A stretch of 64,000 nt of DNA from Bacteroidota bacterium (GTDB taxonomy: Bacteria; Bacteroidota; Bacteroidia; Sphingobacteriales; Sphingobacteriaceae), in NCBI GenBank assembly GCA_013288685.1, contig JABDBM010000003.1:28323-92322 (forward strand), read 5' to 3'. This document shows, piece after piece, positions 1 to 64,000 of the stretch. The notes beneath the pieces were generated by a model, which worked only from the letters and a program-made list of their open reading frames with translations, was not told where the DNA came from and did no database searches. The stretch's first letter is position 1. Each line of letters starts with the position of its first letter. The translations under genes and the position numbers were made by a program.

Positions 1-171
1 TATTGGCAATTGAATAATAAACTCCGATCCTTCGCCTTCAATACTGGTAACCTGAATATTCCCTCCATGGCCTTTTACCACCATGTCATAAGTTAATGAC
101 AGGCCCAGGCCCGTACCCTCGCCGGTAGGTTTGGTGGTGAAAAATGGTTGCATAATTTTGTCTTTAATGGC
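1..171 (-). pseudogene. 3'-end fragment of a sensor histidine kinase (HATPase C-terminus), near-identical to 907-1077
   Basis: Direct comparison: bases 1-171 match 907-1077 with about 3 mismatches; encodes ...[57 protein letters not shown]; homology stops at 172. Left edge is truncated by the window. Confidence 0.8.
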
Positions 172-210
172 GATATTCATTTTAATTTATCAAATCAATT
201 TCCTTTTTAA

Positions 211-886
211 AGAGCCATCGGCTCGAACAATTTTGTAGCAACGGGTTTCAACCCGTTGTTGGTGATATGACAGATGTATGAGTGCCATAGGCACGAAACA
301 TATAATTAAATTAAATCCTGGAAAATATATTGTTCGTCATAATCTATTTCAAACTTTTTTAAAAGCCCCAGATATTCCTCCCTAAATGTTTGCTTTTGGT
401 GATGCAAACTCTGGTTCAGGACGTACTGATAAACTTTATCAACCTGCGATTGGCTGTAAGAAAATACACCATAACCTTCCTGCCATTCAAACCGCTTTGG
501 GGTTAATGAGTGATCGTTAATATATTTTGATGATTTTGCTTTCACAGTTTTCATTAGGTCAGAAACAGAAACAACCGGTTTTAGGCCCAAAAAGCAATGT
601 ACGTGATCTTCTACGCCATTTACAATAATGGTTTTGCAATTGGCATCGTTAATTAAATTGCCTATTACGCCGAAGAGTTGTGATTGCCAGTCTTTTTCAA
701 TTACGGCTTCGCGATATTTAACCGCGAAAATTGTTTGCAGGTAAATTTGGTGATAGGTGTTTGCCATTTTCTATATCATTAAAGTTTGCTATTTATATGG
801 GTCGAGCCTACGGCTCTTATTCCTTCTCTTTCCATTTTTCAACGGATTAAAATCCGTTGCTACAATATTTGTCGAGGCTACGCCTC
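211..886. mobile_element. IS200/IS605-like (REP-associated) element with tnpA and palindromic ends
   Basis: tnpA flanked by short palindromes gagccatcggctc, acgggtttcaacccgt, gtgccataggcac (left) and gagcctacggctc, acggattaaaatccgt, gaggctacgcctc (right); same palindrome order recurs at 37241-37485 without tnpA. Confidence 0.65.
306..767 (-). CDS. tnpA: IS200/IS605-like transposase (Y1_Tnp, REP-associated tyrosine transposase type)
   Basis: ORF 153 aa; HUH motif EDHVHCFLGL and C-terminal tyrosine region YGVFSYSQSQVDKVYQYVLNQSLHH. Confidence 0.88.
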   Translation of the reverse strand: MANTYHQIYLQTIFAVKYREAVIEKDWQSQLFGVIGNLINDANCKTIIVNGVEDHVHCFLGLKPVVSVSDLMKTVKAKSSKYINDHSLTPKRFEWQEGYGVFSYSQSQVDKVYQYVLNQSLHHQKQTFREEYLGLLKKFEIDYDEQYIFQDLI

Positions 887-900
887 TGGTTATGGTTAAT

Positions 901-3021
901 CTACTCTATTGGCAATTGAATAATAAACTCCGATCCTTCGCCTTCAATACTGGTAACCTGAATATTCCCTCCATGGCCTTTTACCACCATGTCATAAGTT
1001 AATGACAGGCCCAGGCCTGTACCCTCACCGGTAGGTTTGGTAGTGAAAAATGGTTGCATAATTTTGTCTTTAATGGCATCGGGAATACCGATGCCGTTAT
1101 CTTTTACCGAGATCAGGATGTTTTCATTTTCGATGGATGTGCTAACTTCAACCGCCGGCTTATAAACGCTACCTGCTTTTTTTTGCTTTTGCTGTACAGC
1201 ATAAAAAGCGTTGTTAAATAGGTTAAGCATCACCCTGCCTATGTCCTGCGGAATGATATTAACCAGCGGCAGGCTTTCATCAAAATGAGTAATCAGTTCG
1301 GCGTTAAAGCTTTTATCCTTTGCGCGCAGGCCATGATAGGCCAGGCGGAGGTATTCATCGGCTAATTTGTTGATATCCGTTGCCTCTTTAGTTCCTGAGC
1401 CGGCTTTGGAATGTTCCAGCATCCCTTTTACAATACTGTCCGCCCGTTTGCCGTGAGTGTTTATTTTTTCCAGGCTTTGATCCAAATCACCGGCTATTGC
1501 CAATACATCTTCGGTGTTACCGGCCGAGAGTTCGTCTTTCAACTCGGTTAGTAATTCGCGACTTACTTCAGAAAAGTTGTTTATGAAGTTCAGCGGGTTC
1601 TGTATCTCGTGCGCTATACCTGCTGTTAACTCGCCCAGCGAGGCCATTTTTTCGGTTTGGATGAGCTGGGTTTGGGTGGCTTTAAGACTTGCCAGTGATT
1701 GACTCAGTTCTGCCGTGCGTTCAATAACCTGCTCTTCCAGTATTGTATTTTGTTGGGCCAGCATCTGTTGCTTTTCTAACTGGAACTGCATGTTTTGATG
1801 AGACAGTTCCTGAACTTCAACCAGCTTTATCTCGAGCGAACGATAAGTAATAGCCGTTCTTATCGCCAGGAAAACGGTCATCCCAATGGGCAGGCTAATT
1901 AACGAAAGCACAAAAAGAGCTTCGCCCCAATTACCCGGAATTAAATTTGCTACTACCAATAATGACAGGAACAGGAAACTACCCGCTACCACAAATAGGG
2001 CGCCTCTTTTTTTATGCTTTAAAGCCCATATACCAACCCGTAAACATTCGGTAGCATTAACCAACGGTGTTATATAAAATAAAAGGCGAAAGGCATAAGT
2101 AGTATTTATCCAGATAACAGGAATGGTAAGTGCCGAAAACGTTAAAATTACTTTAATGGCCACCCGGTTGCGGTAATCAAACAGCTCGTAAATAGTTAAT
2201 GGCAAAAAAACAAAACCGATAAAGCCTACGGTTGCTATCGTGCTAAGCCAAAATGTAATTAATGCTGAATGTTGGTTAGTAACCGCAAAATTGGTATAAG
2301 TGGCGAAAAGCAGGATGAAGGTGATAAAGGCATAGTACAAGTGTGCCTTTTGCTTGCGGTAATAGAGGTATGAGGCCAGATGCGTAATGGTAAGGATAAA
2401 AAACATCCCTATCAGCAATAAATTGTGACCCATCGATTGATTTTCGGTATCGGCTGTTTCTGCGTAGTTAATTTCGGCGTTGCCTTGGGTATTAATTACC
2501 AGGTTAAAAGCATAAGCGCTGTTGCCAAGGTCCTGGTATTTTAAGAGGTATTTACAGGCTGCGAAATGAACCGCGATCAAATGTTTACCGGCAGATAGCT
2601 TTACCGGTAATGGGAAGCCATGAGGATTGTATGGATTTACCTGGTGGGCAATGGTGCCATAAGTTTTTATCAACTTGCCATCAAGGTATATCTCCGAAGC
2701 AACGTTTTGCTCAATCATGAATGCAAAATCGGTTGTTTTTAAGCTGTCGCCGATGATTAGGTGAAGCCGCAGCCAAAAATTATCACCTTTATTATTCAAT
2801 ATAACCGCGTTTGAAGCCGGGTCAAAATCGGTCCATCGCTTATCATCAAGGCCAGGCATCGCCCAACGCGGATTATTCCCGGCGTGTATTTTCCATCCGG
2901 TTGGTATGGTATCCATTAGGGGCTGCTTTTCCAGCTTAAAAACCGTATCCGGAGTTGCCCGCGCCATGGCGTTTACCCATAATATCAGCAATATTAATAA
3001 CGTAGTACATGTTTTTTTCAT
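901..3021 (-). CDS. 7TMR-DISM-type sensor histidine kinase
   Basis: Signal peptide, extracellular jelly-roll-like domain, 7 [33 protein letters not shown]-box, HATPase N/G boxes; ATG at 3021 (MKKTCTTL) preferred over 3057, which overlaps the neighbour. Confidence 0.85.
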
Positions 3022-3026
3022 CCGGC

Positions 3027-6000
3027 TTAATTTAAAGGTAATGTTATAATACAACAAGTAAACGCGCCCTCTTTAGTATCGACTGTGATACTTCCGCCAT
3101 GCCCCTTCACCACCATATCATAAGTTAAGCTCAGCCCCAATCCGGTGCCTTCACCAGTTGGCTTCGTGGTAAAAAACGGCTGCATAATTTTATCTTTAAT
3201 GGCCTCAGGTATCCCTATACCATTATCTCTCACTTTAAGAATCACGTGCCCGTTGTCGGTCGAGGTGCTTACCGAAACTTCCGGCTTATAATCATCGCCC
3301 GCTGTTTTCGCTTTTTGATTTACCGCATAAAAAGCGTTGTTAAACAGGTTGAGCATTACCCGGCCAATATCCTGGGCTACTACCTCTGCTTTTGGCAAAT
3401 CGGGATCAAAATCCGTCACCATTTCGGCGTTAAAACTTTTGTCTTTGGCGCGCAAGCCATGATACGACAGGCGCATAAACTCGTCAGCGAGGGAGTTGAT
3501 ATTGGTGAGCAGCTTTTCGCCGCCCGCAGTGCGGCTGTGTTGCAACATCCCTTTTACAATGCTATCGGCACGTTTGCCGTGATGGTTTATTTTTTCTTCG
3601 TTTTGTTTAATATCGGCAGCTATAGCTAAAGCCTCTTCGATATTGCCTGCTTTTAATTCGTCCTCAAGTTCATCAATCATCTCCCGGTTCACTTCCGAAA
3701 AATTATTGACGAAGTTTAGCGGGTTCTGTATTTCGTGTGCAATGCCTGCGGTAAGCTCGCCGAGCGAAGCCATTTTTTCGGATTGTACGAGTTTGGTTTG
3801 AGCGGCCTTTAGGTCGGTTAATGTGTGTTCTACCTGCTGTTTAGCTAATTCAAGTTTATTAAAATCCTCGTAGCGGGCGTAAGCGGTGGAGAAGGCATCG
3901 GCCAGGGATTGCACCAGGTCCTTTTCGTCGACGGTTAGTGGCGCCGAATTGCCCGCATATAACATGCCTTGTAAAAATGGAAAGAAATGCAGGTCGAGGG
4001 CGGTATCGGGTCGTTCGGTCACATATTTCCCCCTGGATTTTACTGTACCTTGCGACACCAGGTTTTTTGTATTAGCTGCAAATTCTTTGGTGCTCCAGTG
4101 GATAGCGGCCATTTGTTTTTTGCGCCAGGCTGACAATACTTCGCGGCCGATGCCCTCGGCATCAAAAGTTAAGTCGAAAGCGGCCAGGGCTTTACCATCG
4201 GGGGTGGATAGATGGGTATGGATCAGTTCCGCCTTGTCATCCACAATAAATACCCCGCAGCGGATAAACGGTATGCCTAATATGGTCAGTTCGTTCCAAA
4301 TCAGTGGGGTGATTCGCTCCAGGTCCTTAGTGGTACGCATCGAGGCTATTTCGCCGCGCACACGGTCCAACGAAGCTTGTTTAATTGCTTCGCGCAGTTG
4401 TTGTTCTGCCTGTTTCAGGTCGTTGAAACGTGTATAGGTGAAGTCAAAAACATTTGCAAAACGTTTTATTATTGTTTTTGCTTCGGTAGTAAAGGGGGCA
4501 TCGCGGAAAGCATATAAGTTGCCCGACTGAAATGTGGCGACATAATAATATTGTTTATAATCTGCACTGTTCGCCACAATTAACTGTGAACCAGGCAATT
4601 TAAAATTTGTGCCGGTAAGCGCTTTATAAAAATCATTCAGGTCTTCCCCCTGCAATACATAATCGCCATCTTCGTCCTGATTTGCCCAAACATCAAATGC
4701 ATGCTTTAATAAAGGATGGATATCCATCGGTTCGTCGCCGGATACCTGTACTACCGTTTCGTCTTCTGATTTCGTAGTTGTCCAGACATTGGCGCTGCAT
4801 TTTTCTTTATCAAGGATACCAATTCCGCATCTTAGCGTTCCAAGATTTAGTTTATCCATTTCTTCAAAAATAATGGCAACCGCATGTGCAAGGTCATCGC
4901 TTTTTAGCATGGCCATGGTACGTGCGCGCACCCGCTCCAATGCCAGTTCAATTTGCGCTTCGCGCGATTGGGCTTCTGCCCTTTGCAGATCGAGGAAACG
5001 AGTGTAGGTTTGATCGAATACGGCTGCAAATCTTTTTTGGGCCTCAATTATTTCACCCGATATATTTTTATCGAAAGAAAAGGACAGCCATCCTTTTGAA
5101 AAGAAGCTAATATGGACAATCCACTGGTCTTCGGGGAAACTTATTTTGGTTTCCAAAAAGCTATTGCGCAACTCGTTATAGTCTTTTAGCTCCTGCCTCT
5201 CAAACTTCACGGTTAATGATTTGCGTTTTGCTTTCCATGCAGCAACTGCTTTAGCCATCAAATAACGGTCATTAATTGGCACATTAAGCGTGTGCAACAA
5301 ATGGCTGCCATGCACGGTTGTAGATAATTCCACGAATCCTGTTTCCTCATTAACTATTGCAATGGAGTTTTGTATAGCCTCCTCGCCCAACTCTTTCACT
5401 TGGTGAAAAAGCAAGGCAGATGTTTCGGGCAGCTCTTCGCTGTGCTGCATGGCCATAGTACGGGCGCGCACCCGCTCCAAAGCCAGCTGAATTTGTGATT
5501 CGCGGGCTTGTTCTTCTGCCTTTTGCAGATCGAGGAAGCGGGTGTATGATTGCTGAAAAACCGCCCCAAAGCGTTTAAATATGTCGTGGTATGCGGGAAG
5601 TGCCTCTTTGGTGATGATAAACAGGCAGCCCTGCGAAAAGAACATTACATGATTAAAAATCTCCTTTGCCTGCTGCGGTAATACAACATCTCTTACCGGA
5701 ACACTTGCGACCTTAGCCAGGTAGCCCAAATGTTCTTTAAGCGCATCGCCTTCCAGGTGGGTTATCATAAAGGTTTCGCCGTCTTTCCAGCCTTTATAAA
5801 TGGCTTTATACGCCGGCACTTCGTCATAACGCACCGTAAACGATTGTGGGATGATCTCGCCGTTGGTTTCGGTGATCCATTGTTCGCCCATGGACTCATT
5901 GTCGGCAAAAGTTACGATGCCGCAGGTGCGTATTTGTTCAGTTTTTATACCTAAGCCCAGCAGTTGTTTAAACAGGAGGGAAACGGTTTCGGCCAGTTCC

Positions 6001-7799
6001 CCGCTTTTTTGCATGGCCATTGTCCGGGCCCTGATCCGCTCCAGTGCTAATTGAACTTGAGACTCCCTTGCCTGTGCTTCTGCATTTTTCAGGTCGTAAA
6101 AACGGGTGTAGGTTTGATCGAACACTTTAGCAAACCGGCTCAAAATTTCTAATTTCTCTTCTGATAAAGGTTGAAGGCCATCCACCTGTAAACCGCCAAA
6201 ATTGCTGAACGAGAAAGATAAAACGGCACGCTCTGAGGCCCTCATTGCTGCCTTTACCACTTCGGGGGTATCTTTTGTTTCGGGCAAACTCAATACGTGT
6301 TCGGTTAAAGAATGCTTTTCTTCACCTTTCAATTCGTACACCCATTGAGGCTTTCTTTCCTTCCATGCTTTTATTAACGCGTTAAAATAAGGGTGATCAT
6401 GATGTGGCATGTGATAACATGAAGCCCCTGCTTCCGGATTTGCCATCCAAGTTTGTGCCGATAATGTATCCGGATCAATAATCCAGATGAGGCAGCCGGT
6501 TGGTGAAAAATTAAGCTTTGTAAGCTCCGTTAATACTGTACTGACAACACCGGCCAGTTCGTCGGAATTTTGCATGGCCATAGCCCCCGACCGCACACGC
6601 TCAAGTGCAGCTTCTATCAGCGCCTCGGCTTTCTGCTCCTCAATTTCTGCGTTTTGCTTTTGCAACAACACAAACGCTCTTTTCCGTTGCAAGCTATTCC
6701 GCAGTTGAAGAAACCCGCCTACCGCGAAAACCAGTACGGTAAAAATCAGGGCGTATATTCTTAACCTGGCATGATAAGCAGCTTCGGCAGCCTGTATTTC
6801 ATTTTGACGAAGAAATTCGTCGGTAGTGAGGTTTTCCAACTCTCCTGATTTAGCCGCATTGTACAGGCTATCCTTTACTGCACCGGCTAATTTCAGGTAT
6901 TTAAAAGCGCTGTCGGGCTGATGTTTGGCTTCATACATGCGGGCCAATAGTTCCGTCCCTTCGAATACAGATTTGTTGAATGAAGCCTTTTTGGCAGCAT
7001 TAAGCCCTTCGTGCAGATAATAGAAACCGGAATCGGGTTTGCCGGTTTGGTTGTAATATCTGGCCAAACGAATACCATTCATGCTTGCATCCCTGAAGTC
7101 GGCAATTTTTTTATCGATTGCGTATGCCCGGAGATATAATTCCAGTGCTTTTTTGTAATTTTTCAGTTTAAAATACACATCTCCCATTGTGCCAAGAATA
7201 TAACCCAAATAGAGGCCGCGAAGATTTTTTTCGGAGTTATGGGCCGCTATTTTAGAGTAATAAAGCGCTGAATCCAATAATCCGGTTTGATTATAAACAA
7301 AAGCCAAATTAAGAAAAACGGCATTCAGCGTCAGCATGTTATGCGAAGTATAAGCGAGTTGCCGCGCGCGCCGGTAATAAAAAAGCGCCTTAGGGAAATT
7401 TTGCTGCCCTTTGTAAATATTGCCAATAAGATTATAAGTACTAAAAAACGACAGGGTTTCTTTGCCGCTCTCGGTGGCCCTTAACGATTGAAAAGCCATA
7501 TTCAGCGCGGCAGGGTAATTGCCCTTATTATAAAGGCCATAGGAAACAATGTTAAATCCCTGAGAAATTATGCGCTGATTATGATGTTGCCTGCCATATG
7601 CAATTAATTGCCGGGCATAATAAATGGAGCTGTCGGGGTAATTGGCAATATTCGGATTTGCCATTATATCGGGTATGGCAATTGTCGAGTCGGTTTCGAG
7701 GCTTAGTATCGTTTCCCTTAAACTACCGGTAGCTGGTTTTTGTGCTAAGGCATGGCTGAACGCAAATGCTAAATAAAAGAATAGTAATATTTTCTTCAT
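3027..7799 (-). CDS. Large TPR-containing sensor histidine kinase with five repeated internal modules
   Basis: 1590 aa; TPR region, TM, repeated LALERVRARTMAMQxSxEL modules, H-box and HATPase_c. Confidence 0.88.
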   Translation of the reverse strand: MKKILLFFYLAFAFSHALAQKPATGSLRETILSLETDSTIAIPDIMANPNIANYPDSSIYYARQLIAYGRQHHNQRIISQGFNIVSYGLYNKGNYPAALNMAFQSLRATESGKETLSFFSTYNLIGNIYKGQQNFPKALFYYRRARQLAYTSHNMLTLNAVFLNLAFVYNQTGLLDSALYYSKIAAHNSEKNLRGLYLGYILGTMGDVYFKLKNYKKALELYLRAYAIDKKIADFRDASMNGIRLARYYNQTGKPDSGFYYLHEGLNAAKKASFNKSVFEGTELLARMYEAKHQPDSAFKYLKLAGAVKDSLYNAAKSGELENLTTDEFLRQNEIQAAEAAYHARLRIYALIFTVLVFAVGGFLQLRNSLQRKRAFVLLQKQNAEIEEQKAEALIEAALERVRSGAMAMQNSDELAGVVSTVLTELTKLNFSPTGCLIWIIDPDTLSAQTWMANPEAGASCYHMPHHDHPYFNALIKAWKERKPQWVYELKGEEKHSLTEHVLSLPETKDTPEVVKAAMRASERAVLSFSFSNFGGLQVDGLQPLSEEKLEILSRFAKVFDQTYTRFYDLKNAEAQARESQVQLALERIRARTMAMQKSGELAETVSLLFKQLLGLGIKTEQIRTCGIVTFADNESMGEQWITETNGEIIPQSFTVRYDEVPAYKAIYKGWKDGETFMITHLEGDALKEHLGYLAKVASVPVRDVVLPQQAKEIFNHVMFFSQGCLFIITKEALPAYHDIFKRFGAVFQQSYTRFLDLQKAEEQARESQIQLALERVRARTMAMQHSEELPETSALLFHQVKELGEEAIQNSIAIVNEETGFVELSTTVHGSHLLHTLNVPINDRYLMAKAVAAWKAKRKSLTVKFERQELKDYNELRNSFLETKISFPEDQWIVHISFFSKGWLSFSFDKNISGEIIEAQKRFAAVFDQTYTRFLDLQRAEAQSREAQIELALERVRARTMAMLKSDDLAHAVAIIFEEMDKLNLGTLRCGIGILDKEKCSANVWTTTKSEDETVVQVSGDEPMDIHPLLKHAFDVWANQDEDGDYVLQGEDLNDFYKALTGTNFKLPGSQLIVANSADYKQYYYVATFQSGNLYAFRDAPFTTEAKTIIKRFANVFDFTYTRFNDLKQAEQQLREAIKQASLDRVRGEIASMRTTKDLERITPLIWNELTILGIPFIRCGVFIVDDKAELIHTHLSTPDGKALAAFDLTFDAEGIGREVLSAWRKKQMAAIHWSTKEFAANTKNLVSQGTVKSRGKYVTERPDTALDLHFFPFLQGMLYAGNSAPLTVDEKDLVQSLADAFSTAYARYEDFNKLELAKQQVEHTLTDLKAAQTKLVQSEKMASLGELTAGIAHEIQNPLNFVNNFSEVNREMIDELEDELKAGNIEEALAIAADIKQNEEKINHHGKRADSIVKGMLQHSRTAGGEKLLTNINSLADEFMRLSYHGLRAKDKSFNAEMVTDFDPDLPKAEVVAQDIGRVMLNLFNNAFYAVNQKAKTAGDDYKPEVSVSTSTDNGHVILKVRDNGIGIPEAIKDKIMQPFFTTKPTGEGTGLGLSLTYDMVVKGHGGSITVDTKEGAFTCCIITLPLN

Positions 7800-7807
7800 G
7801 ATCCGGA

Positions 7808-10800
7808 TCAGTTTATGGGTAAGGTAATTATAAATTCCGAACCTTCATTCTCAGCACTGTTAACTTTTATACTTCCGCCGTGCCCTTTCACTACCATATC
7901 ATAAGTTAATGACAAGCCCAAACCAGTACCTTCTCCCGTTGGCTTGGTGGTGAAAAATGGCTGCATGATTTTATCTTTTATTGCGTCGGGGATGCCGGTG
8001 CCATTATCGCGAACCCTAAACCCTCCGGCCCCCTGAAGGGGGAGGAAAAAAGTTTCGACAGATACTTCCGGCTTATAGTCGGGCCCTGCGGTTTTTGTCT
8101 TTTGGCCCACCGCATAAAGGGCATTGTTAAACAGGTTGAGCAGCACCCGGCTCAAATCCTGCGGTATTACATTTATAAGCGGCAATTTTTCATCAAAATG
8201 GGTTACAATACCGGCGCAAAACAATTTATCTTTTGCCCTGAAGCCGCTGTAGGCACGGCGTATCAGCTCATCGGCCATATTGTTAATATTAGTAAGTTCC
8301 CTGGTACCGCTGCCTGTTTTGCTATGCTGCAACATGCCTTTAACAATGTTATCAGCGCGTTTGCCATGCATGGTTATTTTTTGCTGATTACCTTTTATAT
8401 CATCGGCTATAGCCAAAGCATCATCAATATGGCCACTTTGCAGTTCTTCTTTCATCTCGTCAATCAGTTCCAGGTTTACTTCCGAAAAATTATTGACAAA
8501 GTTTAGCGGGTTTTGAATTTCGTGTGCAATGCCCGATGTCAACTCGCCCAGCGAAGCCATTTTTTCGGATTGGATGAGCTGGTTTTGAGTGGTTTTTAAA
8601 TCGGTAATGGTTTCGGCCAATTGATCGCGCTGGGCCAGTATTTCCTGCTCGTGTTCGCTAAGCTCTTTATTGGCAAGGCTTAGTTGTTTGGTGCGCAAAT
8701 CAATTTTATCCTCGAGCAATTGGTTTTGGCGGATTAACCGGTACGAACGCCAGGCTATAACGCTATAAATTCCGGCCGCAAACAGCACTACGTAAATTGC
8801 CCACGCCCACCACCTTTCCCACCAGGGCGACCGGATAATAACCATAAAACTATCCCCATTGTTATCCCACACGCCATCACTATTACAGGCTTTTACACGA
8901 AACGTATAAGTACCCGGCGAAAGGTTGGTATAAGTGGCGCTGCGCTGGGTGCCTGCCGGTATCCATTTAGTGTCATAACCATCCAAGCGGTAAGCATACC
9001 TGTTTTGCGCCGGATTGGCATAATGCAGCGCCACGTAGCTAAAGGTAACTTTATTTTGATTCCAGGGCAATTCAATTTGTTTAAGGCCGTAGGTAATGCT
9101 GGTAGTTATGGTTTCGGCAGCGGAAGCCTGGTTGCTGTGCGCCAATTTTTCGATGTGGACAACCGGCGGATAAGGATTACCATCGAGGTCATCCAGATTG
9201 ACCACCGTGATGCCATCGGTAAGAGCCATCACCATGGTCTCGTTTATCTGCACCAGGTTATAATCGTCTAAAATACTTTTACCAGGTACAATGGCTTTTA
9301 CCGGATAGGTTTTTACCGATAAATCATTGGGGTTAACGCGGGTTAAGCCCCTCACGGAATTTACCCATAAAAAGCCTTTTTTATCTTCGTTTATCGACGT
9401 TACGGTGTTAAACAGCAAGCCATTATCTTCGTTTAAATGGCGGGTATAGTGCCCGCTTTTACGATCGAACTCGAACAATCCAGCCGGGTATGTGCCTACC
9501 CAAAGGCGACCTTTACTATCCTCAAAAACATGGCTGATACTGCCCACATGAATACGTCCGTCGAAATTGTAGGATTTAAAATGCCCGGTTTTGCGGTCGA
9601 ACCGGTTTAGGCCGCCACCGGTGCCGCCTACCCAAATGGTGTTTTGTTTATCCTCATAAATGGTACATACGTTCCATGAATCCAATTTGTAGTCGCTTGT
9701 TCCTGCGGTGCCGTGATAATATGGATACCGCCTGAATTTGCGGGTTGCCGGATTAAAAGAACATAAGCCCCCTGTTTCGGTGCCAATCCAAACGATACCT
9801 GCATGGTCCTGAAACAGGTAGTTGATTTTATTCCCACTAATGGTGGTGGTATCATTTTCGACAGACGCATAACTTTGCAATTGGCGGCTGGCGGGGTTAT
9901 ATACCTGCATCCCATTCCGGTTGTTGAAATAAATTTGGCCATCCCTGGCTATCATTATTGCATCAAGGCCATTATCCGCAGACCTTTTGTTATAAATTTT
10001 CACGGGGTCGCCCATTCCGGGTTTCCATTTGTAAATGCCTGCGTTATTGCTGAACCAACAATAACCAGCTGTATCAACCGTAAGGTTATTGGTAATACCA
10101 TAATGATCGGCACTCCCATCGCGTACCAAATATGGATAATTGTGAAAGGCGCTGGTTAGCATATTGAGTTTATCAATTCCGGTTTGGAGGTTCCCCGCCC
10201 ACAAAATACCCGCTTTGTCGAAAAACAACTTATTGATATCATTCCAGCTTAATCCATCGGCTTGGTTAGGATTTTTAGTAAACCGCCGAAAAAGGTGTGT
10301 TTCGGGATCGAAACTCAGCAAACCTTTACCGCTTATAAACCATAAACGGCCGTTTTTTGCCTCTTTTATGTTGTAGATCTGATTTTTGCGAGCCTCTTTA
10401 TCTGTATCGGCAGGTAAAAAGGCAGTAAATGTTTGTGTGCCGTTATTAAAAAGCAGCAAGCCGTTCTGCGTGGCAAACCATAAGCGATGCCTGCTATCTT
10501 CATAAAGGCTATTAATGGTATCGTTCGGGGCCGTTAGCCCCGGGTTAGTGAAGTGGCTAAAAACCTTTGCAGTGTTGGTGCGGGTATCGAAACGTTCGAT
10601 GAAGGTTTGTTTTTTTATTGGATCGCCGATGTTTAACCATAACACACCCGGCTGCGAGGGCGCTTCGGCTATTTCACGTACAATTTTACCGGCGAGATTA
10701 CCTTTTTTTGCGAGATATGGCGTAAAGGCATCTTGTTTGTCGTTATACAGGTACAGGCCGTTATTGGTGCCAATCCATAAAGGGTTTCCGGCTGCTGCCG

Positions 10801-11338
10801 ATTGAAATATATTGCCGGCTGGGTTTAAATAATGCGCCCCCTTTTGCAGGGCATCAAAAAATGTAAATTGCTTATTGTTAACATTAAATTTAATGATCTG
10901 AAACTTCCCGACAGCGTTGCCATACCCCCATAAATTACCATTTTTATCGGCAAATTGCAGGTATAGCGACGACATGTCTTTTGGGTCGGTTCGCTCGGGG
11001 TAAGGATAGCCGGTAAAATTATCGGTACTGCGATTGTATTTAAACAAACCGGCAAGATGTACGCCAAACCAAAGATTTCCTCCGGTATCGGTAACCATCC
11101 TAACCACCGCATTTGATTGGCCGAGCCGGTAAACCTTTAGTTGGTAGCCATCATAGCGCGCCAGGCCCAATACAGTGCCAATCCAAATATACCCCTGATT
11201 ATCCTGTTGTATAAATTGGGCTTGCGGATCGGGCAGGCCTTCTTTTTCGGCAAAATGGTCGAATTTTAGCTGCGCCGGCTGGCCCTTACTGTTTTGCAGG
11301 GCTGATAGGAGCAATATAAAAAGCAATATCCTCTTCAT
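7808..11338 (-). CDS. Two-component regulator propeller (reg_prop/Y_Y_Y) sensor histidine kinase
   Basis: 1176 aa; repeated WIGT/LW..GL propeller motifs, Y_Y_Y-like domain, TM, H-box, HATPase_c. Confidence 0.9.
8017..8047. repeat. GC-rich palindrome ccctccggccccctgaagggggagg inside a kinase HATPase domain
   Basis: ccccctgaaggggg core; translates as [11 protein letters not shown] where paralogs have ordinary beta-strand residues. Confidence 0.6.
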
Positions 11339-11395
11339 TATAAATTGCGCATCGGAATAAATTGCTTTAAGTAAGCATTTTATCCGGGTAAAAGC

Positions 11396-11436
11396 AAAAA
11401 AAGCACCTGATTAATATATAACCCGGTGCTTTTTAT
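11396..11436 (-). terminator. Rho-independent terminator of the 11461-12231 gene
   Basis: aaaaagcacc...ggtgcttttt stem followed by T/A tract on the - strand. Confidence 0.6.
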
Positions 11437-11460
11437 CGAAAAGTATAAGTCTCTTGTTTC

Positions 11461-12231
11461 TTAAACTACCACGCCTGTTTGCAGATTAACGGTATAAGTA
11501 CTGCCGTTTATAACAACTTTAGCTAAATGATTTCCCAAAAATGTTATGGTACCCTGGTAATTCCATGATCCTTTGGGGCCGCTTCCCTGGGTAGTGAAAG
11601 TTGCCGAGCCGCTAACCACGTCGCCATCAACAGGACTGTAAATTACCGAACTAAGGGTATAACTGTAGCTTGCTGTGCCGGTAACTTTACTTGAACCCGA
11701 ACCTGTTGAATAACTGGCACTTGAGCTTAGCGAACCGGTGAGCGACAAGTTGGCGTCATCAACGCCGGGTTGCGTGCTGGCAAGCGTTAGGTTTTCGGCA
11801 ACTTTATAGGTAACCGATGTATCCGGAATTGATACCGAAATAGTCAGGTTATCTGTTGTGGTAAAGCCCGAAATAACATCGTTAACGCATTGAAATGCAA
11901 ATTTAATGCTGCCGGCGTACGAAAACGACTCGTGGTTGTAACTTACCGAATAGCTAAGCGTAGTATCGATAACTAAACCACAATCCGGATTGTTTAGGCC
12001 CTGCAGTACTTTACCTTTAGTATGCACCGCAAATGCAGTTGGTGCAGACAAACCTTGCGAAAGATCGAAACCCAAATCGCCAAATAATGACTGATCCACG
12101 TTAAGCGCTACCTGTGCAGCAACCGTTTTTGGCGCAAGCGCCGGACCCGATGCATTGCTTGACGATTTTTTACACCCGGCATACATAACGATTATACCGG
12201 CCAATAAAACATAAATTGTTGTTTTTTTCAT
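11461..12231 (-). CDS. Hypothetical lipoprotein
   Basis: 256 aa, lipobox MYAGCKKSSS, Ser/Thr-rich. Confidence 0.75.
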   Translation of the reverse strand: MKKTTIYVLLAGIIVMYAGCKKSSSNASGPALAPKTVAAQVALNVDQSLFGDLGFDLSQGLSAPTAFAVHTKGKVLQGLNNPDCGLVIDTTLSYSVSYNHESFSYAGSIKFAFQCVNDVISGFTTTDNLTISVSIPDTSVTYKVAENLTLASTQPGVDDANLSLTGSLSSSASYSTGSGSSKVTGTASYSYTLSSVIYSPVDGDVVSGSATFTTQGSGPKGSWNYQGTITFLGNHLAKVVINGSTYTVNLQTGVVV

Positions 12232-12314
12232 GATAAGGACCTATTTTAATTAGTACAAATATAATAATGATGTTTTTAATAAAAACAAGTTTACAGTAAT
12301 TAATACATTTGTAC

Positions 12315-12875
12315 ATGACATATTTAAAGCAACAAACTAAAAAAGTATATCGTGCAAAGGTATTTGTACTGATGATGATGAGCCTCGCCTTATCAACCGG
12401 CTTACGGGCGCAGGATGACAAATCAAAAAGGCCAAGCCCGCCTGCTATGGCAACCGGTAAAATTGGAGGGGCTACGCTAAGTGTCGATTACAGCAGTCCA
12501 TCGGTAAAAGGCAGGAAGATTTTTGGAGGCATACTGCCTTATGACAAACTTTGGAGAGCCGGCGCCAACGAGGCAACCATTTTTACAACCGATAAAGACA
12601 TAAAGGTAGAAGGTACAACCTTGCCAGCGGGTAAATACAGCTTTTTTGCCACCCCCGGCAAGAAGAAATGGACCATCTTTTTCAACTCAGAAACCGGCCA
12701 GTGGGGCGATAAAAAAGGCGGTGCTGCCAATATGGATTCTACCAAAATCGTTTTAACTTTTGCCGTTAAGGTGAAGAAATTAAAAGACATACAAGAGAAA
12801 ATGCAATACGATGTAACTGATAAAGGCCTCGAATTGCGCTGGGAGTATTCGGATGTGTTTATAAAGATTGAATAG
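12315..12875 (+). CDS. DUF2911-family secreted protein
   Basis: Signal peptide; GGATLSVDYSSPSVKGRKIFGGILPYDKLWRAGANEATIF...LPAGKYSFFATPG is typical DUF2911; ATG at 12315 used. Confidence 0.8.
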   Translation: MTYLKQQTKKVYRAKVFVLMMMSLALSTGLRAQDDKSKRPSPPAMATGKIGGATLSVDYSSPSVKGRKIFGGILPYDKLWRAGANEATIFTTDKDIKVEGTTLPAGKYSFFATPGKKKWTIFFNSETGQWGDKKGGAANMDSTKIVLTFAVKVKKLKDIQEKMQYDVTDKGLELRWEYSDVFIKIE

Positions 12876-12881
12876 GGAAAG

Positions 12882-13343
12882 TTAAAAGTAGCCCTTTCTT
12901 TTTATAATCATCATCATTCTGCCGGGTGTCCCCTCCAGATCGAGATATACCAGATATATCTCATTTTCGAAGCCGGCAAAACCGCCCATGTCATCCGCTT
13001 TAAGCGGCTGTAGCTTTAAGCCGGCTATAAAGTTAGCAGCAGTTAAAAAATACGAAGTAGGCATAAGTACCGACAGTACCTTAACCGTGCTGTCGGCTTT
13101 TACCTCTACACCAAGGTACACGGTGGAGTCGTTTGTGAAATTATACAACAGGATAGGCACGTAGTGGGTAACGTTTACAACGCCCGGCAAAAACACATCG
13201 AGGTTTGTTTTTGTAGCTAATTTTTGAATAGCTTCATTTAATTGCCCAACAAGGTTTTTATTTACTTCCATTGGTTGTTGTTGCGCAGTGGCACAATAGG
13301 AGCATGAAAGGATTGCGGCCGCTATAAGTGTTATTAATTTCAT
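12882..13343 (-). CDS. Hypothetical secreted protein
   Basis: 153 aa ORF with N-terminal signal peptide. Confidence 0.6.
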   Translation of the reverse strand: MKLITLIAAAILSCSYCATAQQQPMEVNKNLVGQLNEAIQKLATKTNLDVFLPGVVNVTHYVPILLYNFTNDSTVYLGVEVKADSTVKVLSVLMPTSYFLTAANFIAGLKLQPLKADDMGGFAGFENEIYLVYLDLEGTPGRMMMIIKRKGYF

Positions 13344-13451
13344 ATAATTAATTTGTACTCAAGGTAGCAATCGAGGCGGCAATAAAAATGTGAGTTAAGT
13401 AGTATCACGGAATACGTGCTGTTTTTTCTCTATGAAACTTTTTAAAGAAGC

Positions 13452-13582
13452 AATTAACCACGGAGATCACAGAGGGGTCACAAAGCACACAGAGAATAGA
13501 GAAATAAGTGCTGAACGTATAATAAGTCGGCGTATTCCACCTCCGAAAAACTTTGTGCATTCTCTGTTTCTCGGCGGTAAAA
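13452..13582. repeat. Imperfect palindromic intergenic repeat, CACAGAG family copy 1
   Basis: attaaccacggagatcacagagg...cacacagag / tttgtgcattctctgtttctcggcggtaaaac arms. Confidence 0.7.
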
Positions 13583-13592
13583 CTAAACAGAT

Positions 13593-15437
13593 TTAATATC
13601 CCGGGTTCTGTTTTAGCTTTCCATTTGACGCTGTAATTTCGTTTTGCGGTATCGGGAACAATTCATTCCGGTTTGCCGTGAAATGGGCAGTAAAGTAAGT
13701 AGGACCGAAATTAACAACGGCGTTTTCATGCTGAATATAGGCGGTGAGCGTATTAACCATAAACCAGCTTCCTCCCGGACCGCCATATATTCCATCCCAG
13801 CGCTGCAGGTCAAAAAACCTGTGCCCTTCCATCCCAAGTTCCAGCATCCGCTCAAAATATACAGCTTTGCGTGCATAACTCATTCCGTTTGCGGCAAAAC
13901 CGTACGCCGCATTATTGCCGGCAACGCCATATAAACCAACTTTGTAATTGGCCGCCGGGGTGGTAGTGTATCCGCCCATTGGGTTTGCAGGATCAATATA
14001 GGTGTGAACCCATCCTGCGGGGTTTGCCGCCCGCCTGCGAACCATGTTCACATAATCTTCGGCCTTTTGCAAACTCCCTACTTCTACCTCAACCTCGGCC
14101 GCCCAAAGCAACACATCGGCATAACGAATGGCATTATAGGAGTTTGATGTTGATTGATTAGTGGCCCATCCCCCATAAGCTTCGCTGGTAGTAGCCTGGG
14201 CGGCCTGGTAATACAGGGTCTTTAAATTAAAATAAGGCCCTGCTTCGTTTTGGTACCCTACCCAGCTATCACCGGGCGCGTTTCCCCAGTCAAGGCAAGG
14301 TATGCCACGGCGGCCAACCGTCCAGTCTAAGCGCGCATCAATCGTTACGGTAGTTGGGGTAAATGGCATTGAGCTGGTTAACCCCTGGTCATTTTTCAAG
14401 TCGCCGTTGTTATAGGTATCCAGCAAAGGCAAACCCGTAGTCGCGTCGGTTTTAAAAGCATTTACGAAGCTAAAAGAGGGTGTAAAGAAACCGCAGCAGA
14501 TCGCCGGACCACCCTGTGGGAAATTTAGAATATCGCCGGGATTGCCATCATAACCACCAGATCCGTCATGTACCACAGCCTGTATAACAAATACACCTTC
14601 GGGGCCGTTTTTTTTCGAAGGGTTAAAATTATCGGCATAAGGTACCAGGGCATATTTAGCACCCTGTGAAGTTACGCCATTGGCAATCAAATCGCCGAGC
14701 AACGGTTTTGCCAGCGCATATTGATGATCAAACAACAAAGTCTTAGCCAAAAAAGCTTCGGCTGCATATTTATTGGGCCGGCCTATCAGCGCCTGCGTAA
14801 CCGGCAAATGGTTCATTGCAAAAGTAAAATCAGCTTCAATTTGGGTCCAGATGGGGCCGTTATTACTCACTGTATTATACCCATTGCTATAAGCTGTTCC
14901 TGTATTGATATAGGGTACGTTTCTCCACAGTTTTGCGAGTTCAAGCTCATAAAAGCCTCGCAAAAAACGTGCTTCGGCGGTAATTTCATTTGCATAAGCA
15001 GCCGATATAGTTCCATTTATTATTAACGGGAGTGTTTGCAGAGCCTGGTTTGCGTAGTATATGCCTTGCATGTTAACGCTCCATTTGGCATCAAAATACT
15101 CATTGGTACTAATTGCTGTATACGAAGCTATATCCTCTGCCGGGGGCTGGTCGGTTTGAAATGATCCTTTATGAGCTTCGCCACCGGCTACGCTGCCGAA
15201 AATCCAATTATCCGTGCCGCTTTCCCAGGGGTAGGTTTTTTGCGCAGGATAAACACCATCTAAGCCTGCATACGCGTTCAACATTAAATTATCTACGATG
15301 GGTTTACCCACCGGAATTGCATTTAAAGCATTATTAAAGACAAGAGACCCGGGTTCATTATGATCAACAGGTTTGTTACAGGTGCAAAAAAACAAGGAAA
15401 CTACCACAATACCGGCAAGAAAACTTTTGCTTTTCAT
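13593..15437 (-). CDS. RagB/SusD family lipoprotein
   Basis: 614 aa, lipobox FFCTCNK, SusD signatures (AEARFLRGFYELELAKLWRNVPYI; RYADVLLWAAEVEVE; ELGMEGHRFFDLQRW; NELFPIPQNEI). Confidence 0.93.
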   Translation of the reverse strand: MKSKSFLAGIVVVSLFFCTCNKPVDHNEPGSLVFNNALNAIPVGKPIVDNLMLNAYAGLDGVYPAQKTYPWESGTDNWIFGSVAGGEAHKGSFQTDQPPAEDIASYTAISTNEYFDAKWSVNMQGIYYANQALQTLPLIINGTISAAYANEITAEARFLRGFYELELAKLWRNVPYINTGTAYSNGYNTVSNNGPIWTQIEADFTFAMNHLPVTQALIGRPNKYAAEAFLAKTLLFDHQYALAKPLLGDLIANGVTSQGAKYALVPYADNFNPSKKNGPEGVFVIQAVVHDGSGGYDGNPGDILNFPQGGPAICCGFFTPSFSFVNAFKTDATTGLPLLDTYNNGDLKNDQGLTSSMPFTPTTVTIDARLDWTVGRRGIPCLDWGNAPGDSWVGYQNEAGPYFNLKTLYYQAAQATTSEAYGGWATNQSTSNSYNAIRYADVLLWAAEVEVEVGSLQKAEDYVNMVRRRAANPAGWVHTYIDPANPMGGYTTTPAANYKVGLYGVAGNNAAYGFAANGMSYARKAVYFERMLELGMEGHRFFDLQRWDGIYGGPGGSWFMVNTLTAYIQHENAVVNFGPTYFTAHFTANRNELFPIPQNEITASNGKLKQNPGY

Positions 15438-15455
15438 CTCACATCTTTCATTTAT

Positions 15456-17294
15456 TTAATATCCCGGATTTTGTTTAAGCTTTCCCGCCGAAGCCGTAAT
15501 TTCATTTTGCGGTATCGGGAACAGTTCATTTCTGTTTGCTGTAAAATGGGCGCTGAAGTAAATAGGACCGAAGTTCTTAACTCCATTTTCATGTGCAATG
15601 TAGGCATTTAATATGCTGGCCATGTATCCGCTTCCTGCCGGTCCGCCGTAAATTCCGTCCCAGCGCTGCAGATCAAAAAACCGGTGCCCTTCCAGTCCCA
15701 GTTCAAGTGTACGTTCAAAATATACGGCTTTGCGTGCATAACTTTGGCCGTTGGCAACAAAACTACTTGCAGCATTATTACCGGCAGCGCCATATAAACC
15801 AACTTTGTAATTGGCAGCAGGGGTATTGGTGAAGCCGCCCATAGGGTTAGCGGGATCAATATATTTATGCACCCAGCCTGTGTGGTTTGCCGCACGGCTG
15901 CGCACCATATTCACATAATCTTCGGCCTTTTGCAAACTGCCTGCCTCCACCTCAACCTCCGCTGCCCAAAGCAGTACATCTGCGTAGCGGATGGCATTAT
16001 AGCAGTTTGACGTTGACATATTAGCGCCCCATCCGGCGTAATCTTCGCTGGTAGTAGCCTTCGCTGCCTGGTAGTACAAGGTTTTTAAATTAAAATACGG
16101 ACCGGCGTCTATTTGGTCATGCGCCCAGGTATCGCCGGGCGCGTTGCCCCAGTCTAAACAAGGTATGCCGCGGCGGCCAACCGTCCAGTCTAACCGTGCA
16201 TCAAGCGTTCCGGTAGTTGGGGTAAATGGTGCAGATGCAGTTATGCCCTGGTCGTTTTTTACGTCGCCTTTGTTATAGTTATCCAGCAAGGGCAAACCGG
16301 TAGTTGGGTCTGTTTTAAAAGCATTTACGAAGCTAAACGAAGGCGAAAAAAAGCCACAGCACTGCGCCGGACCGCCAGTCGGGAAATTCAGTACATCGCC
16401 GGCGTTCCCGTCATAGCCGCCAGACCCGTCATGCACCACGGCCTGTATCACGAATACGCCTTCAGGGCCGTTTTGTTTCGAAGGGTTAAAATTGTCGGCA
16501 TAAGGCACCAGGGCGTATTTCACCCCCTTTGATGTTTCGCCGTGGGCAATCAAATCTGCCAGCAATGGTTTTGCGAGCAAATATTGATGATCAAACAGTA
16601 AAGTCTTCGCTAAAAAAGCCTCCGCTGCAAATTTATTGGGCCTGCCAACAAGCGCTTGTGTAGACGGTAAATGAGTTCGGGCATAGTCAAAATCGGCTTC
16701 AATTTGGGTCCAGATGGGGCCATTGTTGGGCACGCCATTATATCCATTGTTATAAACGGCGCCCGAAGTAACATAGGGTGCATTCCTCCATAATTTAGCC
16801 ATCTCAAACTCAAAAAAACCACGTAAAAAGCGGGCTTCCGAAGTAAGTTCGGCAGCATACGCAGCCGACACGGTGCCGTCTTTTAATACCGATAGCTGGT
16901 GAATAGCTTGGTTTGCATAATGTAAACCATCCATGTTGGCGCTCCATTTGGCATCAAAATAACTATTAGCGGTAGTAGTGGTAAACGTAGCAATTTCTCC
17001 TGCTTCGAGTTGGTCGTTTGGGTTTGATCCTTTATGAGCTTCGCCGCCGGCTACGCTGCCAAAAATCCAGTTATCCGAGCCGCTTGCCCATGGCGCTGTT
17101 GTTAGTGCCGGAGAAAAACCATCCAGCAATGCGTACGAATTGATGATTAAACTATCTACAACAGATTTATCAGTTGCATTTAAAGCGTTTATCCCGCCAA
17201 AAGAATGGGGGCCCATGCGTTCAGCAGGTTTGTTGCACGCGAAAAAACACATGGAAACTACTACAATGCCGGTGATAAAAAGTCTATTTTTCAA
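15456..17294 (-). CDS. RagB/SusD family lipoprotein (tandem paralog); possible TTG start at 17294
   Basis: Highly similar to the adjacent SusD; N-terminus (L)KNRLFITGIVVVSMCFFACNK aligns to MKSKSFLAGIVVVSLFFCTCNK if TTG at 17294 is the start; ORF open to 17477. Confidence 0.88.
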   Translation of the reverse strand: MKNRLFITGIVVVSMCFFACNKPAERMGPHSFGGINALNATDKSVVDSLIINSYALLDGFSPALTTAPWASGSDNWIFGSVAGGEAHKGSNPNDQLEAGEIATFTTTTANSYFDAKWSANMDGLHYANQAIHQLSVLKDGTVSAAYAAELTSEARFLRGFFEFEMAKLWRNAPYVTSGAVYNNGYNGVPNNGPIWTQIEADFDYARTHLPSTQALVGRPNKFAAEAFLAKTLLFDHQYLLAKPLLADLIAHGETSKGVKYALVPYADNFNPSKQNGPEGVFVIQAVVHDGSGGYDGNAGDVLNFPTGGPAQCCGFFSPSFSFVNAFKTDPTTGLPLLDNYNKGDVKNDQGITASAPFTPTTGTLDARLDWTVGRRGIPCLDWGNAPGDTWAHDQIDAGPYFNLKTLYYQAAKATTSEDYAGWGANMSTSNCYNAIRYADVLLWAAEVEVEAGSLQKAEDYVNMVRSRAANHTGWVHKYIDPANPMGGFTNTPAANYKVGLYGAAGNNAASSFVANGQSYARKAVYFERTLELGLEGHRFFDLQRWDGIYGGPAGSGYMASILNAYIAHENGVKNFGPIYFSAHFTANRNELFPIPQNEITASAGKLKQNPGY

Positions 17295-17451
17295 TTGTAA
17301 AGGGTTTAGTATCGTTATTTTAATTTCATTAAGTGCCTGTAATGGCCGGTTAATCATCGCGATGCGGGGCCAAATTATTTTGCCGATACAAGGTAATAAT
17401 AATATTAATAATATCCGGAATGGTATGAAAATTAATAGGTTAGTGCAAATT

Positions 17452-18720
17452 TTAATTTGGCTGCATTTCGTGCTCAATAATTGTTACCTGCCCGTCTGTA
17501 CATGTTTCGGCAAAAACCGAAGCATCATTTACCTGGGGCCTATTCCATTTAAAGCAGGATTTGAAGGCGGTTAAAAGCCGGTGCCGGCTTGTTTCGTCTA
17601 AGCCGGGGTTTGCTCTCAAAAAGTCGCGCCTTATAGCAACCGCGGTTTCAGCGGAAGATACAGGAGTCCAACCGGGAGGCATTACAATGTACAATAGCTT
17701 ATTTTTTATACCGGCTGCATTTTTAACATCCCGATAGAGCAACAGTATTTCCCCAAAATATAAATCCGAAAAATTGGTGACATCTAAGTCCCTGGTGATG
17801 CCGCAATCTGTTTCTACCTCTTTTTTAAGCGGTTGCAGCGTGCCAAATATCCAATCCCAAAGCGGCACAACGGTGGCAAAGTTTGTATCTACATATAATG
17901 GATTTTTTGCATGGTGCACCCTGTGGTGCGATGGTGTCACCAAAAGATGCTGCAACGGGCCTAACTTGCCGTTTTTTAAAGCGCCTTCGCTTACGTGGGT
18001 AAATATTCCCCATGCGCTGCTGATGGACATAATTACCAGCAACATAACCGGCGGAACACCCAACAACGCTAAAATAACTAAGTGAACAAAAGTAGAATAA
18101 TAGCTTTCCGCAAAAAAATGAACCCAATTTACCGTCATATTTAATTCGGACGGAGAGTGATGCTGGCAATGAAGACACCATAAAAATCGCACCCTATGAC
18201 AACTGAAGTGGAATATCCATGTGGCAAGCTCCCAGCATACATAAGCATAAATCCAGCTGTACCATTTTAAATTGATGGTGAACACCCCTATTTTTTGGAT
18301 ATGGGGCAGCCAAAGCCAAACTACATGGATCAAAATCAACTTCGGTAAAAGCTCAATGACTAACAAAGCCAAAAAAGATGGCTTGTAGTTTACTAATAAG
18401 TTTTTAAAAATGAGTTTATACTTTTGATAAGTGTTGGTATTGCCCCGTTCTTGTTTCCAAAGGCGGGTGATGAGCAACAGAATTTCCCATAAAACAAAAG
18501 TGGCGTTTAGCGCAACCATTATAGCCACGGCACTTTTGTAATACTCGTGGGTTGATATCGGGTTGATAATTGTGCCGAGATACCCCTTCCACTTTAACGA
18601 ATCGTAAACATATCGCCAATAGTTGGCAATCAACTTACACGTGATATAACCAAACGCGAGTACAAAAACTACATTCTCAATTATTCTCCAATTTTTACCC
18701 GCCTTTTTAATAAAACTCAT
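17452..18720 (-). CDS. Fatty acid hydroxylase / sterol desaturase family membrane protein
   Basis: 422 aa; His motifs HFSCHR, HCQHH and HRVHH. Confidence 0.88.
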   Translation of the reverse strand: MSFIKKAGKNWRIIENVVFVLAFGYITCKLIANYWRYVYDSLKWKGYLGTIINPISTHEYYKSAVAIMVALNATFVLWEILLLITRLWKQERGNTNTYQKYKLIFKNLLVNYKPSFLALLVIELLPKLILIHVVWLWLPHIQKIGVFTINLKWYSWIYAYVCWELATWIFHFSCHRVRFLWCLHCQHHSPSELNMTVNWVHFFAESYYSTFVHLVILALLGVPPVMLLVIMSISSAWGIFTHVSEGALKNGKLGPLQHLLVTPSHHRVHHAKNPLYVDTNFATVVPLWDWIFGTLQPLKKEVETDCGITRDLDVTNFSDLYFGEILLLYRDVKNAAGIKNKLLYIVMPPGWTPVSSAETAVAIRRDFLRANPGLDETSRHRLLTAFKSCFKWNRPQVNDASVFAETCTDGQVTIIEHEMQPN

Positions 18721-18803
18721 TCATTGGTTGTTAATACAGCAATACGATTTAATACGAAGGTAAATAAATTAAGTTGGCTGTATGTTGCTTTGCAAAGGAG
18801 AAA

Positions 18804-18943
18804 ATTAACCACAGAGGTGACAGCGGCCGGTACAAAACACACAGCGAATAAAAAAAACGGGGGTTAGACATTTACTAATTCAGCGGGTTACCAGTAAGAC
18901 TCCGTGTGCTCTGGTGCATTCCCTGTTTCTCTGCGGTAAAACT
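18804..18943. repeat. CACAGAG-family palindromic repeat copy 2
   Basis: attaaccacagagg...cacacagcg / gtgtgctctggtgcattccctgtttctctgcggtaaaac. Confidence 0.65.
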
Positions 18944-19010
18944 AAACTGTTAATAAAAAAACGTTGCCTGTTTTATTATATTTGAAAATTGACCTATTAA
19001 TCCTCATCGA

Positions 19011-19526
19011 ATGAAAAAGATAATCACTTTAACCATCGGCTTGTTTTTTAGCTTTTATGTGTCTGCACAGGAAGTATCAACGGATGTTTTTGTTGCAGCA
19101 ACCCCCGCCGGCTCAACAAAGCTTACGGGCGACGCATTGTCGAAATATCTGCATAGTAATTTCAAAATAACCCTGGTGCCTTCCAATTATGAAACCACTT
19201 ACCTTGCGGGCGGTGTAATCATTTGCTTTTGGGATTTGAAAGCCGACCCCGCTTACAAAAAAACGCTTGAAGAGGTGCAAACCAGGATGGATGCGTTCCT
19301 AAAAAAAAATAATACGTTTGTTAGTTCCGGTATCCAAACGGTACACAACACCCGTTTCCTGGTTTGGGAATACCATAACGACGACGAGGTTTATATCAGG
19401 TTTATGTCGGAATATAATAACAACAACCAAAGCATGGATGGCATTATTCAATTTAAAAAGCCTGATGAAGATAAAGCGCAACAGGCCTTGAAAGACCTTT
19501 TGGCAAGTATGCATTTTAAGGAATAG
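19011..19526 (+). CDS. Hypothetical secreted protein
   Basis: 171 aa with signal peptide MKKIITLTIGLFFSFYVSAQ. Confidence 0.65.
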   Translation: MKKIITLTIGLFFSFYVSAQEVSTDVFVAATPAGSTKLTGDALSKYLHSNFKITLVPSNYETTYLAGGVIICFWDLKADPAYKKTLEEVQTRMDAFLKKNNTFVSSGIQTVHNTRFLVWEYHNDDEVYIRFMSEYNNNNQSMDGIIQFKKPDEDKAQQALKDLLASMHFKE

Positions 19527-19533
19527 TTGCTGA

Positions 19534-19764
19534 TCATTTATTATCTTTCATTTTACTTACCCATAAGTAAACCGACCATACGCAGGTAACACCAAACAGC
19601 ACCAACACAGGAACATAGTATTGATGAATAAACGAATGGAAATAAGCGCCCACCAAAACATACGCAGAAGCGATACAAAGTTTTAAGACAACAAATTCGG
19701 CATTCGACCAACTGGTTTTGATTTTGAAAAAATTCATACCTCTCATTTTTGCATAAATATCCAT
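19534..19764 (-). CDS. Small hypothetical membrane protein
   Basis: 76 aa with two hydrophobic segments. Confidence 0.45.
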   Translation of the reverse strand: MDIYAKMRGMNFFKIKTSWSNAEFVVLKLCIASAYVLVGAYFHSFIHQYYVPVLVLFGVTCVWSVYLWVSKMKDNK

Positions 19765-20023
19765 ATAAATAGGCTATGGTTTAATGATCGTTATCATCTT
19801 ATTAGTTGATATAATGACACCGCCTTGCTGAGGTGCTATTTCGCGCAGTCCTTTGCGTGGCAGATGTGCATTGGTGGAGACTTTATTTTGATAATGCTGG
19901 CTAAGAACAAAGCGGGTAGATATATCTTACCTAAGTGGAATTACTTTTTGCAACGACTTTAGAGTAGGTACAACAGATACTAAAGGACTGGCATAAGGAG
20001 TAGGTTAGCCGGAACCGGGTTAT

Positions 20024-21328
20024 CTACTTTTCAAAATCATTGCTGTAAATAGGTTTCCCGTCCGCAGTTTTTAGGTCAACAAAATCTACCTGGCATAATC
20101 CATTTGATATAAAACCGATCCCGGTGATCAGTCCGCAACTTTGATGATAAGCTGCGGTAAAAACCTCAACGTTGTTGATGCTGATGCTTGCTTTTTTGTT
20201 CTTCACTTTAAATTCAACATTTTGCCAGTCTTTCACGTTAAATCCCAGCGACGAAAAATCGGTGGTTTTACCATCCAAAGCGTTCTCGCCAAATTGCGCA
20301 GCGGCTATAGAAGTGCAGCCTTTCAGCGTACTTCTGAAATACATAAAATACCGCTGGCAAAACACCTCGCTCATTAAATACGGGCAGGCCTCGTTGTTTA
20401 GCGGATTAACCTTTATCCTGAATTTCAGCACAAAATTATCGCTGCTGCTGGCTATTTTCGACGGAAAATACGCCTGTATAATTACATTTTCCTTTTCTAT
20501 ATCAACCTTCCCGGTTATCAAATCAGCAGGGCTTAGTTGCATCGCTCCGTGCCTGATCCCGTTATTTGCCGGAAATAAATATTTAGGAATACTTTTGCGT
20601 ACCCTTGGCATGGCATAAAAAAACCACCGGTCGGTTGGGATGCTTACCGGCAATTGTTTAATGATCTTGTTGTTGGCCATCAGTTTTGCGGTATGATAGC
20701 CGGGCTCGTAGTAAATATCGGTAAGGGTATAGCTGTGCTTAAATATTTTAACCCGCCGGCTTACATCCCACGATTGCTGGATGAAAAAACTATCGGCGTT
20801 TACCGAATCAATATTATACCTGAAGATGACGGTATTGGGCACATCGTTACCGGTTACTTTTACCGCCGAGAAATGGGCCTTATCGGCATTGCTTACCTCA
20901 CGCGGGCCGGCATTCATTAAAACCACAACCGCCAGTATGGCCAGCAAGGTCAACCCTCCGAGTAACATGAAACCGGTGCGCCGGAATTTATTGGGTTTAG
21001 TAGCGGGACTGCCTTCATCCGGCACTTGTTCAGTGCTGATGCCCGTTGCGATATGATTAAGTTTAAAGCTTTGCCAGTTTTTATACCCGGCAGAAACCGC
21101 TACGGCATCCAGCGTGGCTATTTGCGGTAACCGGGAAAACTGCCCGTTCAATAAGCGCTTCACGGTAGACAGGCTTAGCAAAACCCCCGTTTTTTCGTGG
21201 ATACGTTCGCATAAAAATTGCAGGTCGCGCTGCACCAAACTTTCGGGATGGGCAAAGCCCTCCTTTTGGCAAAGTACGGCCATGCAAATTTTTACCAACT
21301 GATGCTCATCAACACTGTTTGCCTGCAT
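20024..21328 (-). CDS. Membrane-anchored protein with N-terminal HTH-like region, one TM and an extracytoplasmic domain
   Basis: N-term TGVLLSLSTVKRLLNGQFSRLPQIATLDAVAVSAGYKNWQSF, TM FMLLGGLTLLAILAVVVLM, then ~290 aa. Confidence 0.65.
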   Translation of the reverse strand: MQANSVDEHQLVKICMAVLCQKEGFAHPESLVQRDLQFLCERIHEKTGVLLSLSTVKRLLNGQFSRLPQIATLDAVAVSAGYKNWQSFKLNHIATGISTEQVPDEGSPATKPNKFRRTGFMLLGGLTLLAILAVVVLMNAGPREVSNADKAHFSAVKVTGNDVPNTVIFRYNIDSVNADSFFIQQSWDVSRRVKIFKHSYTLTDIYYEPGYHTAKLMANNKIIKQLPVSIPTDRWFFYAMPRVRKSIPKYLFPANNGIRHGAMQLSPADLITGKVDIEKENVIIQAYFPSKIASSSDNFVLKFRIKVNPLNNEACPYLMSEVFCQRYFMYFRSTLKGCTSIAAAQFGENALDGKTTDFSSLGFNVKDWQNVEFKVKNKKASISINNVEVFTAAYHQSCGLITGIGFISNGLCQVDFVDLKTADGKPIYSNDFEK

Positions 21329-21443
21329 TTTGAAACTATTTGAACGGCTTTTGAAGGCGAAATTAAACAGGCCCCCACTAATTTTGATTCAGAAATTAAA
21401 CGCCGCATACAAACTTAATCTTAAATCATAAAAAACAAATAAA

Positions 21444-21905
21444 ATGAACAAGTTCTTCAAAACCGTACTTTTAACCTGGTTATTTGCGGGCACTACCGAC
21501 ATCATTTCGGCCTTCATCACCGTATACATCCACAGCGGAAAATTCCCGGCAAAAATGTTTCATTACATAGCCGGGGGCGCACTGGGGCTTAAGACAGCCA
21601 TTGCGGGTGGCAATGCAGTGGCCTTTCTGGGTTTATTTTTTCACTATTTTATCGCATTCGCATTTACGCTGCTTTTTTTTCTGCTGTTGCCGCGTGTGAA
21701 ATTTTTATCGTTCAACAAATACCTTATCGGGATGCTGTACGCCGTTTTTGTAAACCAGGTGATGGAACAGCTAATTCTTCGGCTTACCCCGCTTCCATCC
21801 GGTACGTTCGACCTTGCAAATGAATACATCGGCTGGATAAGCTTTGGAATTGTGTTTGGTATTCCCATCGCCTGGAATGCCTATAAATATTATGGGGTAG
21901 AATAA
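21444..21905 (+). CDS. Hypothetical integral membrane protein
   Basis: 153 aa, about four hydrophobic helices. Confidence 0.65.
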   Translation: MNKFFKTVLLTWLFAGTTDIISAFITVYIHSGKFPAKMFHYIAGGALGLKTAIAGGNAVAFLGLFFHYFIAFAFTLLFFLLLPRVKFLSFNKYLIGMLYAVFVNQVMEQLILRLTPLPSGTFDLANEYIGWISFGIVFGIPIAWNAYKYYGVE

Positions 21906-21915
21906 GGGACCGATT

Positions 21916-21948
21916 AGATTTGTCAACTTTTAAAAAGTTGACAAATCT
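21916..21948. terminator. Perfect 15-bp stem hairpin, terminator-like
   Basis: agatttgtcaacttt-taa-aaagttgacaaatct just after the stop at 21905. Confidence 0.6.
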
Positions 21949-22213
21949 TTCTATTGCGATCTATAAGCATCGCGGGATATATCATCAGAGTTACCAGCCA
22001 AAGCAAATTAAAGTGCATGCATAGCGCCGGGTGAATGCTATTCGCCCCTACCGGTTATACAATGCAATGCCAATATTAATTCCCACCACACCGGGGCGAA
22101 TTGAATTCGCCGGGCGCATGTTCCAATAGCACTTGTTCAATTATCGCCATTTTTCTTCCCTTCTCAGCCGCCGGCAATCGGAAAAATTGGTTACATCTTC
22201 CGAAGTTTCGGGA

Positions 22214-22244
22214 TTGCCCCGCCTGTTTTGCCGCCCTACCTTTG
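22214..22244 (+). promoter_or_regulatory. Bacteroidota-type sigma-A promoter (-33 TTG / -7 TAnnTTTG)
   Basis: ttg at 22214 and tacctttg at 22237 with ~20-bp spacing, upstream of the ORF at 22312. Confidence 0.45.
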
Positions 22245-22311
22245 ACCTGTCAAAACAAACAAAAAATGACAACGAACGAAAATGAATATTTACTTTTTAA
22301 ATTTTAATACA

Positions 22312-22911
22312 ATGAAAACTTCAATTAAATTAAGTGCAATTGCACTATCTATATTTACACTGTTAACAACCGCCGTTAAAGCACAAAACACTGCTACAGG
22401 CAGCACGGCCTCATCCACTTCAACAACTTACGACTCCGGTATCCGCCTCAGCGTTGGCGCTGATGCAGCGATCCCCTTAGGTAGCCTTAAAAACAACTAT
22501 AACTGGGCCATCGGCGGCTCGGTACAGGCCGATTTCCCAATTGTACAGAAACAATTGTTTGTAACCGTAAATGCCGGCTATCTGAACTTCTTTAACAAAA
22601 ATAACAACACCTTAAACACCGGCAGCGATCTGGAACTGCTTCCTGTTAAAGCGGGCTTAAAGTACTTCCCGATAACAGGCTTATACATCCAGGGCGAAGC
22701 AGGCGCTACCTTCCTGACTAACAAGAGCGAGGTTGGCGCTACCAAATCTGCAGCTTTTGTTTATGCTCCGCAGGTAGGTTACCTGATTCCTCTCGGTGGT
22801 AAAAACTACCTTGACGCAGGTGTACGCTTTGAAGGAAACACCAAATTTACCGATAATGGCACAACCAATAACTTCCTGGCACTGCGCGTTGCTTATGCAT
22901 TCGGTATATAA
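22312..22911 (+). CDS. Outer membrane beta-barrel protein
   Basis: Signal peptide, alternating beta-strand pattern, terminal LALRVAYAFGI; ATG at 22312 gives a standard signal peptide. Confidence 0.7.
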   Translation: MKTSIKLSAIALSIFTLLTTAVKAQNTATGSTASSTSTTYDSGIRLSVGADAAIPLGSLKNNYNWAIGGSVQADFPIVQKQLFVTVNAGYLNFFNKNNNTLNTGSDLELLPVKAGLKYFPITGLYIQGEAGATFLTNKSEVGATKSAAFVYAPQVGYLIPLGGKNYLDAGVRFEGNTKFTDNGTTNNFLALRVAYAFGI

Positions 22912-23095
22912 ATAATAATTGCTTTTTTGATTGTTTTGTGAGCCTGTTCCCAATTGGGGCAGGCTTTCGTTTGCTTTAATTACACGTTTAAACACCCATT
23001 TGACAGTATGGTGACCCGCTGACATTAGACAGACACTATTATGAGATTAACATAACAGTTGATACCCCGGTATTTTTGTCCTTTGCTTTTTCTGT

Positions 23096-24037
23096 ATGAA
23101 AGCAAATAATATGAAGCAACTTGACAAAGCATTTGATAACCCCGGCGGTCTCCCAAGCCCGTTTAACGAAACACATAACCTGGCCGCCGGACAATCTTTT
23201 GGAAACAAGGAAAATAACCGGAATAATATCATCGTGATAAAACACAGGGGCGGCCAAATTGAACCCTTCCAGGCTGGTGCCAACTACTATTCGCTGGCTC
23301 TTTGTTTAAAGGGAAGCGCCGTTCGTACAATTAATCAATACAGGTTCCGGGTTGGTCCGGGCAGTATTCACCTGGCACGCCCGGGGAGCCTCAATGCTTA
23401 TCATGAGGCCTCGGATGACCTGGAACTGCACACGGTTATGTTTACCGGCGAATTTCTTGCTGAAAGCATTGTCCGCGACTCGATGATTGGGAACTTGCTG
23501 GAAGAACGTAAAGAGGGGGCGCCATTTTTTCATCTCGATGAAAATACTGCCAAAATGATCACTCCGCTATTCGAAAAATTGGATAACGAAGTAAATACGG
23601 ATAAGCCGTTTCACGGCCAGTTAGCCCGACTGTTGTTTGCGGAGCTGATGTTGGAAACAAGCCGCTTTTGCAGAGGGAGCGATGTACAGATAACCTGGAA
23701 CACCAGCCGTCAGCACCAGCTTACCATTAAATTCAAAAGTCTTATTGAGGACAACTATATGACTTTGCGGACGGTTCAGGAATATGCCGACAAGCTTTTT
23801 GTGACCGCCAAACACCTGAGCGAAGTAGTTAAACAGGAGACAGGGCTCAATCCGCTGCACCATATCCATTCCCGCGTTTTCCAGGAGTCGAAATTTTGGT
23901 TATGCGGCTCGGGCCTGAGTATAAAGGAAATTGCATGGAAGCTGAATTTTGATACCAGCTCGCATTTCAGCAGGTTTTTTAAGCAATATACAGGGTATAA
24001 CCCTTCCGAATTTCAGAGGATCCAATGCGCTATTTAA
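23096..24037 (+). CDS. AraC family transcriptional regulator
   Basis: C-terminal AraC HTH: YADKLFVTAKHLSEVVKQETGLNPLHHI...SIKEIAWKLNFDTSSHFSRFFKQYTGYNPSEFQ. Confidence 0.93.
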   Translation: MKANNMKQLDKAFDNPGGLPSPFNETHNLAAGQSFGNKENNRNNIIVIKHRGGQIEPFQAGANYYSLALCLKGSAVRTINQYRFRVGPGSIHLARPGSLNAYHEASDDLELHTVMFTGEFLAESIVRDSMIGNLLEERKEGAPFFHLDENTAKMITPLFEKLDNEVNTDKPFHGQLARLLFAELMLETSRFCRGSDVQITWNTSRQHQLTIKFKSLIEDNYMTLRTVQEYADKLFVTAKHLSEVVKQETGLNPLHHIHSRVFQESKFWLCGSGLSIKEIAWKLNFDTSSHFSRFFKQYTGYNPSEFQRIQCAI

Positions 24038-24053
24038 TGAAGGCGGATAAATT

Positions 24054-24500
24054 TTAATGCGGCTTTACCTTCGCGTGATGAATTTCGTTTAATTTAACGA
24101 TGGCCATTGTACAACAAACAGTGGCTAACCCGCTATAAATTGCCGCCGCCGGGAAGAAGAAAATAAAGACGTCTATCGTCAGTAATATGATGAATAAAGT
24201 AATGGGGATCAATAGCTGCAAACCCACAAGCGGGTATTTCATGCTAATGTCGCTCAGCGCCCAAAGCAGGCAGCCGGTGAGTACGATAAAAATGGCGATG
24301 ATATAGCCATAACCGTCAAAGTAATCGCCCATACTATGTTCGGCGCCCATGAACGGAAACTTCCGTTCGGTCATGTGTTTAACCACTACGTCATACGAAG
24401 GGCTCGACAAAGTCTTCCACTTTAGATGTCCCAACACATGAAATAAGGCATGAATAAACATTAGTACGGCCGAAATCCGGAGTAAAAGTCTTGGTCCCAT
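24054..24500 (-). CDS. Hypothetical membrane protein
   Basis: 148 aa, four hydrophobic segments. Confidence 0.6.
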   Translation of the reverse strand: MGPRLLLRISAVLMFIHALFHVLGHLKWKTLSSPSYDVVVKHMTERKFPFMGAEHSMGDYFDGYGYIIAIFIVLTGCLLWALSDISMKYPLVGLQLLIPITLFIILLTIDVFIFFFPAAAIYSGLATVCCTMAIVKLNEIHHAKVKPH

Positions 24501-24668
24501 GGTTTAAAGGTTTATTTGAATGATTAAAATTGGGGAAATTTATTGCTTATTGCAAGTATTTTAAAAGTTACGACATTTACCCCCTGGAAAATGTATACCA
24601 GTATAAGAAACCCCGGCAAACAAATTGTTGATTAAACGCTTATTCAACACAACAAACAAACAGCATTT

Positions 24669-25787
24669 ATGGACCTGAAAAATTTTACCCGCCTGCCCTT
24701 TTACATCAAACTCGCCTGTGTAATGTTCAGCCTTTTTGCGCTGGGTGCGCTGGTGATACTGGCCAAGGATATTTTGGCGCCTTTAATCTTTTCATGTTTG
24801 TTTGCTATCCTGTTGATGCCGCTCGCGAGTTTCTTTGAACGGCGCATCCGGCTGCCGCGTGGCATGGCCTCCATGATCGCGGTGGTCCTGCTGCTGTCGT
24901 TCATCACCGTAGTGCTCTACGTCATCGGATCGCAGATTGCCGCCCTGCTCAAGGACTGGCCGGCCTTCCAGGCGCAGATCAGCCATTCACTCTGGAACTT
25001 CCGCGGCTGGGTATCGGCGCACTTTGGTATCACGAGGCAAAAGCAGCTCAACGTGGTTAGTTCTGCCACCAGTAAGGTAACCTCGCCCGATGCGGCGCTG
25101 GTGGGAACCACACTGTTGTCCCTTTCTTCAATTATACTGTTCCTGATATTTATCTTTATCTATACGTTCTTTTTCCTGCTGTACCGACGCCTTATCCTCA
25201 AGTTCCTGGAATCGGTTTTCCTGGAAGAAAACAAAAAAAAGGTGCACGAGGTGATAGAACAGGTGCAGGCGATTATCCGCCAGTATATTGTGGGTTTACT
25301 CATCGAAATGACGATAGTGGCTACTGTAGTGAGCACAACGCTTACGATACTGGGTGTACAATACGCCATCCTGCTCGGTTTGATCGCCGGTATTTTTAAC
25401 CTCATCCCCTATTTCGGCATTTTTGCCGCCATGGTGCTCAGCGCAACGGTAACCCTCGGAACATCTACCGACAGCACCGTTGCTATTTACGTGCTGATTA
25501 CTTTTGTAGCTACCCACCTAGTGGACAGCAATATTATTTTACCCCTGGTGGTTGGCTCAAAGGTGCGGATCAATGCGCTGGTTACCGTGCTGGGGGTGGT
25601 TATTGGCGAAATGTTCTGGGGCATTTCGGGCATGTTCCTTTCTATCCCGGTTATTGCCGTGCTCAAAATCATCTTCGACAGGGTGGAAAGCCTGCAGCCA
25701 TGGGGCATCATCCTTGGCGACGAAGAAAAGAAACAAAACAAACTGGCTAAGAAACTGAAGGTAGAGAGTGAAGAGGTGGGGGAGTGA
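24669..25787 (+). CDS. AI-2E family transporter (PerM-like)
   Basis: 372 aa polytopic; ILAPLIFSCLFAILLMPLASFFERR..., LVVGSKVRINALVTVLGVVIGEMFWGISGMFLSIPVIAVLKIIFD. Confidence 0.9.
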   Translation: MDLKNFTRLPFYIKLACVMFSLFALGALVILAKDILAPLIFSCLFAILLMPLASFFERRIRLPRGMASMIAVVLLLSFITVVLYVIGSQIAALLKDWPAFQAQISHSLWNFRGWVSAHFGITRQKQLNVVSSATSKVTSPDAALVGTTLLSLSSIILFLIFIFIYTFFFLLYRRLILKFLESVFLEENKKKVHEVIEQVQAIIRQYIVGLLIEMTIVATVVSTTLTILGVQYAILLGLIAGIFNLIPYFGIFAAMVLSATVTLGTSTDSTVAIYVLITFVATHLVDSNIILPLVVGSKVRINALVTVLGVVIGEMFWGISGMFLSIPVIAVLKIIFDRVESLQPWGIILGDEEKKQNKLAKKLKVESEEVGE

Positions 25788-25831
25788 AGCGGATTGTGCC
25801 GAGCCATTGAAAGCATAACCTGCGCGGCCCG

Positions 25832-25882
25832 GTTGACTCACCCCCGACCTTCGCTTTGCTCGGCCACCCCCTCTCTACGTTG
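25832..25882. repeat. Left half of a TTGACTCACCCC/CTCTCTAC palindromic element, interrupted by an IS1182-type element
   Basis: gttgactcacccccgaccttcgctttgctcggccaccccctctctacgttg; palindrome partner tagagaggggg at 27556-27566. Confidence 0.75.
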
Positions 25883-27551
25883 GTGATCGTTGCACAACCA
25901 ACACTGGAGCAAGTTTTTAAAAAAAACTCTCCGGTGTGAATAATTATAGTCGTGAGACTACAAAAATGTTCTTTGAAATATTGATTAAAACCAAGACAGC
26001 GATTTTAAAGTATATTGTTGTCCAAATCTGCTTAATATGCTGTCAAATACATTCTTTTTATAATTAACTATCTGTATTTGAATTGATTGTGTAGGTCTCA
26101 AGGCTTTTTTGAGTAGCTTTTTAAGGTTGTAAGCTGTAGCAGCCATAAGCATACATTTGTTTGCTTGTTCAAGTCCCTTAGTATTTATCCTTTTTAAAGC
26201 TGTGTGGTTAATTAAGGAACCGAATACCGGCTCGACGGTACTGGATCGCAGCAACTTCATCCGTTTGCCTTTAGCACTTTCAATCCTTTGCTGCATTAGC
26301 TCATATAGTTGTTTATCTATAGAATCCGTGAGTTTCTTAAATCCTCTGGCGTTTGTGCAGCTTTCCTTAAGCGGGCAATTTTTACAATCATTAGGATTAG
26401 TTTCATATACCTTTTTAAGGATGGTTGTTTTTTCAGCAGCCTCAATACGCCGGAAAGGAAGTTGTACCCCCTTCACACAGGTATACCTGTCCTGCTCAGC
26501 ATCATAAATAAAGCCTTCGTTTTCCCGCGAGTGTTTATAGTTTCCGGGATTGGGAATGTATCCTTCAATACCCCGGCCTATCAATGCACGTATGGCATCG
26601 CCGCTGCTGTATCCTGTATCTGCCAGGAGTTCCTTGACCCGGATATCGTTCTCGCTCATGTTTTCAACCACATGGGTTAATATTTCCCGCATACTTGTAT
26701 TATCAGCAGCATTCCCAGGAAAAGCCTGAATATAAGTAATGAAGTGACTTTCAGTATCTACGCTCATTTGAGATCTGTAGTATAAGTTCATCGGTTTACC
26801 CGGTTTCATCGTTAATCGGGCATCAGGATCTGACGGGCTAACATGTGTCTGATTCGTCGGGCCGGGTTTGTCCTGATCATCTTTTTTATTGTCTTTTGGC
26901 TTTTCCGGCTGTGTGGGTTCATCTTCGCTGTTGTCATTCAATTCCCGGCTAAAAACGGAAGCATCTTCCATAACCAGTCTTTCAATCATGCTATGCCTTG
27001 AGGCATTTGCTGGTATCAAAGCACTGTCAACAGCTTGTCGTTTACCCGAAATCAAACCTTCGTTAATACACAGCTTTAACACTTGTTTAAACAAGGACAC
27101 AAATTGCTCCTCACCATAAAGCTTACGGGTACGGCTTAAAGTTGAATGCCATGGTAATTCTTCACCCAAATCATATCCTAAAAAATAAAGAATATCCATT
27201 CGCATGCCTGAAGTTGCGACAATGCGCCGGTCACTGTTAATGTTTTCAATATAACCCACAAGCATCAATTTCATGAAAACGATTGGGTCGATACTCTTTT
27301 GACCTTCTTTACCATAGTATTCCGACGTAGACCGATATAAGAAATCCAGATTAAGCAATTTCTTTAACCGCCGATAGAAATTATCGGCCGGAACATAGTC
27401 TGAAAGCTGAAATTGAATGAACAACTTTTCCTGATGATCTTTTTTCCCTTGCATAGGCTAATATACTAAAAATCAAAGTTTTAATCAATATTTCAAAGAA
27501 CTTTTTTATTGCAAGTTCTTAATTAACTTGCTTTAGTTGTGCAACGATCAC
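25883..27551. mobile_element. IS1182-family-like insertion sequence
   Basis: Transposase ORF; outer IR gtgatcgttgcacaac (25883) / gttgtgcaacgatcac (ends 27551); inner perfect 24-bp IR 25968-25991 / 27478-27501; flanking GTTG duplication 25879-25882 / 27552-27555. Confidence 0.85.
25985..27454 (-). CDS. IS1182-family-like transposase
   Basis: 489 aa; N-terminal DUF772-like region (YFLGYDLGEELPWHSTLSRTRKLYGE), DDE core (AVDSALIPANAS; LLADTGYSSGDAIRAL), CKNCPLKESCT. Confidence 0.9.
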   Translation of the reverse strand: MQGKKDHQEKLFIQFQLSDYVPADNFYRRLKKLLNLDFLYRSTSEYYGKEGQKSIDPIVFMKLMLVGYIENINSDRRIVATSGMRMDILYFLGYDLGEELPWHSTLSRTRKLYGEEQFVSLFKQVLKLCINEGLISGKRQAVDSALIPANASRHSMIERLVMEDASVFSRELNDNSEDEPTQPEKPKDNKKDDQDKPGPTNQTHVSPSDPDARLTMKPGKPMNLYYRSQMSVDTESHFITYIQAFPGNAADNTSMREILTHVVENMSENDIRVKELLADTGYSSGDAIRALIGRGIEGYIPNPGNYKHSRENEGFIYDAEQDRYTCVKGVQLPFRRIEAAEKTTILKKVYETNPNDCKNCPLKESCTNARGFKKLTDSIDKQLYELMQQRIESAKGKRMKLLRSSTVEPVFGSLINHTALKRINTKGLEQANKCMLMAATAYNLKKLLKKALRPTQSIQIQIVNYKKNVFDSILSRFGQQYTLKSLSWF

Positions 27552-27636
27552 GTTGTAGAGAGGGGGAAAAATTCGGTCGCTCGCTGCCACAAGCCTCCCG
27601 GCTTGTCGCCCAAATGCCAGGCAACCTTCGAGCGCA

Positions 27637-28065
27637 TCAATCCTCCTCCCCATCACCGGCCCTCCAAAGTTTAATTGTTATGCTATTAGGATTCTTTTCT
27701 TCGGCTTGCAGGTCTTTGGTTTTATGGACATAAACCATATCATTTTTATTGGCCCATAGCTCGTATTCCACCTCGCCGGGTATTTGGCCGGTGAGCACGG
27801 TGCCGGGCGGTATTTCAAAGTGCCGCATAATCATCAGGATTATCCGTTCGGTCTTCTTCATATCATCCATGGTTTTTTCCATTTTTGCTTTATAGGCTTG
27901 CACCTCGCGGTAATAGTTTATGATGGCATCCACTTCGCTTAAGCGGGTTTGTCCGCTATAAAGCGGTGCGTTGTTCAACAGGTTTTCGAAGCGATCGTGA
28001 CGCTTAAAAAGCAGCTGGGTAAGGTTGTAATAATGGTTGCAATGGGCTGTAAATTCGGAGGTCAT
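27637..28065 (-). CDS. Hypothetical protein
   Basis: 142 aa ORF with coiled-coil-like segment. Confidence 0.5.
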   Translation of the reverse strand: MTSEFTAHCNHYYNLTQLLFKRHDRFENLLNNAPLYSGQTRLSEVDAIINYYREVQAYKAKMEKTMDDMKKTERIILMIMRHFEIPPGTVLTGQIPGEVEYELWANKNDMVYVHKTKDLQAEEKNPNSITIKLWRAGDGEED

Positions 28066-28307
28066 GGTTTTTTTGTTGAATAGTTAAAATGGGATGTGTG
28101 TGAGGTTTGTGGCATGGTATCTTGACGCTTGTTACCTGATTTGGCGATCCCTGGGGCTGGCATTCAAAGCCTCAACATTGAAATTGTTAGGTCCCATGGG
28201 CCAAGATTTGATTGCTTTGAGCAGAACTATTTGTATCTTTATTTTATAATAGTCAGTTTAATACCTGCGTTCAAGTTATTTAATATGGCAACCATAACTC
28301 ATCAATC

Positions 28308-28472
28308 ATGAAAACCGTTAAGAAGTTTACGTCGTTTGAGGATTTGAAATCTGTCGAAAACAACACGGTGGATAACAAATTGAGTTTGAAAAAACACAAC
28401 GACTTCGAAAAAGTTATAAAAAGTATACACGCCGTAAAAGTGAATCCAATTAATAATAAGCAACCTCAATAA
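28308..28472 (+). CDS. Small hypothetical protein (54 aa), candidate partner of the downstream nucleotidyltransferase
   Basis: Read manually (below the ORF-track size cut-off): MKTVKKFTSFEDLKSVENNTVDNKLSLKKHNDFEKVIKSIHAVKVNPINNKQPQ*, 5 nt before the next ATG. Confidence 0.6.
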   Translation: MKTVKKFTSFEDLKSVENNTVDNKLSLKKHNDFEKVIKSIHAVKVNPINNKQPQ

Positions 28473-28477
28473 TTCAT

Positions 28478-28978
28478 ATGAAAGATGGACTTCAGAATGT
28501 TTTGCTGGCGGTCTGCAGGTTGCTCGAAAAGTATGAAGTTCAATATATGCTGATTGGAGGAACGGCGGTAGCACTTAATGGCTATTATAGACATTCGATT
28601 AATAATGCCGGGGACCTGACTGATAAACCTGACATTGACATTTGGTATAACCCAACTTATGAAAACTACTTTAACTTTTTGAAAGTTATAGAAGAGCTGG
28701 GGCAGAACATTACTGCATTCAAAACCGAAGAAAATCCAGATCCACGTAAGTCATTTTTTAAATTAGACTTTGACAGCTTTACGTTAGATGCTCTTCCCAA
28801 AATTAAGGCCGATATCAAATTCGCCGTCGCTAACCAACGAAAAGAAACAGTGGAATTTGGGGCAATTAAAATTCACTTCATGAATTATCATGATTTAATT
28901 GAAGATAAAAAAGCTGTCGGCCGAAAGAAAGACTTAGAAGACATAACGCAATTAAGAAAAATTAGAGGCACAGAATAG
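28478..28978 (+). CDS. Nucleotidyltransferase-fold protein
   Basis: 166 aa; YMLIGGTAVALNGYYRHS...KPDIDIWYNPT, resembling the GG/GS...DxD motif of NTase toxins. Confidence 0.7.
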   Translation: MKDGLQNVLLAVCRLLEKYEVQYMLIGGTAVALNGYYRHSINNAGDLTDKPDIDIWYNPTYENYFNFLKVIEELGQNITAFKTEENPDPRKSFFKLDFDSFTLDALPKIKADIKFAVANQRKETVEFGAIKIHFMNYHDLIEDKKAVGRKKDLEDITQLRKIRGTE

Positions 28979-28996
28979 TATCCCCGCCGCTCCTAC

Positions 28997-29132
28997 CCGC
29001 CGGATTATTTATATAGTTTGCAATAGATTATTACACTGATCAGAAAGATTTGCTGCCCATTTTTGCGTTAAGTTGAAAGCTTAAGACATTTTAGCACTAA
29101 GTTGCGCTGCGCTAAACTTAGACCAGATTGGG
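28997..29132 (+). repeat. 136-bp direct repeat copy 1
   Basis: ccgccggattatttatatag...cttagaccagattggg, near-identical to 30071-30206 at constant offset 1074. Confidence 0.9.
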
Positions 29133-29278
29133 AATGCTGCAAAAAAAGGCAAAAGGGTGATATGGATACAGTATATCAATACACAAGCCGGATTTATTGA
29201 CTTAAAAACAGGCGCCTTCCATTTTATGTGGCAAGAATAATCCCTCTCCTCGCCGCCGCAAGCCGGGAGGACTTTTTG

Positions 29279-29824
29279 TTAATTGAAATCCATTGTATTG
29301 ATTTCTGCCTCTATTACCTTGACATCCTGAAAATGCCTGAATATTGCATAGCCTAATATGCTCAAAAGTAAAATGAACATTGCGGCAGTAAATTTTTCTC
29401 CGAACAGTGAAAAACCCAATGCCGACAGGCCTAAAAATAAACCGATTAATAATACTTTTGATGGCCCGCAAACTCTTCTTAGGGACTGGTTGCTTAAATA
29501 ATATTTGTCTGTAGAATGGTTGATTACTGCGATATAGGGACCGGATGCCCTGTTTTCGCGTACTGCAGCAATTACGGATACCGAGTTGCTTTCGCGGATA
29601 GCCAAATTGAAGTCGCTTAATTGGAACGAATGTTCATTTCCTTTTCGATCCTGAAGAAAAAACTCGTCGTGAATGATGGTGGTTGAAGTAGCGTACCCGC
29701 CTCCGGAGCTGCTTAACACGCCGCCGCCGCTCACCTGTATTTCGGGGTATTTAAGACTGCTTAACACCGTTCCTGTAATAACATGAAGCTTATATGTTTT
29801 GCCACTTAAATTTACTGTTTGCAT
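29279..29824 (-). CDS. Hypothetical membrane protein
   Basis: 181 aa, two C-terminal TM segments. Confidence 0.55.
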   Translation of the reverse strand: MQTVNLSGKTYKLHVITGTVLSSLKYPEIQVSGGGVLSSSGGGYATSTTIIHDEFFLQDRKGNEHSFQLSDFNLAIRESNSVSVIAAVRENRASGPYIAVINHSTDKYYLSNQSLRRVCGPSKVLLIGLFLGLSALGFSLFGEKFTAAMFILLLSILGYAIFRHFQDVKVIEAEINTMDFN

Positions 29825-30070
29825 GTTGGTTTGGTTTTAGCATGCCTAAACAACAACGATGTTTCGGACTGTTACGGAATCTTGTTGATGTTTAAGAAAT
29901 CAAATGTACATTTTTTTTTATCAGATTTTACAGCTAAGGTATTACTACCAGGAGCTGTGCAAACGCTGTACAGACAGGTTTCTGCACGCGCAAAATTGCC
30001 GGCTATTGAAATGTTTTACCAACGACCGAACTGCCACAACAATCCGGTTGAGTGCGGTGCGGAGGCGTAT

Positions 30071-30206
30071 CCGCCGGATTATTTATATAGTTTGCAATAG
30101 ATTATTACACTGATCAGAAAGATTTGCTGCCCATTTTTGCGTTAAGCTGAAAGCTTAAGACATTTTATGACTAAGTTGCGCTGCGCTAAACTTAGTCCAG
30201 ATTGGG
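30071..30206 (+). repeat. 136-bp direct repeat copy 2
   Basis: See 28997-29132; contains palindrome ctaagtt gcgctgcgct aaacttag. Confidence 0.9.
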
Positions 30207-30260
30207 GTTCGTTTTAAATTAAACTACAAACTTTTCGCGTTCATTTTGATCGTTCGCCTT

Positions 30261-30326
30261 TCCAATCGTGAGCGTGGGTGCTCACAACGGTATGCGTCTG
30301 AGCGGGGACGCTTAGACGGGCGGATG
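30261..30326. repeat. Palindromic repeat, inverted relative to the copy at 34203-34268
   Basis: atcgtgagcgtgggtgctcacaacggtatgcgtctgagcggggacgcttagacgggcgg aligns to the reverse complement of 34203-34268. Confidence 0.6.
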
Positions 30327-30512
30327 TTGTGGTAACGTAAAATGTGGCATATTCCGCCAATACGTAGAAGGATTTATTTCGGCGGGACGCTTAAATTCTT
30401 AGGTTCCGAGTGCACGAACTTGGACCGGTCGGGAATTGATCAAACTTATGACTTCCTAAACTAATTTTAGGCGTAATGGTTATTTTTTATTTAGCTTTAC
30501 GAACCAAACTTT

Positions 30513-31367
30513 ATGAAGAAAATTATCCTCGACACTAATATCATCATTAAATATCCGAAACTGCTAGGGATCAAAATACCTGAAACTGTTTTGGTCATTA
30601 CCACTGCTGTTATGGAGGAATTGGTATTAAAAACCAAGTTCAATGACGAACTAAGTGAGTTGATCGATCAGGCAAATCGGGCCGGTAACGTAGAAATTGT
30701 GGGTAGCAACGCTCCCGACATTCGCGCATATGAGTCGATGGTTCCGACATTTGGCCTAGCCGGCGCAGACCAAAATCTGCTTGCAACCGCTTTATATTAT
30801 CGGGGCTTAGGTGTCAACGTTTCTCTCTCATCTAATGATAAGTATATTCAGATACATGCAAACACATTCAATTTTCCGCTCGTCGACGATCAACATATTC
30901 AAGAACTGGTCAAGGCCGGAGAAAAAGTTAGCGGTAGCACCGATCTCGGCAAGAAAATCGAATCGTTCGAATCAAGGGCAATAAAACGTTTCGTCCGACA
31001 ATTCATCGTACCTGTTTCCATTGGATTCATAGCGAAGTTTTTATCTGAATACGGAGAGCGGCTTTATGACACGATAAACATCTGGGGAACTATCGCCTTT
31101 TTCGTCCTTATCGGGATAGCGCTTTTTGTTGTCCGGGAAAAATGGCGGCTTGGGTACGGTTTGACGGAATTCTTTTTTGGTGTTTTTTCGATCATTTTTC
31201 TTTTTTGGCCAGCTTTTGATTACCACAAAGTGAAAGAGTTGGACATTGATATTAAGCTTGTCGCGGGCTTGTACGTTATGGTCCGAGGACAAGACAACAT
31301 AGTTAGAGCTTTAAAGGGGACTAAACCAGGTGTGTTCTTGGCAGAAAGACTCAAGATCGGCTTATAA
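30513..31367 (+). CDS. PIN-domain protein with C-terminal transmembrane segments
   Basis: 284 aa; KKIILDTNIIIKYPKLL, VITTAVMEELVLK, AGADQNLLATALYY, LSSNDKYIQIHA PIN motifs; hydrophobic helices near residues 190-255. Confidence 0.75.
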   Translation: MKKIILDTNIIIKYPKLLGIKIPETVLVITTAVMEELVLKTKFNDELSELIDQANRAGNVEIVGSNAPDIRAYESMVPTFGLAGADQNLLATALYYRGLGVNVSLSSNDKYIQIHANTFNFPLVDDQHIQELVKAGEKVSGSTDLGKKIESFESRAIKRFVRQFIVPVSIGFIAKFLSEYGERLYDTINIWGTIAFFVLIGIALFVVREKWRLGYGLTEFFFGVFSIIFLFWPAFDYHKVKELDIDIKLVAGLYVMVRGQDNIVRALKGTKPGVFLAERLKIGL

Positions 31368-31521
31368 TTATATCGTAATTCCCCAATCCGAGCCTGTCGC
31401 CTGAACTATCGGGAGTCTATCATCTTATCAATAAGGGGAACATTGCCAAGATTAAGGTAATTGTCTTTATTATCTTTGTTGATTCACAAAACGTTTACGT
31501 AGATTTATATTTTATAATGAA

Positions 31522-31713
31522 ATGATCACCGACCAATCTAAACCTGAATCAACTGACGTACCTCAGACCATTTTTCAGCAGTTTATTCAAGACCTGCGCA
31601 AAACCGAAACTCCGCCGTCAATTGTTAACGAATTGGAAAAGCTAATCGCCAGCGGAAATCCGATTACTGACATAATTCTAAGGGCTGCTTTAACGAAGAA
31701 TATTGAAATATGA
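31522..31713 (+). CDS. Small hypothetical protein (63 aa) translationally coupled to the SMC-like ATPase
   Basis: Stop overlaps the ATG at 31710 (ATGA). Confidence 0.65.
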   Translation: MITDQSKPESTDVPQTIFQQFIQDLRKTETPPSIVNELEKLIASGNPITDIILRAALTKNIEI

Positions 31714-34163
31714 TCACCGTTAAGAAATTGGAGGTGTTTGAGTTTCGAGGTATTCGGCATCTTGAACTTGATTTCAAAGGAAAGAACTTTGCGATTTGCG
31801 GTAAAAATGGGACTGGTAAAAGTGGAATCGTCGATGCGCTCGAATTCGGGTTGACTGGTAACATATCCCGGCTTTCAGGTAGCGGCACTGGCGGTATCTC
31901 CATTAAAGATCACGCACCGCACGTTGACAGCCGCACAAGTCCAGCAAACGCCAAAGTCATATTAACAGTTTTTATCCCTTCGCTTAATAAAGAGGCGACC
32001 ATAGAACGTTCCGTCAGTGATATACAGAATCCTGTTATTAAACCCGCCTCGAAAGAAGTTATTGGAATGTTCGCGGAGGTTGCCAATCATTCGGAGTTCA
32101 CTTTATCCAGAAGACAGCTTATTAAATACGTAATTTCCACCCCTGGTGCAAGGGCTGAAGAAGTACAATCGTTGCTTAAACTGGATAAAGTCGAGACTTT
32201 GCGCCAACAGCTTCAAAGAATAGCAAATGCTCATAAAAAGGACGTAAATCCGCTCAAAACGCAGAAAGATGAGGCTGCGAAAAATCTCACTGTTGCATTA
32301 GGCGTAGCCGAGCTGAATCCGGAAAAGGTTTTGGCTGCTGTTAATGAAAAGCGTGATATTCTTGGACTACCCAAGATTATTGAATTGATGTCGACGACCA
32401 ACCTCAGTGACGGGATGACCGTAGTAACAGAGAAAGCCAGTACAATATCCAAGCCCCATGCGCTTTTTGAAATGGAGACACTGGATCAGGCACTGAAAGC
32501 ATACCATAAATTGAGCAAAGATGAGACGTTGTCCGCCTTTATCACGAAAATAGATGCATTAAGCAAAGATCCGGCATTATTGACAGGGTTAAGCCGGGAA
32601 GGGTTTTTACGAACGGCTATGACAATAGTCGACGATGACTTTTGTCCTGTCTGTGACAGTGAGCTGGGACTGGAGGAAATCAAAACAGTTATCCAAAATA
32701 AACTTAATATTTTCGAAGAGGTTTCCGAAAGACGGAAAGGTTTGGAAGCTGAATTAACCCCATACACCCAAAAGATAAGAGATCTGATAGCTGCGATCCA
32801 AGTAGTAAAGGATTATGGTAAGTCATTAAAGCCAGTGATTAACACTAAACAATTTGATGATCTTATAGTGGCGCTTCAAACCAGTATGTTCCGCCTCAAC
32901 TCATTTCTGCCAATATCGGAGTTGCTTGAGGCATTAAATGGCTATGGGGAATATCCCCGAAACATTGATCTTCTCGCAGCAGATTTGTTAAGAGGGATAC
33001 AGAGAATACCCGAGCCAACTCAGCAAGATGCGGCACGCACGTATCTTATTATCGCCCAGGAAAGAATGGTCCATTACAGGGAGACGGCGTCAAAACACCG
33101 ACAAGCTGAAGAACAGGCAAAGGTCAGTATTGGCGTATTCGAAACCTATGCTAAGGTGGCGACATCAACTTTGGAAGGCTTATATAAGGATGTAGAAAGT
33201 AATTTTGTAGAATTATATCGCTTCATCAACAATGATGATGAAGCGGAATTCACAGCGCAATTGACCCCGTCAATGGGCAAGCTCGGGTTTGATGTTGATT
33301 TTTACGGCCGGGGGTATTTTCCGCCCGGTGCGTATCATAGCGAAGGCCATCAGGATGGCATGGGGCTTTGCTTGTATCTAGCCCTGATGAAACATATATT
33401 AAGGGACAACTTTACTTTTTCCGTTTTGGACGACGTACTAATGTCAGTGGATAGCGGACATCGGCGGGAGGTTTGCAAATTGCTGAAAGAGAAATTTCCT
33501 AATACCCAGTTTATCATTACCACACATGACCAAGTTTGGCTGAAGCATATGGCTACAGCCGGTCTCATTCAAGGCAAATCCTCTATTTTGTTCCGTAAAT
33601 GGAGTGTCGATAGCGGTCCAAACCAGTGGAATGACCAAGACGTTTGGAGCGAAATTTGGGTCCACATAAAAATGAATGATGTGCGCAGCGCGGCTGCCTT
33701 GTTGCGCCACTATCTTGAATATTTGTCAGGCGAGATTTGCCACAATCTTCGCGCAAGGGTTGAATTCCGTGCAGACGCACAATATAGCTTGGGTGATCTA
33801 CTGCCTCAAGCAACCGCTCAATTTAGTAAGCTACTGAGTGACGCAGAGAAATCGGCCCGTTCCTGGGGAAAAACCGATGAGGCGGATCAGGTCGCAGCAA
33901 GGCTATCTAAATTCAGAAGCTTAGTAACACGATCAAATATTGAACAGTGGCAGATCAATCCAAGTGTGCATTATACCGAGTGGCCAAACTTGGAGGGTAC
34001 TGATTTTGTACCTGTTTATAATGCTTTTAAGGAACTCACCGAAGCGCTTTCATGCCCTGTCTTGGATTGTAGCTCATTATATTACTTAGTTTTGGAAAAA
34101 AACAGTCCATCTGTATTGCGTTGTTCATGCGGCACCACCAGTTTAAATCTTGTAAAGAAATGA
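31710..34163 (+). CDS. SMC/RecF-like AAA ATPase
   Basis: 817 aa; Walker A CGKNGTGKSGIVDAL, central CPVC hook-like motif, GxGLCLYLALMKHIL, Walker B FSVLDDVLMSVD, TTHD H-loop, C-terminal Cys-rich tail (CPVLDC...CSCG). Confidence 0.85.
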   Translation: MITVKKLEVFEFRGIRHLELDFKGKNFAICGKNGTGKSGIVDALEFGLTGNISRLSGSGTGGISIKDHAPHVDSRTSPANAKVILTVFIPSLNKEATIERSVSDIQNPVIKPASKEVIGMFAEVANHSEFTLSRRQLIKYVISTPGARAEEVQSLLKLDKVETLRQQLQRIANAHKKDVNPLKTQKDEAAKNLTVALGVAELNPEKVLAAVNEKRDILGLPKIIELMSTTNLSDGMTVVTEKASTISKPHALFEMETLDQALKAYHKLSKDETLSAFITKIDALSKDPALLTGLSREGFLRTAMTIVDDDFCPVCDSELGLEEIKTVIQNKLNIFEEVSERRKGLEAELTPYTQKIRDLIAAIQVVKDYGKSLKPVINTKQFDDLIVALQTSMFRLNSFLPISELLEALNGYGEYPRNIDLLAADLLRGIQRIPEPTQQDAARTYLIIAQERMVHYRETASKHRQAEEQAKVSIGVFETYAKVATSTLEGLYKDVESNFVELYRFINNDDEAEFTAQLTPSMGKLGFDVDFYGRGYFPPGAYHSEGHQDGMGLCLYLALMKHILRDNFTFSVLDDVLMSVDSGHRREVCKLLKEKFPNTQFIITTHDQVWLKHMATAGLIQGKSSILFRKWSVDSGPNQWNDQDVWSEIWVHIKMNDVRSAAALLRHYLEYLSGEICHNLRARVEFRADAQYSLGDLLPQATAQFSKLLSDAEKSARSWGKTDEADQVAARLSKFRSLVTRSNIEQWQINPSVHYTEWPNLEGTDFVPVYNAFKELTEALSCPVLDCSSLYYLVLEKNSPSVLRCSCGTTSLNLVKK

Positions 34164-34202
34164 GTATACGTATAGGGAACTACAATTTTCTTGGCTCAGA
34201 AA

Positions 34203-34268
34203 ATGCCCCGCCCAGCCAAGCGGGGACGCTTGGCTGAATGCCGTTTTGAGCGTCCACGCTCACGATGC
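34203..34268. repeat. Palindromic repeat, inverted copy of 30261-30326
   Basis: Contains gagcgtccacgctc and agcggggacgct palindromes. Confidence 0.6.
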
Positions 34269-34343
34269 CAAGTGTTTAAGTGTGGACGCTCATATCTTGA
34301 ACAGGCGAAACATCATTCCCGAAAAGAAATTTGCAAACTGCAT

Positions 34344-36068
34344 TTATACCCCGCCATTATCCGCTTCGGCTTCTGATAGATGGTTTGGTTGCCAAATGCT
34401 ATTACTACCTTCCACCGGAATGGAGTTTGCGCGGGGGATTGTCCTTTCTAAATGCTCCGTTATAACCGGCGAAAGCAGTATCTCGATTATTGACGTTTTG
34501 TAGTCCGCATCAGGGTTGGGATTTAGGTGGGTCATTGTTGTTTGTACATCCCGCATCAGCACCTGCGGCAGCAATATATAGGGTGTTACCGTCGTCCTGC
34601 TCGCTGCGGCGAAGCAATTTGCGCCGGGCGTTGTGCTTTGTATATCATCGGTTGGGGTATGCACGGCGATGGTATAGTTAGTTAACCCATTTTGGTCATT
34701 GGTCATTGGGTCATCCGCATATCCTTTTTGGTCATTGGTCATTGGGTCATCCGCATATCCTTTTTGGTCATTGGTCATTGGGTCATCCGCGTAATCTTCA
34801 AATTGGCTAATTTTAAAATCTTCAAATTTGTCCTCATCTGCACATCCACGCATCTGCACATCTGCCCATCCTCCCTCATTTTCAAATTGACTAATTTTCA
34901 AATCTTCAAATCCCTCCTCATCTGCACATCCTCGCATCTGCACATCTGCACATTCGATAAGCCGGTTAACGGTACCCAAGCCTATTCCCAGCTGTTTACT
35001 GATTTCGCGCTGGCTGAGGCCTCCGGCGGTGAGGGCGGCTACTTTTTTGGCGAGTTGCTGCCGGGCGGCGGCGGTGCGGGTTTGGAGGTGATGATGTTCG
35101 GCGCTGTAGCCCTCGAACTTGAAATGTAAAAATGTGCCGGGCTTTTGGATGCGGCACAGGCATACGTTGTCGTCGCCGTAGCGCTGGCGGGTGTTGCGCT
35201 GTTTGATTTGTTTGAGGTAACACAGATGATTGCCGGTGGTGCTTTTGCCGATGGCGAAGGCGCTGTCGGCAAAGTTGATGAGCAGCTTGCTGCCGTGCAG
35301 GTCGTCGGCGCTGATGGGTTGTGTGGGGTTGCGTCGTTTTGGGGTGTGCGCCAGCACCAGGATTGACAGCTTGTGGTCGGTTTTTAGCGTTTTGAGGCTT
35401 TTCATCAGCGAAAGCGCCACCACCGAATTTTCGGTGCCGCCGCGCAGGCAGGTAATGTTATCAATAATAAGCACGGTGGCCTTAGTCATCCGTACTTTAT
35501 ACTCAATGGCCGCAATGAGCAGTGCATTTTCGTCGACATTGGGCGGCGGGTCGGGTATGAAATTGTATTCGGCACGGTAAAAATTATCGGAGAATATATG
35601 GTCATCGTCGCCATTGCTGTACCGTAGTCCGAATTGTGCCCGGGTAAGTTCGAAATCGATATAGAGCACACGGGCGGGCGGCGCCTGGCAGGGAAACGGT
35701 GCAATGCTGCGCCCGCGTGCAATGCTTTCGCCAATCTGTACGGCCAGCACCGACTTGCCGATATTGCTGTCGGCAAACAGCATGCACAGTTCGCCCTGGT
35801 GCCATAGTTCGCCAAACAGCATTTTGGCTTTGGGTTCGCGCCGGGCCAGCTCCATCCAGCGGCTGCCTTTTTCAACCGTAAACAGGCGGTGACTGTCTTC
35901 GGGACTGGGCATTTCCGGTTCGGGGCGTTTTTTTCTTTTAGCCGGACGGTATGGCAGTCCGCGGGTTTCGGCGCGGAGCTGATCGATGTAGGAAGGGCGT
36001 TCAGTGGGTGATGGGGTGGTGGGCATGGTAATGTGTTTGTTTGTTACAGGCATGGCGGGTTGACTCAC
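34344..36068 (-). CDS. RecA-like (AAA_25/RepA-type) ATPase with HTH and a repetitive C-terminus
   Basis: 574 aa; Walker A FADSNIGKSVLAVQI, ARVLYIDFELT, VLIIDNITCLR, LSQREISKQLGIGLGTVNRLI HTH; then tandem YADDPMTNDQKG. Confidence 0.8.
   Translation of the reverse strand: MSQPAMPVTNKHITMPTTPSPTERPSYIDQLRAETRGLPYRPAKRKKRPEPEMPSPEDSHRLFTVEKGSRWMELARREPKAKMLFGELWHQGELCMLFADSNIGKSVLAVQIGESIARGRSIAPFPCQAPPARVLYIDFELTRAQFGLRYSNGDDDHIFSDNFYRAEYNFIPDPPPNVDENALLIAAIEYKVRMTKATVLIIDNITCLRGGTENSVVALSLMKSLKTLKTDHKLSILVLAHTPKRRNPTQPISADDLHGSKLLINFADSAFAIGKSTTGNHLCYLKQIKQRNTRQRYGDDNVCLCRIQKPGTFLHFKFEGYSAEHHHLQTRTAAARQQLAKKVAALTAGGLSQREISKQLGIGLGTVNRLIECADVQMRGCADEEGFEDLKISQFENEGGWADVQMRGCADEDKFEDFKISQFEDYADDPMTNDQKGYADDPMTNDQKGYADDPMTNDQNGLTNYTIAVHTPTDDIQSTTPGANCFAAASRTTVTPYILLPQVLMRDVQTTMTHLNPNPDADYKTSIIEILLSPVITEHLERTIPRANSIPVEGSNSIWQPNHLSEAEADNGGV
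34690..34797. repeat. 36-bp tandem repeat x3 in coding frame (YADDPMTNDQKG)
   Basis: ttttggtcattggtcattgggtcatccgcatatcc, period 36. Confidence 0.9.
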
Positions 36069-36190
36069 CCCCTGTCATCGCTTCGCTCGACATCCCCCTC
36101 TCTACTGCGTAGAGAGGGGGAAAGACCAGGGGGGCCCCATCTTTGCGCAGCAGAGAGGGGTGCCGGCGAAGCACGGCGGGGTGAGTCAAC
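36059..36190. repeat. IR-bounded palindromic element, unit A
   Basis: gttgactcacccc...ggggtgagtcaac termini; internal ccccctctctactgcgtagagaggggg. Confidence 0.9.
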
Positions 36191-36218
36191 TGGGCCGCGT
36201 GCTTAGACTGCAGGCATT

Positions 36219-36357
36219 GTTGACCCACCCCCGACCTTCGCTGCGCTTGGCCACCCCTCTCTACCATGTAGAGAGGGGGAAATAAGGAACAAATGTAGCT
36301 TCCCCCTCTTTGCGCAGCAGAGAGGGGTGCCGGCGAAGCACGGCGGGGTGAGTTAAC
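36219..36357. repeat. IR-bounded palindromic element, unit B
   Basis: gttgacccaccccc...ggggtgagttaac; same interior as unit C. Confidence 0.9.
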
Positions 36358-36385
36358 TGGGCCGCGTGCTTAGGCTGCAGGCATT

Positions 36386-36525
36386 GTTGACTCACCCCCG
36401 ACCTTCGCTGCGCTTGGCCACCCGCTCTCTACGATGTAGAGAGGGGGAAATAAGGAACAAATGTAGCTTCCCCCTCTTTGCGCAGCAGAGAGGGGTGCCG
36501 GCGAAGCACGGCGGGGTGAGTCAAC
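36386..36525. repeat. IR-bounded palindromic element, unit C
   Basis: gttgactcaccccc...ggggtgagtcaac; 167-bp period with unit B. Confidence 0.9.
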
Positions 36526-36608
36526 TGGGCCGCGTGCTTAGAGCGCTACTGAAACGATATTTTTTTGAACACGGATTGTTGCAGCGCATATTTTTTCTAT
36601 TTTTAAGG

Positions 36609-36971
36609 ATGCCATCGATAATCGAATTTTGCCGTGAATTACGTCAGCGCGAAACGCCTGCGGAAAAATTATTATGGCAACACCTTCGCAATCGAAAGTT
36701 TTATGGTCGGAAATTCCTGCGGCAACACCCTATTTGGGTTGAGAATACGTTCGGCAAATATTTGTATTACATCCCTGATTTTTATTGCCACGAAGCGAAA
36801 TTGGTGATAGAAGCTGATGGGCCGATTCACTTGCTGAAAAAGGACTATGACAAAAATCGGGACGCGGTACTGAACGCACTGGGATTAACTATAGTTAGAT
36901 TCGACAACGATGAAATTCTTAATGATTTGCAGATGGTTCTGGATAAGATAAAGAACCTTCTGGAAAGCTGA
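36609..36971 (+). CDS. DUF559 (Vsr-like fold) endonuclease-domain protein
   Basis: 120 aa; RELRQRETPAEKLLWQHLRNRKFYGRKFLRQHPIW...YIPDFYCHEAKLVIEADGPIH, typical DUF559; ATG at 36609 chosen because the longer ORF reads through repeat unit C. Confidence 0.88.
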   Translation: MPSIIEFCRELRQRETPAEKLLWQHLRNRKFYGRKFLRQHPIWVENTFGKYLYYIPDFYCHEAKLVIEADGPIHLLKKDYDKNRDAVLNALGLTIVRFDNDEILNDLQMVLDKIKNLLES

Positions 36972-36984
36972 CTTCGCCCCGATA

Positions 36985-37137
36985 GTTGACTCACCCCCTG
37001 TCGTCGCTTCGCTCGACATCCCCCTCTCTACTGCGTAGAGAGGGGGAAAAATGCAGGGTGGAATGCAGCTTCCCCCTCTTTGCGCAGCAGAGAGGGGTGC
37101 CGGCGAAGCCCGGCGGGGTGAGTTAACTACGCTGGGC
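36985..37137. repeat. IR-bounded palindromic element, unit D
   Basis: gttgactcacccc...ggggtgagttaac, immediately after the DUF559 stop codon. Confidence 0.9.
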
Positions 37138-37240
37138 AAGGTTAGCATCTGGATAACGATTACAACAAATTTAAGTAGTTGCACTGGATGATGTGGTGAC
37201 AGTGTTTTGTCAGTGATTGGGTACAGGCAGGTACAAACCA

Positions 37241-37485
37241 AGGGCCATCGGCCCGAACGATGTTATTTCCACGGGTTAAAACCCGTGGAAATTGACAAAC
37301 AAACACAAGAGTGCCATCGGCACGACCCATGTTTTTGCCTAAATCCAGGTATCGTCAATTCATTCGAACAATGTATATCACGCTTTGATGATATGGGCCG
37401 AACCTACGGTTCTCCATCTGTTTTTCCATGGCTGATTTCCACGGGTTAAAATCCGCGGCTACAAGATTGATCGAGGCTACGCCTC
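37241..37485. mobile_element. Non-autonomous derivative of the IS200/IS605-like element at 211-886 (no tnpA)
   Basis: Same ordered palindromes: gggccatcggccc, acgggttaaaacccgt, gtgccatcggcac ... gaacctacggttc, acgggttaaaatccg, gaggctacgcctc. Confidence 0.65.
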
Positions 37486-37830
37486 TTTTTTTCTCAAAAA
37501 TTTACTGTTAAAAAGCATGGAACGCCTGACTGTCAGTTAGTTTCGTAGTCACTGTTGGGTATTAATTCAAATAGCTATTGATTATCAGCCACTTAGCTAA
37601 ATTAAATCAAAATAAAAAATTAAACACCTGATAATGAGTATATTTCAAAATCAAGTAAGTGTTCCAAAATGTAAAAGTGGAACGCTTGCCTGCATCGGGT
37701 AATCCCCCTAACCCGCTCGCCCACCCCCGTTATTCCCACAAATACCCAACGATAGCCCGTAAAAATCACGTTGCAACATCCACTTTTCCCAAAAAAGCTT
37801 GTAACTTCAAATCCTCTTAAGCAACTAACT

Positions 37831-38475
37831 ATGGAAGACGACAAAAGCCTCTTAAAGCCCCAACAGGGGCTCCACCCGGAGGATAATTCGCGACGCAATT
37901 TCCTGAAGCAATCAACCCTGTTAACTGCTGTGGCGCTTACGCCCGTTGCGGCCGTTAAAGCTGCCGAAAGCCACATGGACGAAAAAATAGCCGAAGCCTT
38001 TGAAAAGCTGCCGCTAAAAATGGAAGTGAACGGCGTGGCCAAAAGCTTACAGGTGGAACCGCGTGCCACCCTGCTGGATATCCTGCGCGAACAGCTTGAC
38101 CTTACCGGCACCAAAAAGGGCTGTGATCATGGTCAGTGTGGCGCCTGCACCGTGCATGTGGACGGTCACCGTGTAAACTCCTGCCTCACGCTGGGCATTA
38201 TGGTAAACGGCAAAAAGATCACCACCATAGAAGGTCTGGCCAAAGGCGACGACCTGCACCCCATGCAGGAAGCCTTCCTGAAACACGACGGCTTCCAGTG
38301 CGGCTATTGCACACCGGGACAAATCATGTCGGCCGTGGCCTGTATCCGCGAGGGTCATGCCAATTCCGAAATGGAGATTCGCGAATACATGAGCGGCAAC
38401 ATCTGCCGTTGCGGGGCCTATCCCAACATCGTAAACGCCATACAGGAAGTTAAGGAAGGAGGAATTGCCGTATGA
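37831..38475 (+). CDS. paoA: Molybdenum hydroxylase [2Fe-2S] subunit (PaoA/YagT-like), Tat signal
   Basis: RRNFLKQSTLLTAVALT Tat-like signal; CDHGQCGACTVHVDG and CGYCTPGQ...CRCGAYPNI cluster motifs. Confidence 0.9.
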   Translation: MEDDKSLLKPQQGLHPEDNSRRNFLKQSTLLTAVALTPVAAVKAAESHMDEKIAEAFEKLPLKMEVNGVAKSLQVEPRATLLDILREQLDLTGTKKGCDHGQCGACTVHVDGHRVNSCLTLGIMVNGKKITTIEGLAKGDDLHPMQEAFLKHDGFQCGYCTPGQIMSAVACIREGHANSEMEIREYMSGNICRCGAYPNIVNAIQEVKEGGIAV

Positions 38476-39452
38476 AACAGTTTCAATACATCCGCCCCGC
38501 CACACAGCAAAACGTGCTGGATGCCATCACCAAGTCCGGCACAAAAATCATCGCCGGCGGCACCAACCTGGTGGACCTGATGAAGCGCGGCGTTACCGCC
38601 CCCGATAAACTGGTGGATATAAACCATCTGCCGCTAAAAGGTATAACGCCAACAAAATCCGGATTACATATAGGCGCATTGGCGCTAAACAGCGTTGTTT
38701 CAGAAAATGCGTTGGTGCTGCAAAAGCACCCGCTGTTGTCGCTGGCACTAAAAGCCGGGGCATCGCCGCAGCTGCGCAACATGGCCACCGTTGGCGGCAA
38801 TATGATGCAACGCACCCGTTGCACCTATTTTTATGATACCACCATGCCCTGCAACAAGCGGGAACCGGGAACCGGCTGCGGCGCTATGGAGGGCTATAAC
38901 CGCATGCATGCCATTTTCGGCGCAAGTCAGCAATGTATTGCCGTACACCCCAGCGATATGTGCGTGGGCTTAGCAGCCCTGGATGCCGTGGTGATCATTG
39001 CCGGTAAAAAAGGCGAAAGGCGTATCCCATTTGTTGATTTCCACCGCCTGCCCGAAGATCATCCGGAAACGGATAACCACCTGGCCAAAGATGAGCTGAT
39101 TGTAGGTGTAGAGATTCCCGATAATAACTTCGCCAAAAACAGCTACTACCTAAAAGTGCGCGACAGGCAATCTTATGCCTTTGCCCTGGTATCGGTAGCA
39201 GCAGCGCTGGACATCAGCGGCGGCCTCATCAAACAGGCGCGGTTGGCTATGGGCGGCGTGGCGCATAAGCCATGGCGCTTGTACGATGCCGAGAAATCGC
39301 TGGTGGGCAAGGCCCCAACCGAAGAAAACTTTAAAGTGGCTGCACAAATTGCCATGCAAGGCGCAAAGGCTTACGAATACAATGCCTTTAAACTAAAACT
39401 GGCCCCCGCAAGCATCAGCGAAGCGCTGAAACATGCGGCAGGAGTGGTGTAG
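38472..39452 (+). CDS. paoB: Molybdenum hydroxylase FAD-binding subunit (PaoB/YagS-like)
   Basis: IIAGGTNLVDLMK, ATVGGNMMQRTRCTYFYDTTMPCNKREPGTGC; overlaps the upstream gene by 4 bp. Confidence 0.9.
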   Translation: MKQFQYIRPATQQNVLDAITKSGTKIIAGGTNLVDLMKRGVTAPDKLVDINHLPLKGITPTKSGLHIGALALNSVVSENALVLQKHPLLSLALKAGASPQLRNMATVGGNMMQRTRCTYFYDTTMPCNKREPGTGCGAMEGYNRMHAIFGASQQCIAVHPSDMCVGLAALDAVVIIAGKKGERRIPFVDFHRLPEDHPETDNHLAKDELIVGVEIPDNNFAKNSYYLKVRDRQSYAFALVSVAAALDISGGLIKQARLAMGGVAHKPWRLYDAEKSLVGKAPTEENFKVAAQIAMQGAKAYEYNAFKLKLAPASISEALKHAAGVV

Positions 39453-39454
39453 TT

Positions 39455-39570
39455 TTTTCTTTTGTCATCCTGAGCGCAGCGAAGGATCTTCTTCACCATG
39501 CCCGCGAACTATGCTAATTAGCCATTGCAGGGCGTAGAAGATTCTTCGCTGCGCTCAGGATGACAAATCG
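39455..39570. repeat. Large inverted repeat gtcatcctgagcgcagcgaaggatctt ... aagattcttcgctgcgctcaggatgac
   Basis: Direct reading of both arms. Confidence 0.9.
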
Positions 39571-39629
39571 CTTTAAGAAATTGCCCGTATGCCATCAATG
39601 ACCTAATGACCTAATGACTTAATGACCAA

Positions 39630-41738
39630 ATGACTAACAAAAATGGCTTAACCCGTGTAGACGGTCGGTTAAAAGTAACCGGCGCTATAAAGTATGCTGC
39701 GGAATACAAATTCCCCGGGCTGGTTTATGGCGTGGTGGTAAGCAGCACCATTGCCAAAGGGGAAATCACGGGAATTGATAGCAAGGCGGCCGAAAAATCG
39801 CCGGGGGTAATAGCCGTCATCAGTCATTTAAATGCACCAAAAATTCCGGGGTACGATCGTAAGCCAAACGATTTTGATCCCAATATAAAAACCTTTAACG
39901 ATAGTAAAATTTACTTTTACGGGCAGCCCGTTGCGCTGGTAATTGCCGATAGTTTTGAACGGGCCAAACATGCGGCCACGCTGGTAAAAGTATCATACCA
40001 AAAACAGCAGCAGCAAACCAGTTTAACGGCTAACCTGCAAAACAGCTACAAACCCTGGGGTGATGGCAGCGATTACCTGCGCGGCGAAGCCAATGCCTAC
40101 CGCAATGCATCTGTAAAAATTGAGGCCGAATACCATACGCCCATCCACGTACACAACGCCATGGAGCCCTTCGCCATGACGGCCGTTTGGGATGGCGATA
40201 AAATAACTGTATATACCAAGGCCCAGGCCATCAAAAGTATGCAGCAGGACATTATGAATATGTTTAAGCTGCCTATAGAAAACGTACAGGTATATTCAAA
40301 AGTAATAGGCGGGGCCTTTGGCAGCGGCTCGCCACTATGGCCGTACGCTAAGGCAGCTTTGATAGGTGCAAAAGTGATCAACAAGCCGCTTAAAGTGGTG
40401 ATCGACCGCGAGCAGATGTTTACCATGGTGGGCTACCGTTCGCCTGCGGTGCAAAAGATAGGTATGGGCGCTTCCGCGGATGGTAAGCTGGTTGGGATTA
40501 CCCACGAAGCAACCGGCGAAACTTCCACTTACCAGCAATTTGGCGAGGGGATCACCGATACCACCAAATTTTTGTACGATTGTCCCAATGTAAATACCCA
40601 ATACCGCTTAACGCGGTTGGATTTAAGCACACCCACCTATACCCGCGGTCCGGGTGAAACCACTGGTGTTTTCGCGTTGGAGTGTGCGGTGGATGAACTG
40701 GCTCACGCGCTGAATATGGACCCGCTGGAATTCCGCAAAAAGAATTATGCCGACCACGACCCGGAGGAAAACAAACCCTGGAGCAGTAAATACCTGGATG
40801 AATGTTATTCGCTTGGCGCGGAACATTTTGGCTGGGATAGGCGCAAACAAAAGCCGGCATCAGTAATCGAAAACGGCTGGTTGGTTGGCTATGGCGTAGG
40901 CAGCGGTGCTTATGGCGCAGGCCGTGCCAATTGCAGCGCCAGGGCAAAACTAAGTGCTGATGGTATATTGCTGATCCAAAGTTCCACCAGCGACATGGGA
41001 CCCGGTACCGCGACCGTAATGGTAAAAATAGCCTCGGATATTATTGATATCCCGGTTGAAAATATCCGGTTCGAGCTGGGGAGTTCGGCGTTACCCGCTG
41101 CGCCTGGTGAATATGGTTCCATTACTACCTCGTCGGTGGGTTCGGCGGTGTTTGACACCTGCACCGAATTAAAGGAGAAATTTAAGCAGATAGCCGGTGG
41201 TACTGATAATCCCGACTATCTGAAAATATTAAAAGAACACAACCTGCCCTTCGTGGAGGTTACGCACCACACCTCCGGCCGCGCGCCTGATGCGGATAAG
41301 TATTCGGCGCATGCTTATGTCACCCATTTTGTGGAGGCGCATGTGCATCCGGCTACCGGCATGGTGAAAATTAAAAAGGTGGTGTCGGCAGTTGATGGTG
41401 GCAAGATCCTAAACCCGATAACGGCCCGCAGCCAAATCATTGGCGGCGTAGTATGGGGTATTGGCATGTCGCTTACGGAAGAGGGCGTGCTGGATCACCG
41501 CTATGGCAAATACGTAAATGCCAACCTGGGCGATTACCATGTAGCCACCCATGCCGATGTGCCGCAAATTGAAGTAGTTTTTGTTGACAAAAAAGACCCT
41601 GTTACCAACCCGATGGGCTCAAAAGGCATCGGTGAAGTAGCCATTGTAGGCTTTGCAGCGGCAGTGGCTAATGCGGTGTTTAATGCAACGGGGATAAGGG
41701 TAAGGGATTTGCCGATTACGCCGGATAAATTAATTTGA
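39630..41738 (+). CDS. paoC: Molybdopterin-binding aldehyde oxidoreductase large subunit (PaoC/YagR-like), copy 1
   Basis: 702 aa; SRVDGRLKVTG-type start, GGAFGSGS, terminal GSKGIGEVAIVGFAAAVANAVFNATGIRVRDLPITPDKLI. Confidence 0.9.
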   Translation: MTNKNGLTRVDGRLKVTGAIKYAAEYKFPGLVYGVVVSSTIAKGEITGIDSKAAEKSPGVIAVISHLNAPKIPGYDRKPNDFDPNIKTFNDSKIYFYGQPVALVIADSFERAKHAATLVKVSYQKQQQQTSLTANLQNSYKPWGDGSDYLRGEANAYRNASVKIEAEYHTPIHVHNAMEPFAMTAVWDGDKITVYTKAQAIKSMQQDIMNMFKLPIENVQVYSKVIGGAFGSGSPLWPYAKAALIGAKVINKPLKVVIDREQMFTMVGYRSPAVQKIGMGASADGKLVGITHEATGETSTYQQFGEGITDTTKFLYDCPNVNTQYRLTRLDLSTPTYTRGPGETTGVFALECAVDELAHALNMDPLEFRKKNYADHDPEENKPWSSKYLDECYSLGAEHFGWDRRKQKPASVIENGWLVGYGVGSGAYGAGRANCSARAKLSADGILLIQSSTSDMGPGTATVMVKIASDIIDIPVENIRFELGSSALPAAPGEYGSITTSSVGSAVFDTCTELKEKFKQIAGGTDNPDYLKILKEHNLPFVEVTHHTSGRAPDADKYSAHAYVTHFVEAHVHPATGMVKIKKVVSAVDGGKILNPITARSQIIGGVVWGIGMSLTEEGVLDHRYGKYVNANLGDYHVATHADVPQIEVVFVDKKDPVTNPMGSKGIGEVAIVGFAAAVANAVFNATGIRVRDLPITPDKLI

Positions 41739-41795
41739 GAAAGTTCATGGTTGATAGTTCATGGCCGCTACAGGCAGTTTTGATAATTGAAATAA

Positions 41796-43928
41796 ATGGA
41801 AGACAAGATATCAAATAAAAATTCATCCAAGGGCCCGAGCCGCGTCGACGGACGGTTAAAAGTAACCGGAGCAGCAAAATATTCGGCAGAATATGCTTTG
41901 CCGGGGATGGCCTATGGCGTTTTGGTGGGCAGTACCATTACTAAAGGCACCATTACCTCCATCGATACCAAAAAAGCGGAAACGGCGCCCGGCGTATTGG
42001 CGGTGATCAGCCATTTTAATTGCCCGAAAGTTCCGGGTTATGATAGTGCCGATCCTGCCGTTAAGGGGCCGTTAAAGATTTTTCACGACAATAAGATCGT
42101 CTACAACGGACAACCCATAGCCGTGGTAGTTGCTGACAGCTTTGAGCGGGCATTATTTGCCGCCGCGCTGGTAAAAGCGGAGTACAACGCCGAAAAACAT
42201 CATACCAATTTAAAAGACAACTTAACCAAAGCGGTTGCGCCGCATGATGATGCTGTTTACAGTCGCGGTATGCCCGAAGCCTGGAAAACTGCGGCGGTAA
42301 CTGTTGAGCAGGAATATATTTTACCCAGCGAGGTGCATCACCCCATGGAGCTGCATGCCATTATAGCCCGCTGGGACGCTGCCGATAAAATCAGTGTTTG
42401 GGATAAAACTCAGGGCGTAAAGGATACGCAGAGCAATATTGCCAAACTGTTCGGTATCCCGGTAGATAACGTACAGGTGCATTCAAAATTTGTAGGCGGC
42501 GCCTTTGGGAGCGCCTTGCAGGTTTGGCCGCACGAGGTGGCGGCCATCATTGGCGCAAAGGTGGTTAAACGTCCTGTTAAACTGGTATTGAGCCGTGCGG
42601 ATATGGCTACATCGGTGGGCTATCGTCCGCATACCTGGCAAAAAATTGCTATTGGCGCTTCCGCGGATGGCAAGTTAGTAGGCGTTGTACACGAAGCCGC
42701 CGGGCAAACTTCAACTTTCGAAGATTTTGCGGAAGGCCCGTCGGATGTAAGTCGTCAGTTGTATGCCTGTCCCAATGTAAGCACCAGTAATAAAATGGTT
42801 TCGCTGGATATCGGTTCGCCAACCTGGATGCGCGGCCCCGGACCGGCGACCGGTACCTTCGCGCTGGAATCGGCCATGGATGAATTATCCTACAAACTGA
42901 ATATCGACCCAATTGAATTGCGCTTGCGCAATTACGCCGAAACCGATCCTGAAAGCGGCAAACCGTTTTCGGGCAAAAATTTAAAAGATGCGTACAGATT
43001 AGGTGCAGATAATATCGGCTGGAGCGACCGCAGCCAAACACCCGGTTCGGTTACTAAAGATGGCTGGCTGGTAGGTTACGGCATATCGGGCGGTGTTTTT
43101 GGCGCCGACAGGGAGCCGGTAACACTCACCGCTACCATGATGGCCGACGGCAAGCTCGTTTTGCAAACCGCAGTAAGCGATATTGGTCCGGGTACGGCAA
43201 CAGCCATGGTTGCCGTAGCTGCCGAAACGATGGATATGCCTGCGGATAAGATTCGTTTTGACCTTGGCGATTCTGCATTTCCTGCTGCGCCACAACAGGG
43301 CGGGTCAACCATTACTTCCAGCGTTGGCTCGGCCGTGTATATGGCTTGCCGCGATCTGAAGGAAAAATTTCAGCAATTAATTGGCAACGGAGGCACGGAT
43401 AAACCCGATTATGCAAAGGTGCTAAAACAACATAACCTACAGCGGCTACAAGTTACTGCCGACTCGAAAGCCGGCAAGGAAGTAGATACTTACGCCATGT
43501 ACTCCTGGTCGGTACATTTTGTTAAAGTATTGGTAAACCCGGCTACCGGGGTGGTTAAACTGGATAAAGTAACTTGCGTAGCCGATAATGGCCGCATCAT
43601 CAGCCCTAAAACAGCCCGCAGCCAGATTATAGGCGGGGCAATTATGGGTATAGGTATGGCGTTAATGGAGGAGGCGGTAATAGATGACCGCTACGGCCGG
43701 GTAATAAACAGCAATTTTGCCGATTACCATGTGCCCGTTAATGCGGATATTCCGCAGATCGAGGCGCTGTTTGTGAATAAACCTGATTATAATATTAACC
43801 CTATCGGTGCCAAAGGCATGGGCGAAATATCCCTGATCGGCATGGCCGCCGCAGTGGCCAATGCTGTTTACAATGCAACAGGAAAACGCGTAAGGGATTT
43901 GCCCATTACGCCGGATAAACTAATTTAA
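41796..43928 (+). CDS. paoC: Molybdopterin-binding aldehyde oxidoreductase large subunit, copy 2
   Basis: 710 aa paralog of copy 1; GAKGMGEISLIGMAAAVANAVYNATGKRVRDLPITPDKLI. Confidence 0.9.
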   Translation: MEDKISNKNSSKGPSRVDGRLKVTGAAKYSAEYALPGMAYGVLVGSTITKGTITSIDTKKAETAPGVLAVISHFNCPKVPGYDSADPAVKGPLKIFHDNKIVYNGQPIAVVVADSFERALFAAALVKAEYNAEKHHTNLKDNLTKAVAPHDDAVYSRGMPEAWKTAAVTVEQEYILPSEVHHPMELHAIIARWDAADKISVWDKTQGVKDTQSNIAKLFGIPVDNVQVHSKFVGGAFGSALQVWPHEVAAIIGAKVVKRPVKLVLSRADMATSVGYRPHTWQKIAIGASADGKLVGVVHEAAGQTSTFEDFAEGPSDVSRQLYACPNVSTSNKMVSLDIGSPTWMRGPGPATGTFALESAMDELSYKLNIDPIELRLRNYAETDPESGKPFSGKNLKDAYRLGADNIGWSDRSQTPGSVTKDGWLVGYGISGGVFGADREPVTLTATMMADGKLVLQTAVSDIGPGTATAMVAVAAETMDMPADKIRFDLGDSAFPAAPQQGGSTITSSVGSAVYMACRDLKEKFQQLIGNGGTDKPDYAKVLKQHNLQRLQVTADSKAGKEVDTYAMYSWSVHFVKVLVNPATGVVKLDKVTCVADNGRIISPKTARSQIIGGAIMGIGMALMEEAVIDDRYGRVINSNFADYHVPVNADIPQIEALFVNKPDYNINPIGAKGMGEISLIGMAAAVANAVYNATGKRVRDLPITPDKLI

Positions 43929-44045
43929 TTGGTTCACTGGTTCATTAGTTCATTGGTGTCGCTTTCAGAGAATGTTAGGCGACGAATTACCCACTAATGA
44001 ACTTTGCACCAATGAACTAATGAACCATTGAACTAATGAACCAAC
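43928..44045. repeat. Stuttering inverted repeat, TTCATTRG family
   Basis: ttggttcactggttcattagttcattgg ... ccaatgaactaatgaaccattgaactaatgaacc. Confidence 0.8.
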
Positions 44046-46177
44046 CTATGGAAACAAAAACCAAATTCGGAAACAGCGAAGGCCCAAGCCGGGTTGACGG
44101 CCGCATGAAAGTTACCGGCAGGGCTAAATACTCCGCCGAATATAGTGTGAAAGGGGTAACTTACGGCGTATTGGTCGGCAGCACTATCGCCAAGGGCACC
44201 ATTAAAACCATCGATACCAAAAAGGCTGAGGGCGCTCCTGGTGTACTTTCGGTAATCACTTACCTTAATGCGCCAAAAATTCCCGGTTATCAAACCGATG
44301 CCCCGCAGCCTAAGGGAGCCTTAAAGATATTTTATGATAACCAGGTTTATTTTAACGGCCAGCCCATTGCCCTGGTAGTGGCTGATTCGTTTGAGCGCGC
44401 GTTGTTCGCTGCCTCGCTGGTAAGTGCCACTTATGATAAGGGCGAACATCAAACCAATTTAAAAGCCAACATCGCCAATGGCACAGCGCCCCGCAACGGT
44501 AAGGATTATATTCGAGGACAAGAGGATGCCTATAAAACCGCACCCATAAAAATTGAGCAGGAATACATCATCCCTACCGAAGTACATAACCCCATGGAGC
44601 TTCACGCCATTATTGCCCGCTGGGATGCCGACGATAAAATAACCGTTTACGATAAAACTCAGGGTGTTAAATCAACCCAGCGCAGCATAGCGCAAGCCTT
44701 TAAATTACCCCCGGAAAACGTGCAGGTTACTGCGCCTTTTGTAGGTGGTGCATTCGGCGCCGCATTGCGCACCTGGCCGCACGAAATTGCTGCGGTACTG
44801 GCCGCAAAGGTTGTAAAGCAACCCGTTAAACTGGTGTTGAGCCGGGCCGATATGTTTACTTCGGTAGGTTACCGCCCGCATACCTGGCAAAAAATTGGTT
44901 TGGGCGCTACGGCGGATGGCAAGCTGGTTGGCATCACGCACGAGGCTGCCGGGCAAACTTCGGCTTATGAAGATTTTACCGAAGGGGTGGTTAATATCAG
45001 TCAGCTGATGTACGCTTGCCCTAATGTCAACACCAAATACAAAATCGTTTCACTTAATGTAAATACGCCTGCCCCTATGCGCGGGCCGGGTGAAGCAACA
45101 GGAGCTTTCGCATTGGAGTCGGCATTGGATGAGCTATCTTATGCCGTTAATATCGACCCGATTGAACTGCGTGTGCTTAATTATGCTGAAACCGACCCCA
45201 GCAGTAGCAGACCCTATTCGAGCAAGTTTTTAAAGGATGCGTACCAGCTTGGCGCTGATAAAATAGGCTGGAGCAACCGTAAGCAGCAACCGGGTTCGGT
45301 TACCGAATCGGGCTGGCTAACAGGCTACGGCATGGGCGGCGGCTTGTTTGGCGCTTATCGCGGAGCCGCTACCGTTACGGCGCGCATGATGGCCGATGGT
45401 ACGCTGATCCTGCAAACAGCAGTTACCGATATTGGTCCGGGGACAGGTACTGCCATGGTGAATATCGCATCCGAATTAATGGGTGTGCCCGCTGCCAACA
45501 TACGGTTTGATATGGGCGATTCATCGCTGCCGCCGTCACCAACACAAGGCGGTTCGCAGGTTACGTCAACCGTCGGCTCGGCAGTTAATGATGCCTGTAA
45601 GGAGTTAAAAGATAAATTTATGCAGCTGAACGGCACCAACGAAGGCGGTAGTTTGGATTTTGTTAAAATATTAAAAGATCATAACCTGCCGCAATTGGAA
45701 GTAACCACTTCATCAAAAGGCGGCGCCGAGCAGGGCAAATATGCCATGTTCTCGTGGTCGGTACATTTTATGAAAGTACTGGTAAACCCGGTAACCGGTG
45801 TGGTTAAGATCGATAAGGCAGTTTCGGTGGCCGACTGCGGCCACGTAGTAAGCCCCAAAACCGCCCGCAGCCAGATCATCGGCGGCAGCATAATGGGCAC
45901 GGGAATGGCATTAATGGAAGAAGCAGTGATTGACCATCGCTATGGCCGTTTGGTAAACAACAATTTCGGCGACTACCACGTTCCTGTAAATGCCGATATA
46001 CCACAAGTGGAAGCATTATTTGTAAACAAACCCGATCCTTATATTAACCCCATGGGCGCCAAAGGGATGGGCGAAATAGCTACCATCGGCGTAGCCGCAG
46101 CAATTGCTAATGCAGTTTACAATGCAACCGGGAAAAGAGTAAGGGATTTACCGATAACGCCCGATAAGTTGATTTAG
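44036..46177 (+). CDS. paoC: Molybdopterin-binding aldehyde oxidoreductase large subunit, copy 3
   Basis: 713 aa paralog; GAKGMGEIATIGVAAAIANAVYNATGKRVRDLPITPDKLI; alternative start 44048. Confidence 0.9.
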   Translation: MNQPMETKTKFGNSEGPSRVDGRMKVTGRAKYSAEYSVKGVTYGVLVGSTIAKGTIKTIDTKKAEGAPGVLSVITYLNAPKIPGYQTDAPQPKGALKIFYDNQVYFNGQPIALVVADSFERALFAASLVSATYDKGEHQTNLKANIANGTAPRNGKDYIRGQEDAYKTAPIKIEQEYIIPTEVHNPMELHAIIARWDADDKITVYDKTQGVKSTQRSIAQAFKLPPENVQVTAPFVGGAFGAALRTWPHEIAAVLAAKVVKQPVKLVLSRADMFTSVGYRPHTWQKIGLGATADGKLVGITHEAAGQTSAYEDFTEGVVNISQLMYACPNVNTKYKIVSLNVNTPAPMRGPGEATGAFALESALDELSYAVNIDPIELRVLNYAETDPSSSRPYSSKFLKDAYQLGADKIGWSNRKQQPGSVTESGWLTGYGMGGGLFGAYRGAATVTARMMADGTLILQTAVTDIGPGTGTAMVNIASELMGVPAANIRFDMGDSSLPPSPTQGGSQVTSTVGSAVNDACKELKDKFMQLNGTNEGGSLDFVKILKDHNLPQLEVTTSSKGGAEQGKYAMFSWSVHFMKVLVNPVTGVVKIDKAVSVADCGHVVSPKTARSQIIGGSIMGTGMALMEEAVIDHRYGRLVNNNFGDYHVPVNADIPQVEALFVNKPDPYINPMGAKGMGEIATIGVAAAIANAVYNATGKRVRDLPITPDKLI

Positions 46178-46179
46178 TC

Positions 46180-46280
46180 ATTTGCTTCGCGTCATTGGGT
46201 CATTTGGTCAATCGCGATAAGCAGTGGAGGCCTCGTCTTAACCATGCAATGACTTAATGCCCTAATGACACAACGACTTC
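46180..46280. repeat. Stuttering inverted repeat, GTCATTNGG family
   Basis: gtcatttgcttcgcgtcattgggtcatttggtca ... atgacttaatgccctaatgacacaacgac. Confidence 0.7.
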
Positions 46281-46287
46281 CCGGTGA

Positions 46288-46569
46288 CTAAAATTTCAGA
46301 TTTGATTTTAACCACAGTTGCACCTCTTCCTGGCTAATGATATCGGCGGGCATTTTATCGTGAATTAGTTTCTCCATTTTGTTGCCGGTGTTCGAGAAGC
46401 GGTAATCCCAAAGGGCCATCAGCTTGTTTATCAGGTAAACTACTTCGTAGCCCTCTTCTTTATTAAACTGCGTGGTGTCCGGTCTGCCATTTACACGCGG
46501 GTCGTGCTGTACGTAAGCCGTCCATTTATAGTCTGAATAATGAAGATTTTTCCGGGAGAACAAGATCAT
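46288..46569 (-). CDS. Hypothetical protein
   Basis: 93 aa ORF. Confidence 0.5.
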   Translation of the reverse strand: MILFSRKNLHYSDYKWTAYVQHDPRVNGRPDTTQFNKEEGYEVVYLINKLMALWDYRFSNTGNKMEKLIHDKMPADIISQEEVQLWLKSNLKF

Positions 46570-46709
46570 AATGGCGGGCGATTTTTGTAAATGTACTGAT
46601 AATTAATTGGTTTTGTTTTTTTATCGGCATAATAGCGTCTAATTTTCTACAGAATTTGAGCAAACTTTCTACAGAATGGCGCACTATACTTGGTAAAAAA
46701 CATAAGATC

Positions 46710-47138
46710 ATGAGAAAGTTATTGGTATTTATCACAGTCATTGGCATAGCCATCAGCGCTTTAAAAGCGCAGGATATCAAGGCCGGTGCCGTCCCCGAAA
46801 TTGTAAAATCTGCTTTCGTAAAAAAATATCCTGAAGCTGTTAAAGTGACCTGGGAAAAAGAAAAAGGAAATTACGAGGCAAACTGGGGCGGCAAATCGGG
46901 CGAGGATAATTCGGCCCAGTTTACGCCAGCAGGGGTGTTTATTGAAATAGTAAAAGCCATTTCAATAGCAGATCTGCCAAAAAACATTGCGCCATACGTA
47001 AAAGAACACTACAAAGGGGCAAAAATCCGCGAAGCCGGCAGGGTGACTGATGCCGCCGGTAAAACCCTGTACGAAGCCGAAATAAAGGGCGGCGATTTGC
47101 TTTTTGATGAAAATGGCGTTTTTATAGAGAAGGATTAA
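46710..47138 (+). CDS. PepSY-like / putative beta-lactamase-inhibitor-like secreted protein
   Basis: Signal peptide MRKLLVFITVIGIAISALKAQ; two ~65-aa half repeats typical of this family. Confidence 0.7.
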   Translation: MRKLLVFITVIGIAISALKAQDIKAGAVPEIVKSAFVKKYPEAVKVTWEKEKGNYEANWGGKSGEDNSAQFTPAGVFIEIVKAISIADLPKNIAPYVKEHYKGAKIREAGRVTDAAGKTLYEAEIKGGDLLFDENGVFIEKD

Positions 47139-47631
47139 TTTATATAAACAGACTTGAGGCGGTATTGGATGATATTTTTGATCTACAACAGATTGTTTAG
47201 GTAGGGTTGAAAGGAGAATGTTGCCAATTCGGTTTTATGGCCCAAGGGGCGTACTTCTTTGTAGAAAAGAACGTTGGAAATTATTTTGCCGCAGAGAGCG
47301 ACAACCCTTACAAAATATACAGGCCAATTATCTTGCAATATATTTCATTAAAATCATCATCCCACCATCGAAATCATTTCCAACGATGTATGTTGGCAAC
47401 AGCCGCTCTGGGGCAATATATTGGGTGCAGTTCGTTTCTACAAAAGGGCAGACCCTCCAGACCAGAAAAAATCGGTTAACAGCCAATTCGCGTTATCAAC
47501 CTAACAAATGCGTTATGGTGGCAACAGCCGATTGGCAGACCTTATCACCCATTTCGCAGTATTCGTCACCGTTTATGCATTATCCGAAAGGATAAAATTA
47601 ACTGTTAAATTTATTTGCTGAACTTTAGGCA

Positions 47632-48669
47632 ATGAAAACGGTACAGCATCTAATCGGTGGGAGCAGGTTAAAACTGCACATCGTCTTCGGCATTATGCTA
47701 TTAGCATTGCTGCTGGCAGGCAATTATTTCCTTTATGTGCTCCATTTTCGTTTTGACAGTTTCGGGCTGGCGCTGCTGAGATACCTTTTTTTCTTTGCCT
47801 GTGTTTACACCGGCAGGTGGCTTTGCATGCGTTGGTATCTTCATAACAAATGGCTGTTGTTTATTTTTTATACCTGCCTATCGGCGATCATAGTAGAGGT
47901 GCCCTGGTGGCTTATCGTAAAATACGCGCTAAACCACCCTTATGCCGGCTTTTTAGAAGTTTTGCTGGATACCCTTCCCTTTTATTTGATCGGCCTGGTG
48001 CTGGGCATTTTGCTCAAGCTCATCCGGGTTTCTATTCAAAAAGAACTGCAGGATGCCCATATCAAAGCCGAACAAAAGGAAAGCGAATTCGGCCTGCTAC
48101 AATCGCAATTGAGCCCGCATTTTCTATTCAATGTGTTGAATAACCTCTATGGTATATCTATTGCGGAACACGAAAGGATACCTCCGCTCCTGCTCAAACT
48201 GTCAGAACTTTTGCGTTATTCGGTTTATGGCGCAAAAAAAACTTTTGTGCCCTTGCGGGAAGAACTGGATTACATAAAAAATTACATTGAATTTGAAAAG
48301 ATCAGGATTAGCGACCGGCTGAATTTGTCGATGGAAATTGACATGGTGGATAACCCGGAAATTAAAATTGCCCCGCTGATACTGATAGTTTTTATAGAGA
48401 ATGCCTTTAAACATTCAAAAAACACCTTCAACAAGGAAATTGACATCGATATTTCAATAAAAATTAGCGGTAACTTTATCTGTTTACGGGTAAGCAATTC
48501 GTACGATAAAGAGCAAAATAAAAACGGGATATTTGATGAAAATTCGGGCCTGGGGCTGGATAATACCCTTAAACGGCTCGGTTTATTGTACGGGGATGAC
48601 TACGAACTAAAACAGGATACCGAAAATGAATTATACCATGTTAGCCTGCGATTAAAAATAAAAAAATGA
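47632..48669 (+). CDS. LytS-type sensor histidine kinase (His_kinase family)
   Basis: 345 aa; TM segments, LLQSQLSPHFLFNVLNNLYGISI, LILIVFIENAFKHS. Confidence 0.92.
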   Translation: MKTVQHLIGGSRLKLHIVFGIMLLALLLAGNYFLYVLHFRFDSFGLALLRYLFFFACVYTGRWLCMRWYLHNKWLLFIFYTCLSAIIVEVPWWLIVKYALNHPYAGFLEVLLDTLPFYLIGLVLGILLKLIRVSIQKELQDAHIKAEQKESEFGLLQSQLSPHFLFNVLNNLYGISIAEHERIPPLLLKLSELLRYSVYGAKKTFVPLREELDYIKNYIEFEKIRISDRLNLSMEIDMVDNPEIKIAPLILIVFIENAFKHSKNTFNKEIDIDISIKISGNFICLRVSNSYDKEQNKNGIFDENSGLGLDNTLKRLGLLYGDDYELKQDTENELYHVSLRLKIKK

Positions 48670-49376
48670 TGATCAATTGCCTGATAGTAGATGACGAGCC
48701 GGTTGCCAGGAACATTATCAGGAATTATTGCGGCCATTTACCGGCGCTCAATATCATAGCCGAATGCGGCAATGCGCTCGAAGCCAAAGAAATTTTATCG
48801 GCCAATAAAATTGATTTGTTGTTCCTCGACATCCACATGCCGGTATTAAATGGTATTGGCTTTTTAAATACGCTGAAAAACGCCCCGCAGGTAATATTTA
48901 CCACCGCGTATCAGGAGTATGCAGTAAACGCTTTTGATCTTTCGGCCTGTGATTATCTGCTTAAACCCTTTTCGCTCGAGCGTTTCATTATAGCGGTTGA
49001 TAAAGCAAAAGAAAAATTACTCCATTCAAAACCGCCCGTTCAGGAAAGCGGCGCGGCTACTCAGCAGCCGGACTACTTTTTTATCAAGTCGGATGGGAAG
49101 GCCCACAAAATAGCTTATGCTGATTGTTTATATGCCGAGGCACAGGGTAATTACACCAAGGTCGTTACCCTCAAAACTGCTATCCTTACCAAAATGGCCT
49201 TCTCGGCATTTATTACCCTGCTTCCACCGGACCAGTTTATCAGGGTACACCGGTCGTTCATCATCAACAAAACGATGATCAGCCATATTGAGGGCAACCG
49301 GGTATTTATTAATCAGGCTGAAATACCCATCGCGCAAAATTACCGCGACAGCTTTTTCAGCCTGATCGGGTTATAA
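48666..49376 (+). CDS. LytTR-type response regulator
   Basis: Receiver (CLIVDDEPVARNII...LLFLDIHMPVLNG), C-terminal LytTR (YAEAQGNYTKVVT...FIRVHRSFIIN); 4-bp overlap with the kinase. Confidence 0.94.
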   Translation: MMINCLIVDDEPVARNIIRNYCGHLPALNIIAECGNALEAKEILSANKIDLLFLDIHMPVLNGIGFLNTLKNAPQVIFTTAYQEYAVNAFDLSACDYLLKPFSLERFIIAVDKAKEKLLHSKPPVQESGAATQQPDYFFIKSDGKAHKIAYADCLYAEAQGNYTKVVTLKTAILTKMAFSAFITLLPPDQFIRVHRSFIINKTMISHIEGNRVFINQAEIPIAQNYRDSFFSLIGL

Positions 49377-49431
49377 TAAATACCAACCAAGGATGCGTCT
49401 TTAAACATTTCCTTTCTGTTACTTTATCGGT

Positions 49432-49998
49432 TTAAGTTATTTTTTTGTATTGCAAACCGCTAACTTTATTTTCTTCAAATAAAAGTTTTAATTTTTCGCT
49501 TATCACCGTTTTGATAGTATATTTTTTTACCCTGAAGATATTAGCTTTGTCTGGGATATCCACTGGATTCAAAATCAACTTCTCGAAGAATTCATATTCC
49601 CCGGCCTTGTCAGGCCTTATCGGATCATCTTTTACCCATTTCACAAAAACAGACTTGCTTTCATCCACACATTCTATTGCATTATTTACCACCATCAAGT
49701 GATAATTGATCTTGGAATTGGGATCGACCTCCGGTTTTACCGGGATAAACTGTACCTCATCTTCGTTAACCAGGTTCTTGACTTTTTCATTTACGATAAA
49801 TAATTCGAAGTCCGCCATTGTAAAATCTAACGGAATCCCCTTTTTTCTGCACGAGACAAATAATTCTTTTTGAGGAACCTCTACCTTACCGGGGCTTACA
49901 TATTTCCAAAAATCCCATTCGCCATCAAAATTGATACTACCTAAAAACCAACGTTTTTTGGGTATGTACAATTCATCTACTATTTCATAATAATCCAT
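49432..49998 (-). CDS. Imm11-like (DUF1629-type) immunity family protein
   Basis: MDYYEIVDELYIPKKRWFLGSINFDGEWDFWKY...YHLMVVNNAIECVDESKS...IFRVKKYTIKTVISEKLKLLFEENKVSGLQY resembles Imm11 from memory. Confidence 0.5.
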   Translation of the reverse strand: MDYYEIVDELYIPKKRWFLGSINFDGEWDFWKYVSPGKVEVPQKELFVSCRKKGIPLDFTMADFELFIVNEKVKNLVNEDEVQFIPVKPEVDPNSKINYHLMVVNNAIECVDESKSVFVKWVKDDPIRPDKAGEYEFFEKLILNPVDIPDKANIFRVKKYTIKTVISEKLKLLFEENKVSGLQYKKIT

Positions 49999-50009
49999 AA
50001 GGAAGCATC

Positions 50010-50861
50010 TCAAATATTGTCTTTAGCAATCACGCTCCAGTCATCATTGCCATGCCCTTTTGCTATCCATTTATCCATTTCGGCGGCAATAGCCGGAATT
50101 ACGGCTAATTCTATTTCTCCTTCTGCTGCTGCCTTCATCATTAACCCTGCATCCTTACGGGCCATATTTAACTCCCATGATGGATTTTTAAAATCGCCTT
50201 CGGTTATCCGTTTAAGCCGTGCTGGCAGTGATGCGCCCGGATTCCAGGTTCCAAATAATGCTACAATATCGGCGGCGGAAATACCCTGTGCCTTGCCCAG
50301 GGCCAGTGTATCCGATAGGCCTGCGGTAAAAGTTAAAAGAAAAAGATTACCTATCAGTTTAATACCGGCGGCTTTACCTTCTTCGTTACCAAAGTTCATG
50401 ACCTTTCCAGTCATTTTTGATAATTCAGATTCCATCTTGCTGATAACCTCCTGGTCGCCCGAAACCAGCATCGTACCGGTGCTTTCCAACGCATTAGGCG
50501 GGCCCATAAATACCGGGGCATGAAGGTAGGTGTAACCTTTGGCTTTCCACGCGGCCGTCCTTTCTATGGCGCCTTTGGCTGATGTGGTGGTATGATCAAT
50601 AATGATAGCACCCGGTTGAAACCCGGCGCTTGCGGCAGCCAGTACTTCGTTCACTGTATCATCATCCTTAAGGCAAACATGAATAATAGCAGCGCCTTTT
50701 ACAGCCTCGGCAACATCAGCAAAGGCCTTTGCACCATCAGCTTCCAGCGCCTTCGCTTTGGCAGCAGTGCGGTTCCACACCTGCACTTCGTCGCCTTTTT
50801 TTAACATCGCCTTTACAAAATTTGAGCCTAAAAGACCCATTCCCAAAAATGCTTTCATCAT
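50010..50861 (-). CDS. NAD(P)-dependent oxidoreductase, 3-hydroxyisobutyrate dehydrogenase-like
   Basis: FLGMGLLGSNFVKAMLKKGDEVQVWNRTAAKAKAL; IIIDHTTTSAKGAIERTA; KLIGNLFL. Confidence 0.9.
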   Translation of the reverse strand: MMKAFLGMGLLGSNFVKAMLKKGDEVQVWNRTAAKAKALEADGAKAFADVAEAVKGAAIIHVCLKDDDTVNEVLAAASAGFQPGAIIIDHTTTSAKGAIERTAAWKAKGYTYLHAPVFMGPPNALESTGTMLVSGDQEVISKMESELSKMTGKVMNFGNEEGKAAGIKLIGNLFLLTFTAGLSDTLALGKAQGISAADIVALFGTWNPGASLPARLKRITEGDFKNPSWELNMARKDAGLMMKAAAEGEIELAVIPAIAAEMDKWIAKGHGNDDWSVIAKDNI

Positions 50862-50952
50862 AAATTTGTTTGGATAAAGGTAACAAGTAAAAGATTTACT
50901 GAGGTTGGTGTTGTGTCAATTTTCAGGATTCTTTAAAGTTTGTGTGGGTGAA

Positions 50953-51086
50953 ATTAACACAGAGAAGCAGAGGAGTCGTAAAGTACACAAAGAGTGATAA
51001 AATGACTGTTTTAGATAAAATACCAGGCGTTTTCCCCTTAAAAACTCAGTGTGCTCTGTGAGCTTTCAGTTTCTCTGCGTTAAAAA
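50953..51086. repeat. CACAGAG-family palindromic repeat copy 3
   Basis: attaacacagagaagcagaggag...cacaaagagtg / agtgtgctctgtgagctttcagtttctctgcgttaaaa. Confidence 0.65.
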
Positions 51087-51189
51087 TTCAGCCCGGCTTC
51101 GCTGCCTTTTTGCCAGTTTTAGTCTTTACCCACAAAAACGATTATTATTACCAAACAGAATCAAACATTTTTTCTTTTACCTTTGCGGC

Positions 51190-51669
51190 ATGCCCAAAGC
51201 CAAGCAGTACCCTGTAAGTTGCAGAGACATAACACCTGAACTTGAGTTTTATGAAGAAGCCGTAGAGCTGCAAAAAAAAGCGGAAAGCTATTTGTTAAGC
51301 TTTTATTGGTGCCTGGAAGTCAAAGAATGCTTTTTATATACCAATATAGGTGATGTATTTGCTATTTACCTTTTCGACATCATAAACACGGCGAGTGATG
51401 ACGATAACTTACTATGGGTTGTAGCTGGTGACATACCATCCATGTACCTGGATGTAATAGGACCGCGTTCAACCACCGAGGTACTGGAAGATTATATAAC
51501 CTTAGCCGAGGATTGGATTGAACACGTTAAAACCGGCCAATCTGTAGAAACATGCTTTCCATTTAATGCCGATCCAAGCATTGAGTTGGCAAAGCTTTTA
51601 GAAACAAAAATTTCTTTTATGAGCAATACGCTCGTTCATCACATTGATAACATTACGCTGAAAAAGTAA
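51190..51669 (+). CDS. Hypothetical protein
   Basis: 159 aa from ATG 51190; the longer 51049 ORF reads through an intergenic repeat. Confidence 0.6.
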   Translation: MPKAKQYPVSCRDITPELEFYEEAVELQKKAESYLLSFYWCLEVKECFLYTNIGDVFAIYLFDIINTASDDDNLLWVVAGDIPSMYLDVIGPRSTTEVLEDYITLAEDWIEHVKTGQSVETCFPFNADPSIELAKLLETKISFMSNTLVHHIDNITLKK

Positions 51670-51722
51670 AGCGGGGCGCCGCAGCAAAAGCCAATCGCCT
51701 TTACTACAGCACCCCGCTTTTT
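51668..51722. terminator. Bidirectional terminator between convergent genes
   Basis: aaagcgggg ... ccccgcttttt stem. Confidence 0.65.
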
Positions 51723-51740
51723 GCAAGGTTAAATATGGGC

Positions 51741-52775
51741 TTATTTAAAGCCCACAGTAACATCGCCGCTTGATGCCGATGCACTAACCTGTGCGCCGCC
51801 GCCGTTTATACTGCCGCTAACGTGGCCCTTTTTCCATTCGCCGTTAAAGCCCGATGGCGCCTGGCCCACGCTTTCACCATACAAATTCAAGTCAAGACCT
51901 TGTTTTGCAGGCAATTCCAAATCGATATTACCAGCACTTGTATGCAGTTTAAGATAACCTCCTACGTGTTCCATTTGTGCCGACAGGCTGCCCGCACTGG
52001 TATTGGCATCCAGGCTGCAATTCATGTGTCTCAGCTCAATGCCGCCACCTGATGTGCCGGTCACCAGTTCGCCTTCAATATGGTCGCCTTCAACACCACC
52101 GCCACTGGTGTGAGCATTGATGGTACCTTTTAAATCTTTAAGTATTAAGCCGCCGCCGCTGGTTACCAGCTTTATTTTACCATCGCAATGTTTTGCCGTA
52201 ATGCCACCGCCGCTGGTTTGCAAATCGATATCATCGCTCGAATTGGAGACATCAATACCGCCGCCACTGGTGTGCCCGTTAATAGTGCCGCTCAATTTAT
52301 CAAGCTGCAAACCGCCGCCGCTGGTTCTGAAAGTTTCGGTACCGGTTAAATTATCCAGATGGATACCGCCACCACTGGTTTTCAAATCGGTTGATACATG
52401 TTGCGGAACATATATTTTAAATGATATGCTCATTTGCTTTCTCCAGTTCGAAAACTCGTGCCTGTTTTTTACGGTTGCCGTTAATTCATGGCCATTAACC
52501 GAAACATTCATTTCATAATCTTCACTGAGGCGTTTTTCAATTTCTTCTTTCGTCAGTTCCTGGTTGTTATTGCCTTTTATGTACACTTCAATGCGCGGCG
52601 CTTGTCCGCTTTCGCCACTAACCGAAATACCGCCTGCTGATGTACTCACTACTACACTGCTAATAGCATCGCTGGCTAATGATTTGGTAATATATGGTGT
52701 TTTGCCGTCGTAGTCCTGTGCCAATGCAGCAACACTTTGGCTGGCTACAATAAATAGGGTTAAAAAAGTCTTCAT
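51741..52775 (-). CDS. DUF4097-type beta-repeat (adhesin-like) secreted protein
   Basis: 344 aa; signal peptide; ~20-aa repeats each containing TSGGG(I/L/V). Confidence 0.8.
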   Translation of the reverse strand: MKTFLTLFIVASQSVAALAQDYDGKTPYITKSLASDAISSVVVSTSAGGISVSGESGQAPRIEVYIKGNNNQELTKEEIEKRLSEDYEMNVSVNGHELTATVKNRHEFSNWRKQMSISFKIYVPQHVSTDLKTSGGGIHLDNLTGTETFRTSGGGLQLDKLSGTINGHTSGGGIDVSNSSDDIDLQTSGGGITAKHCDGKIKLVTSGGGLILKDLKGTINAHTSGGGVEGDHIEGELVTGTSGGGIELRHMNCSLDANTSAGSLSAQMEHVGGYLKLHTSAGNIDLELPAKQGLDLNLYGESVGQAPSGFNGEWKKGHVSGSINGGGAQVSASASSGDVTVGFK

Positions 52776-52867
52776 AATTTCTTTTTGAGTTTATGCAATA
52801 AGAGACTTTGCTTTTTTGCGATACGTTGCATTGATTGCGATATTTATTTTTGCGAGGCTGTTAGTTT

Positions 52868-52964
52868 TTACCACAAAGAGCACAAAGAGTTTCACAAAGG
52901 GCACGAAGAACAAATTAAACTTTGTGTCCTTTGTGCTTTTCGCTTTGCGTTCTTTGTGGTAAAA
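52868..52964. repeat. CACAGAG/CACAAAG-family palindromic repeat copy 4
   Basis: ttaccacaaagagcacaaagag...ctttgcgttctttgtggtaaaa. Confidence 0.75.
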
Positions 52965-53038
52965 TCAAACATAAATGGACAAAAGTTGAGTATTTTTGGC
53001 TCTATGACGCTTTGTGGGGGGGGGTAAACGTGTGAATT

Positions 53039-53183
53039 TTTAACACAGAGAAACAGAGAGGACACAGAGTCCGCGGAGTTTTTTGGTATCAAGGGCAAGT
53101 TAATTACTTAGCGATCTGACAATCAATAATTTTTAATTTTTTCTCTGTGTTCTTTGCTCCCTCTCTGTTTCTCTGTGTTTAAA
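53039..53183. repeat. CACAGAG-family palindromic repeat copy 5
   Basis: tttaacacagagaaacagagaggacacagag...ttctctgtgttctttgctccctctctgtttctctgtgttta. Confidence 0.75.
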
Positions 53184-53239
53184 TTTAAGCTATACAAAAT
53201 GTCATAGAACCGTATTTTTGATCTCATAAACATTTATCC

Positions 53240-53593
53240 ATGCTTACATTAAAACGCGTTGACCATATCCTGATCACCATCCCGCAAGGAAAAACGGCAA
53301 AAGCCCGGCACTTTTATGCAACGGTTTTAGGACTTCACGAGATTGAAGGTAAGCACCCAAAAGGCGCCATTTGGTTTAACATGGGCGATATTCAGCTGCA
53401 TGTGCGCGAAGAAGCGGGCGGCAATTATTCCGACAGGCATCCTGCTTTTGAAGTTGATGATTTAGCTGCTGCCGAACAATTTTTAAAAAGCAAAAATATC
53501 CTCATCAGCTATTCGTCAGAAATTGATGGAAGAGGGCGCTGTTTTTTTCGTGACCCGTTTGGGAACAGGTTCGAGTTGCTGGAGTATAGGTGA
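53240..53593 (+). CDS. VOC-family (glyoxalase-like) protein
   Basis: 117 aa; RVDHILITIPQG..ARHFYATVLGL...FFRDPFGNRFELLEY. Confidence 0.9.
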   Translation: MLTLKRVDHILITIPQGKTAKARHFYATVLGLHEIEGKHPKGAIWFNMGDIQLHVREEAGGNYSDRHPAFEVDDLAAAEQFLKSKNILISYSSEIDGRGRCFFRDPFGNRFELLEYR

Positions 53594-53663
53594 TTGAACT
53601 TTTTATCATTTGGCACGGTTATAGGTATATAATTTATTATATTTGAATATATAGAATTACATC

Positions 53664-54017
53664 ATGGCTATTAAATTACCCGGATTGACCGATACTTCAC
53701 ATAAAAATAAACATGGGGATATATATCTTGTTGATAAAACTGCTAATCAGGCAGATTCTTCGCTTGAATGGTATCGTCTTACGGAAAGTTCGAGGAGCCT
53801 CTTAAATTCGGTTATTGCCGCTACTACACGAGAAAAAATAAAATTAAGGGGTGCCATAAATTCAGATAAAAAAAGATTAGCATATCTTGAAGGATTGAAT
53901 GAAGAAGCCTACAGTGTGACGCAGAACGGCGAAAACTTTGAATCTATCGCAAAGATGAAAGCGATAATTGCGAAGTATAAGACCATTCTTGATTCTTTAC
54001 AGTCAATTACTGTTTGA
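53664..54017 (+). CDS. Hypothetical protein, candidate antitoxin of the adjacent zeta toxin
   Basis: 117 aa, 8 nt before the zeta-toxin ORF. Confidence 0.55.
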   Translation: MAIKLPGLTDTSHKNKHGDIYLVDKTANQADSSLEWYRLTESSRSLLNSVIAATTREKIKLRGAINSDKKRLAYLEGLNEEAYSVTQNGENFESIAKMKAIIAKYKTILDSLQSITV

Positions 54018-54025
54018 TTTGAGCG

Positions 54026-54877
54026 ATGTCTATCGATGAGCTTAAATCACAATATAAGTTACAATCCGAAATCTTCTGGATAACACAAAGAGAAATTATT
54101 GAGACCTTTACCAGATATATATTCCCTGTAAATCAACCGGTTGCCATTATTCTTGGCGGACAACCAGGTTCCGGAAAATCAGAATTAATCGGAAAAGCAC
54201 AAATACTTCTGAAAAACAATGCCGTTGTCTGTAATGCCGATTTGTACCGTGAATTTCATCCCGACTACGAAGAAATAATTACTTATCATGAGGGAGATTA
54301 TCCGGAAATAACCGCCAAAGTCGCTCAAGATTGGAACGATGGCCTTCGTGCGCATTGCGAACAACACCAATTAAATTTTATCATGGAGACCACTTTTTCG
54401 TCGGGAGAAAGAATGAATCAAACGCTCCATGATATAAAAGCGGCAGGTTATGTTGTTTATATCATGTTGATGGCGGTTCCTGCAAAAATCAGTTTACTTT
54501 GCACCTACCTCCGATATGAGGATTCAAAGCGCACTACGGGAAAGGGAAGACTCGTAGAACGACATATTCATGATGAAAAGTACGCGCGCGTTGCGGATAC
54601 TTTGCAATTAGTACAAGCTGCAAATCTATTCGATCATCTTTTAATCTATTATCGTGCAACTGAGAATGCAACTCAAATTGAAAAACGCGATAAAATACTG
54701 TTATTGGCAGAAAACCCTCCCGACCCATTGACCGTTTATCTAAATGAACGTGATAAGCCATGGGATTCACATTCCCGGAGTTATTTTAAAAATAACTGCA
54801 ACAATGTGATTCGTATGATGAAAGAACGAAATGCAGGGGAGGATGCTATTGAATTATTTAAAATCAATTTAAAGTGA
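54026..54877 (+). CDS. Zeta-toxin family protein
   Basis: GGQPGSGKSELIGKA Walker A, NADLYREFHPDYEEI, METTFSSGERM. Confidence 0.88.
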   Translation: MSIDELKSQYKLQSEIFWITQREIIETFTRYIFPVNQPVAIILGGQPGSGKSELIGKAQILLKNNAVVCNADLYREFHPDYEEIITYHEGDYPEITAKVAQDWNDGLRAHCEQHQLNFIMETTFSSGERMNQTLHDIKAAGYVVYIMLMAVPAKISLLCTYLRYEDSKRTTGKGRLVERHIHDEKYARVADTLQLVQAANLFDHLLIYYRATENATQIEKRDKILLLAENPPDPLTVYLNERDKPWDSHSRSYFKNNCNNVIRMMKERNAGEDAIELFKINLK

Positions 54878-54947
54878 CTTTGACAAGTTAAATTTAAACA
54901 GCTTCTTGAATAAGATTTAATATATTAGCGCATCAAATTTTTAACTT

Positions 54948-55553
54948 TTGACGGAATTTCAACAAGTAAAGGAGTTCATCTTAAACAAACTAAAAAAGGA
55001 ACTTCCGGGGTATCTGGCTTACCATAATATTGACCATACTTTAGATGTTTTGCAAGCCGCCGAAAATATTGCGGTGCATGAGGGTGTTAACGGCAACGAT
55101 AAAAGGCTGTTACTAACCGCTGCGCTTTTCCATGATTCAGGGTTTTTAATTGGCCGCGACGAACATGAAGTTAAATCGTGCAGTATTGCCCGCTTGCATT
55201 TACCGGATTATAGTTACGGGCCTGATGAAATTGATTTGATTTGCGGACTGATTATGGCAACAAAATTGCCGCAAACACCGCATAACCTTTTACAAGCCAT
55301 ATTGTGCGATGCTGATTTGGATTATCTTGGCCGCGCCGATTTTTTTATATTAAGCGCCAGGCTTTTTACCGAACTGAAAGATGAGGGTTTAATGAAAGAT
55401 GAAAATGAATGGAACCTGGAACAAACCAATTTTATAAGTAATCATCACTATCATACGCCAACCTCGGTAAGGTTAAGGCAGTCACAAAAGGAGCAGTACA
55501 TTGAATTAATAAAATCAAAAATTTCAAACCAAATCTTCGATGGAGACGCATAG
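54948..55553 (+). CDS. HD-domain phosphohydrolase (TTG start)
   Basis: YHNIDHTLDVLQAAENIA...LFHDSGFLIG...; first codon TTG at 54948. Confidence 0.82.
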   Translation: MTEFQQVKEFILNKLKKELPGYLAYHNIDHTLDVLQAAENIAVHEGVNGNDKRLLLTAALFHDSGFLIGRDEHEVKSCSIARLHLPDYSYGPDEIDLICGLIMATKLPQTPHNLLQAILCDADLDYLGRADFFILSARLFTELKDEGLMKDENEWNLEQTNFISNHHYHTPTSVRLRQSQKEQYIELIKSKISNQIFDGDA

Positions 55554-56418
55554 TTACCCCTTAAAGGCAGTTGTAAAGGATGTTGTATATATTGTGGCCG
55601 GTATTTTAGTGTGTGGTTTTGCATTAAAATGTTTCTTGGTACCCAATAACTTTTTCGATGGCGGCGTTACCGGTATATCTCTATTGATACACGAGTTATA
55701 TCATGTAAATATTGCTTATGTAATTATCCCGGCTAATATTCCGTTTATTATTATGGGCGCGTTCCAGGTTAACAAAAGGTTTGCCTGGAAAACACTGGCC
55801 GCTATTATAGGGGTTTCTATTTGCTTTCAGTTTTTCCCCTACCCCGCCGAAATAACCCACGATAAATTGCTGGTTTGTATTTTTGGCGGTGTTTTTATGG
55901 GTACGGGCATCGGGTTGGCCATACGTGGCGGTTGCGCACTGGATGGGATTGAGGTGTTGGCCCTTTACACGCTTAAAAAAAGCAGTTTTACCGTTAGCGA
56001 AATTATATTAGGCATTAACGTGTTTATATTCTCGGTAGCGGCTATTAAATTGGGCCTGCCAACCGCGCTATATTCCATCATTACTTATTATGCGGCATCG
56101 CATACCATAAACTTTGTAATTGAAGGCCTGGAAGAATATACTGGTTTCACTATTATATCGGGCCATAGCGAAACTATTAAAGAAAAATTAGTGCTGGAGT
56201 TAGGCCGCGGCATCACCATTTATAAAGGCGAACGTGGCTTTTTGAAAGATAGCTTTGAGGTAAGTCACCCTACCGATATTATTTTTACCATAGTAACCCG
56301 CCTTGAAGTTAGGCGCTTAACCAACCTGGTTTACAGTATTGATCCCAAAGCATTTATGTTTACCAGCTCCATCAAAGAAGCCTCGGGTGGCGTGCTTAAA
56401 AAGCGGGCAAGACATTGA
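55540..56418 (+). CDS. YitT family membrane protein (DUF2179 C-terminus)
   Basis: 292 aa; LVPNNFFDGGVTGISLL, IRGGCALDGIEVLALY, GRGITIYKGERGF. Confidence 0.92.
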   Translation: METHSYPLKAVVKDVVYIVAGILVCGFALKCFLVPNNFFDGGVTGISLLIHELYHVNIAYVIIPANIPFIIMGAFQVNKRFAWKTLAAIIGVSICFQFFPYPAEITHDKLLVCIFGGVFMGTGIGLAIRGGCALDGIEVLALYTLKKSSFTVSEIILGINVFIFSVAAIKLGLPTALYSIITYYAASHTINFVIEGLEEYTGFTIISGHSETIKEKLVLELGRGITIYKGERGFLKDSFEVSHPTDIIFTIVTRLEVRRLTNLVYSIDPKAFMFTSSIKEASGGVLKKRARH

Positions 56419-56424
56419 GGGGGG

Positions 56425-56530
56425 CGATGTGCAGATGCGAGGATGTGCAGATGTGCAAATGTTAGGAAATCGCTCCTGTCATTAAGCATTTTCATCTGCA
56501 CATTTGCACATCAAAAAATCTGCACATTCT
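56425..56530. repeat. Stuttering inverted repeat, GATGTGCAGATGTGCA family
   Basis: gatgtgcagatgcgaggatgtgcagatgtgcaaatg ... catctgcacatttgcacatcaaaaaatctgcacatt. Confidence 0.8.
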
Positions 56531-57572
56531 ATTCAGTTACCTCATAAATAACCACCGGCTTCGCTTTGTTCTTCAAACTCACTTCGCCAATTTTGGTGCA
56601 TTTAAATGATTCTTTTGCCTGGTGATAAACTTCTTCGCTGATGATAATTTGATTGGCCTTGGCTGCCGATTGCAGGCGTTGCGCCAGGTTTACCGCATCG
56701 CCAATTACCGTATAATCCAGCCGCTTTAACGAGGCCGAACCAATATTACCCGATACCATTTCGCCCGAGTTAATGCCGATGGAAACCTCAGGTTTAAAAA
56801 CCTTATCGCCTACGGTAATTTCCTCCACCGATTTTAGCTGTTCTTTTATCGCTAACGCAGCGTCGATAGCCCGGTCAAGATGGTATTTTCCCCTAAAAAC
56901 GGCCATTACGGCATCGCCCATAAACTTATCTACATGGCCCGTATGGGTAATTATTTCTTTTACTATTTTATCAAATAAGGAGTTAATAATTTTAACTACT
57001 GTATTGGCGGGCACGTTTTCGGTTATGGCTGTAAAGCCGCATATATCAACAAACATTACTGTTGCGTCCAGCATTTCGTTTGATGCCAAACTGGTTTCAA
57101 ACTCCTTATGTGTCATAAAATTGAGCACATTTTCGTCAACATACATCTTCAGGATGTTGTTTTCTTTTATGGCCTTTATTGTTTCGCGTACCTGGGCCAC
57201 ATGGTTCACGGTTTTTTCCATTGTAAGGTCCAGATCCTCAAAATCAACCGGTTTAACAACAAAGTCAAATGCACCACGGTTCATGGCGGTGCGGATGTTT
57301 TGCATATCGCTATAGGCTGATACCATTACCGCCCTTACTACAGGATTAGCATCGGGCAAACGCGAGAGCAGGGCAAGCCCATCCATAACCGGCATATTGA
57401 TATCACTTAAAATAATATCCATATCCGGATGCTCGCTCAGTTTTATAAGTGCGTCTTCGCCATTGTGAGCGAAAACAAATTCGTAAATATTTTCTCTGAT
57501 TTTTTTCCGAAACTTTTGCTTTATCAGTAATTCCAGATCGGTTTCGTCGTCAACTACTAAGATTTTAGCCAT
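56529..57572 (-). CDS. Response regulator with class III adenylate/guanylate cyclase output domain
   Basis: Receiver (ILVVDDETDLE...IILSDINMPVMDG) plus TVMFVDICGFTAITE, HVDKFMGDAVMAVF, YTVIGDAVNLAQRLQ. Confidence 0.94.
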   Translation of the reverse strand: MAKILVVDDETDLELLIKQKFRKKIRENIYEFVFAHNGEDALIKLSEHPDMDIILSDINMPVMDGLALLSRLPDANPVVRAVMVSAYSDMQNIRTAMNRGAFDFVVKPVDFEDLDLTMEKTVNHVAQVRETIKAIKENNILKMYVDENVLNFMTHKEFETSLASNEMLDATVMFVDICGFTAITENVPANTVVKIINSLFDKIVKEIITHTGHVDKFMGDAVMAVFRGKYHLDRAIDAALAIKEQLKSVEEITVGDKVFKPEVSIGINSGEMVSGNIGSASLKRLDYTVIGDAVNLAQRLQSAAKANQIIISEEVYHQAKESFKCTKIGEVSLKNKAKPVVIYEVTE

Positions 57573-57576
57573 TTGT

Positions 57577-57960
57577 TTAGTGTATAAAAGTTTTTAGTTT
57601 GTCCTTAAGTAATGTAAAATCAAGTGGTTTTGTTAAAAATTCGTTGGCGCCGTTTTGCATCGCCTGCTGCCGGTTTTCGTCGTCGCCGTAAGCGGTAATC
57701 ATCATTACCACCGGCGGCGGTTTCTCATAGGCATGGCGTATGCGCGATAAAAGTTCAATCCCAGTCATCCCTGGCATATTAATATCGGATAAAATCAGTA
57801 TCACTTCCGAGCGGTTTCTTTCCAGATAGTCCAGCGCCTCCTCGCCCGAAAGGGCAAAAGAAAAATCGAACTCGCCGTTCTTTATTTCCCTGCGGAAACG
57901 TTGAGTAAATAATGGTTGTACATCAACTTCATCATCAACTACTAAAATTTTCATGATCAT
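57577..57960 (-). CDS. Stand-alone receiver-domain response regulator
   Basis: 127 aa; ILVVDDEVDVQPLF...LILSDINMPGMTG...NEFLTKPLDF. Confidence 0.93.
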   Translation of the reverse strand: MIMKILVVDDEVDVQPLFTQRFRREIKNGEFDFSFALSGEEALDYLERNRSEVILILSDINMPGMTGIELLSRIRHAYEKPPPVVMMITAYGDDENRQQAMQNGANEFLTKPLDFTLLKDKLKTFIH

Positions 57961-57979
57961 CAGATTGTCTGGTTTTGTT

Positions 57980-59287
57980 TTAATTTATGGGTATTTTAAC
58001 AGTAAATTCCGAGTATTCGCCTTCCTTGGTATCAACCTCAATGCTGCCGCCATGTCCCTTTGCAATAATATCATAGCTTAGGGATAAGCCTAATCCGGTA
58101 CCTTGTCCGGTTGGCTTTGTAGTAAAAAACGGTTGCATTATCTTGTCCTTAATCGCGTCAGGAACGCCATTTCCGTTATCTCTTACTTTAATTGCTATCC
58201 ATGTTCTGTATACGCGGGTGCTTAGCGTTACTTCGGGTTTGTACCCTGGCACACCACTTTTCTGCTTTTGGTCAACCGCGTAAAATGCATTGGTAAACAG
58301 GTTTAGCAGCACTCTGCCTATATCCTGCGGCACTACGTCAACCGTTGGCAATTTATCATCAAAGCTGGTAATCAATTCCGAATTAAAACTTTTATCCTTC
58401 GCCCTTAAGCCATGATAGGCAAGTCGAAAATATTCGTCGGCCAGTGTATTGATGTTTGTATTTTCTTTAACGCCGTTGCTTGCACGGCTATGTTGCAGCA
58501 TCCCTTTAACAATACCATCGGCCCTTTTGCCGTGATGGATTATTTTCTCGAGATTTTGCCTGATATCATTCGCAATTGCAATAGCCTCTTCTGTATCGCC
58601 GTTGGCTAATTCAATTTCCATTTCACCAACCAGCTCCATGCTCACTTCCGAAAAATTGTTCACAAAGTTAAGCGGGTTTTGTATCTCATGCGCAATGCCG
58701 GCGGTAAGTTCGCCCAACGAAGCCAGTTTTTCCGACTGCACCAATTGCTGCTGCGTGGTTTGTAATAATGCCACGGTTTGTTCTAATTCATTTTTTTGTT
58801 TGGTTAGTTCGGCCGTGCGCTCGGCCACCTGTTTATCCAGCAATGCATTTTGAGCGGTTATTATCCTGAATTCCTCATGCTGTTTCCGGGTATTTGCCCA
58901 CTTTGCCAGCACCCATATAAAGGCGGCAATCATGGGTAATATAAAATATTTATCGTACTCGTCGTAAAAGTCAGAATCAGCCTGTTTCACCAGCCCGGCA
59001 ATAAAACCCACGCCAATTAAAGGATAGTGAGCTTTTAAAAACGGCAACATGGACGCAAAATCACGCTCGCGCTCTGCAAATACAATTATCCCCAGCAATA
59101 AAGCGCTTCCGCAGATATACGCCAAACCGTTATCAAAATACGCTTTGGAAACCACAAAAAGCACTGCCGACGCGCCAAGCGCAACGTTCATCAAGCTGGC
59201 CCACTTAAGGCTCAGGGGAGATAATTTAATTGATTTTTTTAAACGGCTTACCAATAAAAATGAAGCCAGAAACAAAAGGACATCCAT
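57980..59287 (-). CDS. Sensor histidine kinase (membrane)
   Basis: 435 aa; TMs, [30 protein letters not shown], HATPase_c. Confidence 0.92.
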   Translation of the reverse strand: MDVLLFLASFLLVSRLKKSIKLSPLSLKWASLMNVALGASAVLFVVSKAYFDNGLAYICGSALLLGIIVFAERERDFASMLPFLKAHYPLIGVGFIAGLVKQADSDFYDEYDKYFILPMIAAFIWVLAKWANTRKQHEEFRIITAQNALLDKQVAERTAELTKQKNELEQTVALLQTTQQQLVQSEKLASLGELTAGIAHEIQNPLNFVNNFSEVSMELVGEMEIELANGDTEEAIAIANDIRQNLEKIIHHGKRADGIVKGMLQHSRASNGVKENTNINTLADEYFRLAYHGLRAKDKSFNSELITSFDDKLPTVDVVPQDIGRVLLNLFTNAFYAVDQKQKSGVPGYKPEVTLSTRVYRTWIAIKVRDNGNGVPDAIKDKIMQPFFTTKPTGQGTGLGLSLSYDIIAKGHGGSIEVDTKEGEYSEFTVKIPIN

Positions 59288-59368
59288 AGCATTAAAATTA
59301 TCTCAATGTACAAACTAAAGCTAATTTTTTTATAATTATTGCTGTTGTGTTGTAAAATATAAATTCCA

Positions 59369-62300
59369 TTAGTTCTGCGCAGGCAAACTGATGGTAAACT
59401 CGGTGTACTCCCCTTCTTTCGTATCAATATTAATACTGCCTGCATGTCCCTTTACTATAATATCATAACTGAGCGATAGCCCGAGTCCGGTACCTTCGCC
59501 GGTTGGTTTTGTAGTAAAAAATGGTTGCATTATCTTGTCTTTTATGCTGTCGGGAATTCCATTGCCGTTATCGCGCACACTTATTTCAACAAAACCTTTT
59601 TTTACAGTGGTAGTTAAGGTTACTGTTGGCTGGTAGCGGCCCGTAATGGTCTTCTTTTTTTGATGTACTGCATAAAACGCATTGTTAAATAAGTTTAACA
59701 GCACCCTTCCAATATCCTGCGGTACTAAATTAATTTTAGGGGCGCTATCATCCAAATAGTTTTCCATCGCCGAATTGAAGGTTTTGTCTTTGGCCCGCAA
59801 ACCATGATAGCTAAGGCGGAAATATTCGTCTGCCAAATTGTTGATATCGGTCAGCTCCCGCTCGCCGCTGTTATTGCGCGAATGTTGGAGCATATTTTTA
59901 ACAATGCCATCGGCCCGTTTGCCATGCAATGTTATTTTTTGCAGGTTTTGTTCCAGGCTTTCCAGTATTTCATTTTCCAGTTCCGGGTCGCGTACCTCTT
60001 TGGCCTGTTCTTCTTTAAGCTCGGCTATCAGTTCCACACTTACTTCGGCAAAGTTATTTACAAAGTTTAATGGGTTCTGAATTTCATGCGCTATACCTGC
60101 GGTTAATTCGCCCAGTGAGGCCAGTTTCTCACTTTGTACCAGCTGCGTTTGGGTCACCTTCAATTCGCCAAATGCTTTTTCCAGTTCATCGCGCTGTGCT
60201 TCCAATTCTTCTTTTTGTTGCAGCACTTCTTCGGTACGGAGGTTTATCTTGTGTTCGAGCACCCGTTTCTCGCGCAACAATTGCAGCGATCGATAGTAGA
60301 CAAAGCCGTATACAATACCCGCCATCAGGAAAACGTAAATAATACACGCCCATAATGATACCCACCATGGCGGGTTGATGGTAAAATCAAGTTCGGCGGG
60401 TTTGCTCCAGGTGCCGTCCTTGCTTTTTACCGAAACCTCAAAAGTGTACAGTCCGCGCCTCAGGTTAAAATAATTTCGGGAGAAAGGTATTGGCGTAGGT
60501 TCGCTCCATTCATCGTCCAAACCGGTTAGCCGGTACCGATACCACGATGTATCGCGCTTAGCTAAATTTAACGCCGAAAATTCAAACTGTACATAGTTTT
60601 GATTGTGTGGAAGCTGCAGGTTTGATGGCAAGTTATAAGGTCCGTCAACACTGTCCCACTTGATGCCTTCATCTAAGGCATAGCCCGAATTTATCGGAAT
60701 CTCTCCCTTAACATAGTGCGTATTCCCCTGTCCCCACAAAGTATCGGTACCGCTTACGTTAAATAGCGACCGGTCAACAAACGCTTTCTGGCTATCCATT
60801 ATCCTTATTCCAGAAATATAGGGGATAGACTGTGTGGTGTCTTTATGGCCCAGGTCTAAAACCGTTGCGCCAACATCGCCCCACCAATACAGCCCATCGC
60901 GGGTTATTAAATCACTTAAATAGGATGTAGTTACCTTCCCCAGGCCGTAGTTTATCCCAAACGATTGCACGCCCCATTGCCCATCGGCTTTTATACCATC
61001 GGCAGGGGGGATTATTTTTGTTATCCCTTTTGAAGTGCCCGCATACATATCATGTTTGTATCGCAACAACGAAAGCACTGTTTCATCGGCCAGGCCCTGG
61101 GCAGCAGAAAAAGTACTTAGCGTTTGGTGCCTAAAATCGGCTATATAAATACCATGATGGGTGCCAATCCATATATTACCCCATTCATCTTGCGCAAATA
61201 TTCTGCTTGGGGGAAGGTTTAAATCGCTTGTGTTGGTAATGTACCTGATAATGCCCTTTGCCGGGTCGATATATCCTATTGCCCCAACTGCCGAACTCAT
61301 CCATATATTGCCCTGCTTGTCCTTCATTAAGTCGGTGAAAAGCGCATTTGCAAGCCCGGCGCCTTTGTCAATAAACTTCAGCGTGTTATCCTTAGGGTCA
61401 TATACGTCCAGGCCGTTCCTTCCCCCTCCAATCCAAATACGTCCGGCATTATCCTGTGCTACCGCAAATATATTGCGGGAATGAAGCCCCTGCTTAATAG
61501 ACAGGTGCGAAATGGTTTGTTTTACGGAATCAATAATATCCAAACCCGCATTGGTGCAGATAAAAATTTTACCATCAATTTGCCTAATGTTTTGGATCGA
61601 ATCGTTAGTGAGGCCTTCGCGCGTAGTTAAATGCCTGATTGTTTTATTTTTCCTGTCCAGGATGTCCAGGTCGCTCGAAATACTGGCCTGCCATATTAGT
61701 CCGCGGCCATCCTCAAAAAGGGTTCCGGTGGGCACTTTCCCAATTTGCTCCTTCACTACGCCGCTATGGGGTATCATGTTTAAACCCATAAAGGTTGCAA
61801 TCCACTCCTGTCCCCTGTTATCCTGGGTAGCGTTAATTACCACATCGCTATTTAATCCGCTTTCCCTTTTCAAATTTTGCAGGGTATGATTGGGGAGGTT
61901 AATTATTTCGGCGCCCACGTTTTGATTTGATATCCATACCCTCCCCTTATCGTCCTGCGAAAAGTTGAGCACATTTGGATTTGATGCCTTAGCTTCTTCA
62001 AACAATTGCATGGAATTTGTTTGCGGATTTAAAACATTTACGGCCCCGTTGTTCATTCCCATCCATATATTCCCGGCCCTGTCGCAAAAAAGTGCGGTGC
62101 TAAATGTAGTATCTAATTTGGCGCAATTGGCTTTATCAATATGTTTAATAGTTTTATTTTCCAGGTCAACTACCGACAGCGATTTGCCGCCCGAAATCCA
62201 TATCCTGTTCAATTTGTCCTGGGTTATGCCCATGGCTACTGTATCGGCGAGCCCATTCTTTTTATTCAAAAAACGTATGGTTTCGGCCTGTTGATCAATG

Positions 62301-63097
62301 ATAGATACTCCTCCCGACAAGCCGCCGGCAATCCAAATTCTCTGCTGCTTATCAATCAGCATTCTGAAAGGATTATTACTGCTTAAGCCCTGAGCCATGG
62401 TTAGCTTTCTTAATGTGCCGCCCCTGGGGTCAACTATTTGCAGCACCTGGTTAAACGAACATACCCATATACGGCCCAATTTATCCTCGGCCATATTAAT
62501 GATGTTGTAATCAAGCGGTCCCGTTATATAGGAGCACAGGTCCTCGCCATCATAGCGAAAAAGGCCCTGTTTGCCGCCTATCCATAAAAAACCTTCGTGA
62601 TCTGTAAACAAACAGGTAACAGAGGTGCCCTGAAATACGTCCGGAAGTTCGTAAATAGGCGCAGTGCCTGCGGCTCTTAACTTTGGCGGGCCAACCCTGA
62701 TATGTTTTGGGGGCGCCAATATATAACTTTTAAATACCAGCGGCTTCGAGGGCAATTTGTCTATCTTAAAATCCTGCTCGGGGTTGGGGTTATAATTAAA
62801 ACTGGTTACCGAATCATTTTTTGGAAAGGGTTTAAATCCCGAAGAATCATAAGAGCGAACGGGCAGCTTATTCAACTCAAATTTTTCAACAACCGGCACT
62901 ATCGGCACCGTTTTAATAGCGGCCCAGTTGATGTTTTTTGGCTTGCTTAACCCCAAAGGCTGCACAACCGGTGGTTTAAATTCAATTGGAGGGGGGGCTT
63001 GGGCTTCGGCGTTTTTATTTTTATTACATGCCGAAAGTGCCGCAAACAGCAGGCCCGCAGCTATGCAGATATAAATATTCTTTTTAACAGTGATCAT
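59369..63097 (-). CDS. Reg_prop/Y_Y_Y sensor histidine kinase with lipoprotein-like N-terminus
   Basis: 1242 aa; lipobox AALSACNKN, repeated propeller motifs, TM, H-box, HATPase_c. Confidence 0.92.
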   Translation of the reverse strand: MITVKKNIYICIAAGLLFAALSACNKNKNAEAQAPPPIEFKPPVVQPLGLSKPKNINWAAIKTVPIVPVVEKFELNKLPVRSYDSSGFKPFPKNDSVTSFNYNPNPEQDFKIDKLPSKPLVFKSYILAPPKHIRVGPPKLRAAGTAPIYELPDVFQGTSVTCLFTDHEGFLWIGGKQGLFRYDGEDLCSYITGPLDYNIINMAEDKLGRIWVCSFNQVLQIVDPRGGTLRKLTMAQGLSSNNPFRMLIDKQQRIWIAGGLSGGVSIIDQQAETIRFLNKKNGLADTVAMGITQDKLNRIWISGGKSLSVVDLENKTIKHIDKANCAKLDTTFSTALFCDRAGNIWMGMNNGAVNVLNPQTNSMQLFEEAKASNPNVLNFSQDDKGRVWISNQNVGAEIINLPNHTLQNLKRESGLNSDVVINATQDNRGQEWIATFMGLNMIPHSGVVKEQIGKVPTGTLFEDGRGLIWQASISSDLDILDRKNKTIRHLTTREGLTNDSIQNIRQIDGKIFICTNAGLDIIDSVKQTISHLSIKQGLHSRNIFAVAQDNAGRIWIGGGRNGLDVYDPKDNTLKFIDKGAGLANALFTDLMKDKQGNIWMSSAVGAIGYIDPAKGIIRYITNTSDLNLPPSRIFAQDEWGNIWIGTHHGIYIADFRHQTLSTFSAAQGLADETVLSLLRYKHDMYAGTSKGITKIIPPADGIKADGQWGVQSFGINYGLGKVTTSYLSDLITRDGLYWWGDVGATVLDLGHKDTTQSIPYISGIRIMDSQKAFVDRSLFNVSGTDTLWGQGNTHYVKGEIPINSGYALDEGIKWDSVDGPYNLPSNLQLPHNQNYVQFEFSALNLAKRDTSWYRYRLTGLDDEWSEPTPIPFSRNYFNLRRGLYTFEVSVKSKDGTWSKPAELDFTINPPWWVSLWACIIYVFLMAGIVYGFVYYRSLQLLREKRVLEHKINLRTEEVLQQKEELEAQRDELEKAFGELKVTQTQLVQSEKLASLGELTAGIAHEIQNPLNFVNNFAEVSVELIAELKEEQAKEVRDPELENEILESLEQNLQKITLHGKRADGIVKNMLQHSRNNSGERELTDINNLADEYFRLSYHGLRAKDKTFNSAMENYLDDSAPKINLVPQDIGRVLLNLFNNAFYAVHQKKKTITGRYQPTVTLTTTVKKGFVEISVRDNGNGIPDSIKDKIMQPFFTTKPTGEGTGLGLSLSYDIIVKGHAGSINIDTKEGEYTEFTISLPAQN

Positions 63098-63157
63098 ACT
63101 TCGTTTCGATAGTTTCGTGTTCTTTTCGGTTAAGGCGGCTCATAAATCCGCTTTATT

Positions 63158-63352
63158 CTATAGCGGCAATTGAAGCCTAAATATAGTAAATTCCCCCTCT
63201 TTTGTATCCACTTTTAACTCGCTGGCGCTGTCGCCAATCACCTCCCAGCTCAACACCAAAAAAAGCTGTTTTAACAGGCGTATAAAAACATTTTTTAACC
63301 GGGTACATACGTTAATGGTTTTGTGAAAAAACGGGAGTTTAAGGCTGATCAT
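63158..63352 (-). pseudogene. Decayed C-terminal remnant of a sensor histidine kinase
   Basis: LKVDTKEGEFTIFRLQLPL matches kinase C-termini (IEVDTKEGEYSEFTVKIP); upstream PFFHKTIN...RLLKQLFLVLSWEVIGDSAS is degenerate relative to [30 protein letters not shown]. Confidence 0.65.
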
Positions 63353-63551
63353 TAAAAGTTTACAATATAGTAAAACTTATGAAAAGGCTTTGTCGCATAT
63401 TTTGAATAATGCAAAATTGGCTTTAAAAACTAATTTGGGTCAAGTTTTGCCAAAATCGCTTTCTTTTTAATATATTGCGGCATTAACTATTACGAATTAA
63501 ACGACGATATTTCTGAAGGCCCCGGCAGATATATTTTCTACTTTTTAAACT

Positions 63552-63737
63552 ATGGAGAAACCTTACCTCAGATGCCGTAAATGCAATTCCGTTTATCATT
63601 ACCCGGTTAGCCGTAGCTGGTTTGGAAGTGTTTTTCTATTCTTTTTGCCGATAAGAGTGTTTTTTTGCGCTCGATGTGCAAGAAACCGCCATGTTTGGAT
63701 CACAAAGGAAGGCTTAAAAAAATACAAACGTGTGTAA
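63552..63737 (+). CDS. Small zinc-ribbon-like membrane protein
   Basis: 61 aa; CRKC...CARC with a hydrophobic segment between. Confidence 0.55.
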   Translation: MEKPYLRCRKCNSVYHYPVSRSWFGSVFLFFLPIRVFFCARCARNRHVWITKEGLKKYKRV

Positions 63738-63742
63738 CGGCC

Positions 63743-64000
63743 TCAAAGCCCCGATTGATAAGCCATTTTCATGTATTTCCGGACTTCGTCGTTGATGTCT
63801 TCTTTAAGGTAAATGCGTAAGTGATGATTAAAATCATCGCTGCCCGGTACAGGTTTTATTTTGTTGAAGCACAAATTATCAGCATAAGCCTGCTTAAACG
63901 GGAATACCACATCAATAAAATTCTTGCCTAACTGAATGATATAGGCAAACCTTGTACGCGCAGCAAACGATATCATTGACTTTGCGGGATGCACCCTCAT
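63743..64000 (-). CDS. DUF5655-like hypothetical protein (may be truncated by the window edge)
   Basis: PFKQAYADNLCFNKIKPVPGSDDFNHHLRIYLKEDINDEVRKYMKMAY. Confidence 0.5.
   Translation of the reverse strand: MRVHPAKSMISFAARTRFAYIIQLGKNFIDVVFPFKQAYADNLCFNKIKPVPGSDDFNHHLRIYLKEDINDEVRKYMKMAYQSGL

Follow-up and report, generated by a model that had tools for sequence, protein, structure and literature searches.

Palindromic units around a DUF559 gene

Four palindromic units and a small gene for a DUF559 (PF04480) nuclease lie close together in the 64,000-nt stretch of DNA analyzed here (the window), which comes from a Mucilaginibacter-like MAG that is 71% complete. The question raised by this locus is whether the nuclease and the palindromes belong to one unit, and whether such a nuclease could be what spreads the palindromes. 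The features are listed in Table 1. The coordinates of units A, B, and C are exactly those given in a preliminary description made from the sequence alone, and the DUF559 gene is indeed located between units C and D, with 13 nt from its stop (36971) to the start of D (36985). Unit D is also real, but it ends at 37127, not at 37137. The terminal inverted repeat had been described as a perfect 13-bp repeat or a 1-nt variant of it. The repeats of A and C are perfect, the arms of D differ from each other at one position, and B has one variant base in both arms (GTTGACCCACCCC and GGGGTGAGTTAAC).

Table 1. Features of the locus and gene-carrying elements of congeners
Feature	Position	Strand	Remarks
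Lone left half-module	25832..25879	+	GTTGACTCACCCC, mini-hairpin, CCCCTCTCTAC; partner arm absent
Palindromic unit A	36059..36190	.	132 nt; head-to-head pair of modules; perfect 13-bp terminal IR
28-nt spacer TGGGCCGCGTGCTTAGACTGCAGGCATT	36191..36218	+	repeated at 36358-36385 and partly after unit C
Palindromic unit B	36219..36357	.	139 nt; one variant base per terminal arm
Spacer copy 2	36358..36385	+	28 nt; 1 mismatch
Palindromic unit C	36386..36525	.	140 nt; perfect 13-bp terminal IR
DUF559 (PF04480) EDxHD/Vsr-like nuclease gene	36609..36971	+	ATG start; 120 aa
Palindromic unit D	36985..37127	.	143 nt; one mismatch between terminal arms
Gene-carrying element, congener G031	contig 28, 26218-26789		
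Gene-carrying element, congener G017	contig 10, 815326-815895		

Each unit consists of two modules of approximately 65 bp placed head to head. In the modules of the window, an outer CTCACCCC strand is followed by a mini-hairpin and then by a CCCCTCTCTAC/GTAGAGAGGGG hairpin; the stem of the latter is the inner hairpin noticed earlier, and it is present in every unit. With RNA parameters, folding gives a single long hairpin for each of units A to D (−79 to −101 kcal/mol). Units A, B, and C form a tandem series, and the near-identical spacer repeated between them marks a tandem duplication. The 13-mer GTTGACTCACCCC occurs nine times in the window when up to two mismatches are allowed, against 0.74 expected from shuffles, and none of 100 shuffles reaches nine. 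The ninth copy is part of the lone half-module, which is a broken copy. In the genome as a whole, units or half-units are found at about 25 places, and a single stand-alone DUF559 gene is present. An Rfam scan of the window gave no match to any known RNA or intron family.

The DUF559 protein

The window protein matches Pfam PF04480 with an E-value of 3.4e-32, and its predicted model has a pLDDT of 89. Counted from the residue after the initial Met, E18, W22, Q38, D56, E67xD69, H73, and D80 do not vary among 41 sequences from many phyla, in-frame copies within host genes included. Among solved structures, the nearest is N. gonorrhoeae NGO0050 (PDB 3hrl), which is another DUF559 protein, followed by the catalytic domain of I-Bth0305I (PDB 3r3p; profile match E = 9e-5; Foldseek TM up to 0.72). 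The active-site residues and the Vsr-like fold that define the EDxHD homing endonucleases are present in DUF559, and an earlier publication includes DUF559 in this family in a passing remark (PMC9403480). The DUF559 protein VsrA of Caulobacter, for which a role in mismatch repair was proposed, causes DNA damage in vivo once the solitary methyltransferase ScmA is lost (PMC12907096). Judging from the conserved residues, the likeness to I-Bth0305I, the EDxHD assignment, and the damage caused by VsrA, DUF559 is likely to be an active nuclease. The enzyme is of the EDxHD/Vsr type of PD-(D/E)XK nucleases and not an HUH transposase, in agreement with the view of the locus as a non-transposase system; Y1 transposases also fail to explain the hairpins, as described later. 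An identity as mainly a phage homing gene was rejected, as relatives occur in just 2 of 50,697 phage records.

Hairpins at DUF559 genes across phyla

When GTDB contigs were scanned, 62 loci that encode relatives were obtained, distributed among Bacteroidota, Cyanobacteriota, Chloroflexota, Verrucomicrobiota, Spirochaetota, Armatimonadota, Cloacimonadota, Bacillota, and Pseudomonadota; 61 of them were testable for hairpins. At most of the 62 loci, polypyrimidine/polypurine hairpins of the CCCTCTCC..GGAGAGGG type adjoin the DUF559 gene. In the 61 loci, the hairpin density is 3.2 per kb within 150 bp of DUF559 and approximately 0.03 per kb beyond 1 kb (58 hairpins within 150 bp and 11 in total at 1–4 kb). 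A hairpin is found within 300 bp in 36 of the 61 loci and on both sides in 14, while the values for random positions in the same loci are 1.5 and 0.

The stems should be noted, since those of the Mucilaginibacter loci are interrupted. The search for perfect stems of at least 8 bp misses these loci, whereas the module pattern recovers them, and the 61-locus test understates the association because nearly all Mucilaginibacter loci score zero in it. In the window clade, modules are present at the DUF559 gene in all 17 loci, against a background of 5 modules in 92 kb.

A separate sample of 20 stand-alone DUF559 genes was taken from other Bacteroidota, mostly from genomes in which CCCTCTC-type hairpins are rare or absent. 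Each of the 20 has polypyrimidine/polypurine (Y/R) hairpins within 400 bp, 15 of them on both sides, and the hairpin sequences differ lineage by lineage. As a control, genes of a different small nuclease family, GIY-YIG, were compared with DUF559 genes in the same 60 genomes. A hairpin is located near 1 of 30 GIY-YIG genes and on both sides of none, whereas the corresponding numbers for DUF559 are 21 and 16 of 30. Some DUF559 domains within larger proteins have no hairpins, and they serve as an internal negative control.

Co-occurrence of hairpins, DUF559, and Y1 transposases

Genome-wide statistics were obtained for Bacteroidota (248 genomes; an E-value up to 1e-15 was taken as a strong DUF559 match), while other phyla were covered by the loci above and by 14 single genomes. 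Of the 102 genomes with a strong DUF559 match, 58 have the hairpin, as do 20 of the 146 others (odds ratio 8.3, p = 7e-13). The association holds when stratified by family (p = 5e-5), and the reversed-pattern control is nearly empty. The 44 DUF559-strong genomes from which the CCCTCTC-type hairpin is absent include, in the sample checked, many that carry other Y/R types. In the single genomes of other phyla, up to 340 hairpins are found versus 0–1 control matches. Conversely, three Bacteroidota genomes (G060, G142, and G181) hold 13–32 hairpin modules with no DUF559 detected; several of the places inspected in them are true CTCACCCC-hairpin modules, which look like orphan copies.

The palindromes might instead be moved by another enzyme, either a RAYT/IS200-type Y1 transposase or an insertion sequence acting in trans, with DUF559 as passenger cargo. 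Y1 transposases are indeed frequent, with matches in 176 of the 248 genomes, and a hairpin with a guide-like tail recalls the ends of IS200/IS605 and REP elements. However, the weak association between Y1 and the hairpins disappears when DUF559 is held constant (p = 0.61 in DUF559-negative genomes, and 0.07), indicating that RAYT does not explain the repeats, whereas the association between hairpins and DUF559 persists both with and without a Y1 transposase. Nine genomes with at least four hairpins have no Y1 match, and six of these nine carry DUF559. Furthermore, the cargo would invariably be one nuclease family. RAYT/Y1 as the mobilizer was rejected on the stratified co-occurrence, and we regard movement by any other enzyme as very unlikely.

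The loci, the GIY-YIG control, the 248 genomes, and the matching of arms described below all strongly bear out the expectation that DUF559 genes lie in or next to palindromes far more often than by chance. Neither a lack of association between DUF559 and the units nor an occurrence of DUF559 in many genomes without palindromes, either of which would speak against the idea, was observed.

Element ends and gene-less copies

We consider it fairly probable that the DUF559 gene and its flanking palindromic modules form one selfish mobile unit. The left and right arms of one locus are more similar to each other (0.67) than arms of different loci are (0.43, p = 1e-4). Protein similarity also predicts arm similarity (Mantel r = 0.28, p = 4e-4), to which host lineage may contribute. 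Each end of the putative element would be a module, in which a CCCTCTCC..GGAGAGGG hairpin is accompanied by an outer CTCACCCC/GGGGTGAG strand, corresponding to a published intrastrand triplex motif. Since the two ends would be inverted copies, the element would read CCTCACCCC-hairpin-[DUF559]-hairpin-GGGGTGAGG over about 0.45–0.6 kb.

The congeners show both forms. Their gene-less units are composed of + and − modules, approximately 130 bp from end to end and approximately 100 bp apart, and their DUF559 genes lie between one + and one − module, 0.57 kb from end to end (Table 1). In the window clade, the gene is within one unit at 7 of 17 loci and between two complete units at 3, the window among them. 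The nuclease had been described as embedded between palindromic elements. This applies to the window, but the closest relatives usually have the gene inside one unit, between its arms. From the matching arms, the + and − modules of the congeners, and this architecture, the 130–145-bp gene-less unit is best read as the element minus its gene. The gene-less units would then be non-autonomous, MITE/REPIN-like derivatives that outnumber the gene and persist after its loss.

Insertions in host genes

The element lies in frame within a host gene in 12 of the 62 unselected loci, where the reading frame is free of stops through both arms; further in-frame cases come from loci picked for long reading frames. 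The host genes are leuS (two sites), metH (two sites), recG, hsdR, hsdM, and miaA, and those for Eco57I-type and ISP methyltransferases, UvrD-like helicases, methylmalonyl-CoA mutase, and an HrpA-like helicase. Some insertion sites are common to related genomes.

At one leuS site, an element of 483 bp (CCTCACCCC...GGGGTGAGG) takes the place of a variable loop: the filled allele of one genome has GKSVGAMVSFAVK-[element]-14 residues where congeners have 31 residues. Empty orthologous sites, which the preliminary description proposed to seek, were found here, as leuS is contiguous in more than 100 of 200 congeners. This shows that filled and empty alleles of one leuS site exist within a genus. 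The variability of the replaced loop obscures the precise junction, no target-site duplication is readable at leuS, and no target consensus emerged. No clean empty allele was found for plasmid pAQ6 and its relatives.

The in-frame copies could also be expressed domain insertions that are kept for a benefit to the host protein, that is, domesticated copies representing a later fate of the same element and not selfishness. The reading frames unbroken through both arms and DUF559 (leuS, metH, recG, hsdR, and others) and the sites shared by related genomes are compatible with such domestication. On the other hand, presence is sporadic within a genus, as at leuS, and the palindromic ends are near-intact, which suggests young insertions. 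We therefore consider domestication improbable.

The main rival is homing into existing palindromes. Here, the palindromes would be an independent MITE/REP-like family, and DUF559 would be a free-standing homing endonuclease that homes into their loops without moving them. The gene positioned in the loop of one unit at 7 of the 17 window-clade loci and the relationship of the protein to an intron-encoded homing endonuclease favor this explanation. In the protein tree, copies at one host gene tend to group (metH, recG, mutase, and hsdR), as homing lineages would; this grouping fits either homing or vertical descent, judging from the tree. However, the two arms of a locus match each other and change in step with the protein in phyla whose hairpin sequences are very different, the hairpins are mostly missing where DUF559 is missing, and the empty leuS sites of congeners have no gene-less palindrome at that position. 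These observations make homing into existing palindromes unlikely.

The intrastrand triplex motif and E. coli ycjD

Holder et al. (2015) described an intrastrand triplex motif (TM_ECO, also called PIT element or box C) dispersed in more than 260 genomes (PMC4666352). The layout of the triplex motif (TM) is CCCTCNCCC-N3-6-GGGNGAGGG-N3-GGGNGAGGG, and its copies are paired and inverted, one of type A with one of type B; no mobility gene was found near the TM sites and no mobilizer was offered (PMC4666352). The general end module of the DUF559 loci, a hairpin with a second GGGGTGAGG run, is this published motif. A Y-run/R-run hairpin with a second GGGNGAGGG run is present at the DUF559 loci of S. 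meliloti, K. pneumoniae, Chloroflexi, cyanobacteria, and E. coli (ycjD). In the window clade, the mini-hairpin sits between the two runs of the motif.

The ycjD gene of E. coli K-12 (1351407–1351760) is a DUF559 gene, and TM no. 9 of MG1655 (1351204–1351239) is located beyond its stop, at a distance of 168 bp. Another hairpin, which is decayed, overlaps the ycjD stop itself, so that the C terminus of YcjD reads RRSPSP. The gene is present in 3366 of 5426 E. coli genomes. In Klebsiella, a broken DUF559 relative lies between cysP and a Dyp-type peroxidase gene with the triplex motif adjoining, and a gonococcal DUF559 locus has the motif on both sides.

A host function should also be considered. 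DUF559 might be a Vsr-like nuclease of mismatch repair or defense, and the hairpins might be terminators or recombination-hot intergenic palindromes that catch its gene. The DNA damage caused by Caulobacter VsrA upon loss of ScmA (PMC12907096), the location of several copies within restriction-modification genes, and the unusual variability of the E. coli TM loci (PMC4666352) are consistent with such a role. However, the hairpins are found on both sides of the gene and in frame within coding sequences, not just downstream, and no such accumulation is seen at the GIY-YIG genes of these genomes. Some genomes hold hundreds of gene-less copies. PADLOC gave no match for the window protein or YcjD, and DUF559 is not catalogued there as a defense protein. 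A host function as the explanation of the hairpins is thus highly improbable.

Proposed mechanism and significance

In the proposed mechanism, the EDxHD nuclease would cut or nick DNA at a target site, at its own extruded ends, or at both. A PD-(D/E)XK hydrolase by itself cannot join DNA, and the copying step would therefore need host functions: during break repair, the host would introduce a copy of the element, with or without its gene, at the break. Such insertions would survive in intergenic positions or, when in frame, within loops of essential proteins. Cleavage with repair copying is the most likely mechanism that we infer from the sequences; it is the class that is put forward as new, and the mechanism is a proposal. 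The earlier suggestion, in which the palindromes would be cut or processed by the nuclease and would owe their spread to it, like REP to RAYT, fits these observations.

To the wider claim we give about an even chance. It states that DUF559 nucleases constitute a cross-phylum class of selfish DNA that needs no transposase, recombinase, intron, or intein to spread. In this view, a homing-type nuclease between triplex-forming hairpins would place copies of itself and of gene-less palindromes at many sites, including in-frame positions within essential genes, and would have given rise to the PIT/TM/box C repeats in E. coli and more than 260 other bacteria. The nuclease fold, the triplex repeat, and the in-frame palindrome are already known as parts. 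The pairing of DUF559 with palindromes was not found in the literature searched, which covered the field in part (most subscription papers and bioRxiv lay outside).

Few dispersed repeats of bacteria are as widespread as triplex-forming GC-rich palindromes, and their mobilizer has so far been unnamed. If the claim is true, a transposase-free class would be added to the mobile elements, the "in-frame DUF559" forms of leuS, metH, recG, and hsd genes would be explained, and a function would be given to DUF559, a domain found in over half of the sampled Bacteroidota genomes (138 of 248). With ycjD of the E. coli K-12 reference among the linked genes, a laboratory strain can be used to address the question.

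Comparison with known systems

TM/PIT/box C repeats have the same module in dispersed, inverted pairs; at the DUF559 loci, that module forms the ends of a putative unit with a nuclease gene. A MITE of a DDE insertion sequence would be expected to share its terminal inverted repeats with a transposase gene and to have a target-site duplication; at the DUF559 loci, the terminal inverted repeats are shared with a nuclease gene, and a duplication is unreadable in the leuS alignment owing to the variable loop. The palindromic elements of Rickettsia (RPE; reviewed in PMC10969869), compared by description, resemble the DUF559 element in being inserted in frame in protein-coding genes, whereas they are about 150 bp long and encode no enzyme. 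Vsr belongs to the same superfamily as DUF559, and Caulobacter VsrA is itself a DUF559 protein.

The REP/REPIN-RAYT system is similar in its dispersed palindromes, in one enzyme gene with inverted flanking copies, in orphan copies, and in a hairpin with a guide-like tail. The short palindromes of the source genome are likewise dispersed, at about 25 places with one DUF559 gene, and in congeners they form pairs of + and − modules. However, RAYT is an HUH Y1 transposase, while the gene flanked by the repeats here is PF04480, encoding a PD-(D/E)XK/EDxHD nuclease, and the DUF559 element, unlike REP/REPIN, is also found in frame inside essential genes. With the homing endonuclease I-Bth0305I, DUF559 shares the catalytic fold, the E-D-x-H-D residues, and insertion in conserved genes. 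Homing genes of the EDxHD type occupy an intron, an intein, or a fixed intergenic site and have no dispersed gene-less copies. In contrast, the DUF559 element has no intron or intein and no separate DNA-binding region, and its gene-less palindromes at unrelated sites outnumber the gene. The element thus departs in one defining feature from each of the two systems: from RAYT in the enzyme, and from homing genes in the dispersed gene-less copies.

Surroundings of the palindrome cluster

The palindrome cluster is preceded at a short distance by the SMC/AAA_23 ATPase gene, which may belong to a defence locus. The AAA_25 ATPase gene contains in-frame tandem repeats (GYADDPMTNDQK) within its coding sequence, and its first listed start codon (36068) is located inside unit A, the first palindrome of the cluster. 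The REP-like repeats ATTTCCACGGGTTAAAACCCGTGG and AGGGCCATCGGCCCGAACGATG are unrelated to the first palindrome family. Since a Y1 (RAYT-type) transposase gene is found at the start of the window, both repeat systems are present together in one genome.

Features of the window
Feature	Position	Strand	Remark
Y1 (RAYT-type) transposase gene	411-755 (G000:C3:28733-29077)	-	
SMC/AAA_23 ATPase gene	31710-34163	+	top PADLOC match LmuB (Lamassu-type), E=3e-23
AAA_25 ATPase gene	34344-36068	-	
Second short palindromic repeat family (ATTTCCACGGGTTAAAACCCGTGG, AGGGCCATCGGCCCGAACGATG)	37241-37460		

DUF559 loci and triplex-type hairpins in other bacteria

Another common repeat, CCCCTAAATCCCC..GGGGACTT, distinct from the other DUF559-flanking repeats, flanks DUF559 in two Dyadobacter loci (L097 and L105) and in Picosynechococcus pAQ6 (L124), suggesting that this family is likewise linked to DUF559. 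In a Synechocystis sp. B12 plasmid (L125, 2390-2836), a BREX-like locus has a DUF559 element inserted into a pglX-type methyltransferase gene, which is apparently disrupted by it. The DUF559 gene on S. meliloti pSymB (L127, 2468-2872) has triplex-motif units on both sides and is adjoined by an IS4-like element.

Triplex-type hairpins, partly arranged as tandem arrays, number 13-32 per genome in G142, G181, and G060 (loci L229-L243), three genomes with no detectable DUF559; these hairpins may be orphan copies or may have another driver. Azospirillum megaplasmids (plasmid records H1 and H2) carry the exact 36-nt triplex motif of E. coli (100% identity).
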